Positions 1 to 64,000 of a stretch of DNA of 64,000 nt are shown here, one piece after another. The position numbers were made by a program, and so were the translations under genes. The first letter of the stretch is position 1, and every line of letters begins with the position of its first letter. The notes under the pieces are model-generated. The model had not been told where the DNA came from. It saw nothing but the letters and a program-made list of their open reading frames with translations, and did not search any database. The DNA comes from Brachionus koreanus (taxonomy: Eukaryota; Rotifera; Eurotatoria; Ploima; Brachionidae): assembly GCA_016987375.1 (NCBI GenBank), contig PJRA01000506.1:125854-189853 (forward strand). The letters are read 5' to 3'.

Positions 1-1
1 T

Positions 2-1079
2 AATGATATTTATTTTACTTGTAAATGCTATATTAACGACGAATTTCAGTCGGTAGCAAAAGGCAAAAAAAAGAAAACAGCCAAGCATTCGGCTGCATTT
101 AAAATCCTTAAAATGCTAAAAGAAAATAGTTCGAATAGTGAATTAGCTGCTAAATTAGACTTTGTAATGTAAGTAGCAAACCTATTAATAAATATAAAAA
201 AAATATTAAAAATATCGTTGCTTGATTAATTTAAATAAAATTTAAAGGAAAAACATGGAAATTTTTGCTGATAATCAGTCCATTTCACTTGATGAAGCAA
301 ATCCAAGTTTATCAAATAATTCCTCTATTTTAAACGAAAGTGACTTTTCGTTAATTTTTGAAAAAGATCGAGCTGATTCCTCAAAATTCGAATCCATCAA
401 AAATGATTTGGCTAAGTGTATAAATCCAGTAGGTGAAATAATGATTATTGCCGACAAATACTCAATAAAACAACCAGTATTTATAATCGAGGATCTGTGT
501 GATAACTTTGCTCCAAAACAATTTTCATGTGAAGTGAAGTTTGGAGGGTTTAGTGAAAGTGCTAATGGACGAACTAAAAAACTAGCCAAAAGATATGCAT
601 CAATAAAGCTTTTATTTAAAATAAAGACAAGTGGCATGCTAGACTATCGTCCATTAAAGAACAATAGCTGTCATAAAATTAAAAAGTATCCAAAAACAGT
701 GCTTTATGATCAATTAAAATGTAGCAAAAAAGAAGCAATTAGCATCCTTAAATCAAAAAATTTCTTGAACAATAAATTTTCAAGTTGGATTTTACTTAAG
801 CAATTAGCTAAAGAAGAAAATTTCGAGTACGAAATCAATCATATTCCGTCAAATATTGAAGGTAATTTATTTGTTGGGAAATTTTTTAAAATTCTTATAT
901 TTTTATAATTAGATTTAAAAGCATGTACAATTAATGTTAAGTCTAATCCCCAACTAATTTTCGGGGCTTATGGAAAAAATCAAGACGATTCGATTAATAA
1001 TGCTGTTTATTTTCTTTTCGCTCATTTAAGAGATACCTGTACAGAGAAAGATAATACAAAGTCCGATATTTCATGTTAA
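2..1079 (+). CDS. TRBP/PACT/Loquacious-like dsRNA-binding protein, copy 1 (5' partial)
   Basis: Cut by the left edge. Exons 2-168, 248-861 and 913-1079; introns of 79 and 51 nt, phases agree. The first exon holds the end of a dsRNA-binding domain with the basic Lys-rich helix (KGKKKKTAKHSA). Exon 2 carries a second dsRBD (NPVGEI...RTKKLAKRYAS), and the spliced C-terminus a third, non-basic dsRBD-like domain ending around AVYFLFAHLRD. Three dsRBDs with a divergent third is the plan of TARBP2/PRKRA (vertebrates) and Loquacious (flies), partners of Dicer in small-RNA loading. Known for the family: the first two bind dsRNA, the third binds Dicer or dimerises. A paralogue with the same intron positions follows at 2017. 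An AATAAA overlaps the stop codon region. TARBP2 versus PRKRA cannot be separated by eye. Confidence 0.82.
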
Positions 1080-2016
1080 ATAAAATTAATTTATTGTTAA
1101 AATTTGAGTAATGTTAAGAAATTTTTAAAAATGATAATTTTGTTTTTGTATACTGTGTATTGATTGTCCTAAAAAAATTGCTTATTAATGTTATGTAAAA
1201 AAAAATTTAATCATTTAACGTTAGTATCTAATGTTTAAAAATGTTGTTTGAATAAATAAAATTTTGTATAAAAATATTTTTTGAATTTTTTTTCTAATGT
1301 AAAAGGCACCAAAATTTAGATTAAGTAAAAATTTTAAAATTAAAATTTCTTTTTATTTATATTTTAATTTTTATCTATGAAACGATAAAAATTTTGATAG
1401 TTTAAAGTTTTTATTAGTTAATTAACTATTTTGAGTATTTTTTAAACTTGTTTTTCTTAGAATTATTTTATTACTTGTTTTAAAATTTTCCATAATAAAA
1501 TTTGAATGAATCGAGCATTCTTAAATTGACATTCAACTAGATGTTTATTACTTACTTCAACCTGTTTCGACTTGTTTTAAATAAAATATATAAATGAATT
1601 CAAACTTGTAGATTTAACAGAAATTTAGTCGAATTTCAAATAAAGACAAAATATAAATCAATATTTAATTCCAATCAATTAGAATATTTGGATCTATTTT
1701 GCGCGATTAAACTGTTTGAAATGTTCGAATGAAAATTGAGAAAAGTAAGTGGATTTAAATTATGCAAAATTTTCTCTTGGATAAAAAATGCTAATTAATT
1801 TTTATGAAAAATAGCCAATTTTAATGTCCTGATTCCCGTTTCTAAACTTTAAAAAACTATAAGAATAAACCTTTACTAATAAAAGCTAATTATTGATCAT
1901 TATTTATTAAACTTTGAAATTAAATCATTAAAACGTGTTGATTTTTGTTAAAATATATCACAAAAAAAATTCTATAAAAAATTATTTACCAAAATTTTTT
2001 AAAATAACTAGATAAA
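1080..2016. other. intergenic, AT-rich, between the two dsRBD genes
   Basis: No open frame, RNA gene or transposon recognised. AATAAA at about 1079-1084 and again near 1254 could serve as poly(A) signals of the upstream gene; the last few hundred bases must hold the promoter of the downstream paralogue, but I see no distinctive element. Confidence 0.5.
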
Positions 2017-3274
2017 ATGTCATTAGCAGCAAAACAATCGAAAAAATCAGAAGCAATAACCCTAACGGCTGTCAAAGCAGCAAGCCAACTTTTCAAAGAT
2101 TCTAATAGCAAAAGTTTTCGCACTCCAATCAGCCTCCTTCAAGAAATATGTACAAAATCATTGTGCGCATCTCCAACTTACGAGCTTTTGGATACTGAAG
2201 GAAAGGTACATCAGCCAACTTTTGTCTACAAATGCACTTTGAACCATCAAGTACAGGCTATCGGTAAAAGTAACACCAAAAAGAAAGCCAAACATTTGGC
2301 AGCTTTAGGCATTTTGAATCAAATACGACTTGACAATATTGAAACAGAAAATGAGCTTTCACATACCTTAGAAGAGCTGATGTAAAATTAAAGTTTCTAA
2401 ATTTTTTTTTAATAAATCGAATTTCTTATAGAACTAGTTTAAATGATTTAGACTTAGAAGAAAATCCATCAGTAATTTTGAGTAAATCTTTTGAACAAGA
2501 AACCAAACAAATGCCGTTTAATGAGAACGGCGTAGATTTGTCAAATATTCAAGTGTCTTGTGAAGGAAACCTAGAAGAAATAAAAGAAAGTGTTGCAAAA
2601 TGTGAAAATCCCGTAGGTGAACTGATCGAAATAGCGAACAAATTTTCAATGCGTCCACCAGAATTTGATTATGGTGATGAAGAGGGTCCTCCTCATAACA
2701 GACAATTTTTATGTAGCGTAAAATTTGGAGATTTTAGAGAAAGTTCATCTGCAAGAACCAAAAAATTGGCCAAAAAATATGCAGCTTTACGGCTTTTGTT
2801 TTGTGTCAAAGCAAGTGGCTTATTCAATAAAACAGAAAGTGAAAGACATGAAGAAATAAATCAAGATTTAAGTTATGCCAAATCTAGTTTAAATAAAAAA
2901 TATCCAGTTAATATTTTTAATCAATTAAAAAACAGCAAAAATCCAACAATCAATAATATATTATCTAATGATCTTGAGAGTGTTTCTTGTCTTACTCTCT
3001 TTGACAAACTCTCCAAAGAGGAAAAATTCAATTATGAAATATATAGCATTCCAACAAGCTCAGGTATTAAATAACTTTCATTGATAAATCTGAGAATAAA
3101 TTAGATAATTTTTTTATTAATCAAGAAGCAAAAGTTTTTGCTGTGGATGTAAAAACAAGCCCTCATTTAACATATGGAGGCTATGGATCTACAAAAGAAG
3201 AAGCGATTTCTCAAGCTATATTTTATACTCTAAATCATATAAAAGTAATGTGTTCTAGAGGAAAAATTAAGTGA
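2017..3274 (+). CDS. TRBP/PACT/Loquacious-like dsRNA-binding protein, copy 2
   Basis: Exons 2017-2381, 2432-3063 and 3105-3274 (introns 50 and 41 nt), about 388 residues. dsRBD1 spans about residues 37-108 with the basic motif KKKAKHLAA. dsRBD2 starts at NPVGELIEIANKF and has RTKKLAKKYAAL. The C-terminal domain runs from LFDKLSKEEKFNYEIY through GGYGSTKEEAISQA to LNHIKVM and aligns with the third domain of TARBP2/PRKRA (LLQE-EQ-F--SY ... HGSATTREAA ... LQYLKIM), which lacks the RNA-binding lysines and contacts Dicer. The gene is complete, starts at an ATG just ahead of the Ser/Lys-rich N-terminus, and is a tandem duplicate of the gene at the left edge with the same intron positions and phases. 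Expected role: Dicer partner in miRNA/siRNA processing, cytoplasmic. Confidence 0.85.
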
Positions 3275-3697
3275 GAACAACAAAGAAAAGAAATTTCATT
3301 ACATTTATGTATTTTAGCTTTTTTGTTTAATTTTTGATTTTTTCCAAATTTTTTTTAAATAAACAAAACAATAATTTTTCACAAATAAATATTTATACTT
3401 TCAATTAAAAATACATCATTTTAAAAAGGTAAATTTTTATATAATTTAATTAATAATTATTTTTACTTTTCTAAAAAGAATCGTTTATCGATACTTTAAA
3501 ATTTGGATCTGAACTCCGTGCAGCATGTACAAAATTTGTAAAAAATTATTTTCATTTCTCATAATTCAGAAAATTAAGAGTGTTCTGTTCAAAGCTAATG
3601 CTAAAATTTCATAAGAAAGTAAAATAAAAAAAAATTTAAAAGTTTATTATTTTTCAAATCAGATATAAAAAATTAAATTTTATTCTGAATAAAAAAA
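3275..3697. other. intergenic spacer
   Basis: Convergent spacer between the second dsRBD gene (+) and the DEG/ENaC gene (-). AT-rich, with AATAAA-like motifs on both strands; nothing else recognised. Confidence 0.5.
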
Positions 3698-5331
3698 TTA
3701 TTTACTCGGATGAATGAAATTAGAATTTTTAATATTTAAGAATATAAATCTTGAAAAAAAGAAATAAATTATGTAAACAAAAATATCGGCTATTTCAATT
3801 AGACTCATTACGCTAATTCCAAGAAAAAGTCCTAAACTTCCACCAATATAAGCCAATAAAGCATCAACATTAAGTTCAGGATATTCTTCAATTAAATTAT
3901 AATGCATCTGGTCGTAAAATACATTTACCATTAGAATAGTTTGTTGTAGATCAGTGAATGTTGAATAGTTCAAAGATGAAAAAAATCCAGATGAAATACT
4001 CGAATTATTTAAAATTGATGTATACCATTTGCTTGGATATTTAGCTGTTGAGGTCTTAATATTATACAACACTTGAAAACATTCGCTTGGACAGTTGATA
4101 TAGCATTTTTCTATTTCTATTTCATCAAAAAAATTACTTGCTTCTATCTGAATACACTCAATTTGTTTTACTGATTCACAACAAGTAAAATTTGATGATG
4201 AGTTATTTGGCCTTGGCAAACTCAAATCAAAGCAGTCACATCTCATAATCAAAAACTCTTGAAGACAAGCTTTTAAACAGTAATTTTGACTATAAACAGT
4301 CATTTCTGGATATCTCTCATTTATTGTTTTAAAGAATAAATTTTTTTTCAAATTTTCCTCAGAACGGTGATCTTCAATGCAATAACTATAAGGATATGGC
4401 TTACGTTTTATCATAGTACGCGTTATTGCGATATTTGTCTGAGAGCCGACACTAACGTCGATCCCATTTTCATCAGAAAAAGGAACATCACTTTGATTAT
4501 GAACTATTACTCTTATTCCAGCTTTGTAAGTATATTGCTGTTGTGTATCCAAGTCACCGATATAGAGTTCGAGACGTAGACCATCTCTCCATCCTGTTTT
4601 TTTAGATTTTATTACATTATTTTTGTCTCCATTGAATCGATAACAATTTCCGTAATGATAATCATGATAGTTCTCAAAATCATTAATATCGCAAATTCTT
4701 CCTTGAAATCTAATAAAAAATTACATCATTAAAGAAATTAATCAAAAATTTTCAAACTTTAATCAAAGAAATTTTTAAGTATAATTGTACTTAAATTTAC
4801 CTACAACTAATCAACATTTGACTTAAATAAAATCCTTTATAATAGAGATCAAATTGACCTTTTAATCCATCTGCTTCAAAAGTTGATTTAAAATAGTCAG
4901 AAGCTATGTCTACATAGTCAATTGGTTCGTAATTTTCTTCCGAAATATTTTTTGCATTCAATATTCTAAGCATGTCTTCTCTGGCTACATTACCATCATA
5001 TGCATTCAAATTACATATAACCACAGCTGGGTAGTAGGTAGGTGCTTCATAAATAATTTTTAAGCTAGTCAGGACATTAAATTGGAAAAATAAAATAATT
5101 ATTATTGCAACTTGGTAAATGCAATAGCTTATACACGAGATCAAAATAACACTCCAAATAATTTTTCTTGGAAGCAGATTTTCTTCAAAAACGTTTTTGA
5201 AGCCATGTGCCGAAGTGTTTGAGCTTAAAAAAAATTATTTTCTTCTTAATTAAAAACAAATATTTGAAGTACCTCCATTTTAGAATTTTATCAAATAATT
5301 TTTTCCAATTTTCTTTATTCAAATTTGCCAT
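3698..5331 (-). CDS. DEG/ENaC/ASIC-family sodium channel subunit
   Basis: Exons 5331-5273, 5223-4801 and 4709-3698 (introns 49 and 91 nt), about 497 residues. The N-terminus carries the His-Gly gating motif (SAHGFKN). TM1 (ISYCIYQVAIIIILFFQ) is followed by the family hallmark YYPAVVICNLNAYD. The extracellular domain contains GNCYRFN, GLRLELYIG and a Cys-rich region with CxCF and CPSEC. The pore helix and TM2 read GGSLGLFLGISVMSLIE, with Gly-Ile-Ser at the position of the G-x-S selectivity filter. These channels are trimeric, amiloride-sensitive Na+ channels of the plasma membrane gated by protons, peptides or force; gating mode cannot be told here. Length and topology are normal for the family and nothing is missing. 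Which subfamily it belongs to is not resolved. Confidence 0.93.
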
Positions 5332-5734
5332 TTTTTTTCGAAAAAACTTTTAAAACGAATGTAAGAAAAATTTTTTCTTAAATTAGAAAATTAATAACTA
5401 AAAAAGCTTCTAATTCAATTTGTTATTTATTTAGCTTTTCCTTTTGGGATTTAAAAATATTTCTTATATTGGAATTTTTCTGTGTTGCCCTTAATCGGTT
5501 TGTTTTTAAAGCTATTAACGTTATTTGAAAATTTTTATTTAATGAGTTTTAGTTTAAAAATTAGCTCTAAAAATGCTGTAAGAAATGTAAAATAAGGTTT
5601 AACCGCTTTTTTTCAAATATTGATTATTCTTGGAAGATCGCATGAATTTTTGATTTTAATCGTTAGATTGTGGTTAAAAGCCAAATAAAATTTTTTTTCT
5701 ATTTAACCCTTATATTATCATCTGTTAAAAATTA
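5332..5734. other. intergenic, upstream of DEG/ENaC gene
   Basis: AT-rich spacer that must contain the promoter of the minus-strand channel gene. No motif stands out. It abuts the transposase remnant. Confidence 0.4.
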
Positions 5735-6125
5735 TTCTTGTATAGTAACAACACACCGTTGTCAGCTTTAGATCTCAATTTTGTCTTAACACCCAACATA
5801 AGTGATTGTAGAAAGTTGGTATCAATTTTATTTCAACATTTTTTAATACATCGAGTCAATTTTTGTTTTGTTGTTGCTTTCCAACCTCCTTCAATGACAT
5901 TCTGTGCCAAAATACCCCAAAAGTCCTCTATTGATCGTGCTTGTGGAATATTTGGAGGATTAATGTCTTTTAGTACATAATAAACCATTTCACTCATTCA
6001 AGAAATCGTCTCAGCAGATCTATGAGCACTTTCAAAAGCAGGCCAAACAAAAAAATATAGTCACTGTGATACTTTTCGATTAACGGTTTAAGTCGTTTAT
6101 CCAGGCATTCTTAGAAATAAACCTT
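5735..6125 (-). mobile_element. decayed Tc1/mariner transposase, C-terminal part
   Basis: Minus-strand translation gives, in pieces, ECLDKRLKPLIEKYHSDY, then WPAFESAHRSAETIS, then NPPNIPQARSIEDFWGILA and WKATTKQKLTRCIKKC, then NKIDTNFLQSL. That order (heavy-chain-like WPDLASAHY, then NPPNxPxxRPIEDFWG, then the C-terminal Lys-rich helix) is the end of a Tc1/mariner DDE/D transposase. There is at least one frame change near 6060-6070 and an in-frame TGA after IKKC, so it is a pseudogene. The N-terminal DNA-binding half and clear terminal repeats are not seen. It resembles the better preserved N-terminal copy near 39.5-40.0 kb. Confidence 0.8.
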
Positions 6126-6388
6126 AAAACCACTTATAAAGGAAAATGCTATAAAAATAATTGGAAATTTAAGCTGCATATTAATTTAAAATCAATGTAA
6201 AGTTTATTTTTCCCTTGCTATAGCGTTTAGAGCTAAGCTTTAAAAAAAAAAGGAATGATTCAAAATTAATATAAAGACATTGGTTTGAATTAGGTTTGTA
6301 AAAAAGAGGAGTAATTTAAAAATGATTAAAATAAAAATTTTTGATTTGATTCAATCTAAAACCTTATTGTAATACTCTTTAATTTAAA
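6126..6388. other. intergenic spacer
   Basis: Short AT-rich stretch between the transposase remnant and the next gene; probable promoter of the gene starting at 6389. Nothing recognised. Confidence 0.4.
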
Positions 6389-7968
6389 ATGACAAGTCCT
6401 CTAAGTGACTTTGGAATCATTTTTAATCTAAATATCAGCAGTGCGCAATTTATTCATTTAAATATAGGAAATCTAATAAGCCTTTCCAAATTCGTTCAAA
6501 ATTTCAGGGTAATTTCTTAAAATATTAAAGTTTATATATTTAAAATTTAAATATAAGTATGAAGAAACTAATCTTCTTTTGGGACCAAAAAGATCTGTAA
6601 AACAAAATAGTTTAGATCTGATGGCCAAATGTTTTGCCGATTACTGCTTTAATTTTTGTCTGATAGTAAACTTGATAATAAAATTGCTCTAATTTTACCA
6701 TTTTAATTTTTTTTAGCTAGAAGAAAACAATAAATTATTAATTCACAATCAAGAAATAGTTTATAAACTTGTTTTACAAACGATAAAAATCTACGCTAAC
6801 ATTCGACAAAATATTCCATTTTTGTTTTTCAAAATAACCAATCTTTACACTATAATTGAGGAAATCAATTTTATACCAAATTTTTTCAAAGACTTTTTCC
6901 AAAATTCAATTCACGAGATGACATCAAATGATAGAACAAAAAGTCTGGACCAAAAATTAAAATATTTCCAAATTAACTTGTTTTTTCTAACTCAGCGAAT
7001 ATGCATTTTTGATAATAGTTTAGAATACCTTGAGAGTAGTTTAGAATTTTATTTAGCACAAATATTTGAAAAAAAAATTATTTTCCTTTCTTTGATCAAG
7101 AAATTTGAAAATCAATTAGGACATCTTGAAAATTTAATCGAACTATCTCTTAATATAATCGATTTAATATTGAGAATTTTTTCATTTAAAGATGAAGATC
7201 AAGATACACAGCATTTAATCAAATTTTTATCACATTTGGATTATACATTCAAAAAAATATTCTCTTTTAAAAATAATGATGAAAAATCTTTTATAATTTC
7301 AAATCTAGGAATTTATTTCTTCAGTTATCTTAGGAAATTATTTCTGCGAAGAAACTATGAAATTAGTGTCCGTTTTGAAATCCTCAATATGGCATTAAGA
7401 ATAGCAAATTATCAATACAAGTCTTTATGCGTAATTTTTTATTTTTTAATTTTTCGTTTTAATTGTTTAAAAACTAGTCTTTTTATTCATTCAATAACCC
7501 GAATTTGTCTCAGAGTGAGCCTTTAACTGGTCTTTTATTTTCTAAATCTATAGAGTCCTATAAAACTACTACACATTTAGCATTTATTGGTAATTTTTAT
7601 TGAGAATGAAATTAATTAACACTAAATATTTTTTTTTCTGTATAGAACTTCAATTTCTCAACCCAAAATGTAAAAATCAGGATTGCATAGCTTTTTTAGA
7701 AAATTCAGCTCATCTATTTGTTGATCTAGTCAAGCAATTTGTAGATGTAATCAACAACGTAATAACTATTAAAGTACTGTCAAATAACTATATTAAAGAT
7801 GAGATTAATAATTTAAAAAGTGATATTTTTATTTATTTTTCTATAATTTTAGTATTTTTTTTTAAAGATTTGATTACTGATATGATAACTAAATCAGAAA
7901 GCAACATTCCGATGGATGTCAAAATAAATTTAGAGAATCTTTTGAACAGTCAATTTTTTCAAATTTAA
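6389..7968 (+). CDS. unknown alpha-helical protein, about 446 residues
   Basis: Five exons join in phase: 6389-6508, 6558-6665, 6717-7430, 7514-7589 and 7646-7968. The product is rich in Leu, Ile, Phe, Asn and Lys with long amphipathic helices and no signal peptide, zinc motif or catalytic signature. Stretches such as LEYLESSLEFYLAQIFEKKI and LINLxNIIDLILRIF-type helices suggest a helical-repeat scaffold. I do not recognise the family. It converges on the SHOC1-like gene with only about 80 nt between the stop codons. The start ATG is the first in frame after an upstream stop, but further 5' exons cannot be excluded. Clean phase agreement across four introns makes it likely to be real. Confidence 0.6.
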
Positions 7969-8051
7969 AAAAAATCTCAAACTTTTTATTTTTTTCATAT
8001 TAGGCCATTGATTATTGAGGAAAAATAAAATTATTTTAAATATTTTTATTT

Positions 8052-11000
8052 CTAATTTTCATGCAATGCTATAATTTTAAAAAAGTGATCAATTTTTTCA
8101 TCATCTAAAAAATTGAATTTTGCTTTAAATTCAAGTAAATTCATTGAAATCAAATCAGTGAGATTGGAATTTTGAAGAATTAATTGAGCATTGAAAGAAT
8201 TAAAGCATCCTAAAGAAAGCAGAAACTTTTCATCCGATGTTGGTTCATTAGTAAAATTACAAAATTTTTTTGGCTGAAGAAATTTCTTAAACATTTTTCT
8301 TAAGACAATTTTAATATTTTCCATATTTTTAACAAATATAGGACTAAGCAAAAAATTTGAATTATTTTGGTTTGAATCTTTACAAAATTTTAAAAATCTC
8401 GAAACATTTTTGTGAATTAAAATATTTGAATTTGACTCTTCATTACCAGAATTAGTTAAAATAATAATCAAATTTCTAAGGCTATACTTGAAACAAAATA
8501 TTTTTCTTAAGAATAGGTGCATTTCTTCTTCAAAATAATTTAAAAAATGAAAGCAATCTTGAAATATAATTCCGACATGTTCGTTAATCAGCAAGTCTGC
8601 ATTACAAATAATTGAACCATTTATCCTATTTTCGAGGGCAATATATTCATAATTGCGAGTAATTAGTTCTATTCCCAGTTCAATTTCGATAAATTCAACT
8701 AAAAAAGTATTGTTTGCTACGCGCTCTGAACAAATTGTAGCTCCTTCTATTTCATTATTTGCTAGACAAGTTAATTTTATATTATATTCCTCAAATTCAA
8801 CATATCTAATATTCAATTTTTGACACGACTCAAAAATTTGTTTATCAATGGACAAATTCGTGCATTTTAGTGCTTCGTATATGATCAAATGGGTAAATTG
8901 AGATAAATTATTTAATATCAAAGGATTATAATCCATAATCAAGCAATCATGTTTTGATTTTAAAATTTCGATATAAGTCATTTCTGAAAAATCTTTAATC
9001 TCAATTAAGCATGTTTTAATACTACATAGTGATTTCACAAGTGAATTATCCAGTTCGATTGATCTTCGTGGAACAATTATCAAAAACTTAAAATAAATAA
9101 ACTGTTAATATTAAATAAATTATTAAATAAATTTCTTAAAAAATAAAAATAATTAAATTATTTTGAAAAAAAGAAAAAAAAAAACAATTACTTTCTTTTT
9201 TAGCTAATAGTAAGAACAGAAATTATTTTTTTATTAAAATTATTTGTTTGAAGATATGAGAAAAGGATAATACCGAAAATCCTTGCATGATAGCTTTTGA
9301 TTTTTAGGTTTTAGTGCACGCATAAGCAACCATCTACCTCATGTTAAAATCGGTACCTTTGGGATTTGTGCATAAAAATGCGTATTTCATGAAGCGACAT
9401 TAAAATCCAAATAATCTGGAATAATGCTGGGTTAAAAAAACTGAAAATGCCGACTTGACTCCGAATTAAAAATTGAAAAATACTAAAAACTTAAACAAAA
9501 CAATTAAAGATAGTTTTGAATAGCCTTTAGTTTAATTTTCATAATAATAAGATTCTCAAATTTTAATGCGGGGTCAAGTTGTCTAAAAAAGGATCTTCAG
9601 AAACATAGATCTGATAGATTAAAGTATACAGAAAGGAGCTTTCTCAGAACTTTCTCTCCGTGTAGTGCTTACACACTATTAATTCAAAAAAAAAGTTGTT
9701 GGATCAACTGATGGTTAGTTATTGCTTTATAGAAATATTTGATATTATACTATCAACCACAAAAAATTTTATCAAAAATCAAAAACTTAAATTTAAATTT
9801 TGTTTAATTTAATTTTTTAATTCTATTTCTCATATTTTCATCAAAAAATCCTGAAGGAGCGAAAGCTCATAGGTAAAACATTAAAAAAATTACTTTTGAT
9901 TTTTGAATTTTTTCACATTCATTTTGAATATATTTTAGTAAGATTAAAATTTTGGGAGACTCTATTCCACTAAATTTGTGATCAATCTCAACTTGTGTTT
10001 TTTCGATTTCTTTGAGAATATGATTTAAAGAATTTTTATCTTTTAAAAAACAAATTTACTTTTAAATGCATGTTTTTAAATTAAATAATTACTTTCTGGC
10101 ATATATGGATAATTGTCTAGAAAATTTTTCGTATATTTTAAAAAACTTGACCATGAACAATTGAACAACAAATCTAAAGATTCTAAGCAAAACTCTAATA
10201 GAAGATACAAGGAATCATCATTTTGATTTAAATTTTTTTCAATAATTTTCTTAATCAAATAGAGATTTATTTCATTTTTTTTCAAATTTAGTTTGAGCTG
10301 TACGAGACAAATTTTAATAATTTTGGTAAAATAGTTTTCAATTCGATAATAATTCATTTTAAAAAAAAATTCATTGTTTTGAATAGATAAACATTGATGC
10401 AATTGTGGATTATTTAAATTGGAATCTTTATTTAATTTAGTTATGGTAATCGAACTTGGCACGCTGTTGTTCAATCTTGAGTCATTGATCAACGAGTTTT
10501 TTTTTATTTTTTCTGTTGATGTACTTAAAAGATCAACTTTCTTTTCAATTTTTGAATCAGATTTTCTTTCGATGATATCAAGCAAATTTTTCACTAATTC
10601 AAGACATTCACTAAATCTGTAAAGATAATCTTCATTAATACTTTCATCAATTGCTTGATTTTGTTTTGGAGTTTGATTTAGTTTTTCATCATTTTTATTC
10701 GGTAGGGTTTTTAATTTTAAATTTTCAAAATAATCATCTACAATATCTAAAGGATTCATATCATACCAGGGTGATTCATCATCAGACTCAACAACTATTT
10801 CTATTTTATTTTGACTGATATAAAGATTGTCCCTGCTCCCAATGTAAGAATCAATTGTCATACTATCAATTTTTTCGATTCCTGTTTCAAGTCGCTTTTT
10901 TAATTCATTGTCTAATTCTATTATCTGGGAACAAGGGTAACATTCACCACAAATCGATTCTAGAGGTGAATAAGATGGTGAGGTTTGGGAATAATGTAGT

Positions 11001-11382
11001 GAGCTATCTTTATTAATCTCAGAGAAAAGTGTTCCTGATATAAATTTATTAAATTCTTCGATTTCTATTGAATTTAAGCTTTGATTCTGGGCACTATCTA
11101 TCATTAGCCATTCATTAAATTCATTCTCATTAAAATTATATGAACTTTTTTTTTCAGTGACTGCAAAGCTCTTAACATAATTATTAGATTGTTCACTATT
11201 TTGATTTTTTCTATTATATTTGACAATTTTGCTTAATCGATTTTTTGATTCATAGATGTTTGGATTTTCGATTTTAATTAAATTTTTATTTGTTTTTTTT
11301 TTATTTTCAGTTAAAAAATTTAAGTTTTCACCATTTAAATGATTAGAAGTTTTTTTAAATTTTGACAATTTGGTTGTTTTAT
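8052..11382 (-). CDS. XPF/ERCC4-like protein, possibly SHOC1 (ZIP2-type meiotic factor), 5' end unresolved
   Basis: Exons 11382-10093, 10039-9894 and 9086-8052 join in phase (53-nt and 807-nt introns), giving at least 820 residues. The first 430 are low-complexity, Asn/Ser/Lys-rich. The last exon starts FLIIVPRRSIEL, resembling the opening strand of an XPF-like nuclease fold, and contains CLIMDYNPLIL and THLIIYEAL. The C-terminus (EKFLLSLGCFNSFNAQLIL ... EFKAKFNFLDDEKIDHFF) looks like the helix-hairpin-helix pair of XPF/FAAP24/SHOC1. No ERKxxxD nuclease motif is present, so it should be catalytically inactive, as in SHOC1, which stabilises crossover intermediates. There is no ATG in the first exon; an acceptor-like TTTTAG precedes 11382, so at least one upstream exon is missing. 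Family call is tentative. Confidence 0.45.
9087..9893 (-). other. long (807 nt) intron of the XPF/SHOC1-like gene
   Basis: Far longer than the 40-90 nt usual in this window. It contains a more complex, GC-richer patch (about 9290-9440 and 9560-9680) unlike the flanking AT-rich DNA, which suggests an old insertion. No coding frame or terminal repeats could be identified. Confidence 0.5.
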
Positions 11383-13042
11383 CTAAAAGAATACAGAGTA
11401 TTAAATTAAATTTCTCAATAGATTTTAATTAGGAAACTAGTATGGATGCTAGAAGCTTAGTAAAAAAATAACTAATTAAAATATTTGATGGCTCTCAAGA
11501 AAGGGATGATCATTTCAAAAACTCACACATTTCACAACTTACAGAAAATTATTGCAGAAAAAAAAAATTATAGTGAATTTAATTTTAGATTTATGAGTTG
11601 CAAATTTTATTTTATTTTTGAAGTTGAAGTAAAAAAATACAGATGAAAATTATCTAAATCAGTTATGATTTTATAAATTATTTTTAATGAATATTATTTT
11701 CAATGATTTAATAAGCCATCCTACCAATATTATTATTTCAGTAAAAATTTATTGATTTAATCAGTTAAAATATCAGTTATGTTCATAAAATCAAGTGTGA
11801 ATGTCTAAAATTAAAATTAGTTTAGTTTTTTTAGTGTTCCATTGTTTTAAAAGATTCCATTTGAGCATGTTTTAAGCATTAAATATATATTTATTGTTAA
11901 TCATTTTATAATAATTTTTTTTTCTTTAAATTTCAAGTATAATTTTAGAAATTAAATTTCTTTGAACTACTTTAAGATTTTTTCGTTATATTTTAACAAA
12001 ATTTGATATAAAAATGTTCTCTAATGATACGACTATTAGTTATTCAAATAAAAACTTGTAAAATGTTCTAATATATTATTTTTCGCTAACCATTGAAAGT
12101 CTTAGAAATGAGATTAAATAAATTAAACCAAAAAGAAGAATGGATATCCTTTAGTACTTTTATTTATAAATTTTCTAAAAGTATTTTTTAAATGACTTTT
12201 TTTTTTACTTTTGCACAAATCAGATCATATTTATATATAATAGAATATGAAATAAAAAGGAAAAATTGTATCAAACTAATAATCCCTTAAAGTTAAATTA
12301 AATTTTAATTTAAAATTATAAAATATTTTACCCTGCTAAATGGCTAGGCAGGTATAGAATAATTGAAAACGAATATGATGAAAATGTAGTATTTAGCCTT
12401 AGGTATAGTATTTTCATCGTATAGATGATCAAACCAAAAAAAAATTTGATCATTATATCGACATAAAATACCTAGAGACATGATGTATGTCCAACTGGTC
12501 ACTTTTACTTACATAGACCTAATTTTTATTTAAATGAATAATTAAAAGTGTCTAGGTATTGGATTTTGTTCTACGAGAAGTGAATAAAAAAAAAACTAAA
12601 ATTCTATGAGGAACTACTTAAAAGTAATTCCTAATAATTAAAAAAATATTCTCAAGTTGTTTTATAAATTGAAAATACCTTCGTTTAATTTTGATTGCTT
12701 GTCATGAATATCGGTCTTGAAAAGAATAGTTAATTTATTGCAAATAAACTGCTTGTTAAAATTACTTTACGAATGGAGATGTAATCCAATGCTAGAAAAT
12801 TTATTGGCATTTCAATATGTCAAAAGTTTTGAAAATCACGATTAAATAAATCCAAAAATGTAGTTTTTCATCAAATCTGTCTTTAAACAAACCAAAAAAG
12901 TCAATTTTAGAAGACAATAAAGCAAATCTAACTTTAAAAATTTTCTAAATTGCACATGCTAAATTTGTATAAATAATTATTTTTTTTATTTGAAATTTAG
13001 AATTTAAAAAATTTAACAGTTTATATCTAAATTGAAAACAAA
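11383..13042. other. intergenic, about 1.66 kb
   Basis: Divergent spacer between the SHOC1-like gene (-) and importin-4 (+), so it should carry two promoters and probably the missing 5' exon of the former. A slightly GC-richer patch at about 12330-12490 has short inverted repeats (GATGAAAAT / ATTTTCATC) but no readable frame. Confidence 0.4.
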
Positions 13043-16000
13043 ATGAGTTACATTGAATCGATATTACAAAAGCTGTTAACCCCGGACAGTAATGTTATTA
13101 AACAGGTTATTTAAATTTTTTCAATTAGACTATTTAGAATATTTTTTTTTGATAAGGCTACAAAGCAATTATTGGAATATTTTGTCTCTGAGAAATGTGT
13201 AATTGGCTTATTCGATGTCCTTAAAAATAGCCAAAATTCCCAGGTTTTAATTTTTTTTTAAATAATCTTGAAATTAACTAAGATAAATAGAATCGAAAAT
13301 TCGCGGCAACTTTGTTGAGAAAAAAAGTAAAAAATTGGAAACTGTTGGATAACAAAGAAAAATCTGTGTAATTTTAAAAAAATTGATTGTTAATATTATT
13401 TTAACTTTAAATTCATTTAAGCCTAAGAAGTGACATTGTAGAGGTCTTGGTAAAGGAACAAGAGTATTTTGAAATTTTATTTTTTTTAATTAAAAATTAA
13501 ACCATTAATTTCAGCGAGTCTGTACGAAAGCAAATTGTCTGGTTGAGTGCAAGCATCTTCAAATATTCACTCAAAGCTAAGCAAGAATGGAATGAATTTT
13601 TAACTTTCATCAATGAATTAATATCATCTCAAAATCCCGATCAACACTCAGTAATTAAAAAAAAAAATCTTGACTCTAATAATTTGTTAATTTTTAGTTT
13701 GGTTTATTTGTCTTGAATATACTCACTGAAGAAGCTGCAGAGCAATTGAAACCACACTTTGGAAATTTAATGAACATTTTCTGGAATATTCTCAAAGATT
13801 TAAGCAACCTAAAAACATCAATTTTAGTCATAAGGTAATTAAAAAAAAAATTAAAATTTTCTTTTTTAGTCTCTATTTTCAAGCTCTTTGAAAAATTTAT
13901 TTCCATTTATTGGTGATGATAATGTAAGACATAAAAAGTTATTTAATTTTAAAATAAAATTATTTAAAATAATTATAGAAAGATATAGAAAAAATTTTAC
14001 CAGTCGCTTTAAATGCATCTGCTCAAATCATCAAAGCTGATCAGGTAATTTAATCAAATTAAAATTCTAAGATCTTATTTTATTATTTATTTGGAATATT
14101 TAGCAAGAAGAAACAATTACAAATGTGTTTGATTTTTTGCAAGTTTTAGTTGAATATGACTTACCTTTTGTATCCAGTTACGTAAAAAATATGGCCGAAA
14201 TGACCATAGCAGTAAGTAGTTCTGAATTATCAAGATTCAAATTAATTTATTGTTAAAAGTTTATTTCTGACACTGCTCTTTTAAACCCAACCAGAATTTG
14301 TGCTATGAACTTTTTAAATGTCTTGATAGAAACTCAAAAATCTGTAATAAAAAATATTTTGTTTAACCTATTATTATTTTGTTTTAAATATTGAAGAATT
14401 TGATTAAAAATGATATGATTCGGCCAATTGTAAATTCAGTTTTTACCATCATGTGTCAATCAAGCGACCCATTGCAGACAAAATCAGACATTGAAATAGA
14501 CATGCTAGATGATGGCGAAGAAAAAGCCGTAGATGACACTGAAAATATTTTTACTGCTGCTACGCAAGTATTAGACTTTTGTGCTCTCTATTTGCCAGCC
14601 AAAAAGTTAATAAAAATTTTGGTAAGTTTGGATTTTTTTTTGAAGAAATAAAAAAATCAAATTAAATTTTGAGATTTTTTTAAAAATATTCATTATTTAT
14701 TTTTTCAAATAGATTGAATATGTAAGCCCAGCTGTAAATAGTGAAAATTCACTTCATAGACGAGCTGGCTTAGCAGCATTGGCAATTACCTGTGAAGGAT
14801 GCTCTGATTATTATCGAAATCAGTATTTAAAATTATCTTATTTAACTTAGACAATGATTAATTTAAAAAAAAAAGTTATTTAGAAATTTTGACCAATGTT
14901 TGTCTTAAAGGAATGCAAGATTCTGATTCAAATGTTGTTCAAATTTCTTATTTTGCTCTTTGTCAATTCAGCGAGTTTCTACAAGTAAATCTAATGAATA
15001 ATTAATAGCAAAAAAAAATTATAAAAAAATTTTTTCAAGCCTAATTTAGGTCATTTTTCTCACAAAATCATCAATTTACTGCTAGAAACCATTAGTTCAA
15101 AACCAGAAATACGACAAATAAGTCGTCTATCGGTCAGATTTTATGATGCATTACAATCATTTTGCGAAAATTTAGAAGATTTAAATGAACATCTACCAAC
15201 ATTAATGAGCAAATTAATGACCCTGGAAGGCAATTGTGGTTCTTCACTCAAGCTTCAACGTTTATTAATTTCAACATTTTCATCAATTGTATGCTCAGTT
15301 AAATCCAACTATAATGAATATTTTGATTACACAGTGAACTTGATAAAACCATATTTGTCTTATAACCAACTACATACTGGAAATAATGACACAAAAATGC
15401 TTCAAATTGAGTGCATTGATTTGATGGGCGTTTTTGCAAAATTTATTGGAAGAGACAAGTTTAACGACGAAATTATTCAAAATTGTCTTTCTTTTGTTAT
15501 AAATGTTTTATCAAACGAAAGTGATCCTGAAATTCGTTCAGCTGCTTATGACTTATTAGCTGGTCTAGCAAACAAACTAAAAGATAAACTACCTCTAGCA
15601 GTTATTATGCCGCAAATAATTGAAACCCTGAGAAGTGAAGAAGGCATTAATATGGTAGATACAGATGATAAAAAAACAGATGCTTTTAGTGCATTTGATG
15701 AAATAGATTTGCAAGATGAGGATCTAGATGATGAAGAAGATGATGAGGAAAACGAAGATGAAATGGATCCAGAAGATGATCAAAAACTTGTGGTCGAAAA
15801 TGAATATGTAACTGAAAAGTTATCAGCAGTTATTTGCTTACAAGAAATTTTAAAGTACCTAAATCCACAAATGTATGAATTTTACGATGAATGCTTTGAA
15901 GAAGTTAAAAATTTACTTAACTTTGTGCATCTAAATATCAGAAAAGAGTCTTATTTGGTTATGGCATACATGATTTCCTATTTCCATGATTATTGTATTG

Positions 16001-17336
16001 TCAATTTACAAGCTGTTAGTGTAGCTGAAAAACAAATTTTGATGACCAAATTTGTGACAAATCTCAAAGACTTTAAGTCAAAATCGGCAAAAGCTATTGA
16101 AATGGACGCCAATCGCGAACTTGTTATGAGTATTTTCGATTCGATGAAAATTCTCTTAAGCCGATGTGCGACGTTCATTAAAAATCACTTAAATGACTTT
16201 GGTCAATTGTTAGAAACCTTTGGAAATTTGATATTGGAAACATTTCAGAATAAAATCTACTGCCAAATGGTTAATAACGAGGACTCGGCCAATTTAGAAG
16301 ACAACGAGGCTGAATATGATTATATGTTAAAAGAATATGCTGGTGATGTTCTCCCATCATTAGCTTTGTGTCTGAATAACAATCTATTTGATAATTATTT
16401 CGAAAAAGTTCTAGTGTATTTGTTTCGCTTATTAAATAAGCCGGAATCAACGACTGCTGAAAGATCATTTGTTATTGGTGTAGTAGGCGAAACAGTTGCT
16501 AATTTGGAAAATATAAAAGTCAGTCGTGCACAACAGCTATTTTCTGGTAAATTGAATTTTGATTTTTAATTTAATTTTGATTAATAACTCAATTTTATGG
16601 TTTTTCAGAATTTTATAAATATATTAATTCAAATGAAAATGAAATTCGTAGCAACACAATCTACACAATTGGAGTTTTATGCTCACAGTCTTCCAATGCT
16701 ATGACCGAATTCTATCCAAAGATTATCAACGATCTTTATTCAATATTGAAAAAAGAAAAAAACAAACAAGCTCTCGATAATATCTGTGGCTCACTGTGTA
16801 GGCTTTTTCTGTGCAGTTTTTCGGTCAATTTACAAAATATCGATTATGAATTGGTATCTTTAATAAATTTTTTCTATTTTAAAATATAAAAATTAAATTT
16901 TTTCAAGTTAATGAAAACTATTTTTGAATTAACACCTTTGAGAGTTGATTTAAACGAATATCACACATTCTTTACTTTTATTTCTCAGATGATTTCTAAC
17001 AAGATGGTAATTTTTTTGTAATAAAGCAAGATTATGCTTTTAATGTTTTGTTTTGCTTTAGTTAATGAATTATTATCAAAAAATAGTTGAAATATCTGGA
17101 CATATAATGTCAAACACTCATGAAGAAGAGTTTAAACCAGGTATATAAAGTTATTCATTAATTTAATTTAAAAAATTAGAAAAATTTATAACTATTTTTT
17201 TCAATTAAAAGGCACAAAAGAAATGGCCGTTGGTTTCTTGAAATATGTTGACCAAAATTACAAAGAGGAATTAAATATTTTGTTAAACGAAATTAGAACA
17301 GATTTAGCTAATACAATTAAAGCATGTTTAGTTTAA
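13043..17336 (+). CDS. IPO4: importin-4 (importin-beta family nuclear transport receptor)
   Basis: Exons: 13043-13105, 13157-13243, 13291-13367, 13422-13463, 13515-13650, 13698-13834, 13884-13923, 13979-14044, 14104-14211, 14260-14343, 14397-14621, 14713 to about 14822, about 14884-14984, 15040-16546, 16609-16853, 16908-17006, 17062-17140 and 17212-17336. The product is about 1100 residues of HEAT repeats, like human importin-4 (1081). Diagnostic matches are NRKFAATLLRKKVKNW near the N-terminus, RRAGLAALAITCEG, an acidic linker (DEEDDEENEDEMDPEDD), the helix LNIRKESYLVM, EYDYMLKEYAGDVLPSLA, and NxxxxNTIYTIGVLCSQ with DNICGSLCRL. Importin-4 carries histones H3/H4 and ribosomal proteins into the nucleus and binds RanGTP through its N-terminal repeats. 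One junction (14822/14884) does not keep frame with any GT-AG choice I can find. AATAAA motifs follow near 17417-17450. Confidence 0.93.
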
Positions 17337-18261
17337 AAAACTTAAAATTTAAAAAAAAACTGTTATTTGGATCAAAAAACTTGCTTCCATTTGTTCCGTT
17401 GATTTTTTTTTCATTGAAATAAAATTAAAAAATAAAACTTAAAAATTAAGTTTAAATAAAGACATTTTTTCAAAAAATTAAAAACTAAAGAGTAAAATTC
17501 TTTAAATATTTATACAAGGATGGATTATTGACGTAATTGTTTGATTTTTAATGTCCTTTTAAATCCTGCACTAGTTAAAATTTATGACATGCTATAAAAC
17601 CCAAAATGCAGAAAGCCAGTTTAGCCATTTGTAAGAGTACTGTAGATGATATTTTTTTTTAAAAAATAATTATTGAATGGATTTTAGTTCATGCCTTAAG
17701 TCAAGAATGTTAACCAATGTTTGATATAAAAGTATTAGTAGTAGCAGTTACTGCGGTATAGTTCTTTATATCAGCGCAAATATGCGCTTAGCCATTTAGG
17801 CTATTGCAGTCCTTGTGAGTTATGCTTGAATATTTCTTTATCAATTATTGCCTTGAAACTATTTATTGTTCTTACTGTTTTAGACTTCAATATTTGTCTC
17901 TTAAAAATATTCCTTTGCTACATTCTCGCTGAAATATGAAGGCATCAATTGATGGAAATAAATTATTTCTTAAAATAAAAATATATCTGTGAGAATTAAG
18001 CTTTCCATCAAATAAAGAAAAAATTTCTAAATCGATCGAATCAGATTTTAACTATGATCTTAAGAGAATAAAGAATTTAGTCGAAAAAAAAATGGCACGA
18101 AATTAAAATTCTATCCAAAATCAACATTAAAAAAATTAGTTTCATTAGTTAATCGTCATTTTGGATTAAAATTTGGTACAAAATAAAAAAAATTGAACAA
18201 AAATTAATAAAAAACTTATTATTTTTTTCTATAAGTTTTTACTAGTTCTGTATATAAATTC
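17337..18261. other. intergenic, 3' of importin-4
   Basis: Contains likely poly(A) signals for importin-4 close to 17420-17460. A GC-richer patch at about 17735-17830 (tandem-like AGTAG, GCGCAAATATGCGC palindrome) could be transposon debris. No gene recognised. Confidence 0.4.
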
Positions 18262-18530
18262 ATTTAAAAATTCTTAAAGCTTTTTTTAAAGGTCAAGAAC
18301 AAGTTGTATATATACAACATGGTGCAATATTCAAAGTTGCAAAGTTGGATTTAATGATGTGCAAAATCTCTGCAAAATTAAATACAGTCAAATTTTTCCA
18401 AAATTAAATGCTAAATTTGCAGAGTTTTACCAGAATGTTCTAAGAAATGCAACTTAAAATATTGCACCATGTTGCATTTATAGAACTTGTTTTTGACCTT
18501 TAAAAAAAAGTTATAAGAATTTTTAACATT
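18262..18530. repeat. long imperfect inverted repeat (foldback/MITE-like element)
   Basis: The left arm (about 18262-18342) and right arm (about 18447-18530) are inverted copies. Both contain TTTAAAGGTCAA, then ACAAGTT, then CAACATGGTGCAATATT and AGTTGCA when read inward. A second inner pair, TCTCTGCAAAATT (about 18367-18379) and its partner AATTTGCAGAGTT (about 18414-18426), extends the fold to within some 40 nt of the centre. The whole unit would fold into one long hairpin. It has no coding capacity. It could be a MITE of a DNA transposon or a hairpin-RNA locus. Confidence 0.8.
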
Positions 18531-19292
18531 TTGAACTGTTCTATTGTACTAAATTTCACAAAACTCGTTTCTCCACTTTTTCTCATCACTGTATTTTCGA
18601 TTATTTAGGCATAAGATTCTTAAGTTTATATACCTTTATTAAGATAAAATTAATCTTTTATTAAAACTTTTGATACTTTAATTAGAACTATTGCTTTTGA
18701 TCTCAAAAAAATTCAATAAGGTATTTTTAATTTCCTATAAGATCATATAGGTCAATTAAATTGAAATAAAATTTAAATTTAAGTTCAATATCGATCAAGA
18801 GCATGATCGTATTAGACAAAACAAAGACAACTTAGACTTTTCAAAAAAGTTTAAGACGTTAATAGAAGCCTTTAGCTTAAGTTTTAAAATCTTAAATAAA
18901 ATCTTAATTATTGATTTAAAATCATTAACTTTTCATTTGAAATAAATATATTTCTAATTTTAAAAAGTCAATTAATTAATTTTCAAAAGAATTATTAAAT
19001 GCAAATAACTTAATAAGGTACTAGGTTTAGATCATGATACCATGCAGATCCATTTGTTTCTTTTTGGTCAAAAAATTAGTGTTAGGTTTTGTAGTAGCAG
19101 AGTACACTGAGGCAATAGTAAACACTTGGCTTTAATTAATATTAGTCCGAATTTATATCTTTATTTTTGAAAATAAAATTTTATTTTTTTTAACCGATAT
19201 TTTTGGATTGAAAAAACTAAAATTTTTTTGTTTTTCTGTAAATTTTCGAATTAAATTTATCTCTTACCATTTTTAATTTTAAATAAATTCAA
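18531..19292. other. intergenic, AT-rich
   Basis: Spacer between the foldback element and the 3' end of the DRC4-like gene. Nothing recognised. Confidence 0.4.
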
Positions 19293-20459
19293 TTATTGTT
19301 TATGAAATAAACTATTTTTCTTGTTTTTTAAATATAAAAAACTTGCCACATTTTGCTTACAATTACTTATCAAATGCTGAACATATTTTTCCATTTTAGA
19401 GTATTCGTTCTTTAAATTTTCATTAATTTTTAGCAAAGCTTCATATTTTAAATCTAGATTTTGATAATTTTTTCTTAAATCAGAATATTCAATATTCCTA
19501 AGCTGAAAAATGCGATTGTTTTTCTCAAATAAACGCGACTTAATATTTAAAGAATTATTTTCTTTTTTGAGTGTTTCAATTTCAGAGTTTAATTTTTGAA
19601 ATTCATTTTTTAACTTAAGATTTTTCGTCTCAAAATCTCTCAATTTTTGTTCATATGTAAACTTTTGTTTTACTAAATCTTGTACTTGATACATCAAATT
19701 CTGCATGAGCTCTTTGAAATAAGTTCTCATTTCTTCAAAAGATTTGTCTTTAATGATTTTAATCTCGTTTATTTGACTGTTTTTGGCTTCGCTAATTTCA
19801 TGAATTGCATTTCTAGTTATTAAAGAAAAATTTTCTCTTTCATTTGAAAATCGTTGCTCACAAGCCGTTTGAATTTCGCCAATGGTTTTTGAATACTCGT
19901 TTTGTAATTCAGATATCTTAATTTCGTTTTCAAGAGTTAAATTTTTTATTGCATCATCTAAGTTAAGTCTATCTTCATTTAATTTATCGATTAATTCACG
20001 AATTCCTTTTAAATATTCATCTCTTTCTTCAAGGCCTATTTTAAAATTAACATTTGATTCGGTATTGAGTTCGAATTTTAAATTATTTATTTTCAAATCT
20101 CTTTCCCCAATTAAATATTTTATTTTCTTCTGCAAGTTGAAAATTTCTTGTTGATGCGCTTCTTCAGATTTCAAGAGCTTTTCTTCTGCATCAAAAAGTT
20201 CAAGCTTAAGTTGATCATAGCGATCTTGTTCAATTTTTCGAATTTTAGCTAATTTGTCCCTTTCTAGTTGGAAACAACATCTAGACTCTTTCTCTCTCTC
20301 GTAGAGTTCAGTTAAAATTTTTATTTTTTCCTCTTGATTAGTTTGGGTATCGATATCATTTGTAACGTTCTGTTTTTTTTTAGTTTTATTTTTCTTTTTG
20401 GTTTCCTTTTTTGGACTTGTCCTTTCGTTTATGCTATCAAGTTGATATTTTTCACTCAT
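19293..20459 (-). CDS. DRC4/GAS8-like coiled-coil protein of the dynein regulatory complex (axoneme)
   Basis: A single uninterrupted frame of 388 residues, start ATG at 20459. A Lys-rich N-terminus (KKETKKKNKTKKKQ) is followed by almost continuous coiled coil. Blocks match GAS8/DRC4 in order: EREKESRCCFQLERDKL (human EREERNYFQLERDKI), EEAHQQEIFNLQKKIKYL (EERHQVEIKVYKQKVKHL), and EISEAKNSQI ... SFEEMRTYFKELMQNLM (EVEERKNGQI ... AFTDIKNYYNDITLNNL). DRC4 is a core subunit of the nexin-dynein regulatory complex that links doublet microtubules and controls dynein in motile cilia. The protein is about 90 residues shorter than human GAS8 at the C-terminus and diverged. Most genes here have introns; this one has none, so it may be a retrocopied paralogue. 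The frame is intact, so it is likely functional. Confidence 0.82.
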   Translation of the reverse strand: MSEKYQLDSINERTSPKKETKKKNKTKKKQNVTNDIDTQTNQEEKIKILTELYEREKESRCCFQLERDKLAKIRKIEQDRYDQLKLELFDAEEKLLKSEEAHQQEIFNLQKKIKYLIGERDLKINNLKFELNTESNVNFKIGLEERDEYLKGIRELIDKLNEDRLNLDDAIKNLTLENEIKISELQNEYSKTIGEIQTACEQRFSNERENFSLITRNAIHEISEAKNSQINEIKIIKDKSFEEMRTYFKELMQNLMYQVQDLVKQKFTYEQKLRDFETKNLKLKNEFQKLNSEIETLKKENNSLNIKSRLFEKNNRIFQLRNIEYSDLRKNYQNLDLKYEALLKINENLKNEYSKMEKYVQHLISNCKQNVASFLYLKNKKNSLFHKQ

Positions 20460-21672
20460 TTTGAAAAAATTGAATCTAATTAAGTTAATCTAATATTAAT
20501 TTTGAAGAAAAAAAATGCGCTCATTTAATATCCAAGAATAATCAAAAAGGCCATTATTTCTTTATTCGTCAAATAAGCATTTTTCAACCATATTTTTATT
20601 TGAGGGTGCTAGAAAAAATCCAGCAACAAAAAAAGTAAACTATCATCCAATTTTTTTTCCTTAAAAAAATAACAAGTTTTTTTATCATGTTATTTTTATT
20701 AGTAAAATAATTATTTTTAAATTGATTTAATGAATTTAAAGGTTTGATAAAAAATTCTTAATTCAGCGATCAAGACCTAGTCAAATTTAAAAAAATTTTT
20801 AAGTAACCAGAATTTGGTTTTGTTAAAATACAAATCGAACAAAATTTTTTCCATTTTTGATATTTTAAAAATTTTACTGCAAAAAAAAATGCAGCAAACT
20901 TTGTTGCACCTTTTTATCTCAAACAAAATTTTTACTTTCTATTTTTTTTAAATAAATCAAATTAATAATCAATTAAAATATTTTGATATTTTATTTTTGT
21001 CTATTTTACATAATTAGTAGAAAAAATTATATAATAATAAAAAGTATACTATTGCGGGACTACTTTAGTTTTCCTGCTTTGTCATTTTAAATTAACTAAA
21101 TTGACCATAGAATATAAACTATTATTATTATTTTTATTATATTTTAAGCAAAAAGACTGCAACAATTACTTTATTTTGTTTTAATAAATTTTAATTCATC
21201 AAAAAAGATAGATTTTTAGTTCGATTTGTATCTGAGTTTTTTTTCATTTTTGTTATTCACTAAACCCTACATATTTTTTATTACATTTTTTTTAATTATT
21301 CGATCTTCCGATAATGAATTATAATTTTGTTTATAAATAAAAAATTTAAAAAAGTTTTTAAATTACTAAAAATTTATATTTCATTATTTTGAGAAAAGCT
21401 CCCTCAATCAAAATGCGTTTTAAAATTTTTTGTATCCTTGATTAATCAATAAATGTTGTTTTTAACAAATGTTATTAGATTTTTCAAACTTATTCCAAAT
21501 AAAACTACCTTTTATTTTAATTCAAAATTGTTTTCTTAATTTTATATTTCTTAAAGTAATTTTATCAATTAGCCTGCTTTTAAAAATAATTACTTTTATA
21601 TTGTTTTTATTATTAAAATAATATTTCCGTTAAATTAAGAATTAAAAGTTTTTTTTAGAGGATAAATAAATA
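20460..21672. other. intergenic, about 1.2 kb, AT-rich
   Basis: Holds the promoter of the DRC4-like gene (-) and the 3' flank of the kinase-fusion gene (-). Homopolymer A/T runs only; no gene, RNA or repeat recognised. Confidence 0.4.
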
Positions 21673-23957
21673 TTATTGCAAAGCAAATTCTTCATTCAAA
21701 AGAGTTTTAATACCCAAACACATAGAATTAACCAACTCAAATTCTGATTTTCCGATTCTAACTTTATTAGAAATGTCATAAATTCCATCTTCAGACTCAC
21801 TATTTTCTCCATGTACCCCTCTAGGCTGTAAGTCCAACGATTCGCACAGTTCTTTGAGCTTTCCAGCTGCAGCCAATTTAGGAAGTCTAACGTGAACAGA
21901 TGCTCTTAACCCAGTTCCTATATTAGTCGGGCAAAAAGTCAAATAGCCAAACTTATCATGACGAACAAATTTAACAGTTTGTTCGATTATATCAATTCCT
22001 TTTACCATACGAGCGTAAACTTGCTTAATATTGCTTCCTTTTTGAATAGAAATTATTCTTACATGATCTTCTTCATTAATCCAAACAACAAATGTTCGTT
22101 TTCGGTTTATGTAAATGCCTCGATTTAAAGGCCAATCTGAATAACCGCCGGCACTCTTCAAGTATTTGTCGTCAGCGTCCGAAAAAAGATAATGAGTTTC
22201 AATCAAATGATCCCTCTCTTCATAACTTAGTTCTGAAAGTTCCAAAAAATCACCATAGAGCTCTCCTTGTAAATTCCTAAACGATTCAGTCATTTCATCT
22301 TTAATTTGCTCGCGTGTTTCACGACTCAATTTTGGACCCATTGGATAACCTTCCAAAGTTCTTCCAACTCGAATTCGACTTGAAATTATCGAATCAGCGT
22401 ATTTGTCTTCAAAATCTGGCAGTTCGTTTGGATCACCAAAGTCATGCACCGACTGAAGTGAGTATACGTCAACTTTGTGGTAATCACTAATAACCGGCCA
22501 AAATATTTCTGGAAATGTGTCATAGCATTCTGGATCTGGGGCGTACAACCCTACCGAGCTCGATGGATTTTCTACAGCAGATTTTACACAATCAACCAAA
22601 GTAGTTCCGTACTTGGTTGTTTTTTGAAGCCATAGCCACACATCTTTTGGTAAATACTTTTGAGTCATAGACATTTTTCCAGTCTTGGAACGCAAGGCCT
22701 GCTTGTTCAAAAAGCTCTAAATTTATTTTTTTAATCTAAATTTGGCTAATTATTATATTTTTTTTTTACTTGAGTTTTTTTTTTGTTAACTATCACTCTC
22801 ATGTTATCCAAAGTATTTGACAAATTATCATTTCTGGTCGCTTGACCAAGTAGCCATGGATTTTTTAAGGCTTGATAGGCATCTAAGCGTTTTTTTGGAT
22901 CAACAATCAATAATCTCATGATAAAATCCTTTGCATTCATGGAAAGATTCTCGAAACTAGACAAGTCTGTATTAAATTGTCCTTTTAGCACTTTTTTGTA
23001 CAATTCTTCATTATTTTCGCCTTTGAAAGGCTCTTCTCCGCATAGACTAAAATTTTATTAATCAAATTAATTTAAATAAAAATTCTTAAAATATTAACAG
23101 TAAATAAGCAAAGGCTCCAAGTGACCACATATCACTTGCAGGGTCTCCGACTTCATTTCGCAAAATTTCTGGAGCTAAAATTCTCAAATAAATCTAAGTT
23201 GATTGAAAGCTTTTTTAATCTATTACCACAAAATTGAATATTTGAAACGATAGAATGCTTTAACAATTCGGTGTCTAAGATTGGATAAAGAGCAACGTCG
23301 GTAAGTTTGATAGAACTTTCTTCACTCAAGTCATCGTGAACAAGATTTTCTGGTTTAATATTACCATGTACCAAGCCTTCATCATGAATGTACTTGAATA
23401 AAAAAATTGGATTTCTATTTTATTTTTTATTGTATTTACTCGAATGCCTGATAGAATTTGTTTTAAAATTTTAACTGCTTCTCTTTCTGTAAACGGCTTG
23501 ATTTTAACAGTTCTTTCTAAAACTTCTCCTCCTATTAAAAGTTCGGAAATAATATAGATATTATCAACGTCTTCAAAAATTTCTTTAATTCTTGCCTTAG
23601 TAAATCTCATGATATTTTTTTAATGTTATTTTATCTGGTCAAACTTACAACATTCTGATGTTTTAATTTAAGTAAATGGGACGCTTCTCTAAGTGATACT
23701 TTTCTGCTTTTCTTTAGAAATTAAAATTTTATAAAAAAAGACCAAAATTCTTTTAGTTTTTTTACATTTTTGGCTAAAATTTTAACACAACAAAATATAT
23801 TTTGGCCTCTTGGTTTACATTTCAAATTAGTTCCAAAAGGCCCACTTGATAATTCTTCGATTATTTCGTATTGCTCATTAAAAGGAATGTCTTTGACACT
23901 TTCTTCAACCCAATAGTCTAATTTATTTTCTAGTTTACTGGATTTTGTTTCAGGCAT
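21673..23957 (-). CDS. fusion: CAMK-like pseudokinase domain + complete arginine kinase
   Basis: Seven exons join in phase: 23957-23766, 23711-23649, 23595-23440, 23392-23227, 23174-23099, 23046-22770 and 22716-21673; 657 residues. Residues 30-300 form a protein-kinase fold closest to CAMK kinases: glycine loop (ELSSGPFGTN), Lys59 in CCVKIL, alpha-C Glu73, hinge ISELLIGGE, catalytic loop VHGNIKPENLV, CAPEIL, DMWSLGAFAYLLL and DPKKRLDAYQALKNPWL. The HRD Asp is Asn (HGN) and DFG reads DVA, so phosphotransfer is probably lost while nucleot­ide binding may persist. Residues 311-657 are a full phosphagen kinase: KYLPKDVW, VGLYAPD, SSRIRVGR, EGYPMGPKLSRE, WINEEDHVR, FCPTNIGTGLRAS with the reactive Cys, and RGVHGENSESEDGIYDISN. 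The Glu in GEN matches the arginine-contacting Glu of arginine kinases. A 53-nt in-phase intron joins the halves, with no stop between them. It probably buffers ATP by reversible phosphorylation of arginine. Confidence 0.85.
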
Positions 23958-25285
23958 TTTTTATTCTAAAAAAATCTTTAAAAACCAGGAAATGCAAAAT
24001 AAATTAAAGAAACGTTTAATGAATTTCTAAAATAAATTGAATTAATATCAGCAAGTGCAGACGCTGTTTAGAATATGATTTCTATTACAATATTTTGATA
24101 TTTAATTTGGTTACCAAGAAGACAGACCTCCTTTAATGGGTTTTTAAAAAATAAATAAATACAAAAAAATTTTTTTTCAACCAAAATTTTTTTGAATAAA
24201 AATGAAAATAAAAATCTTTCTTCGACGAGTTAATTGACATTTTATTCAAGAAAAAATTGATAAAAAATTAACTTTCATTTTCTAAATATTTTTAAGTAAA
24301 TAAAATCAATTACTACTATATAAAAATATAAATTAACTATTTTAGAAAAATATTCAATCTTTACTTTATCATCTTTACAAATAACATCTTCTGAGCTGAT
24401 ATCATTAATAAATCCTTCAATAGAACAAAGCACTGATTAGCAATCAGATGATATTATAGATATATCTTAACTGATGACTTCAAAGTTGGGCATCATTTCA
24501 AAAGAAAATTTTTATGACCTCATTATCTAAATTTTTAGACATCTATTAGAATAAATAAAAAACAGTTATTTAAAGAAATACGAATTAAGAAATCTACGCT
24601 TTATAGAAATGTGAAATTCTTTAGAAAATCAAGCTTGAAACTCTATCTTTTGAAGAATTGTTAAATGATTGAAATTTTTTACTATCAACTAATGTTTTCG
24701 GTATAAGCCATAAAAAGTCTAAAATTAAACAGATTTATATAAGTAAACAAAATCAAGGATACTCGCTATTATTAGATCTCTTTCTCGAAACCATATACAT
24801 ATTCTGACCAAAATTTTTGCATTTATATTTAGTGCAAATAGAAATTCAATAAATTTTAAAATTAAATTTATTTTAATTTTAAAAATTTCTTAAATTCAAA
24901 CATGTTCTTTAATATTCTTTATTGGCTTTGACATATATTTTGAATGATTTTTTATTTTTGTATTTTTGAAAAAAAAAACTTTTCTTTTGGATTAAAAGTA
25001 TGTTTAAATTAAATGAATTTTGTGACAAAAAAAAATCAATCCTGAGAACTAAAAACATTCTCCTTTTTGAATTTTAAAGAATTCAAAGTTAAAGACTTAA
25101 GTCAGAAAATAAAAAATTTTCTGAAATCTTTTGAAATTTAATTTATAAAATTAAAAAACTTTAAATTATGCTATAATAGAAATACATAATTGAAATTTTA
25201 ACGTGAATTTTGTTTAAATACCACACTTTTTTGGAAAAATACAACAATTTTTTTAATTGATACCACAAATATTAAGATTAAATAA
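23958..25285. other. intergenic, about 1.3 kb
   Basis: Upstream region of the kinase-fusion gene. AT-rich; no conserved frame or repeat recognised. Confidence 0.4.
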
Positions 25286-25477
25286 ATGATCTTTTTATTA
25301 CAACGTAATTGCTCGATTTTAACGACATGTCGTCAAAATCTAACAATTGAACGTTCACTAAAGAACAAAAGAAATCAAGGTAAAATTTTCAATTATTTGC
25401 AAGCTTGTGAGTCTTTAGAAGAAATCCAAAAATTCAGTAAAAATCTCAAGTTCGAAATATATGAAATTAAAACATGA
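25286..25477 (+). CDS. doubtful small open frame, 63 residues
   Basis: ATG to TGA encoding a basic peptide (starting MIFLLQRNCS, with RSLKNKRNQ and ACESLEEIQKF). Codons look somewhat less AT-extreme than the surroundings, which is the only reason to list it. No family, partner exon or splice signal could be assigned; it may be a first exon, a small gene or chance. Confidence 0.18.
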   Translation: MIFLLQRNCSILTTCRQNLTIERSLKNKRNQGKIFNYLQACESLEEIQKFSKNLKFEIYEIKT

Positions 25478-26306
25478 AGCGAATACATTGAGCTTTTTCA
25501 AAAGAATATTGAAAGAAACAATTTTTTTTAAAAACATTATTATGGTTAAACTTTAAATTGTATATTGGAAATATACACTAAATCTTAGTGACATCTTTTT
25601 AACATTTGTCTCATTTCTGGTATTAGAATTAATAAAATTATTAACTGAATTCAGCATCTTAATGTCCTTTGTTACAAATATTTATGTATTTTTCTAATTT
25701 TAATTCATTTTTTTTTAAGTTTAATTAAGATTTATGCTAGAACAGTTTATAAAGAAAATAGTAATGATTTCAAGAATAAAATATTAGTACAAATGCTCAA
25801 TTGTTAATTTTAATTCTAAGGATTTATCTAATTTATGTCAAATATTTTTTTATGCTATTTTTTTTAAGTTTTAATTTAATTTTGCTTAAAATTAATTTAT
25901 TAAAAATTAGATGAATTAAGACTGTTAAATGGGCACCATTAAATCACTCAAATTTAAATTTAAAGACAATTTTTAAATACATAATTTTAATTTAAAAAAC
26001 TGATCTATTTAGTAGGAAAATATTTTTGAAAATTTATGCTTTATAAAAAAAAGAAGTCACGATGAAAGATTTTTAATTATTTTCGATTTTAGACTTTTTA
26101 TGAAAAATTTTATGCTAAAACTTTTTAATATATATTTGGTTAAAATATTTGAAGAATCAAAAAAAAATCAATAAAATTTTATTTTTTGTTTTATTGTTAT
26201 ACTAAAATTTCCCTACTCATTATAAATTCATTTTTTCATATACTTCCACATCACATATTCCAATCTTTATATTTAAATTTTTTTTAAATAATTGATAGTT
26301 TTAGAA
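25478..26306. other. intergenic, upstream of malectin
   Basis: AT-rich; the last 100 nt before the malectin ATG should contain its promoter. Nothing specific recognised. Confidence 0.4.
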
Positions 26307-27239
26307 ATGATTTTTTTAGTTTTTAGTCTAGTATTTAGTAGTAGTATAATTTCTCAAGTAACATGCCTTGGAGAAATTATTTTTGCTCTAAATGCTGGTG
26401 GTGACTCTTATACTGATAGCAATGGTATTCGGTATCGCCGCGATTACTTATCAGATGGAGTAGCGTCAGATTATGGTCGAAGTTTAGACATAAAAAGAGT
26501 TCCTGCTCAGGACAAGCTTCTCTACCAAACTGAAAGATATTCACCTGAAACTTTTAGTTATTCGATTTCGATGCCGTCTAATGATGCAGAATATGTGTTA
26601 TGGTTGAAATTTAGTGAAGTTTGGTTTAATGCACCTAACTTAAAAGTGTTTGATGTTGCATTAAATGATGCAATAATCCTTAAAGATCTTGATATTTATG
26701 CGAATGTTGGACGAGGAGTTGCCCATGACGAAATTATTCCATTCCAAATAAGAAAAAATAAACTTATTGTTGAAGGGAAAAGCTATCCTTTCAACGGAGA
26801 AATAAAAGTTGAGTTTATTAAAGGCGATTTAGATAACCCAAAGATTAATGCAATAGTTGTAATGAAAGGAACCCCAGATCGTAATTATTTTTAGAAATTC
26901 TGCAAAAAAAAAGGTGTTAAAAATATTTATTTAGAGGTGCCGAAATTAGCTCCAAACGAGCCTGAAGAACCAGAAGATGATGATGATTTACTGGAGAACG
27001 AATTAGATGAATTTGAAGAAAACGAGGAAGAAAATGAGCAAATAAAGGCTAGAAGACAAATGAGGCAAATGCAAGAAAAGCAAGAAGAAGTTAAAAAACC
27101 TAGCAAGAAAAAAACTTATGAATTCGAGGAAGAAGTTGAAGATCCATACGCAGCAGATGAATCTAGTTATTTGATTCCAATTCTTGTCACCCTTGGTGCT
27201 TTTATTCCAATTTTGTTTTGTTTGTGCAAACTGAAATAA
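26307..27239 (+). CDS. MLEC: malectin (ER Glc2-N-glycan-binding lectin)
   Basis: Exons 26307-26880 and 26935-27239 (54-nt intron), 292 residues, the same length as human malectin. Signal peptide MIFLVFSLVFSSSIISQVTC, then the malectin domain: FALNAGGDSYTDSNGIRYRRD, YSISMPSNDAEYVLWLKFSEVWF, VFDVALND and a DxD-like YANVG region. The second exon begins VPKLAPNEPEEPE, an acidic/Lys-rich linker, then DPYAADESSYLIPILV and a C-terminal membrane anchor ending PILFCLCKLK, closely matching the vertebrate tail ([24 protein letters not shown]). Malectin is a type I ER membrane protein that binds diglucosylated N-glycans with ribophorin I in quality control. The ATG at 26307 is chosen because it opens directly into the signal peptide. 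AATAAA follows at 27270. Confidence 0.96.
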
Positions 27240-29992
27240 TAGTTCTTTCAATTTGATGAATTATTAATTAATAAAATAGAATTGGAAAACAATGTTTATC
27301 AATTCAGAATTAGTTTAAATGTAAGAAAGCATTAATCAAAATTATCTTTTTTATTTTAGACATTTAATTTGAAAATTTCATTTTTAAAATATTTTATTTA
27401 AAAAAAAAAAAATTTCATGTTGAAATAAATGATCCAAAAAATTAAAATAAGTTAATTCCAGACGTTACCCAAAGCTTATTTATCCATTTTTCTTAAAATA
27501 ATTTATTTAATTATGATTACTCAATTAATTATTAGAGAATTTTAAATATTCTAAAAAAATTCAGTTAAGTTATTAAAGTGCATTGGTAAAGCCTAATTTT
27601 GATTTAAATTATACACAAATAATAAAATTTATTTTTTTTAAATAAACAAAAGGGTCATTTAAATAGATACCACAAAAATTTGAATAAAATATCTAATTTC
27701 TAGCTTTTTCTCAAATAATTAAGATTCAACATAAAAAAATATCAAGACTGGATTAAATAACGGACTAAATTAATGCGTGTCGATAAAATTGGATTTATGC
27801 ACCTGAAAATAGGAAATCAGTCCGCTATTTTTATTATTGTGTCTATAATAAATAATCTTAAAAGTAAAAGTTAATAATAATAATAATAATCTACAGCAGA
27901 TTAACTGCGGAGCAATGCAATAAGTGCCTTGCTATGGTAGTTGTCTGGTTTTAAAAGTTAAAAATAAATGATCTCTACAAATAGCTCCAAATCTTTCAAA
28001 AAATTTTATAAAAACTAAAAACTTAAATAAAAGCTAATTAGCGCAAGAACTGCCTAACTCTCGTAATCCAATATTTTATAATCAAGGTAATTACTTCCTT
28101 ACTTTTTTTTATTAATCATTTTAAGTTAATCTATATTTATAAGAATTGAATTCAGCAACCCAAATTGCAAATTTTATCATGAAAAGCCACTGATTGAAAC
28201 TGGACTAACGCACTTAAATCGAACTCAAAATTATTATAGTAGAATTCACTATCTTTGACTTGAGTATAAAAATGATATTAATTATTAAAAAGAAAACTAA
28301 ATTGTTCAAAATATCAAAATTTGACCGCTAAAATAAACGGTCTAAAAACTGGTCGCATGAACTCGGCTCGATTAAGACAGACACGGTAATTGTTTCGGTA
28401 AATAAAGACCAGTTTTCTGTCCTCTTGCACATACACCTATACAACTAATTTGACACAAGTTTTAAACTATGTACCAAAAAGCATCGAATCAGATGAATCT
28501 GCAATTGATAAACAATATCTGATCCAAAAAAGAACAAGAATGTAGTTAAACAATTAAGATAAGTGATAAGTGTTAAAATCTTTTGGTGAATACACAACTC
28601 GATAGAGATAAACAAATATAAAAAAAACATTTATGATATATAATATATAAAAAAAAAACACTTTCATTATATCTATTTTATTATGCTTATTTTATTACAT
28701 TTAACTCTCAAAGACAGAAAAGATTTAAAGACCCTTTTTATTTCACTCTTTTTTTTACTTTTTCAATGAAAATAAATTATTTTCTAATAAAAATTAACTA
28801 ATTTTATAATATTTTTGATTTAAAATATGATTGAAAAAAAAATTATAAAAATAATATTTATCAAAAAGGGTTCATAAGACCTGTCCAGTCTTTGAGTGTT
28901 AATGCACAGGAAATTGTGGTACCTGATAAAACAGCTAAAATTTTCCAATTTTAATATGATAGAAAGTCGAAAACATTATTTTTTAAATTTCATCGACAAC
29001 AATAATCTCATCAGTAATTTTAACCAATCGAGTTCTACAAGGATCAAAGTTAGCGTCTCAACAAGTTCATGATCTCCATATTTACAGAAAGATACTGTTG
29101 AAATGAATAAGTTCAGGAAAATGCCTTACACTATATAAATATGAATAGCCCAAAGAATTGAATTGTAGAAGCACCAAGCATTTTTTCACGTTTTTTTAAT
29201 TCAAAAATATTTTATAAAAAAACTGTAATAATTTTATAAAGTAATATCACTTTTTAAAGAAAATTTTAAAATCTACATAAATTAAAAACCCATTTGAAAA
29301 ATCTATTCAAAAGATATGATGATTTAAAAATTTTCAAGAGTCAAAATGACTTTTTTGGTGCTTCTAGTGTTAAATTTATGTTAAAACAGGACGAATTTCT
29401 AATATTTGAAATAGTTTACCATAAGTAATTTTTAATTCTGTATCAATAAAAATGTTCAAAGCTAATTTGGATAAATAGCTTATCAAATAACTTAACAAAT
29501 AAATATTATTTAGGAAGGGTCGCAGTATTATATTACTACAATTACTATCAAAAGGTAAGCTTTAATTTATTTATTTTAAAAAAAATAGTACACAATGTCT
29601 TTTCATGTCTTTTAACGGAATAAAATTATTGTTTGGTAAAAAATAAACAAAATCTAAAAATTCAAAAATGAAAATTGTTTAAATTTTTAAATATTAATTT
29701 AGGTTTTATTATGTGTCTGATGCTAATAAAAAGCCAAATCAAATAGGGTCAAATATAGACGTTATATCGTCTAAGGAGTCATTAATATTCTAGACATAGA
29801 ACCGATAAACTAATATAAAAATAAAAAACTTATTTTTGAGTAACCTAGGAGATTATAAATAAATGTGAAGGTACTTTTTATTATTCAAATGTACTGAACA
29901 TATTTCTCAATTCAAATTTTTTTTTAGATAAAGCATAAAAATTTTTTAAGACAATTTTTTTAAATTAATGCACCTCATCTAGTTTTGGGAAA
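27240..29992. other. intergenic, about 2.75 kb, transposon debris likely
   Basis: No gene recognised. A TAA microsatellite lies at about 27872-27890. Short inverted pairs are seen: AACGGACT near 27761 with AGTCCG near 27822, and AAAACTGGTC 28345-28354 with GACCAGTTTT 28407-28416. A 12-nt inverted pair TAGAAGCACCAA at 29166-29177 and 29355-29366 could bound a small element (listed separately). The patch 27.9-28.45 kb is GC-richer than its surroundings. Confidence 0.4.
29166..29366. repeat. possible MITE: 12-nt perfect terminal inverted repeats
   Basis: TAGAAGCACCAA at 29166-29177 is repeated inverted at 29355-29366, about 200 nt end to end. Internal sequence is AT-rich and non-coding. Without a second copy or a clear target-site duplication this is only a candidate. 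Confidence 0.35.
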
Positions 29993-32346
29993 ATGACTGA
30001 AATTTTTAAAAACTACGTCGAAACTCTAGAAACTGAACCCTCGCAAACTAATTTTTCGGCATATAATGATAAAGTAAATTGTCTTTTAAAATAAAAAGCT
30101 CATCAAACTTAATAGTTTTAAATTGAAAAGAATTTTTCTGATTTGGTAAAAACTACTCTTGCAAATGCAAAAAATAGTGATGATTTTTATAAGAAATTGG
30201 TCGAATTAAAAAATGAGCAAAAAAAAACTCTGGTTTACATGGAAGAATTGTACAACCAAAAACAATTATTAAAAGATACAATTCAAAAAAGCGAGCTTAA
30301 TCTAAATGAAATAAAATCAACCACATATCCTCTGCCAAAAGATGAAAATTACAAATTTAGCTTAAATACAGTAAGTGCATACGAAAAAAAGCCAATGAAC
30401 CAAATGGAGAGCGATTTAAAAGAATTTACTAAAGTAGAATCAAAACCCCCTCTTCCTAGACAAAGTGTAGTTACTTTTCAAGACAGTGTTAATAAGAACT
30501 CGCTTAGTGATGACGAAAAATTAGAAGCCAAAACTTATGATCTAATAAGTGATGATTTAAAACGCATTGAGAAAATATGGGAAAATTTCAAATTCGAAGA
30601 GGAAGTTAATCCAAACAAAAAAAGCATAGATTTTAATAGAAAATTCGAAAAGCGAATCAAAAAAGATTCAAGAAACTCAAAAAAAACTAAAGTTGAGTGG
30701 GTACCAAAATTGACTATACCAGAACCATTTTCAATGACAATTCGTGAACAAATAAAATCTGAACAAAAAATAAAGCAAACTCGTGAAACACAAGATGAAC
30801 GAGAAAAACGAATTGAAGCCGAGCTAAGAGAATGTAGCAAAAAGTTTCGTGCTCAACCAGTGCCGGCTCATGTTTCAGTGCCTTTGTATGAAAAGCTAAA
30901 AAATGAAGAAGAATTAAGAAAAATAAGGCTAAAAAAAATGAGCAAAGAATATATGGACAAAGTTTGCAAACCATTTAATTTAACTGAATCGAAAAAAAAA
31001 GAAAGAGAACGCAGACATTCTTACAGTGAGGGACAGAGTGAATTTAATGCCCAACCTCTACCAGACTTTTATTTTAATGAAGAAATGGACGAAAAGTAAA
31101 ATGATGGTTTTATCTTACATCTTATTTTTTATTAATTTTTTAAGACTCAAAGAATTAGAATTGTACAAACAATTAAAAAATCAAATGAGAGCCATTGAAC
31201 TTCTCAAGCAAAGCAAACTTCCTAATAATATGCAATTACAAGAAGAAAAGAAAAAATTGGAACAAGAAAGAGCCAAAACATTTATAAAAGAAGTGTCTAA
31301 ATTGCAAAAAAAAATTGACAAGTCGTTGGAAAGACGTGCCAAATCAGCAAATAGAAATAAACCGTCTAGAAAATCACACGATGTTCCTGATCATGATACC
31401 ATGTACAAAAAATTTGTCATTGAAATGGAAATGAAAAAAGCTGAAAATCGAAAAAATACAGTGTCAGAACCATTTGTTTTACTTACTGAAACGAGAACAA
31501 GGCCGCAAAAAGAAGAAAAATCAGCTCCAAAAAGAAGCAATAGCATGTCTAGATTAAGTTCGTTTTAATTTGAATTTTTGTTTCTATTTTTTTTTATTTT
31601 ATTTTTGACCTTTTTTAAGATAAAAGCCTTTCAGCTTCTATGGACGCTTTTCCAATTAAATATAACGAATCCCACAAGTTGAGAGAAAGTCTCACCAAGT
31701 AAGCAAAGCAAATTTGCATGAAATTGCAGTCTATTTAGATTATTTTTCTTTTAATAAAGAGGGAAAATTAATGACATGACTCGAAAGGAGCTACAAAACG
31801 AGCATATTGAAAAAATGAAAAAATTAAAACAAAAAAAACTCCATGATCAGATACAAGAAAAAATAAACTACGATCCAAAAGAACTCAGAAAAAGTTTTGA
31901 TCGACAAGCAAGAAAATTAAGGTTGGTACAGGAATATTTAAGAATTTCGCGATTTAGTTCTTTTTTTTCAATTTATTTATTTAATAGACTTGATCAAAAG
32001 GCAAAGGAAGAAGAATACGAAAAAGAAATAGGTAATATTTATAAATCAATTGAAAATCGAAAATTACAGTTCGAACAACTCGAAGAGGTTAGTAATCCAA
32101 ATTTTTTCAAGCACCAAATATAAATATTATTTTTGAAGAAAAATTTGCGAAAGGCTATTGAAAAAAAATGTGAAGAAGCATTTAAAATGGCTGGAATTGA
32201 GCCAAGTAAATTATATGATACAAAGTAAAAAGAAATTCAAATTAAATTTTACTTGAATTAAATTAAACATTCTAATAAGGTCATCAGTTAAAGTGGCCAA
32301 TTCAACTGCATATAATCCGATTGATTCCGAATGGATAAATGAATAG
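29993..32346 (+). CDS. FAM161: FAM161 family centrosomal/ciliary protein
   Basis: Eight exons in phase: 29993-30073, 30131-31095, 31145-31557, 31620-31698, 31760-31921, 31988-32087, 32139-32224 and 32280-32346; 650 residues (human FAM161A about 660). Conserved core: LTIPEPFSMTIREQ, KKFRAQPVPAHVSVPLYEKL, VCKPFNL, FNAQPLPDF and LKELELYKQLKNQMRAIELL, all in the order seen in FAM161A/B. The C-terminal half is coiled coil with AIEKKCEEAFKMAGIEP. FAM161A binds microtubules, sits at the connecting cilium and inner scaffold of centrioles, and is lost in human retinitis pigmentosa. Exon 3 uses an unusual GTTCGT donor; the weak site is chosen because it keeps frame. A vs B paralogue is not distinguished, so one ancestral gene is likely. 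Confidence 0.92.
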
Positions 32347-33460
32347 TTGTTTATGTTTTTATAAAAATTATGGAAAAAAAAATTTAAAGTTAAATAAAAT
32401 TTCTAAAAAAAATCTTTTGTTTTTAAATTAAAATAAAATTAAATTTAACAATCAGCAATTAACTTAATCATTGAAAAAAAAATTGAAAACTATTTGAAAT
32501 AAAAAATTTCCTAAAATTCCTAATTATATTTGCAAATGGATTGGAAAATGCTAAAATAGCTAAAGAGTCCCTTTATCTGTATTAGAAGAGAAAGGAGAAA
32601 TTTTAAGAGGAAATTGTATGAGAATGCACATGGAAAGTTTTCCTACCAAATTGAGAAGCGATTTTACAAGTGCGGTGACATTCTGACATGTTTTCTTTTT
32701 GAAAAGAGTGGTCCCATTGAAAAGTTTGCCTGATAGTGTTGTAAAAATCAAATATACGGTAATCTTCAACGTGCCATTGGACAGTCGACTTACAGTAATG
32801 GGGTCAGACACTATTGTTAGAATATCGCAGCAAAAACTAATAAATAATTAAAAAAAAAGATTAAAATTTGAATATCAAATTTTTAAAATTTAATTATGCT
32901 TTTTTTTTATTTCTTAAATAAATAATTAGAATTATTAGCTTTGTTTCAGAAAGATATACAAATATATCATTCATTGAAATACTGAAAACCGAAGCATAAT
33001 ACTAAATATGCTAGACTGAGATCGAAACTCTTCACTAATAAAGAGCTTAGTTCACAAATTTCTGGCTTTACTATACACCTCCAGAAAAGAGAAAAGCAGA
33101 AAGACTAAAAATGATAATTTATTCTTTATTTTCAATAGTTAATAAAATATTTAAAGAAAATCAAGTAAAAATTTTGATTTAGATATTAACGGATGGGTTG
33201 AATATTTTATAGTATCTAAGTATTTCTCGATTTATTTCAGAATATTTTTGCAATTAAACTATTAAAACAATTAAATGATTCTGAGTCAAAATATGATGAT
33301 TAATAGATCTTTTTTAATCGAACAAATTAAGGAACATGTGAAAATAACATGTTTATTTCTTTTATCTAATTTGATTTACCAAACAATTTTAAAATCAAAG
33401 AATTTAAATTTACCATTTATTTAAATTATTCTTTAAAATTAAATAAAGAATCAAATATAT
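32347..33460. other. intergenic, about 1.1 kb, with a GC-richer island
   Basis: Convergent spacer between FAM161 (+) and the V-ATPase G gene (-). The patch about 32570-32820 has more G+C than anything around it and carries an open 83-codon frame on the minus strand (SDPITVSRLSNGTLKITVY...). The opposite strand also has long frames; I cannot assign it and suspect a mobile-element fragment. Confidence 0.4.
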
Positions 33461-33835
33461 TTAAATTACCAAATTATCGTGTGCTCTTGGTTCAACATTA
33501 TTAACTAATTCCAGAATGAAATCCAAAGTTTTTTCGAAATTAAATTTAAATTCTTCAAACATAAGAGCCTTTTTTTTCTCAAAAGTTTCTTCTAGGTGAA
33601 GGACATCTGTTTCTTGTCCACTAGAATATTCTTTATAAAGTTTATCAAGAGATAGTTCTCTCTGTTTTCGGAAGATTTCAATTTCTTCGGTTGAGTCTTC
33701 TTTTGCTTTTTTCATTAAAACTGCTTTTCTTTTTTTTGCCGCCTCAATAACTGTGCCAGCTCTCTTTTCGGCATCGGTCAACATAGTTATACAGCTAGCA
33801 TCACTTGAAGCTTTTTTCGTGTTTTTTTCAGGCAT
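33461..33835 (-). CDS. ATP6V1G: V-type H+-ATPase subunit G (V1)
   Basis: Intronless, 124 residues, normal length for the family (about 118). Predicted helical, charged: ITMLTDAEKRAGTVIEAAKKRKAVLMKKAKEDSTEEIEIFR aligns with the family start ([38 protein letters not shown]). The C-terminus (DFILELVNNVEPRAHDN) matches DNLLAFVCDIRPEIHEN. Subunit G pairs with E to form the peripheral stalks of the V1 sector, which couple ATP hydrolysis to proton pumping in lysosomes, endosomes and Golgi. Start ATG is the first in frame. Confidence 0.93.
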   Translation of the reverse strand: MPEKNTKKASSDASCITMLTDAEKRAGTVIEAAKKRKAVLMKKAKEDSTEEIEIFRKQRELSLDKLYKEYSSGQETDVLHLEETFEKKKALMFEEFKFNFEKTLDFILELVNNVEPRAHDNLVI

Positions 33836-34954
33836 TTCTTTAAAGTTTAATTTATTCTGTAGAAATTTAAATAAAATAGTCTTTAGTTTTAGATTTTATT
33901 TATAGAAAATATTTCAAACCTTTTTCCAGATTTTTAATAAAAAAACAAGTTAACACAATAACTTTTAATTGATATGCAAGAAACTCTGACGAAATATCAA
34001 GATTAAAAAAAATTTATAAAACGCTTTTTGACATTTGAATAATTTAGCTTAAATGTTTTTTTCCTAAATTATATGTTATGATTTATTGCTTCGAATAGAA
34101 TTTGTAGTTGTTTAAATTTGAAAAATAATTTATTATTCAAAAGTTGAAATATTATGATTACTTGAAAATATAAGACCATTTAATTTTCTATGGATATTTT
34201 TTTTAAATTCATAAGGAATTAAAAAATTTTTTTACAATTATCTCAAAAATGTTTTTTAAAAAAAGCGAAAATTCATTTTTTGTCAATAAAAAAATTAACA
34301 ACTTTTTATATTAATAATTATTTTATTTTATTAATTTTGACTAAAAAATTTTTAAAACAAATGAAGTTTGAACTCAAATTTTACAGCTCAAGATTGCTAA
34401 ATTTTTTTACAAAATATTAAAAAATATAATATTAAAAAAAATATGTAAAAATTAGATTGAAAATTTTCTAATTTAAAAAATTTATGATAAAAAGCAAAAA
34501 AAAAATATCGTAAAAATAGTTAAAAAAGATTTGTGTTTAATCACTAGGTAGATCTCAATAAAATATTTATAATAAAATAAAATATTGAAATATTTTTAAC
34601 TAAAAAAAGGGAAAAGATCTTGTGACTTAATCGCAAAAAATAAATACCAAAATTTTATTCAAAATCATTCCATTTGCGTATTATCTCATCCTACAATTCA
34701 TTAAATAAAGTTCTGATAAAATGTTACTAATCATTTAAAATAGTTATGTTGGTAATTTTGATAAGAACTAAAAATAATTTCTAATCGTGGTATCCTTGTA
34801 AGAATATCTGTTCAAATATTTGAATTTTTATAGCTTAAATTAAAATTAATCAGATTTTTCTTATCAAAGTCATTCTTATATTTAAAACTCAGTTTTTTTT
34901 TATTTTTCATTAAATTTAAAAAACAATTTATCTAGCCCTAAAGCTAAAACAAAA
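33836..34954. other. intergenic, about 1.1 kb
   Basis: Divergent spacer between V-ATPase G (-) and the galectin (+). Poly-A/T runs only; no gene or repeat recognised. Confidence 0.4.
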
Positions 34955-36110
34955 ATGGACCGAATGTTACATAATCCATATTCGCATCACTACCACAACC
35001 CTTCGGTTACATCTACACCATGTTGTGAGCCAATTCCGAACGGTCTATGTGTTGGAAAACAAATCTATATTCGTGGTCATGTACTACCTGGTGCTGATAG
35101 GTACTGCAAATAAAACTGAATTATTATTTTCAATTTTTTTACTTAATTAATAGATTCGCATTTAATTTGGTTGGAAATGGAAATACCATTTTGCATATTA
35201 ATCCTCGATTTAGTCAAAATTGTGTAGTAAGAAATAGTAATTTTGGCTCATGGGGTCCAGAGGAAAGAGGAGGAGGTCTTCCTTTTCATCGAGATAGCAC
35301 CTTTGAACTCATAATCCTAGTTGAAGAGGATAAATACAGAGTATCTTATTTTTTTTTAATTTCAATAAATTTATTTCTTACTAATCTTTTTAAGATTGCT
35401 GTTAATGGCCAACACTGTTTTGATTATCAACATAGAACATCATTCGAGGAAGTAAATGAATTAAAAATTGATGGTGATATAGAAATCGAAAAAATAACTT
35501 ATTCAGGAGTATAAAATAAATATTTGAAATTAAAAAATTATAATCTTTTTTAAAGGGTTATCACCCAAATCCTAAACACTTTTCTCACCCAGTAAGATAA
35601 AATAATTAATTAAGAAAGAATTTTATTTTAAAATGGGTTTTTAGCCTTTGCCATTTTGCACAGATTTTCATGCAAAATCAGGGGGTTTAATTCAAATAAC
35701 TGGAGAAATTCCTCATGATAGCAATCGATTTGATATTAATATCCAAGCAGGAAATGGAAATCCATCGGACAATGTCCTATTGCATTTTAATCCTCGTTTT
35801 GATGACCCATATACTCCAGAACCAGTAGTAGTTCGAACAAATAGACACTGCGGAGGATGGGGTAATGAAGAAAGAGATTGTGGATCGCCATTCAGAAGAG
35901 GAATGAGATTCGAAATGTTAATTCTAATTGATGAGTGTGAATTTAAAGTAAAAAAAATTAAAATTTATAAATCAAATTTAAAAAAAAATAATTTAGATTG
36001 CTGTAAATGGACAACATTTTACACAATTTCAGCATCGAACTTCTTTTTGTGAAGCCGACCATTTGTCTATTTCAGGAGATGTCCACATTCATTCAATTAA
36101 CTTTTTTTAA
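34955..36110 (+). CDS. tandem-repeat galectin (two carbohydrate-recognition domains)
   Basis: Exons 34955-35100, 35154-35340, 35395-35508, 35556-35591, 35645-35947 and 35997-36110; 299 residues. CRD1 carries the full sugar-binding signature HINPRF ... VVRNS ... WGPEER. CRD2 has HFNPRF ... VVVRTN ... WGNEER, so both domains keep the His, Asn, Arg, Trp and Glu that contact beta-galactosides. Each CRD ends with IAVNGQH (the F3 strand). A short His/Pro/Asn-rich N-terminus and a YHPNPKHFSHP linker separate them. There is no signal peptide, as usual for galectins, which leave the cell by an unconventional route. The two CRDs share intron placement before IAVNGQH, consistent with internal duplication. 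Confidence 0.94.
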
Positions 36111-36275
36111 ATTAACATTTAATAATTAATTAGAACAGATTAGAATATTTATATTCATTTATTTTTATAATTAATAAATTTTTTTATAAAAAAAGCCAAA
36201 ATTTTTAAAACAATAAGCAATTGTTGATTAAAAAAAATATTCACAAATACTTATAATTCAATTTAATTCAAATAA

Positions 36276-36689
36276 TTATTTCATATTCATTGGATAAGCT
36301 TGTGGTGGAAACGGCTGGGCGTATCCCGGAGGATTCGGAAAGCAAGGTTGTTGGAATCCTGGATGTGGGACAAATTGACTTGGATAATATCCACCAGGCT
36401 GGCCAGGATAAGGTGTTGGCCCTCCAGGGTACGCATAACCAGGTCCTGGCACAATATATGTTGCCCTTTGAAAATAAATAAATTTAAATTTTTGGAAAAT
36501 AGTTACTGTTTGAATTTTATCTCATTTATCTACAAGAAAACTACAGTTAAATATTCATTTTACTTACTGTGGTTGCTGTTGACTACGTCCACAGTCTTTG
36601 CAGCAGCAATAGCCGAGAATACACATCAATGGCAGGCATAAACAATCCGGATCCCCATCGCAGTCAGTGTCAATACATGGCTTAAACAT
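36276..36689 (-). CDS. small Cys-rich / Pro-Gly-Tyr-rich protein, 103 residues
   Basis: Exons 36689-36568 and 36465-36276 (102-nt intron, phase 2). Residues 1-41 contain ten Cys in CIDTDCDGDPDCLCLPLMC and GYCCCKDCGR arrangements; the rest is a run of PGY/PGG/PYPGQ repeats (VPGPGYAYPGG, YPGQPGGYYPS, PPGYAQPFPPQAYP). No signal peptide and no recognised family. Cys-rich modules followed by PGY repeats are seen in membrane-tethered or shell/matrix-like proteins and in annexin-VII-type tails, but I would not assign a function. It ends about 165 nt from the galectin stop on the opposite strand. Confidence 0.72.
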
Positions 36690-37439
36690 TAAATATTAGT
36701 GAAAAAAATCAAAAATCTGGAAATTTCTATTACGATGCACATTTTCTTGGTTAAGCAAATTCAAAATTATCTTTTTGTTACAAGATTAATAAGAGGGATA
36801 AGAGGGATTATTTTTTGATATTTTACTTAAAAAAACTTAGGATTGCTTGTATAAGCAATTTTTTATAGGTTATATATATATATATATATGTTAGAATTTA
36901 CGAATAGATTTACTTGATAAAAGTGTAGGATTTATAGAAGAATTAATAATTTATGATTTATCTATATAATGCTGTTTAGCATATTTTAACTGTGTTTTTT
37001 TTCTAATTTATATAGTTGAATTATGAAAATATTATTTATTTTGCTTTATTGTACTTTTTAAGGAAAAGAAATTTCATCGGTATATTTTGCATTAAAATCA
37101 CTTCTAATCTTAATATTATAATTAAAATTTTTTTCATCAAACAAAATATAGTATAGCAGGGATAAATATTCAAATTCATTCTTTTTTGTTTGAAATGTTT
37201 TGTTTGAAAATGATGAAAATAACATTTTATGATCGAATTTGTATTAATAAAAACGATGAATGATAAAATTCAGATTACTTTTTATAATTAAAATTAAATT
37301 TTAATAAATTTTTGATATGTATTTTTTAAGATATATCTAAAAAAATTGGGCATATTGATTTGTAATTAGTAAAAATAAAATTAATAATTTAAGCTTTATT
37401 TAAATTAACAAAATAAGAACGACAATTAAGGATATTTTT
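36690..37439. other. intergenic, about 750 nt
   Basis: Contains a (TA)n microsatellite at about 36871-36889 and the upstream region of the small Cys-rich gene. No gene recognised. Confidence 0.45.
36871..36889. repeat. (TA)n microsatellite
   Basis: About nine and a half perfect TA units. Confidence 0.9.
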
Positions 37440-37884
37440 CTAGCTATCAATAGATACAGATGATGGTTCAGAATTTTTCTTTGATTTTTCCAATGACCAG
37501 CTGCAAATCTTCCATAAGCATTCTAAATGTTTTAAGATAATAATTAATATTTGAAATTAAAAAACTTTAGATTAAATAATTTATATATTCATACGTCTTC
37601 CACGTTTTGCTTTAGCAAAATCAATCGAAGGAATAAGATCTCTTGAGTCCATTAGAGCTAGCCTGTTCCTTAAGTCTTGAATTCTCTGATAGTCATAAAA
37701 TGGTTCTGTTTCCATCATTGCCATATCAAAAGTATCGAACGATCTTTGCTATAATTAAATAATTATATACTGGTTATATATAATTTTTATTATTTACATT
37801 ATATGGAAGCTGTTCACTTGATGGGTAAGCATTGATGGTGACAAAAAGTCCAATTATTAATACAAAGGCTAACTCAGATTTCAT
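37440..37884 (-). CDS. neuropeptide-like precursor with urotensin II/somatostatin-like cyclic peptide
   Basis: Exons 37884-37798, 37748-37595 and 37522-37440 join in phase (49- and 72-nt introns); 107 residues. Signal peptide MKSELAFVLIIGLFVTINA, then an acidic propeptide (FDTFDMAMMETEPFYDY), then a Lys-Ala-Lys-Arg cleavage site followed by GRQCLWKICSW and a Ser/Lys-rich tail. The six-residue ring Cys-Leu-Trp-Lys-Ile-Cys matches the CFWKYC core of urotensin II (differs at two positions), and contains the Trp-Lys pair of somatostatin. A glutamine preceding the ring could become pyroglutamate. Unlike vertebrate urotensin II the ring is not at the very C-terminus, about 18 residues follow. The last exon depends on the splice at 37595/37522; without it the protein would end soon after KRGRR. 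Confidence 0.7.
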
Positions 37885-38219
37885 TTTTGGTTACTATTTT
37901 TATTTGTTAAATTTTAGTTTTTTTTAATTCCTATTTATACATGTTGATAAATTATACCATTCATTATTTAATAACTTAATTAATACTGTTTTGCTAGACT
38001 TAATGACGAAAATCAAATTGAAGATACTAATTTTAAAAGGCAACTACAAATTTTGAGATTATTAATTTTTCAACCGCTTAACAATGTTCATATTATTTCT
38101 TCATTTTGATTAAAAATTAAATAAATACAACTAGTTGTTATTAAAAATAAAATACATACTCAAAAAAAAAAGACAAATTACATTTCATTTAGAAATTTTA
38201 CTTTTTATTAAAAAATAAA
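37885..38219. other. intergenic, 335 nt
   Basis: AT-rich spacer: promoter of the peptide precursor and 3' flank of the first HACD gene. Nothing recognised. Confidence 0.4.
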
Positions 38220-40730
38220 TCAATTTGATTTTTTTGACAAAGGTTTAGCATACAAATATTTTTTTCTCTGAGCCAACATGTGGTTGTACATGAATGGAAA
38301 AACTATAATTAAACCATTAATTAATTAAAATAGATTGAATAAAAAATTGTTACTTGGTATATATAAAATTATCCAAATGCATAGAAGATAGAACAAATCA
38401 AAAGAAATATTTAATTTGTTTGGCAACAAATATGAGTATTTTTTTCTGACACTTATTGACTTTAAAAATACAGCAGCATTGGCTATTAAAATCATTTCAG
38501 CCTTTTAACAAATTTAAAACAAATTATTACTAAATTAAGAATTAGATATTCTGCTTTTTTTTTTAAATTAATACACAGAATATTTTTCTATTAATTAAAA
38601 ATTTATTCATATTTATTTACCAATGCTCCAATTGGGTAAAGAATAATAAAAAGGTTATATCTTTAAATAAAAAATAAATTTTATATCTAACTATGTAAAA
38701 TAATTTTATTAAATTACCTTAGCCACTTCAGAAAATAAGGATCTGACTCAATCAAATTTAATACATAGTAAAAGTATCTGATAATTTCAGATATTGACCA
38801 AGCAAGATTCAGCAAAGATAAACCATATGTATTAATGCTCTAAACAATTAAGTTAAAAAAGAATAATGAAAAATTTTAAATTTCACATTAGGAAATTTGT
38901 CAGCGATTGCCCAAATCACCAAAAAGCGGATAAACACTTGTGGAAATACGACTATTGGATTTGATGGTACAAGTTTAAAAGCTGCATGAAAAACTTCTAG
39001 TCCAGCTGTAGCAAGCAATATCTTCAGATAAATTCTTGTCTCATTGTACATATTTTTTGATGTAAGAAAATCGCTCCAAGAATTCCAAGAACATATTGTT
39101 TTAATTGTTAAAAATGAAACATAAAACCATCTGTGAATAATTAGAATTCATTAATAAAATCTTTTTAATTTTGATTAGAATCATTCAAAATCAAAGTAAA
39201 GGCTTAATTTTTATTAAATATTCTTGAGTATCAGTTTACTAAATGACAAAGTTGTAAAAGTTTATCAAAATTGAATTAAATTTTTATGCATCGTTCTTCG
39301 ATTAGTTTTAAAGTTAAGTTTAATTTTCTATAAGAATGGACAAAACCTTTCCCAATTTTTTTCAAAATTAAAAATCAAAATGATCCTAGCTTTAAAATAA
39401 AAGAAAAATTATTTCAAATAGTTGAATTTTCGATATGTTTTAAGTAAAAAATGTACGCAACCATCAAAAAAGATTTATAGAACTTTGTAAAAAGTAACCA
39501 AAATTTGCCAAATGCTTAACTTGTTAGGCGATTCACTGGTCTTGGATACAGAAAACGCTCTGTTTATCATCGGCCAGATATTATAGAAAAAGATAAAACT
39601 TTCAAGAGAAAAACAGGAAGTGATAGACCTGCTAAAAAAGCGACGAAACTAATGGTGGCCAAACTTAGAGCCTATTTCAATGATAAATCGGGTCGTTCGC
39701 AAAGAAAGATGGCTAGAAAGTTTAATCATTGGAAAGATTTTAAAAAAGTATACAAACGGATTATGTAATTTGGCCTGACTTAGCATCAACTCATTATTCC
39801 GATATGGTAAAGAATTAAATGAAAGATAAAAATATAAGGTATGTTGCTAAAGAAGTAAATCCAGCAAACGTACCAAAAGAACGACCAATTGAAGATTTTT
39901 TGGGAAATTTGAAATAAGATAAAGTTTATAAGGGTGATTGGAAGGCAAAAAATCTTCGGCAACTCGAAAAATAAATCTCGAAGTTTCTTAAATGAGAGAG
40001 TATATAATAGAGTTATCAGCAAAGCAACAATTGATTAGCAAGAAATTTGACTTTAATTTTGAAAATATAACTATAGCTTTGGGCTACTCGGATCCATGTT
40101 ATTATTTATCTGTTTGACTTTTTGTTTTTATGAAAAAAATAAATTTCAATATAATTAAATTTGTAACTTCAGAAGAATAAAAAAAATAAAATTATCAAAT
40201 GTACTGGTATTTCCCTTTGAAAAAGCCATATTCTTATTCTGTATATTTTATGTTTAATTAAAGAATAAACTTCGAAGCAATTGCTACTTATTTAAAATTT
40301 TTATTTAAATAATTTTTAAAAAGAAAAAGAGCAATTTAATTATTTTAGAATTATTGATAATTTAAATTTGGCCTATTTTTTAATTATTTTAAAGTAAGAT
40401 TTAAAATATAGAAATAATTTCAGATAAAATCAGTGATTATAAAAAAATGAAAGCATTGAAATTCTTTTCATGATATTTTTGCCAACAAAATTCAATTGAT
40501 AAAACGGATTACTTATTAAATTAATTTCCTGTCAGAAATATTTTTTTTTAAATGTGAGCTCAACAATAATTCAAAGGATTTTTATTCTAATTAGAAACTT
40601 TTTCTCAAATAAGTTTAATCAGTATTTTAATTTTTTTTATAAACTAAAAAGATTACCCAAGTGCCGAAACAAGGTTGTATAGTATCAAATAAAATTTTAT
40701 TATTGAGTTTTGTTGAGATTTGGATGCCAT
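38220..40730 (-). CDS. HACD: 3-hydroxyacyl-CoA dehydratase, copy 1
   Basis: Exons 40730-40657, 39130-38887, 38839-38718, 38660-38621, 38501-38354 and 38302-38220, all in phase; 236 residues. Polytopic: LATAGLEVFHAAFKLVPSNP, WSISEIIRYFYYVL, NLFIILYPIGALAEM and YSYLLPNKLNISFDLFYLL, then YIPIFPFMYNHMLAQR. The catalytic pair of the family (Tyr in LYPIG and Glu seven residues later) is present. HACD removes water from 3-hydroxyacyl-CoA, the third step of very-long-chain fatty-acid elongation in the ER membrane. The first intron is 1526 nt because it houses a Tc1 remnant; the first coding exon (MASKSQQNS... LYNLVSALG) was found beyond it by its match to the paralogue. Exon lengths 244/122/40/148 are identical in copy 2. 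Confidence 0.9.
39131..40656. other. first intron of HACD copy 1, 1526 nt, hosting a transposon
   Basis: The counterpart intron in copy 2 is only 58 nt. Excess length is explained at least in part by the Tc1/mariner fragment at 39451-40040. Confidence 0.8.
39451..40040 (+). mobile_element. decayed, internally deleted Tc1/mariner transposase
   Basis: Opposite in strand to the host gene. The plus strand reads LVRRFTGLGYRKRSVYH, KRKTGSDRPAKKATKLMV and NDKSGRSQRKMARKFN, the N-terminal helix-turn-helix region with the GRPAKK-type hook. It then jumps to WPDLASTHYSDMVK and VNPANVPKERPIEDFLGNL plus WKAKNLRQLEK, the C-terminal part. The central catalytic domain with the first two acidic residues is absent. 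At least five in-frame stops (for example after IKKDL, PNA and VKN) show it is dead. Terminal repeats are not resolved. It is from the same broad family as the fragment near 5.7-6.1 kb. Confidence 0.85.
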
Positions 40731-40901
40731 TGACCCTTACATACGCAAAAATAAATATTAAATTTATTGTTTAAATATTTTTTTGGGTTTTGACACCCAA
40801 TTTTAATTAATTTAATCAAAAATTTTAATCAATTTTTATTATTAACTACTAAATAGAAATTAATTTATTTTTCATTTTGTATAATCTCATTTTAACTTAG
40901 A

Positions 40902-41900
40902 CTAATCTTGCTTTTTTTCTTCTTTAACAGGACCATTAAGTACTTTCTCACGTTGAGTCAGCATATGCTTGTATAAAATTGGAAATACTTAAAAAATATT
41001 GATTATTTTTTTAAAACAGCAGTGATTAGATTAATTAACCTGGTATATAGAGAAGCATTGTGATCACAAAAAAATAATAAATATCGAAAGAAATATTTAA
41101 TTTATTTGGTAGTAAATATGAGTAGCGTTTTCTCGTACTTATTGGTTGTAAGTATTGTGTAGCATAGAACATGCATATCAATTCACCCTGATAAAATCAA
41201 TAATTTAATTAGTCATTTTTTTATGAAAGAAAATTAATAAATATTACTGTTACTCCAACAGGATACAAAATGATAAAAAAAGAATATCTTGAGAAATTAG
41301 TTAAAGATTTTTTAAAAAACTAAGCATTTAAATCTACCTGCACCATGTAATAAGAAAGGGAATTTTTCCGATTATATTCAAAGCATAATAAGTGTATCTT
41401 ATGATTTCAGCAAATGACCAAGCGATGCAAATTATCAAAATTCCTATGCTGTTTTTAGGCTTAAATAAAATAATTTAAGTATTTGCTCTTGTTTTACAAT
41501 ATTTTTTTAATATCTTACTGTTGAAAATGGATAGCTAACAAACCAAACCACAGTAATTCTTGACAAAACTTGAACAAAAACAAGCACTGGATTTGATCTA
41601 ACTATGCCGATTGCCGCATGAGCCACTTCTAGTAGAGCCGCTGTTTGAAATATTTGCAGCAATAACTCATTATTTTTGTAAAGATTTTTTGATGACAGAA
41701 CATCATTTTGATTTTTCCAAGTGAGAACAGTTTGAGCAGTAACAAAAAGAATAAGAGACCAGCTAAAATTAGGTCAAAATAATAAGAATTTTTCCAACAA
41801 GCCAAGACTAAAGTTTTTACCCGACTGTAAGTACCAAATTGTATAAAATAAGATAATAATCTGACGCTCTAAGAGATTTTTTCTGACTCGATTTATCCAT
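40902..41900 (-). CDS. HACD: 3-hydroxyacyl-CoA dehydratase, copy 2
   Basis: Exons 41900-41821, 41762-41519, 41459-41338, 41287-41248, 41187-41040 and 40987-40902; 239 residues. Sequence blocks: LYNLVLTVGWSLILFVTA, TAALLEVAHAAIGIVRSNP, CIAWSFAEIIRYTYYAL, SFFIILYPVGVTGELICM, RYSYLLPNKLNISFDIYYF and LYIPVFPILYKHMLTQR. The catalytic Tyr and Glu pair (LYPVGVTGE) fits Phs1/HACD enzymes. This copy is closer to the vertebrate consensus (GVTGE) than copy 1 (GALAE). Only 171 nt separate the two genes head-to-tail, the classic footprint of unequal crossing-over. Expected to be an ER membrane enzyme of fatty-acid elongation. Confidence 0.93.
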
Positions 41901-42196
41901 TTTCCTAATTCTAAATAAAATGTACTAATTAATTATTTTTCGTAATCTCTTCTAAATTAATTGATTGATTATAACCAAAATCTTTTTATTAACTAAATCA
42001 AAAATTTATTTTAGAAAAAATTTATTTATTCATTTTGTAAATATTTGAGTTTTTTTTTCGAGTTTTTTAAATAAATTTTTCGAAATTAAAATTTGACGAG
42101 TACATAAATACCTTTTAAAGAATGTAGTCATGCTTTAAACAAAATTTGCAATTAAAAATTTGAGCATAATTTACTGATTTAAATTGTGACAAAAGT
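41901..42196. other. intergenic, 296 nt
   Basis: Promoter of HACD copy 2 and the 3' flank of UCHL5. Nothing recognised. Confidence 0.4.
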
Positions 42197-43511
42197 TTAT
42201 TTATTAAGTCTTGGTTTTTTAGCTCTTTGTTTGTCTGAAATGGTTTGAATTTGGCCTGAGAGTTTTCCTTGTTCAGCCAAAATTTTAAGCAATTCAATAA
42301 TAAATGGTAAATAATTATGTTTGCGTCTCACGTTCTCTTTCTAATAAAAAGATAATACTTAAGATAAAAAATTAAACTTTAAATTACTCTAAACGAGGTT
42401 CTTCTCCTTTCTTCTTCTTCTATCAAACTTTCCAGTTCCTTTATTCGAAAACTCATCTCATCAGAATCCATTGAACTAACCTTGTGAATAGATGATTTTC
42501 GGAAGTTTTCAAAAATTTATTCGAAATATCTACCTGAGTGAGTAATTTTAATTCTCGTTCGTAGAGCATTTTTCTATCAGAAACTAATGCCATAAGATTA
42601 AAATGAATTTCACCTTCACTATACTTCATCATTCTTTTTTCCAAAATCGGTCGGACTATTTCAGTCCAGTCTATACCTTGGAAAAAAATTAAAGAAAAAT
42701 ATCGAAAAAAAATTTAAATAAAAAAATCGTACCAGCTGGAATTTCTCCGAGATCAATCGGAGCCTCCTTAAGGCCATCTAGCTCATAGAGTCTTCCTTTA
42801 ATAGGCAAATAGGCAATGAAATGATAGGCATCTTCTTCTTTTGAAGGAGCTTTTTCTTCTATTTCAAATAATTGTTGTCTTTAATTGAAATTAAATCAAA
42901 AGAAAATTTAATTAGTTTATTTCAAGTAACCTTGCAAAGCTATTGTGAACTTGTCTAATTAGTTCTGAGTTTGACAAAGCCAAGCCCTTTGTCTAAAAAA
43001 AAAATAGAATTTTTAAATTTTCTAAACTAATTTTTACATCTGGATCAAAATTGGAGACAAATTGTTTGAATTCGGTCAAATTAGATCCCAAATCGATGTC
43101 CTCATGATTACAGTTAAGTAAAACGCTAATAATTGCTTGAGTGGCACATGCGTTTTCAATGACTTGCTTTACAAAAACAATTTCATCAAGTCTGGAGTCT
43201 TTAACATAGCTACCATCAATGTCAGAGTTTCCGATCCATTTGAAAAGAAAAATTAATCCATGAATCGGTCTTTTAAGTTAGTTACTAGGATTAAATTCCT
43301 ATTTTCTTATTTAAATTACTTTAGATGAGCGAAAGACTCTGGGTCAAGCGAATAAAGTTCTTCTACTTGAACTCCTTTGACGCCTTCGTTCAAACAAAAA
43401 AAAACTGATTTATTTTGATTTTTTTATAATTTATTTACCAAATCCTCTGATTAATTCAGTAAAAACACCTGGGTCACTTTCAATCAAGCACCAATTTCCT
43501 GCACCTGCCAT
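42197..43511 (-). CDS. UCHL5: ubiquitin carboxyl-terminal hydrolase UCHL5/UCH37
   Basis: Exons 43511-43439, 43383-43320, 43269-43038, 42992-42931, 42878-42733, 42676-42534, 42480-42388 and 42340-42197, all in phase; 318 residues (human 329). Starts [20 protein letters not shown]. Catalytic residues are all visible: Gln in FVKQVIE, Cys in [15 protein letters not shown], His in [11 protein letters not shown] and Asp in LYELDGL. The C-terminal tail keeps [22 protein letters not shown], the helix by which UCH37 binds RPN13 on the proteasome or NFRKB on INO80. It is a deubiquitinase that trims chains at the 19S regulatory particle. Nothing is missing. Confidence 0.96.
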
Positions 43512-45719
43512 TATTCTATCAATTTTTAATTTTAAATATTTTAATGTTTAAATGATTTTTCAATCTGAAAAATATTATGTTTTTCAAATTTTGTTTTTTC
43601 ATAAAAAGATATATTCAAATCGTGTTGTGGTTTAAAGAATAATTTCAATTCATCTACAAGTTATAAATAAAATATCATATTTTGTCTTAATACAAAAAAA
43701 AACATAAAAAAATTAATTTTAAATTTAAGTTTCTTTTGGCGTAATTAGTAATGTATTTTACTTAAGTCAATAAGTAACAAAAAATTAAACCCCCATCTAT
43801 ATTTTAATTATTTAATGGTTTATCATTTACATATATTTTTGTTTTTTTATTAACTAATTTTTGCAATTGTGAATAAATTTTAACTTCGTTATTTAAGCAA
43901 ATTTAAATGTGATAACAATTTTATCGTAGTTTTAAAATTAAAAATTAAATTTTTTTATGATATTTAAATTGACAATTTTATTTAATTTATTTAAGACGAT
44001 GAATTTTTTTTTATAGATCCATGATAGTAGAGTTGAGTCTTAAATTATGTTTAAATAATGAATTCAAGAGCAAAAATCCATAACTTTTAATTAAATATGA
44101 GATCGACAATGAAAATCAATAGTATCATCTTATTTTTTTAACTAAATTGTCGAAAAGAAAATGTATTACCAACTTTTTTTTAGGTTTTTTTTATATGAGA
44201 ATTTTTTACACCTGAAATAATTTTAAATTTAAAAATTTTACCAACATTCTTGTTAATCAAACTAGAAATATATCAGAAATTAAATAAAAAGATACATTAG
44301 GCAAAAATTTGCAAATTCAATTTTAAAGCTTTTGCAATCAAATTAAATTTAAATTTGTTGAATAAAATTCATAGATTATTTTTTACATGTAACCTTATAG
44401 TTGTTTTAGGTGAAAATTAATACGAATTAATATAAAGGAAAGGCATAAATTAATCAAGAAGAATGAAATTGTTTGTATCTTAAAATATCGATAATAGTTT
44501 TTAAAATAATTAGTTAATGGATCTTTAAAATAATTGTTTTCTTGAAAATAGATTTTTAGAGGACCTCTTTCGATAAGAAAATATCAAAGATCATACTAAT
44601 ATGATGATTCATTAAAATTTTTTATGTAATCAGTACCTTGAATGAATAAAAGTGACAACAAAAGCCTTTATACTCGTTTGTAAATTTCATTTTTTTAAAG
44701 AAAATAAATATTAAAATTGTTTTATATAAAAGATATGTTAAGAGAAATTTAAAAATTCTTAAAAAGAAAAAAATGGTAAATTTATTATAAATTATAGGAA
44801 TACTTTAATTTAAATTTTAATTTTCGAGTAATTTTAAATTAAGGTGCAAGATGAAATAAATCCTATCGATCAGAGATTTTTTTTTTCAAAAAGTAGGAAA
44901 AATGCTAATTTTAAATTTAACTTAAAGAAATAGATTTTTCAATTCAAATATCATAATTTCCAAGTAATCTAATTTTCAATTTTTTTTAATTTTTAAACTT
45001 CAAAAATTAATTTTATTTGATTGAAAATAAATTTGAATTTAATTTAATTAAAACAAAAAATGCTAAAAAGAAAATTTGTAATCTGTTTCAATTAGGATTA
45101 AGCTCTAAAGCAAAAATTTTTTTTTAAGAAAATATTTCTTAAGCCGTCCTATCTAGTTATATCTTTTAATCATAGTAATAAAATATTCATGTGCGGCAGA
45201 AAATTCATTTCAAAGAAAACATTTTCCTTCAAATAATAATTTATTTTCAATTTTGTTAAAACAATATTTTAGAAATTAGATAATATTTTTTCTTAAATTT
45301 GTATAATTAATAATAAACAATTTTTTTTAAAGGCTTGTAATTATTTTCGCCCAATATATGACAATTTAAAATTAAAATATTGGGTTTTAAATTACTAATT
45401 TCTCTTATTATAAATTAAATTTCTACTAAATTTTAAGCATAATTTGCATCTTTTGAACTATTCAAAGCTTTTATGATAATTTATTTTATATGGTTAAATT
45501 TGGTATAGATTATTAAAAAAGGTGATAAATTAAATTTGACTAATTTCATATGCTGATGTTGGTTTATTTGTCGTAAATTAATAACTAATTTGATTTTTTT
45601 AAAATTAAATTTTAGAAAGAAAGTTGACGTCTTTTTAGTTTTCCTAAATACAACATTATGATAGAACAAACTTTTTAAAATTATTATAACTGCAAAACAA
45701 AATAAGAATTGTGCTAAAA
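43512..45719. other. intergenic, about 2.2 kb, very AT-rich
   Basis: Divergent spacer between UCHL5 (-) and PLC delta (+). Long A/T runs, no gene, RNA or repeat recognised; promoters at both ends are assumed. Confidence 0.45.
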
Positions 45720-48700
45720 ATGACTGACTTTTACAAAAAATATTATGGCTATGAAGACAATATTAAACTCAAGGATGATGACATTAGAATTCTTCAAGAG
45801 GGCATGACTTTGAAAAAATTAAACGCCAGCAAAGAAGAATTCAACGAACGTTTTTATAAACTTGATTTCAATACTAATGAGCTCGTAGCAACAACAAAAG
45901 AATTTCGCAAAAAAGAAAAAAAATGTAAGTTAATATTTATTTAAAAAACGGCTCTAAATTTTAACACCTAATACCCGGATAGATATTTTTGGCGATTGAT
46001 GTTAGATCTTTGTCTTAAGCTAAATAAATAGAATAATTTTTGAAATTTTTTTTTCAATCTGAAATCAAAATTCAAAAAACATTAGAATTAATTAATTTAC
46101 TTTAAAAAATATACTTATTTTCATGGATTAAGAATTATAAAGAAAAGATAATACTAAAGGTCGAAAAACCCCATCCAGTTTTTAAATAAAAATTAATAAA
46201 AAAAGTAAGAAAATGCAATGCTATTTTTTAATAATAAGATTATTTGAATTAATGATAAAAATTTTCTCTAATTAATGTTTATAAAAAAATTAGTAAACTA
46301 AAAAGATTATAAATAATATAAAAAATGAATGATAAAACATTATTTAGTAGTGAAAACAATTTTTAATTTTTAAACTTTATATTTTTAATTATTATTTCTT
46401 TTAAGATGCAATTACAATTCTGAATGAGGTAAAATCTGGTTGTAGCTCTGATAATTTAAAATCCTTTAAGCTAAAAAACAGTTTGAATGATCGAAAAAAT
46501 ATAGCTAATATAGTAAGTTAATAAAACTTATAAAAAAAATGATATATTTTTTTTTAGGAAGATGTGTCTTTTGTGATCATTTTTGATAATTTCAGAAAAA
46601 GCTTGGATTTGTTGGCACCTAGCGAAGCGGATAGAGACTTGTGGGTGAGAGTTTTAAGCTATTTTATAATTTTGACGAAAAAAAGAAAAGGCGTTTTACC
46701 TGAAGCTGATAAGTAATAAATTAAATTTTTATTTTCATTTTTTATTTTCATTTTTTTTTCTAGAATCATGAAGAGTTATTTCGAGCTGGCTGATACATCA
46801 AATGATAAAAAAATAGATAAAAATGAAGTGACTGAATTTTTAGATTCGATAAACATAAAACTAAAAAAAAAGCAGCTTCAAAAATTAATTAAAGTAAAAA
46901 AATTGAAAGCTTAATTTTTTCTTTCATATAAAATGGTTTAAAAAAAAGATTTCTGACATGGATAGAGATGGAGAACTCAATGAAGCTGAATTTGAACACT
47001 TTATGTTACAACTGAAAAAGCGTAGAGAAATTTTAAGCCTTTATAAACTGTAATCATCTAGAAATTTTTAAAAATTTCAAAATTGAACTAAATTTTTTTA
47101 GGATAGCTACAGGCGATCAAAAAACTGGTACTAGTTTCATACCCGAGTATTTAACTGCTGACAGATTTCAATTTTTTTTGGAAAGATATCAAAAAGTAAA
47201 ATAAAAAATTTTTTAATTGTATTTTATTTCTAAAGAAGATTTTTTCTAAAAGGAAGCTAAAACGTTAGAAGAGTGCAAAGAAATAATATATAATTTTGAG
47301 CCTACCGATATAAAAGATGAATTTAAATTGTCTCTTTATGGATTAGTAAATTACTTAATGGATCCTCATCAGCACATTCAGGATTATGAAAAAACACATC
47401 AAGTTTACATGAACATGGATATGGACTTTTCTAGTTATTTTGTTAACTCAAGTCATAACACATATCTGAGTGGGGATCAAATTATGAGTGAGAGTGATCC
47501 AAATTGCTACGTTGCAGCCATCATGAAGGGTGCCAGACTTTTAGAAAGTTGAAAAATATTAATAATCAAATAAAAAATATTATCTTAATTTTTATTTCAG
47601 TGGACTGTCACGATGGATCTGACGGAAGACCAAGAATCTACCATAAAAAAACTCTTACAAACAAGATTCTTTTCGAAGACGTCATTGAAGTGATAAAAGA
47701 ATATGCATTTAAAATTTCAAGGTAAAAAAAATTGATAATTCGATTAATTGTTTTTAAATTTAAAATAAAAGCTACCCTTTAATACTCACACTTGAGCTTC
47801 ATTGTTCTCCACCTCAGCAATTAGTAATGGTGGAAGTGATAAAAGAACATTTAAAAGGTTTTTTTTTAGTTTTTATTCAACTTTCAGAACAACTTTTAAT
47901 TTAGATTATTTGTATTTGGAATCTTTTGACGACAGCTCTTTTCCGACATTAAATGATTTGAAGAATAAAATAATAATTCGTGTAAATTTTTTTCATTACA
48001 TATTCTATCATTGGATAAATAATAATTTAGTGTCGTAAACCGATAAAAGAAACCAAATCTGTTTTACAAAATATGGTCAGAATAAATCAGAATGACTTTG
48101 ATGAAGAAGAAGATGAAGTATTTATTAATTTTCATATAGTGCAAAAAATTTTTCTAATCTATCTAATATTTTGTTTACAAAATGATCATTTAGGGAGATA
48201 AAAAGGTAAAAAAAATGCTCAAAAAAGCTTTTCAGATTATCGAAAAATTTAATTTTCTATCACTTGATTTTGATTAAACACAAAACTTTTTCTAAATTGA
48301 TTAACAAAAATATTCTTATTAAAAAATAATTTTTTTGTATGAATTTTTATTAAAATACATATTTGCCTAGGATTTTGAAGAAATCAAAGAGCTAGAACAT
48401 GTAATTAATGTGGTTCAAAATGCTTCCTTTAAAGGAATAGATTATGCTTTCCAAAATTGTAAATAAAAAAATGTTTTATTTAGTTTATCTGACTTAATTT
48501 ATTACAAGATTCTAAATCACAATCGTCTTCCCTGAGTGAATCGAAATGTTCAAAATTAATTGAAGAAGATACAGCTAGCAGAATACTCCAATACACATCA
48601 CATTTTTTCACCAAAGTTTATCCGGCTTTTTATCGCCAAGATAGTGGAAATCTAAAACCAATTGATTATTGGTTATACGGATTCCAGATGGGTATAATTT

Positions 48701-49395
48701 AGAGCTCATCTAAAGAAATGTGAAAAAATTTTAAAATTATTTTTCTAGTTGCTTTAAATTTTCAAACATTTGACTCAGCCAATGACTTGAATGACGCTCT
48801 TTTTCAAGACAATGGACAGTGCGGTTATGTTTTAAAGCCGAGGATTTTAAGAGATCCATCTCTTAGATTCGATCCGAATAATATTGCAACAATGGAAAAT
48901 AAAGTTAAGTTTAATATTAAGATTATAAGCGCACAAAATTTGCCGAATAAGTCAGACATTTTCAAAGATATTGTCGATCCTTATGGTACAAAAATATCAT
49001 AAATTATATTTAAAAAATATTAAAAAATTTTTTAATTAATAAAAGTAACAGTAAAGATTTATGGCGTTCCGAGTGATAAGCAAGAGAAAAAAACTCGTAC
49101 CATTCATGACAATGGTTTGAATCCAATTTGGAACGAAGATCTTGAATTTAGTATTAATTGTCCTGAATTGGCTTTTGTTAGATTTATAGTGAGAGATGAA
49201 GATCTTGGCAATGATGATTTTGTTGGCGCTAATGCATTTAGATTTGAAAACATAAAACAAGGTTATATAAATTTAATCTATTAAATACTAGAGTTAATTT
49301 TTTTGTTTAATTAAGGCTATCGACATTTTCATTTAAAAAACAAATATTCAAAAGGAACTTTATTTGTTGGTATCAGAATTTCGAAACAAAATTAA
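45720..49395 (+). CDS. phosphoinositide phospholipase C, delta type
   Basis: Seventeen exons in phase: 45720-45924, 46406-46512, 46558-46712, 46764-46893, 46949-47049, 47102-47195, 47253-47547, 47601-47721, 47772-47857, 47905-47981, 48031-48117, 48194-48205, 48371-48458, 48509-48691, 48749-48985, 49046-49261 and 49316-49395; 757 residues, typical of PLC delta. The domains run PH (about 1-140), EF-hands (YFELADTSNDKKIDKNEV and ISDMDRDGELNEAEF), X-box, Y-box and C2. Catalytic residues: His in SSHNTYLSGDQ, Glu and Asp in LLEMDCHDG, His in RIYHKKTLTNK and Glu in LTLELHCSPP. Y-box: FTKVYPAFYRQDSGN and VALNFQTFD. C2: DPYVTVKIYGVPSD and GYRHFHLKNKYSKGT. It splits PIP2 into IP3 and diacylglycerol in a Ca2+-dependent way. 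Exon 12 is only 12 nt and could be skipped without changing frame; the acceptor at 47904 was chosen for phase. Confidence 0.93.
45925..46405. other. first intron of PLC delta, 481 nt
   Basis: Longer than usual here, AT-rich, no insertion recognised. Confidence 0.6.
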
Positions 49396-51358
49396 ATGCT
49401 GCTGCTTAGTATAGAGCTTTTTTAGGCATAATAAATTTTTTTATTTGCTTACCGGTTTTAATAAAATAATTTTAGTAAGAACGATATTTTAATCTATAAA
49501 ATCATATTTTCAAAGGATGTAACCTTTAAAATAAATGAAAACTTTTTGTGAATTACTGTACTAGAATTCTCGTTATTTTATGTAAAATTATAAAAAATTC
49601 GTCAAAAACTTTTGTGAAAATTTCTCCCTTATTAATTTTAGTAAATATTACTAAATTTATTTATCCCTATCAAAAATTATAGCTTGCAATAAAACAGTTC
49701 AGAAAATTTGCACAAAAATTAATTCTTCAAACTTAAATTTAAGTTGAATCGAATTTTATTGTGGTCTTGTTAAATCTTACAGTTTTGTGTGTACCAATGT
49801 TGGACAATATTCGAAACTGACTTTCAAAGTGTCGAATTTTTCATTCAAAAGTTTTTACATATGAAAACAGAAAAGAAATAAAGCCCACTTGGAGTTTTTA
49901 TCATAATTCGGTAGAAAACTTTTTTTTTTAATTCATTCCTAACTACTGAGAATGCTAATGGGGATATAACATTTTTCTAATATTATTGTCAAAGGAATTG
50001 GATTAATAAATGAAAAATATTTTTGATTATTTATTAAAATTGATTTAATAAAATTATTGAATAAAAAATTACTAATTATAGTTTACTTTTTCAGGTTTGG
50101 TTTTAACAAAGGTTGAATTTTTTATAATAATTAAAAATAATGAGAAAATAACAATGAGATAATTTTATTAAAATTTCGCTAAATTCCAACAGAAAATTAA
50201 CACTTAATTAATATAAAATAAACATTAATGTACCAATTCAGTTTTTCGTCTGGGTCATATCATAAAAATATAAATTATCCTAAAAAATCAAAATTTATTA
50301 TAAAACGAAAAGTCTTAAAGTACTCTTTGAAAAAATCCAAAAGACACCAAATCAATTGAAATTTATAAATTAATCAACCTTAAAACAGTCATGAGACATT
50401 CGTGACACTTGACAAATAAAAACATATGTAAAGATGCTAAATCTAACAACTTATTTCGTGAAGTAAAAGCTAGACCGACAATTTTTGGTATTTTCAAAAC
50501 AGTTAAGAAATGTCAAGTAGATATTTCAAAATTTTGTCGAAATAGTTTCATTCCTAGAAATTTTATTTAATCACTTTTTACTTTTTTATTTATTAATTTA
50601 TTTTCTTTATCGAGCTTATACTCCTTTAAATTAAAAAAATGTGAATAAAATAAATTTTAGTAAGAATAATTTAAAAAAAGGAAAATGATATGAAAATATC
50701 ACTAAATAGTTAAAATGAAATAAGGACTAACAGGGTAAATATGCTTAATCTGATACTTTTGCGGTAGTAAAAATATAAGAAAGTTCACATAAAAACTAAT
50801 TTTGAATTAATTGAAGTTAATTAAAATTAAGTTGAAATTACAATGTCAAAAAAATTAAAAATAGAAATTAAGTGATTGGATCAAAACCAAATAATCTTCT
50901 ATAAAATAGACTATTTGTTTTCCTGTCAAATATTTGAAATTATATTTAAAACCATAAATCTAAAAACAATATTTACATTGAAGACGTAAAAAAAATAAGA
51001 ATTTTTCGTGACTAAAGATTTAATGTCATAATCAATTAACCTATTATCTTGTTATCAATAAAGTATAAATTTTATTCCAACTGTTCAGTTGAAAATTTTA
51101 TTTAACAAACTTGGCATTTTTTAAAACTAAGTATAAACTTAAAATTTCTAATTAATCAATTATCATCTAAATTGAGTGATTAATCAATATCAATACTCTA
51201 TCAATTCTTGGTTTAAATATTAATTGAATATTTATTCATTGTATGCCAACCAGCAATTAACACAAATACATACTATTTTGCATCAAATAGTGATTTGAAC
51301 AGTCTATAAAGGTAAATTAAATATATTATATATTTTTATTGTTTTTAAGCCGACAACA
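49396..51358. other. intergenic, about 2 kb, AT-rich
   Basis: Starts with the PLC 3' UTR (AATAAA-like motifs near 49430 and 49460) and ends with the promoter of the SH3 gene. No gene or repeat recognised. Confidence 0.45.
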
Positions 51359-51859
51359 ATGTATCGTTTTTCTCCAAAGTCTTATCCAGTTGCCAAAGAA
51401 GCAAAAATAGTAAAACTTAAAAGAAACACTTTTTATAAAAACGACTCAGCTTTTATCGACTGTTCGCCATCATCAGATAGCGAATTCGATGACATATCAT
51501 TTTTGAGCTTTAGCCAAGTTGAAAACTCATCAGAAACCCATTCAACAATTATTAATAATTCTATGAATTCTTCCACTTCTTTTAAATCATCATCTGACTC
51601 AGAAAACGATGTCACAGGAGAATTTCTTGAGAAATTGTACATAATTAAAGATTATACAAGTCAATTGGTGTATGGTGGTATATCAGTTAAACGTGCTGAA
51701 TTAGTGTATTTGGTACGGGAGTCTGACTTTTACTATCTAATTGAAAATCAACAAGGCATTCAAGGTATAGTGCCTAAAGATATATGTGTTGACATAGAAA
51801 AAACCGTTCAAAACGCAAAACAAAATCTTAGAAACAAAACAAAAACAACTTCTTTGTAA
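51359..51859 (+). CDS. SH3-domain protein, 166 residues, family unknown
   Basis: Intronless. Residues 1-90 are Ser/Asp-rich and disordered (SPSSDSEFDDISFLSFSQ). Residues 95-152 look like an SH3 domain: YIIKDYTSQ (ALYDY position), ISVKRAELVYLV (RT/n-Src region), FYYLIENQQGIQG and IVPKDICVDI (VPSNYV position). The usual WW after the n-Src loop is replaced by YY. A short Lys-rich tail follows. SH3 domains bind Pro-rich peptides; the first region may be phosphorylated. No family could be assigned. The gene overlaps nothing and faces ZNRD2 tail-to-tail 75 nt away. Confidence 0.7.
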   Translation: MYRFSPKSYPVAKEAKIVKLKRNTFYKNDSAFIDCSPSSDSEFDDISFLSFSQVENSSETHSTIINNSMNSSTSFKSSSDSENDVTGEFLEKLYIIKDYTSQLVYGGISVKRAELVYLVRESDFYYLIENQQGIQGIVPKDICVDIEKTVQNAKQNLRNKTKTTSL

Positions 51860-51934
51860 AAAAAAATTTAAAAAAAAATCCATTTTTAAATCCTTAATTT
51901 ATTTTTTTAGAATAAAATTATAAAAAATATGAAT

Positions 51935-52591
51935 TTAATTTATAACATTATTCATTGCACTAATTGTTTCAGAACACTTTTTTATATAATCCAACAACTC
52001 AATGTCATATCTCAAAATATTCGAATTTTTTAACTGCTGAGTTGCCCAATTTATTTTGTCTTTGATTACATTTACTGTTTCATTTTCATTTTCATTTTGA
52101 TGATTAACTTTATTTTCTATTTTTTTTTGAAAGTTTGAAGGTAGATTATTTAAATTTTCGCTAACAATTTGTTTTTCTTTCGATGTTGTCAGTGTTGAGT
52201 TCATCTCAATGTCAAAAGATTTGATTTCTTCACAAAATTTTATAGATTAAAAAGCTAGATAAAAGCAATATTTACCACTATCTTGACAACCAACACAATA
52301 ATAAGGTTCATTTTTCTTTTGCATCAAAATGCACTTAATTTAAATAATATAATTTGAAATTTAAACTGTTTAATGTTTAATTACATCACATTTTTCGCAT
52401 GTTGAATTTAGCATTTTATAGCCTTGAAGTAGCAGTTCGCCCAATTTCTTACTTACTAAATCTGATCTCTTTTTTGATCTCTACATTTAAGTTATATTTG
52501 ACATTACATTTTTATTTTAAATCATTACTCTTCGTTGTTCATCATCTTGGGATAATTTGATACCCTCTTCCATAAATTCTTCCATTTTCAT
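51935..52591 (-). CDS. ZNRD2: ZNRD2 (SSSCA1/p27, zinc-ribbon autoantigen family)
   Basis: Exons 52591-52529, 52480-52385, 52333-52276 and 52227-51935 in phase; 169 residues. Matches the human 199-residue protein: LVSKKLGELLLQGYKMLNSTCEKC (human LMGDYLLRGYRMLGETCADC), ILMQKKNEPYYCVGC giving two CxxC knuckles of a zinc ribbon, then a disordered linker and a C-terminal helix INWATQQLKNSNILRYDIELL (human LTWASAELGSSTSLETSIQL). The human protein is a recognised antigen in Sjogren syndrome and scleroderma, interacts with tankyrase and is linked to centromere/mitosis; its exact function is poorly known. Start ATG at 52591 precedes MEEFMEEGIKL; an alternative upstream start is not seen. Confidence 0.88.
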
Positions 52592-52751
52592 TTTTGAAAA
52601 AATTCTAAATTTTCTAATTTTAAAAATAAATGAATATACTATTTCAATAAATATAACTTGCACATATGCATTCTGAAATAATTATTTTGCATGTCATGTG
52701 ATTTAATTTTTGTTGTTGTTAATTTTTTTTAGAAATATTTAATTATTTACG

Positions 52752-53363
52752 ATGAGTTCTGAATTTATTGTTGAAACAGATCAAATTAAAAAAGCTGTCC
52801 AAGTAATAAATGAAATTAGTGCAGATAAATTTCCTTTATTACTGCAAAGAATCGCTTTGAAAATTCATTCAGACTCTGAATCATCATTCAAGCAGGATGA
52901 GATAGAAAAATTGGAAAAAAGTCTTGAAATATCTAATGATGATGTTCTTTTGGTCATAGAAATTTTAGAGTTTATTTTTCTACAATCGACATATGAAGTC
53001 ATAAAGCCTCAGAATTTGTCTATGAATTTAGAAAAAATCAGGCTAAATGAGGATAAAGTAAATTCAATAGTTGATACATGGAAAGAACATGGAAAAGAGA
53101 TAACTGAAAAAATTCGTCAAAATAAAGCAATTTTTTCGCGGCGATTAATGAATTTTAAATGGCGGCTAAATATTCAAATGGCTAGTAATATGAAATCAAA
53201 ACAAAAAATTCCAAATGCTTTGTTTGAATTCAATATTTCAGATTCTTCTTCAGCTAAACCTGTGGATGAAACTGTTCAGATTGAGTTCAATAAAGAACAA
53301 TTATATGATTTTTTCTTAAAATTAGAAACAATTCAAAAACAAATTGATGCTCTTTCTAAGTAA
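52752..53363 (+). CDS. COMMD10: COMMD10 (COMM-domain, Commander complex subunit)
   Basis: Intronless, 203 residues, same length as human COMMD10 (202). Matches: KKAVQVINEISADKFPLLLQRI (human [22 protein letters not shown]), SESSFKQDEIEKLEKSL, NLSMNLEKIRLNEDKVNSIVDTWKEHG, NFKWRLNIQMASNMKSKQK and the C-terminal FNKEQLYDFFLKLETIQKQIDAL. The last 60 residues are the COMM domain that makes heterodimers and the ten-membered ring of the Commander/CCC complex, which sorts membrane proteins from endosomes to the plasma membrane. Start and stop are clear. Confidence 0.95.
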   Translation: MSSEFIVETDQIKKAVQVINEISADKFPLLLQRIALKIHSDSESSFKQDEIEKLEKSLEISNDDVLLVIEILEFIFLQSTYEVIKPQNLSMNLEKIRLNEDKVNSIVDTWKEHGKEITEKIRQNKAIFSRRLMNFKWRLNIQMASNMKSKQKIPNALFEFNISDSSSAKPVDETVQIEFNKEQLYDFFLKLETIQKQIDALSK

Positions 53364-54009
53364 TTTAAGCAAGGTTGGTTGATATTAGTTTTATTTATAT
53401 TTTTATTCAGTATTTCTTGATTACTTTTAATAAATTTTTTTTTTAATAAAAAAATGATTAATTTTCAAAATCTTGTTTTTTTTTAATGTTATAAGTATGG
53501 GGTTCAAGGCTTAAATGGACCCATAATGTCCATTTAAGTTACAAACCACTAAAATTTTAATCTGTCTTTTGCTTAAAGATTATGAAAAATTGAAAAATAA
53601 AACTAAAATAATTTTTTTTATTTTAAAAAAGCGATACTTAAATTAAAAACTTAAAAAACTTTAAATTCGTATTAATCAAAAATATAATAAAACTTAAAAA
53701 AATTGAAAAATAACATATTTTAAAATTTTATGTCTTACAAATTATTTACTTGTTTCTTGAATTAAAATTCTAGAATAAATTTTATCGTGGTAAATAGATC
53801 GAATGCTCTTTAAATTGTTTCAATTTCAAGGTTCTAATAATTTATTAAAAAACACATTTAACATTTCTCATAGAGATTTTCATTTTATCAATCAAAATTT
53901 AAAGCTAAATTGTCATTATAATAATGACTAGGTGTGTTCGAGATAAAATTTATAGTTACCAAATAAAAACCATTTTTTCTAAAATCAAATAAAATCAAAA
54001 ATATTTTAA
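53364..54009. other. intergenic, 646 nt, with a strong stem-loop
   Basis: AATAAA-type motifs follow COMMD10. A perfect 11-nt inverted repeat, CTTAAATGGAC (53510-53520) and GTCCATTTAAG (53528-53538), with a 7-nt loop lies within it; its meaning is unknown. The rest is AT-rich and should include the promoter of the beta-galactosidase gene. Confidence 0.5.
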
Positions 54010-56819
54010 ATGAATTTAATTACAAAAATTTTGCTTTCTTTTTTGGCCAGCATTTTAATTGTAAATATATATTTATACAACAAATTATCAAATTCATTTT
54101 TTGAAAAAGGAATTTTCACTATCCGATAGATCTTTTTACATTGACTACGACAATGACACATTTGTAAAAGACTCTAAGCCTTTTAGATACATTTCTGGCA
54201 GCATTCATCCCTATCGGGTTCCCAAACAACTATGGGAAGATAGACTTAGAAAAATGTGGACTGGCGGTCTAAATGCGATTCAAATGTAAAAACATTTTAG
54301 TTTAGTGTCATAAAAAAAAATATTTTTTTAAGCTACATATTTTGGAATGAGCATGAACCTCAACCAGGAGTATATGATTTTGAAGGCCAAAATAACATAT
54401 TTGAATTTTTAGAATTAGCTCAAAAAATTGGTTTTGTCGTGGTTCTAAGGCCAGGTTAGAACAAAATTAGACAAATTATCGACTTTGACAAATATCTAGT
54501 TATTTAAAAAAATATAAAGGTCCTTATGTTTGTGCTGAGCATGACTATGGAGGTTTACCTTGGTGGTTATTAGCAAATGGAACTGAGACGATTGTTCCTC
54601 GGTCAAGTGAAGAAAATTACATGAATGCCGTAAGACGATATTTTGGTGTTTTATTGCCAAAATTGACTCCTTATTTATATAAAAATGGTGGACCTATAAT
54701 TACTGTTCAAGTAAAATTTCCTAATTACTGGGATTTGCCATATAAAAATTTTTCTTTAGGTTGAAAACGAATATGGCTCCTATTATACTTGTGATAAAAA
54801 ATATACAGGCGAATTGAGAGATTTATTCAAATTATATTTTGGTAATGATACAATATTGTTCACAACAGGTAAAAGAAAATTTTGTTAGAAATGAAAAAAA
54901 AGCTTAAAAATGAATAAAATCAAGATCCACCACGTGTACTTGGACTTACTTGTGGAACAGTAGATGGCGCTTATGCCACTGTTGATTTTGGTGTTTCAAT
55001 ATCACCAGATGATGCTTTTGAAAAACAAAGAAAATTTTCCAAATCTGGTCCACTAGTAAGTTTGATTGTGCATATTTTTTTGAGCTTTTTTTGGCCTTGA
55101 AATATGCTTAAATGCTTTAATCATTGATAGATGGAAACGATATTTCTTATCTCAAATGTGGTTACATTAATGATGTCTACCCAACAGTTGATTTCGGTCC
55201 ATCTGAAAATGTCAATGATTCTTTCAATGCTCAGCGTTCATATGCTAAAAATGGGCCTTTAGTATCATTAGAAAGTGTTTAAAAATTGAAAAATAATTTT
55301 TTTGCTGTCAAGGTTAATTCTGAATTTTATCCTGGTTGGCTTGACTTTTGGGGTACCCCTCATCAAAAAGTACCTACAGATCAAATCCTTAAATCATTTC
55401 ATAAGCAATTAGACATGGGTGCTAATGTTAATTTTTATATGTATTTTGGAGGCACTAATTTTGGATTTTCAAATGGTACATAAATTTCTATCAAACAAAT
55501 TTTATTTTTGTTCTTCATAGGGGCTGATCCACCTTACTTAGCAGAGCCAACAAGCTACGACTACGATGCACCATTATCAGAGCCGGCAGATATAACTAAC
55601 AAATATTTAGCTATTCGAGATTCTATTTCCAAGGCATGATATTTTTTTTTTAAATTTTTATCTTAATTAATTCTATAGTATGCACCATTGCCGCCAGATC
55701 CAATTCCGGCAAATTCAACTAAATTAGCATTAGGAAAAGTTCAATTGCAATATGTAAATTTAATTTTTTAAATAAAAAGTTTTTTCTATAAATCTAAAAT
55801 CATAGCATGTACCATTAATTGATGCGGTTAATGAATTTTCATACAAGTGTGTTGATACTCTTAATCCAAGCACCTTTGAAAAACTTGGACAGGTTAATAA
55901 ATATTTTTTTTAATTTTTAATCACAAAAATTTATATTTAGGGGTACGGATTCGTAGTGTACAAAACTACACTTGATGATCCAAATGTAGATGGAAAAATT
56001 CTATCAATTAATGGCATTAGAGACCGAGGTTATGTGATGATAGGACCTGTAAAAATTTATTCTAAAATATAAATTATATCGTTATTAAAAAAAAATTAGA
56101 CTCTGGTTGGAATTGTGTATAGAGCTGGTTTTAAGGAATTCAAAATAAATTTGCAAAACAATAAAAATAAAACATTGACTGTAATTGTAGAAAACATGGG
56201 GCGATTAAATTTTGGGAATAATTTATTGGATACTAAGGTATTATAGTTTAAATTAAGTTTAGATTATATCTTTAAATCAATCGTTTTTAAGGGTATTGTA
56301 TCGAATGTTACTTTGGATGGAAAAGTTCTTAAAAGATGGACTGCGTGTTTGACTGATAATTTTGTACCATATTACCAAAAGAATGTACAAAATTATGATG
56401 TAGTAAAACAATATACTAATCAAAGATATTTATTGGAAAACAGAAAACAGTATTTTAAGATTACTAAAAAATTTAATTAAGTATCTAGTTTATTTTCAAG
56501 CTCAATCGATTTCGGATCGCCTGGAATTTATATTGGCGAGTTTGACTCTCCCAATATGAATTATGATACATTTATGAGAATGGACAAATTTACCAAAGGC
56601 ATAGCTTTGATTCAATCGAATGAAACTCTGACCAATTTGGGAAGATATTGGCCTAAAACAGGACCACAAGTCACACTCTATACACCAAGTGTTTTTACAA
56701 CGCTAGGTTCAAAAAATTTTCTAGTTTTGATAGAATTTGAAGGAGCCTCGTGTACCTCAGAATCAGATTGCTTTGTCGAATTTATTGATTATCCAATAAT
56801 AGATAATATACCAAATTGA
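54010..56819 (+). CDS. GLB1: beta-galactosidase (GH35), with a mutually exclusive exon pair
   Basis: Exons 54010-54060, 54110-54285, 54333-54454, 54520-54710, 54760-54868, then either 54925-55055 (6a) or 55131-55261 (6b), 55313-55475, 55521-55633, 55679-55753, 55806-55892, 55941-56048, 56100-56237, 56292-56449 and 56501-56819. The product is 646 residues (human 677). The N-terminus [17 protein letters not shown] is a signal peptide. Motifs: [36 protein letters not shown], proton-donor Glu in [13 protein letters not shown], nucleophile Glu in [35 protein letters not shown] and [16 protein letters not shown]. Exons 6a and 6b each encode the same segment ([17 protein letters not shown] versus [15 protein letters not shown]). 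The intron after 55633 begins GC, not GT. Lysosomal or secreted exo-beta-galactosidase. Confidence 0.95.
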
Positions 56820-58267
56820 GAATAGTTTTCCTATTAAATTAAATTAGACGCAAATATTAAAAAAAAAACAAATAAATTTTGAAACTAAACTTGTTTTTTT
56901 AAAATTATTTATTTAAACTTTTGTAATCAAAATGTTTTCAAAATTCAAAAATTAAACCTAAAAACAAATAAAATGATGTATTTGAATTTTAAAATCAGAT
57001 ATACAACTTTTAGAAAGTGAAATTTTACATATAACATTATCGTTATAAAAAGTCTAACTCAAGCTCTTGACAGTGAAATCAATTAGTGTTGGATGTGATC
57101 CTAGCATATATTGTGACAATTACGATTGTGACCAAAAATCATTTTTACCCGTTTAATGACCATGTGTACGGATCCCAACTCTAAAATTAATCTGATTTGT
57201 GTATTTTACTGCCATAACTTCAGGCATATAAAACTCGCTTTGTAAATAAATATGAAATTTTAGTGATTTTAGTAAATTTTAGTATTTTAAAATTTTAATT
57301 TTAAAAATCAAATCCAGTTAATACGAGTTTTAACTAATTTTTACCTCAAATCTATGTTCTATTTTATTTATAAATCTTCATTTGAATCTATTATGTTATG
57401 TGTTTTAATTTGAAAAAAAGAATTTGTTAAAAGTCGTGGCATTTTACTTGCAAGTTAAATGATAGATAAATGTTTGTAATAAAAGAATTCTTTAAAAAAA
57501 TCATAAAAATGCATTTTTTTTAATGACCTAATCTAAAATTTAAAAGAAAAAAATATCTTTAGAAATTCATGATTTCATTTTAATTAAATGTCATTTCATC
57601 AAATTTTCATTTATTATTTATAACAAATTAAAAATTTGTTCAAGACAAACAGTTTAAAAAGATTTAAATAAAAAATTAATTCAAAGATTAATCTTATTTA
57701 TACTCACCGCGGCTCTTTAGACGTAAAAAATAATCAAATAATGAGCTCAAAGGGATCATAATCCCTTAGTCCTTTCGGTCAATTATCTAAAAAACATCAA
57801 CCATCATCATCATCATAAAATCAAGAGCTACACATTTAGTTTTATGCCAAATTTTCTTTAATTTTAGCTTAAGAAATAATTGAAAAATACTTTCATTAGC
57901 TTAATTTTTTTCCAATAATTGAAAATTAGATTAAATGCAATATTTAAAATATTTCAAGACTTACAGATAACCCAATTTTTTTATGCAACAACGATTTTAC
58001 AATCTTATTTAAAAAGGTACTTTATCATTGATTATTTAATTTTTTTTTAGAAAATAATTTGTAATTCTCTTTAAAATATTATCATTTTTGGTATTTAGTT
58101 ATTTGAATTGTCAACTTTATGAATTATTTTCAAAAACAAACAAAATAAATAATGGACTTTATTAAAATATTAAAGTGAAATATCAAAAATAAAATAAACC
58201 TAAAATCCAATTTGTTTGAATGATATAAATTATTAATTGACTCTAATCTTATTGTAAATATCAAAGT
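56820..58267. other. intergenic, about 1.45 kb
   Basis: Convergent spacer between GLB1 (+) and DCTN4 (-). A GC-richer patch at about 57705-57785 contains AAGGGAT/ATCCCTT (57750-57756, 57761-57767), and a CAT repeat follows at 57801-57816. No tRNA, rRNA or gene recognised. Confidence 0.45.
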
Positions 58268-60094
58268 TCATTTAGCAAGATTTTTTAAGCAATCATCAAT
58301 GTAGCGAGGTCTTGGGACTACTTTTAATCCGTCTCCTAGCTTTAATGGGCCAAAATCAACAAAAATACGATGAGTAATGACCGAATTAATAAAAGCTTCT
58401 TTTGATCCAGATGACGAGTTTTGTATTTGTGGTGATGAACTTTCAGCAATATTTATCGAACAATTAAGACCGAAAATACATCTAACGTGAGCTAGCTCTT
58501 TGTCAGTTTGTTTTTTACTAATTGGCGTAACTAGACATTTAACTGCTATTTTGTTATCTCTTCTAAAACACACAAAACCGTTTGTTTTCTCATCTGTTGG
58601 TTTTAACTGAGCCATAACAGCTTTAGAATTATCCTGGCGATCGATGACTATTGTATCTTCACATTCAAATTCTATTTTAGAATTAGATTCAAAATTTGAT
58701 AGATTAGGCACTTGCTCATCACCAAGACATAAAAAACTGATGTTCACATCTCCTTCATATCGATTAGTCACACTAAGAATAACTTCATTCGGCTTTTAGA
58801 ATTTAGAATTTAGATTTTAGACTTATAAAAATTATTTATATTTAAATTTTTCTCACCTGATCTATTTTCCATTCTGGAATGGTTATTATTCTTATTTCAG
58901 GAACAATAAATCTAAATTTAAACCCAAGATTAAAATTAGGATATGAAAAATTTTGAAATTGCCTACACTGCCATTTGATGCAGCTTAAATTTTATAGAAA
59001 TAATGTTGCTTTCAGGTTTTAGAACATTATGTTCACATCCACTACATCGTTTCGACTCTTTACTTTGATAGAACTTATTCAATGGGTACAATTCATTAGT
59101 TTTCGATGGTTGAAAGTCTGGATTAGCATGTCTTTGAGCAATTGATGTTACTTTAATTGGTTTTAAATTATTAACTTTTTTTTTAAAGTATTTTTTCTAA
59201 ACTCTACGAACTTGAATTTATATTAGAATCCTTGGTGAAAAATTCTTCAGGTAACTCATCAAAAGAATCAATCGTTTCTGCAGGTTTTATTAGTGATTTA
59301 AATTGTTGTTCAATTGTTATCTGAGGATCCAAATTTTGATTCCCTATAGATGCTGTAGCAGCTAATCTTTTTTGAGCAGGCGCTAAAATTCCATATTTGT
59401 CCGAGTGTAAGATAGAGCTGGTAGCTGATGATCCAGATATATAAAGACTTCGTCTTTTAAGTGCTGGAAACTTTTTTCTATCCCTTTCTAACTTTTCTCT
59501 TGCAGCAATAACTTTATAAGCGTCAGTCAATTCATGAATGCGTTTGTTGAAAGGATTTTCGAGTAGCTTCCATCCGTCAGGAACTAGTAAGAAATTATAT
59601 TCAGCTTGATTTTTTCTCATAATTGATACATACCTGAAGTAACGTCCGGAATTCCAACTTCTCTAGTGGTCCAGCGACAAAATACGCAAATCAAGTAATA
59701 TACTTTTTGAGGCTGCTGGGGAGTTTGGGAAGATTGATTACTAGCCGCAGTGTCTTTAGGAATTTTAACAGAAGAAGCTCGTGTTAAAAGTAAGTTGTTG
59801 CAGTTTGGACAGTTAAAACAACTTGAACATTTATATTTTACAGCCATTACTTCTTTCTGTACTTTATTATCTAAGCAATTTGTACAAAAGAATTTTTGGT
59901 CAATCTAGCGATAATTTATATTCAAATAGGCTTTCAAACACATTTTGACATTGACTTACCTCATGAATTACACAGTCTTTACATTTCAAAGTCAATGGTT
60001 TGCAGTATTTGCAGTAATAAAGATAACTTAAAGGTTTCAAACGATTGCAACTGCAAAGATATTTTACTTTATTTGAGTCAATTAGAGTCGCCAT
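58268..60094 (-). CDS. DCTN4: dynactin subunit 4 (p62)
   Basis: Exons 60094-59960, 59904-59634, 59583-59212, 59174-58967, 58911-58857 and 58792-58268 in phase; 521 residues (human 460). Blocks follow human DCTN4: PLSYLYYCKYCKPLTLKCKDC, FFCTNCLD with CSSCFNCPNCNNLL (zinc-binding cysteines), YYLICVFCRWTTREVG, AAREKLERDRKK, YPLNKFYQSKESKRCSGCEHNV, VPEIRIITIPEWKI, and a C-terminal KLGDGLKVVPRP. p62 is part of the pointed-end complex of dynactin with Arp11, p25 and p27, which recruits dynein to cargo and the cell cortex. Exon 3 has an extra Ser/Thr-rich stretch relative to human and ends at a GTTCGT donor before a 37-nt intron. Confidence 0.93.
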
Positions 60095-62612
60095 AAGTTA
60101 AAAGAATTAAATTTAAAATTTTGCATATATTTTCAAATTTCTTTGTCAGCATACGAATGATGATATTTAACATGAAATTTTAGAATTTATTTTAATTTAG
60201 ATTTGTCATTAAATTTATAGATACTATAAATTTCTTACAATTATTTTAGTTTAAATTTCTCAATTTATTCAAAAACAAATTTTCAAGAGGCTTAACGTTA
60301 TTTTTTCAGATTAGAGCTTATAATGTTCTAATTAAATTATAAAAACTTTTTCTTCATTTTTATATTTTAGGTTAATTATTAAATTTTCTTTCTTTAAATT
60401 AATTATTTTTCATGCTATAAATTTTAAAGTGAATTTTAAATTTATCTAGAAAAATATAAAAAACATATCTTTAAGAAAAAATAAAAGATAAAAATTTGAA
60501 CAAGATAATGTGCTAAAGTAGAAATTTTTAATTACAATTTCATCATAATATCAAAAAAATTTAGAAAATGTAGAAATTAAAAATTTTCTAAATAAATTTT
60601 GAATTTGCATATTTATATATTTTTAATTTTGTTGCGGTAAAAGTAAAATATAAAAAATTTTAATTTCAAAGATTTAGTTTGATAAGAGCAGATGTTTTAA
60701 ATTAATTAGGATATGAACATCATTTTAAATTAAAGATATATGAGGTTGTTACAATTCAGAACCAAATTATCTAGATAGAAAAACTAGAATAAATTAATCT
60801 ATTCTTTAAAATTTTTCTTTAAAGTTTTTATTCGTTTAAATTATTCAAATTTAATGTAGAATTTAAAATCTTAATATTAAATCCTATTTTTTATCTAAAA
60901 ATTTTCATAAAACTTTTAATTTGTCTAAATAATCAATTTTGAAATTTTAATTAGCGATCAGTCGGGCTTTGTAATGACAAAAAAAAACTTCTTTATAGTT
61001 GAGTTTTATGATTGTTTACTAAAGAATAAGTTTTTTATTTGAATAAAATTTTCGTTAAAAAAGAAAAATTAGTTATAGATTTTTTAAATTGGTTCTTAAA
61101 CCACATTTTTGAAAAAAATTTATGTTTTATGTTTATTAATTTGTTTATTATGTTTTTTTGTAATTTTACATTTATTAATCAAAAGATTCAGTTTAGTTTT
61201 ATTTTTTTCTTCAATTTTTAAATATATTTTATTCTAATTTAAATGATTTATATTTCGGATTTAAAACGTTTTTTTGAATAAGAATTAATAATTTGAGAAA
61301 TTAATCTAATTGTACAATAATTATTATAAAAAGAAGTGAAATAAAATTGTCTGATATATACTAAATCGTTAAAAAAATATAAATTAAGGTATTTTTAAAA
61401 ATTAAATAAAGTAGAGACTAGCTCTCGAGTTTTCGAAGGAAATTCTATAAAAAGCTGTTTCGATTACCAGCCTTGTTTGCTTTTCTTTTTTGAAAAAAAA
61501 AACGAAAGTTGTTAATTATTTTAAATAAAACAACATAAAAAATTAATAATTTTAAAAGATGATAACAGAAAAAAAATTAAAACTAAAAATTCAAAAATTT
61601 TGTTTAATAACTTAATTTAACTTTTATTTGAATTATGAAAGCTTAAATTTTAGTAAGATCAGAAATGACATATAGCTGAAGTTCAAATACGAAGATTCAA
61701 ATATTTTTTAAAATTAAGAAAATTTTTTTTTAAAAAAATTACGCGAATGAATAAAAATCTTAAATGATGTAATTTATAATTATTCTAAAAAAAATCTAAT
61801 AAGACTTTAGTTTGTTAAAAAATTTTTATACTTTTATTAGAAACAACAGTAAATTTTGAATATTTTTTGTCAAGATTTAATTAATTTTTCAATTATAAAT
61901 TCTTTTAATATATTGTTAAACAAAATTTAGATATTAAAAATATTTCAAATTTCTTTCATTTAATTAAAATATTTTCATTTTTCAGAAGATAAGGGGTCAT
62001 AAATATAATTATTTGGAAAAAAGTTTTGAATCAACTTAAAATTTTTAGAGAAAAAAAAATCATTAAATTTACATAAAGACGTTACCAAAAGAGAGGCTGA
62101 CAAAAGCTTCTTAATAAGTCATTGATCTGTAGCAGATATAATTTACGCATACCTCTTTAAAAGCTTATTTTTAATCCAATGTATAATGTTAAGTTAAAAA
62201 TGAAACAAAAAGACAAACAATTGGTCTTATTTGTCAGGCACCAACTTAATTGATGATGACTTTCTTAATAATAATGACTATTCTAGAATAAAATATTCCA
62301 AATAAGATCTAAAAATTATTTAAATTAAAAATATAATTTTTGCTATTAGCAAATTAATCTAAAGCATATAGAGAGTTATATTGATCTTAATCTTTTTATT
62401 AAACAAAACTTATATGCCAAACATGTTCAAAAATATTTAAGAAATAGCGACGTCTATGCTAAAATATTTCACTCATTTTTCCTTCAATTAACATTTAATA
62501 AAATTTCATAATTACAGACAAGTTCTCTTATTAGATAGTCGGGTACGAACGCTCTAACTCTTTCAAAAATATAATGAAAATATTCTGATCAAGCTAAATC
62601 AACTGAACAAAA
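60095..62612. other. intergenic, about 2.5 kb, AT-rich
   Basis: Divergent spacer between DCTN4 (-) and epsin (+). Mostly A/T runs. No gene, RNA or repeat recognised; the epsin promoter should be in the last few hundred bases, which are a little GC-richer (for example GTCGGGTACGAACGC near 62538). Confidence 0.45.
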
Positions 62613-64000
62613 ATGACCACCTTACGACGACAAGTTAAAAATATGGTTAAAAATTACTCAGAAGCTGAGGTTAAGGTGCGCGATGCAACGTCCAATGATC
62701 CATGGGGCCCTTCCTCTACTTTAATGGGCGAAATCAGTGACTTAACTTACAACATAGTCGCCCTGGGTGAAGTAATGCGCATGATTTGGAAACGCTTGAA
62801 TGATCATGGAAAAAATTGGCGTCATGTTTACAAATCTTTAGTTTTACTGGACTACTTAATAAAAAATGGAAATGAAAAAGTGGCTCAGCAATGTAAAGAA
62901 CACATTGTTGCTATTCAAACACTAAAAGATTTTCAATATTTTGAGGAGCAAAAAGATCAAGGCTTGAGTGTCAGAGAAAAGGCTAAACAACTGGTTGCAT
63001 TGCTACGAGATGATGAAAGACTCAAGGCCGAACGAGCTAAAGCCTTTAAGGCAAGAGAAAAATATGCGCAAAATGCTATGGGAATCAGCAGCGATAATAA
63101 AATGGTATATTCAACGGGCAATGCCGCACTAAGGCATTTGAGCACCGGCGCTCGAGCCAGTTCGAGCTATAGTGACCCATATGGAGGTGCGATGCGAAAT
63201 AGCCAGGGTTTATCAGCAGATTTTGAAGCAGTCCGACCATCTGATGCCAATGAAGAAGATCTGCAACTTAAATTAGCCATCATGCTAAGCCAGCAAGAAC
63301 ATGAAGAAGACGTTCAAAGAAAAAAAGCCGATGATGCAAAGCTTCAAATAGCCCTAGAGCAATCTAAAAGTGATAATGAGCCTACTGGTTTAGTAGATAT
63401 CAGTGACGACCCATGGCAATCGGCTGAACCTAAAAATGGGCTTAGTGATGATTTATTTTCCAAATCATCAGGAGATCCTTGGGGTGCCACGAGTAATTTT
63501 GATCCATGGGTTACAACGCCCACTCCTAATCCAACTCCGATACCACCTCCACCGGTAAAGACTAATCCGTGGTCAACTAACACACCACACGCCGATCCAT
63601 GGGCAGTTGAATCAAAAACAGAAGATTTATTTGCCAATAACCCTACAGAAACCAAAACAAAACAAGATCCTTTTGAAGACTTATTTGGTTCAGTATCTAA
63701 CACATCCTCAAAGTCTTCTACCAACCCGTGGGAGACTTCGAACAAAATTCCTGAACCGATTACAGATAACTTTGACCCTTTTGCAGACAATTTGAGTAAA
63801 CAACCAAATCCAACTAGAAAAACACCGGAAAGTTTTTTGGGAGAAAATTCCGCTCTAGTTAATTTGGAAAATTTGATACCAGCACGACCAAAAAGCACCA
63901 ATCCATTCGGAAGTGCAATACCGGCCAATGGAGGGATGACTAGCAGTGCATCAAGCGGACAATTAAACAATCCTTTTTTGGTCGCCCAAAATAACCAGAA
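62613..64000 (+). CDS. EPN: epsin (ENTH-domain endocytic adaptor), 3' partial
   Basis: Open from the ATG at 62613 to the window edge (462 codons plus 2 nt) without an intron. The ENTH domain (about 15-150) is nearly canonical: NYSEAEVKVRDATSNDPWGP, SDLTYNIVALGEVMRMIWKRL, NDHGKNWRHVYKSLVLLDYL, QTLKDFQYFEEQKDQG and VREKAKQLVALLRDDERLKAERA. Two ubiquitin-interacting motifs follow (EEDLQLKLAIMLSQQE and DAKLQIALEQSK). A linker contains DPW motifs for AP-2 (DDPWQS, GDPWGA, FDPWVT, ADPWAV), a clathrin-box-like DLFG, and NPF motifs (STNPFGS, NNPFLV) for EH-domain partners. Epsin binds PIP2, inserts a helix to bend membrane and links ubiquitinated cargo to clathrin. The sequence is markedly GC-richer than its neighbours. 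Confidence 0.96.
   Translation, partial: MTTLRRQVKNMVKNYSEAEVKVRDATSNDPWGPSSTLMGEISDLTYNIVALGEVMRMIWKRLNDHGKNWRHVYKSLVLLDYLIKNGNEKVAQQCKEHIVAIQTLKDFQYFEEQKDQGLSVREKAKQLVALLRDDERLKAERAKAFKAREKYAQNAMGISSDNKMVYSTGNAALRHLSTGARASSSYSDPYGGAMRNSQGLSADFEAVRPSDANEEDLQLKLAIMLSQQEHEEDVQRKKADDAKLQIALEQSKSDNEPTGLVDISDDPWQSAEPKNGLSDDLFSKSSGDPWGATSNFDPWVTTPTPNPTPIPPPPVKTNPWSTNTPHADPWAVESKTEDLFANNPTETKTKQDPFEDLFGSVSNTSSKSSTNPWETSNKIPEPITDNFDPFADNLSKQPNPTRKTPESFLGENSALVNLENLIPARPKSTNPFGSAIPANGGMTSSASSGQLNNPFLVAQNNQ

Follow-up and report, generated by a model that had tools for sequence, protein, structure and literature searches.

A gene on the minus strand of the Brachionus koreanus genome encodes, in this order, a protein-kinase fold of the CaMK1/4 type, a conserved tail of about 40 residues and a whole arginine kinase (AK). 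We conclude with high confidence, on the basis of sequence comparison, that the kinase and the AK belong to one predicted gene, which is shared with Brachionus calyciflorus and several relatives, and the residues of the kinase half strongly support its assignment as a putative pseudokinase.

The gene is located in a 64-kb stretch of DNA (the whole stretch analysed, hereafter the window), which has a GC content of 25% and is derived from an assembly of 83.3 Mb in 92 contigs. It was rebuilt from position 23957 to position 21673 as seven exons, which contain 657 codons and a stop in a frame open throughout (Table 1); splice sites were picked for phase, as had also been done in an earlier note on this DNA. 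The seven-exon structure proposed in that note, including the last intron, was reproduced, and a homologue of equal length provides independent support for it. All six introns are of the GT..AG type, with lengths of 54, 53, 47, 52, 52, and 53 bp and phases of 0, 0, 0, 1, 2, and 0, respectively, in gene order. Pfam search of the protein detected Pkinase at residues 30-283 (179 bits, above the cut-off), ATP-gua_PtransN at residues 325-386 (64.2 bits; cut-off, 25.7) and ATP-gua_Ptrans at residues 448-653 (233.6 bits; cut-off, 22.4); the two halves are joined without a stop between them, as had been claimed. The start and sequence of exon 1 are kept in the protein of B. calyciflorus (P0001).

Table 1. 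Exons and last intron of the fused gene; positions are those of the window.
Feature	Positions	Strand	Content
Exon 1	23766..23957	-	Start Met, CaMKIV-like DYW segment, P-loop S-x-G-x-x-G, VAIK Lys (K59)
Exon 2	23649..23711	-	Alpha-C helix, Glu73 retained
Exon 3	23440..23595	-	N-lobe through alpha-E
Exon 4	23227..23392	-	HGNIKPEN catalytic loop, DVA, activation loop without GTPGY
Exon 5	23099..23174	-	APE to alpha-F; flanking introns equal to CaMKI introns in position and phase
Exon 6	22770..23046	-	C-lobe of kinase and first half of linker (tail)
Intron 6	22717..22769	-	53 bp, phase 0, within linker
Exon 7	21673..22716	-	Second half of linker (SFLNKQALRSKTGK), entire AK, stop

Several other features were observed in the window. 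Two similar ORFs are found on the plus strand, at 2355-3074, with a dsRNA-binding motif in Pfam, and at 246-908, which resembles the former by eye and has no Pfam match. Exons or genes of an amiloride-sensitive sodium channel (3698-4720, minus strand), of a malectin-domain protein (26292-26894, plus strand) and of a COMM-domain protein (52743-53363, plus strand) were also detected.

That the two halves form one fused gene is strongly supported by homologues, by relatives with a single ORF and by conservation of the linker. P0001, the closest named protein, is identical at 80% of residues across 100% of the query; because such a full-length homologue exists, the fusion is not a product of chance. 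This B. calyciflorus fusion is already public, unremarked, under the UniRef name 'Arginine kinase'. At least eight relatives (P0002, P0003, P0004, P0006, P0157, P0159, P0160, and P0162) have a single ORF running from the kinase C-lobe or tail via the linker into the AK. The contigs of six of the eight are 5.0-35.3 kb long, a size suggestive of genomic DNA; those of P0003 and P0004, at 2.0 and 2.6 kb, could be cDNA. The linker corresponds to residues 286-325 of the window protein, and the numbers of its 40 residues identical to the window are 29, 29, 25, 23, and 18 for P0001, P0003, P0157, P0159, and P0160, respectively, and 17 for each of P0002, P0006, and P0162; P0004 has 19 of 38. In partly covered linkers, 5 to 13 residues are identical out of 13 to 25 positions. 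Six further proteins (P0121, P0163, P0218, P0230, P0233, and P0254) start within or just ahead of the conserved linker, and these late starts are consistent with a putative intron in the linker region.

If the locus consisted instead of two adjacent genes, or of an operon with trans-splicing, the kinase would end at the TAG in intron 6 and the AK would start at the motif MSMTQ (GKMSMTQKYLP in the window). The unspliced kinase frame does reach an in-frame stop within the 53-bp stretch, exon 7 has an ATG preceded by 14 codons, and the called P0122 protein takes the second Met of MSMTQ as its first residue. The homologues nearly exclude this arrangement, however, and we regard it as extremely improbable: the eight single-ORF relatives have neither a stop nor an intron at the junction, the B. 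calyciflorus entry was deposited as one protein of 657 aa, and residues upstream of the first Met can be aligned in all 15 relatives covering it. An AK start codon of its own, which the earlier note had named as evidence for two genes, was looked for in the same 15 relatives; the first Met is found in none of them (A, V, P, I, L, S, or Q instead) and the second in two (P0121 and P0233), the others having L or I. A decaying pseudogene or an assembly artefact is scarcely credible either; the frame of 657 codons is intact with GT..AG introns, the equal-length homologue retains 80% identity, and the relatives are spread over many separate contigs. Since the two protein searches scored the 7995 candidates sharing most words, the distribution of the fused gene given here is a lower bound; single-domain matches in bdelloids and Seison do no more than hint that it is absent there.

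In the kinase half, the VAIK Lys (K59), the alpha-C Glu (Glu73), the Asn of KPEN (Asn153) and the Mg-binding Asp (Asp169) are retained, HRD is changed to HGN (N148), and DFG to D[V/I]A (D169-V170-A171 in the window), all of which agrees with the earlier reading of these motifs. In addition, the activation-loop GTPGY, which contains the Thr targeted by CaMKK, is lost (the window reads SNIQF), the first Gly of the P-loop is Ser, and the position that we take to be Val57 in PKA numbering is Asn. When a pseudokinase is defined as a kinase fold in which one or more of three residues (VAIK Lys, HRD Asp, and DFG Asp) are missing, it is the HRD Asp that is lost here, Asn being found in all three sequences that cover the catalytic region (the window, P0001, and P0006, one of them partial). 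Of the features of an active CaMKI or CaMKIV, namely the HRD Asp, DFG and the activation-loop Thr in GTPGY, the window has HGN, DVA, and SNIQF. Without the HRD Asp and the P+1 loop, protein phosphorylation is expected to be abolished, and the four retained residues would permit nucleotide binding. The presence of Lys59, Glu73, Asn153, and Asp169 would also be compatible with an atypical yet active protein kinase, for which CASK, a CaMK-type 'pseudokinase' that reportedly can retain some activity, gives a precedent; we consider this improbable in view of the changes at the catalytic Asp, at the Phe and Gly of DFG, and in GTPGY, which are common to the window, P0001, and P0006.

The best solved relative of the kinase half by sequence is human CaMKIV (2w4o; 210 bits), followed by CDPK (183), CaMKI (179), DAPK (156), and twitchin (152), and the fused protein and CaMKIV both have a DYW segment ahead of the kinase domain. 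In a kinase tree of 22 rows, the window, P0001, and P0006 are grouped together (100/100, stem 1.38), and these fused kinases are placed with human CaMKIV with moderate support (88/84, not starred); the kinase half has both a Pkinase domain and kinship to CaMK1/4. A titin/twitchin-like origin, which an MLCK-like C-lobe had prompted, was rejected on the difference between the CaMKIV and twitchin scores and on the tree, in which MLCK and DAPK are placed elsewhere.

A canonical CaMKI with intact HRD and DFG is encoded in the same genome (contig C38), and two introns of the fused gene, FC/APE (phase 1) and YL/LLCG (phase 2), where the slash marks the intron, correspond exactly to YV/APE and YI/LLCG of this CaMKI. 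A crude simulation with uniform placement gave a chance of about 0.0007 for two exact matches, and no intron across the same region was found in three other CAMK loci (L045, which is CaMKII, L046, and L047). Intron 6 (KKKTQ/SF, phase 0) and a phase-0 intron of CaMKI (SKWK/KAY) both fall within one segment of the tail, with an offset of one codon when AF and AY motifs are aligned by eye and of five codons in a MAFFT alignment. Intron 6 was therefore not accepted as a certain relic of the CaMKI intron, but the two may go back to one ancient intron; in that case, the AK would have been added after this intron, in the last exon. A canonical CaMKIV gene was not identified in this genome, where four CAMK loci were read in detail. 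In P0008 and P0010, three CAMK-type kinase domains are found in a row, the third having NRN or HRN for HRD; these motifs may mark a further family in which a pseudokinase is built in.

The linker is located where CaMKs have their autoinhibitory tail and has no Trp of the kind found in CaMKI. It is basic, and its amphipathic moment was no better than that of shuffles in the five sequences tried. Calmodulin binding by the linker, considered as a candidate, is not supported by this result, and neither is retained calmodulin regulation.

In the AK half, the reactive Cys (Cys572), the NEED Glu (Glu526) and the arginine-contacting Glu (Glu617) are present, in agreement with the earlier note. Together with both phosphagen-kinase Pfam domains, the Cys, the NEED Glu, the flexible-loop Glu and the four nucleotide-binding Arg residues expected of such a kinase were found; in Limulus numbering, we take the kept positions to be Arg124, Arg126, Arg229, Arg280, Glu225, Cys271, Glu314, Ser63, Val65, and Tyr68. 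The GS loop is short and of the arginine type, as SSSVGLY aligns with the loop of single AKs and S63, V65, and Y68 are kept. The Arg cluster is also described in PMC12467219. The Arg309 position is His in the window, and likewise in P0123 and both Seison proteins. The fused AK is predicted to keep its active site in this species. The AK half aligns from residue 25 of Limulus AK and has no counterpart to roughly 24 residues at the N-terminus of arthropod AKs; because a single AK of the same genome is similarly short, starting only about eight residues before that point (MSHGSKKPSLTEKYLP), the AK half is complete for its lineage. The two best PDB sequence matches of this half are Anthopleura AK (4rf6) and Schistosoma taurocyamine kinase (4wo8).

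In an AK tree of 45 rows rooted on Trypanosoma brucei, all 10 known fusions belong to one clade of 18 rows (SH-aLRT 100), and 14 of the 15 rows labelled single are outside it, P0158 being inside; two Seison proteins and a Didymodactylos protein are also outside in this quick tree. P0158 and P0220 were counted in the fused clade from the AK sequence alone, since their upstream part is not covered. A retrocopy origin of the AK half, considered because exon 7 is intronless and single AKs have introns, was dropped: seven relatives of the fused clade have an ORF that ends precisely at G[G/A]YxDW, an indication that an intron interrupts their AK half. The ordinary AKs of the genome are two single genes with introns in tandem at C5:220957-224562 (L002 and L003), which have 57-64% identity by piece. 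A mitochondrial creatine-kinase-like gene at C22:1256465-1257480 (L004, L030, and L031), in which NEED is changed to NRRD and CPTN to DPKN, is probably a pseudo-phosphagen kinase with a degenerate active site.

Comparison with relatives gave an unexpected result. Among the 264 proteins fetched, 128 of the matches listed fit the AK half of the window at E <= 1e-30, and these consist of 18 fused-clade proteins (17 tree rows besides the window, and P0163) and 110 others. Among these listed matches, Arg126 is lost in 6 of the 18 fused-clade proteins versus none of the 110 other AKs, the replacements being S in P0006, P0163, and P0158, C in P0157, K in P0160, and F in P0220; half of the six (P0006, P0157, and P0160) are proven fusions. 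Within the same listed matches, Cys271 is changed to Ser in two of the eight covered fused-clade proteins (P0158 and P0220), and Glu225 to Gln and Arg229 to Asn in one of eight (P0220), versus none of the 110 others in each case. Arg124 is retained in all 128 AKs among the matches listed, as is Arg280 in 8 of 8 fused-clade and 110 of 110 other proteins, and in the Glu314 column another residue than Glu is found in one of seven fused-clade and also in 19 of 108 other proteins. P0158 and P0220, which have lost both Cys271 and Arg126, are probably dead AKs, judging from these residues. The eroded sites in relatives are possibly those of pseudogenes or extra paralogues.

Because AK residues are lost in fused-clade relatives, ATP buffering may not be the whole function of the fused protein, and these losses argue against AK catalysis as its universal purpose. 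They also suggest that the protein may be useful in some species despite an impaired AK, which would favour a scaffold component. Were both halves a pure scaffold with AK catalysis dispensable, the excess of Arg126 and Cys271 losses in the fused clade among the matches listed would be accounted for, and the two single AKs of the genome could provide the activity. This reading is unlikely for the present gene, because the AK site residues examined are intact here and in B. calyciflorus, both of which keep Arg126, with the exception of the R309 position, where His is also found in several single AKs.

Two AlphaFold models, A2 and A3, were built on P0001. In A2, the mean pLDDT is at least 90 in 30 of the 33 blocks from residue 331 on, i.e., in the AK half, and the kinase half is poor, with pLDDT below 50 over most of the N-lobe and the activation region and a poor mixed alignment. 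A3 has a good kinase fold and a weaker AK half. The AK model matches AK structures (for 1p50, TM 0.85 by target, rmsd 7.8, 353 columns), and structural matches of the kinase half include the CaMKIV fold and the kinase domain of CASK. Placement of the two halves is unreliable in both models (pTM 0.64 and 0.51).

On these data, we give about an even chance to the reading that a pseudokinase derived from CaMK1/4 targets the AK, with possible nucleotide sensing, and no longer phosphorylates protein. The kinase half would have lost protein phosphorylation and become a non-catalytic module that, by binding partner proteins, holds the AK where ATP is consumed. Since the Lys, the alpha-C Glu, the Asn and the Mg-binding Asp remain, it may bind ATP or ADP and relay the nucleotide state to the AK via a linker helix. 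The suggestion of the earlier note that the pseudokinase may tune the phosphagen buffer, as a scaffold or as a sensor of ATP, would fit these residues, and the Ser in place of the first P-loop Gly and the Asn at the Val57 position speak against nucleotide binding. For the origin, a gene of the CaMK1/4 type would have received the AK coding sequence at its downstream end, within the last exon, and this joining likely happened a single time, in an ancestor from which a rotifer lineage descends. More tentatively, and rather doubtfully, the protein could be a self-regulated phosphagen kinase, in which the pseudokinase reads ATP/ADP or a partner and gates the AK through the helical linker, with some AK halves becoming pseudoenzymes; if this is true, some species carry a doubly dead kinase-kinase scaffold.

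Phosphagen kinases are usually regarded as soluble, constitutively available ATP buffers, and a conserved fusion would tie the architecture of CaM-kinase-type signalling directly, at the genetic level, to energy buffering. The fusion would be a ready system for studying pseudokinase control of a metabolic enzyme, with the two halves in one chain and with natural variants having intact and altered active sites available.

The fused protein shares with the single-domain Limulus AK (1m15/1bg0) the phosphagen-kinase domains, Cys271, Glu225, Glu314, Arg124/126/229/280, and the GS loop, but its AK has no free N-terminus, has a pseudokinase ahead of it in place of the first residues, and has His at the R309 position. 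It resembles two-domain phosphagen kinases (4rf6 and 4wo8) in having a phosphagen kinase within a longer chain; in those, both units are phosphagen kinases, whereas the partner here is a protein-kinase fold. With CaMKI and CaMKIV (2w4o), it has in common the DYW segment, the fold, the tree position and two CaMKI intron positions; it differs in lacking HRD, DFG, GTPGY, and the first Gly, and in a tail that continues into AK and not into a short C-terminus. A dead kinase fold N-terminal to another enzymatic domain is known in JAK2 (JH2), in receptor guanylyl cyclases (kinase-homology domain) and in RNase L, and HGN for HRD is also found in the first two; this is an analogy in layout alone, without family membership, since they belong to another kinase group, and the partner in the present gene is a metabolic phosphagen kinase. 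CASK is a CaMK-group pseudokinase acting as a scaffold and fused to PDZ/SH3/GUK, and, unlike in the AK fusion, its partner is not an enzyme of energy metabolism. Among the papers listed in searches of open-licence literature, none dealt, by title and abstract opening, with a fusion of protein kinase and phosphagen kinase. Pseudokinases fused to other enzymes are known, as are phosphagen kinases with several domains; as far as we have searched, what is new is their pairing in this gene.
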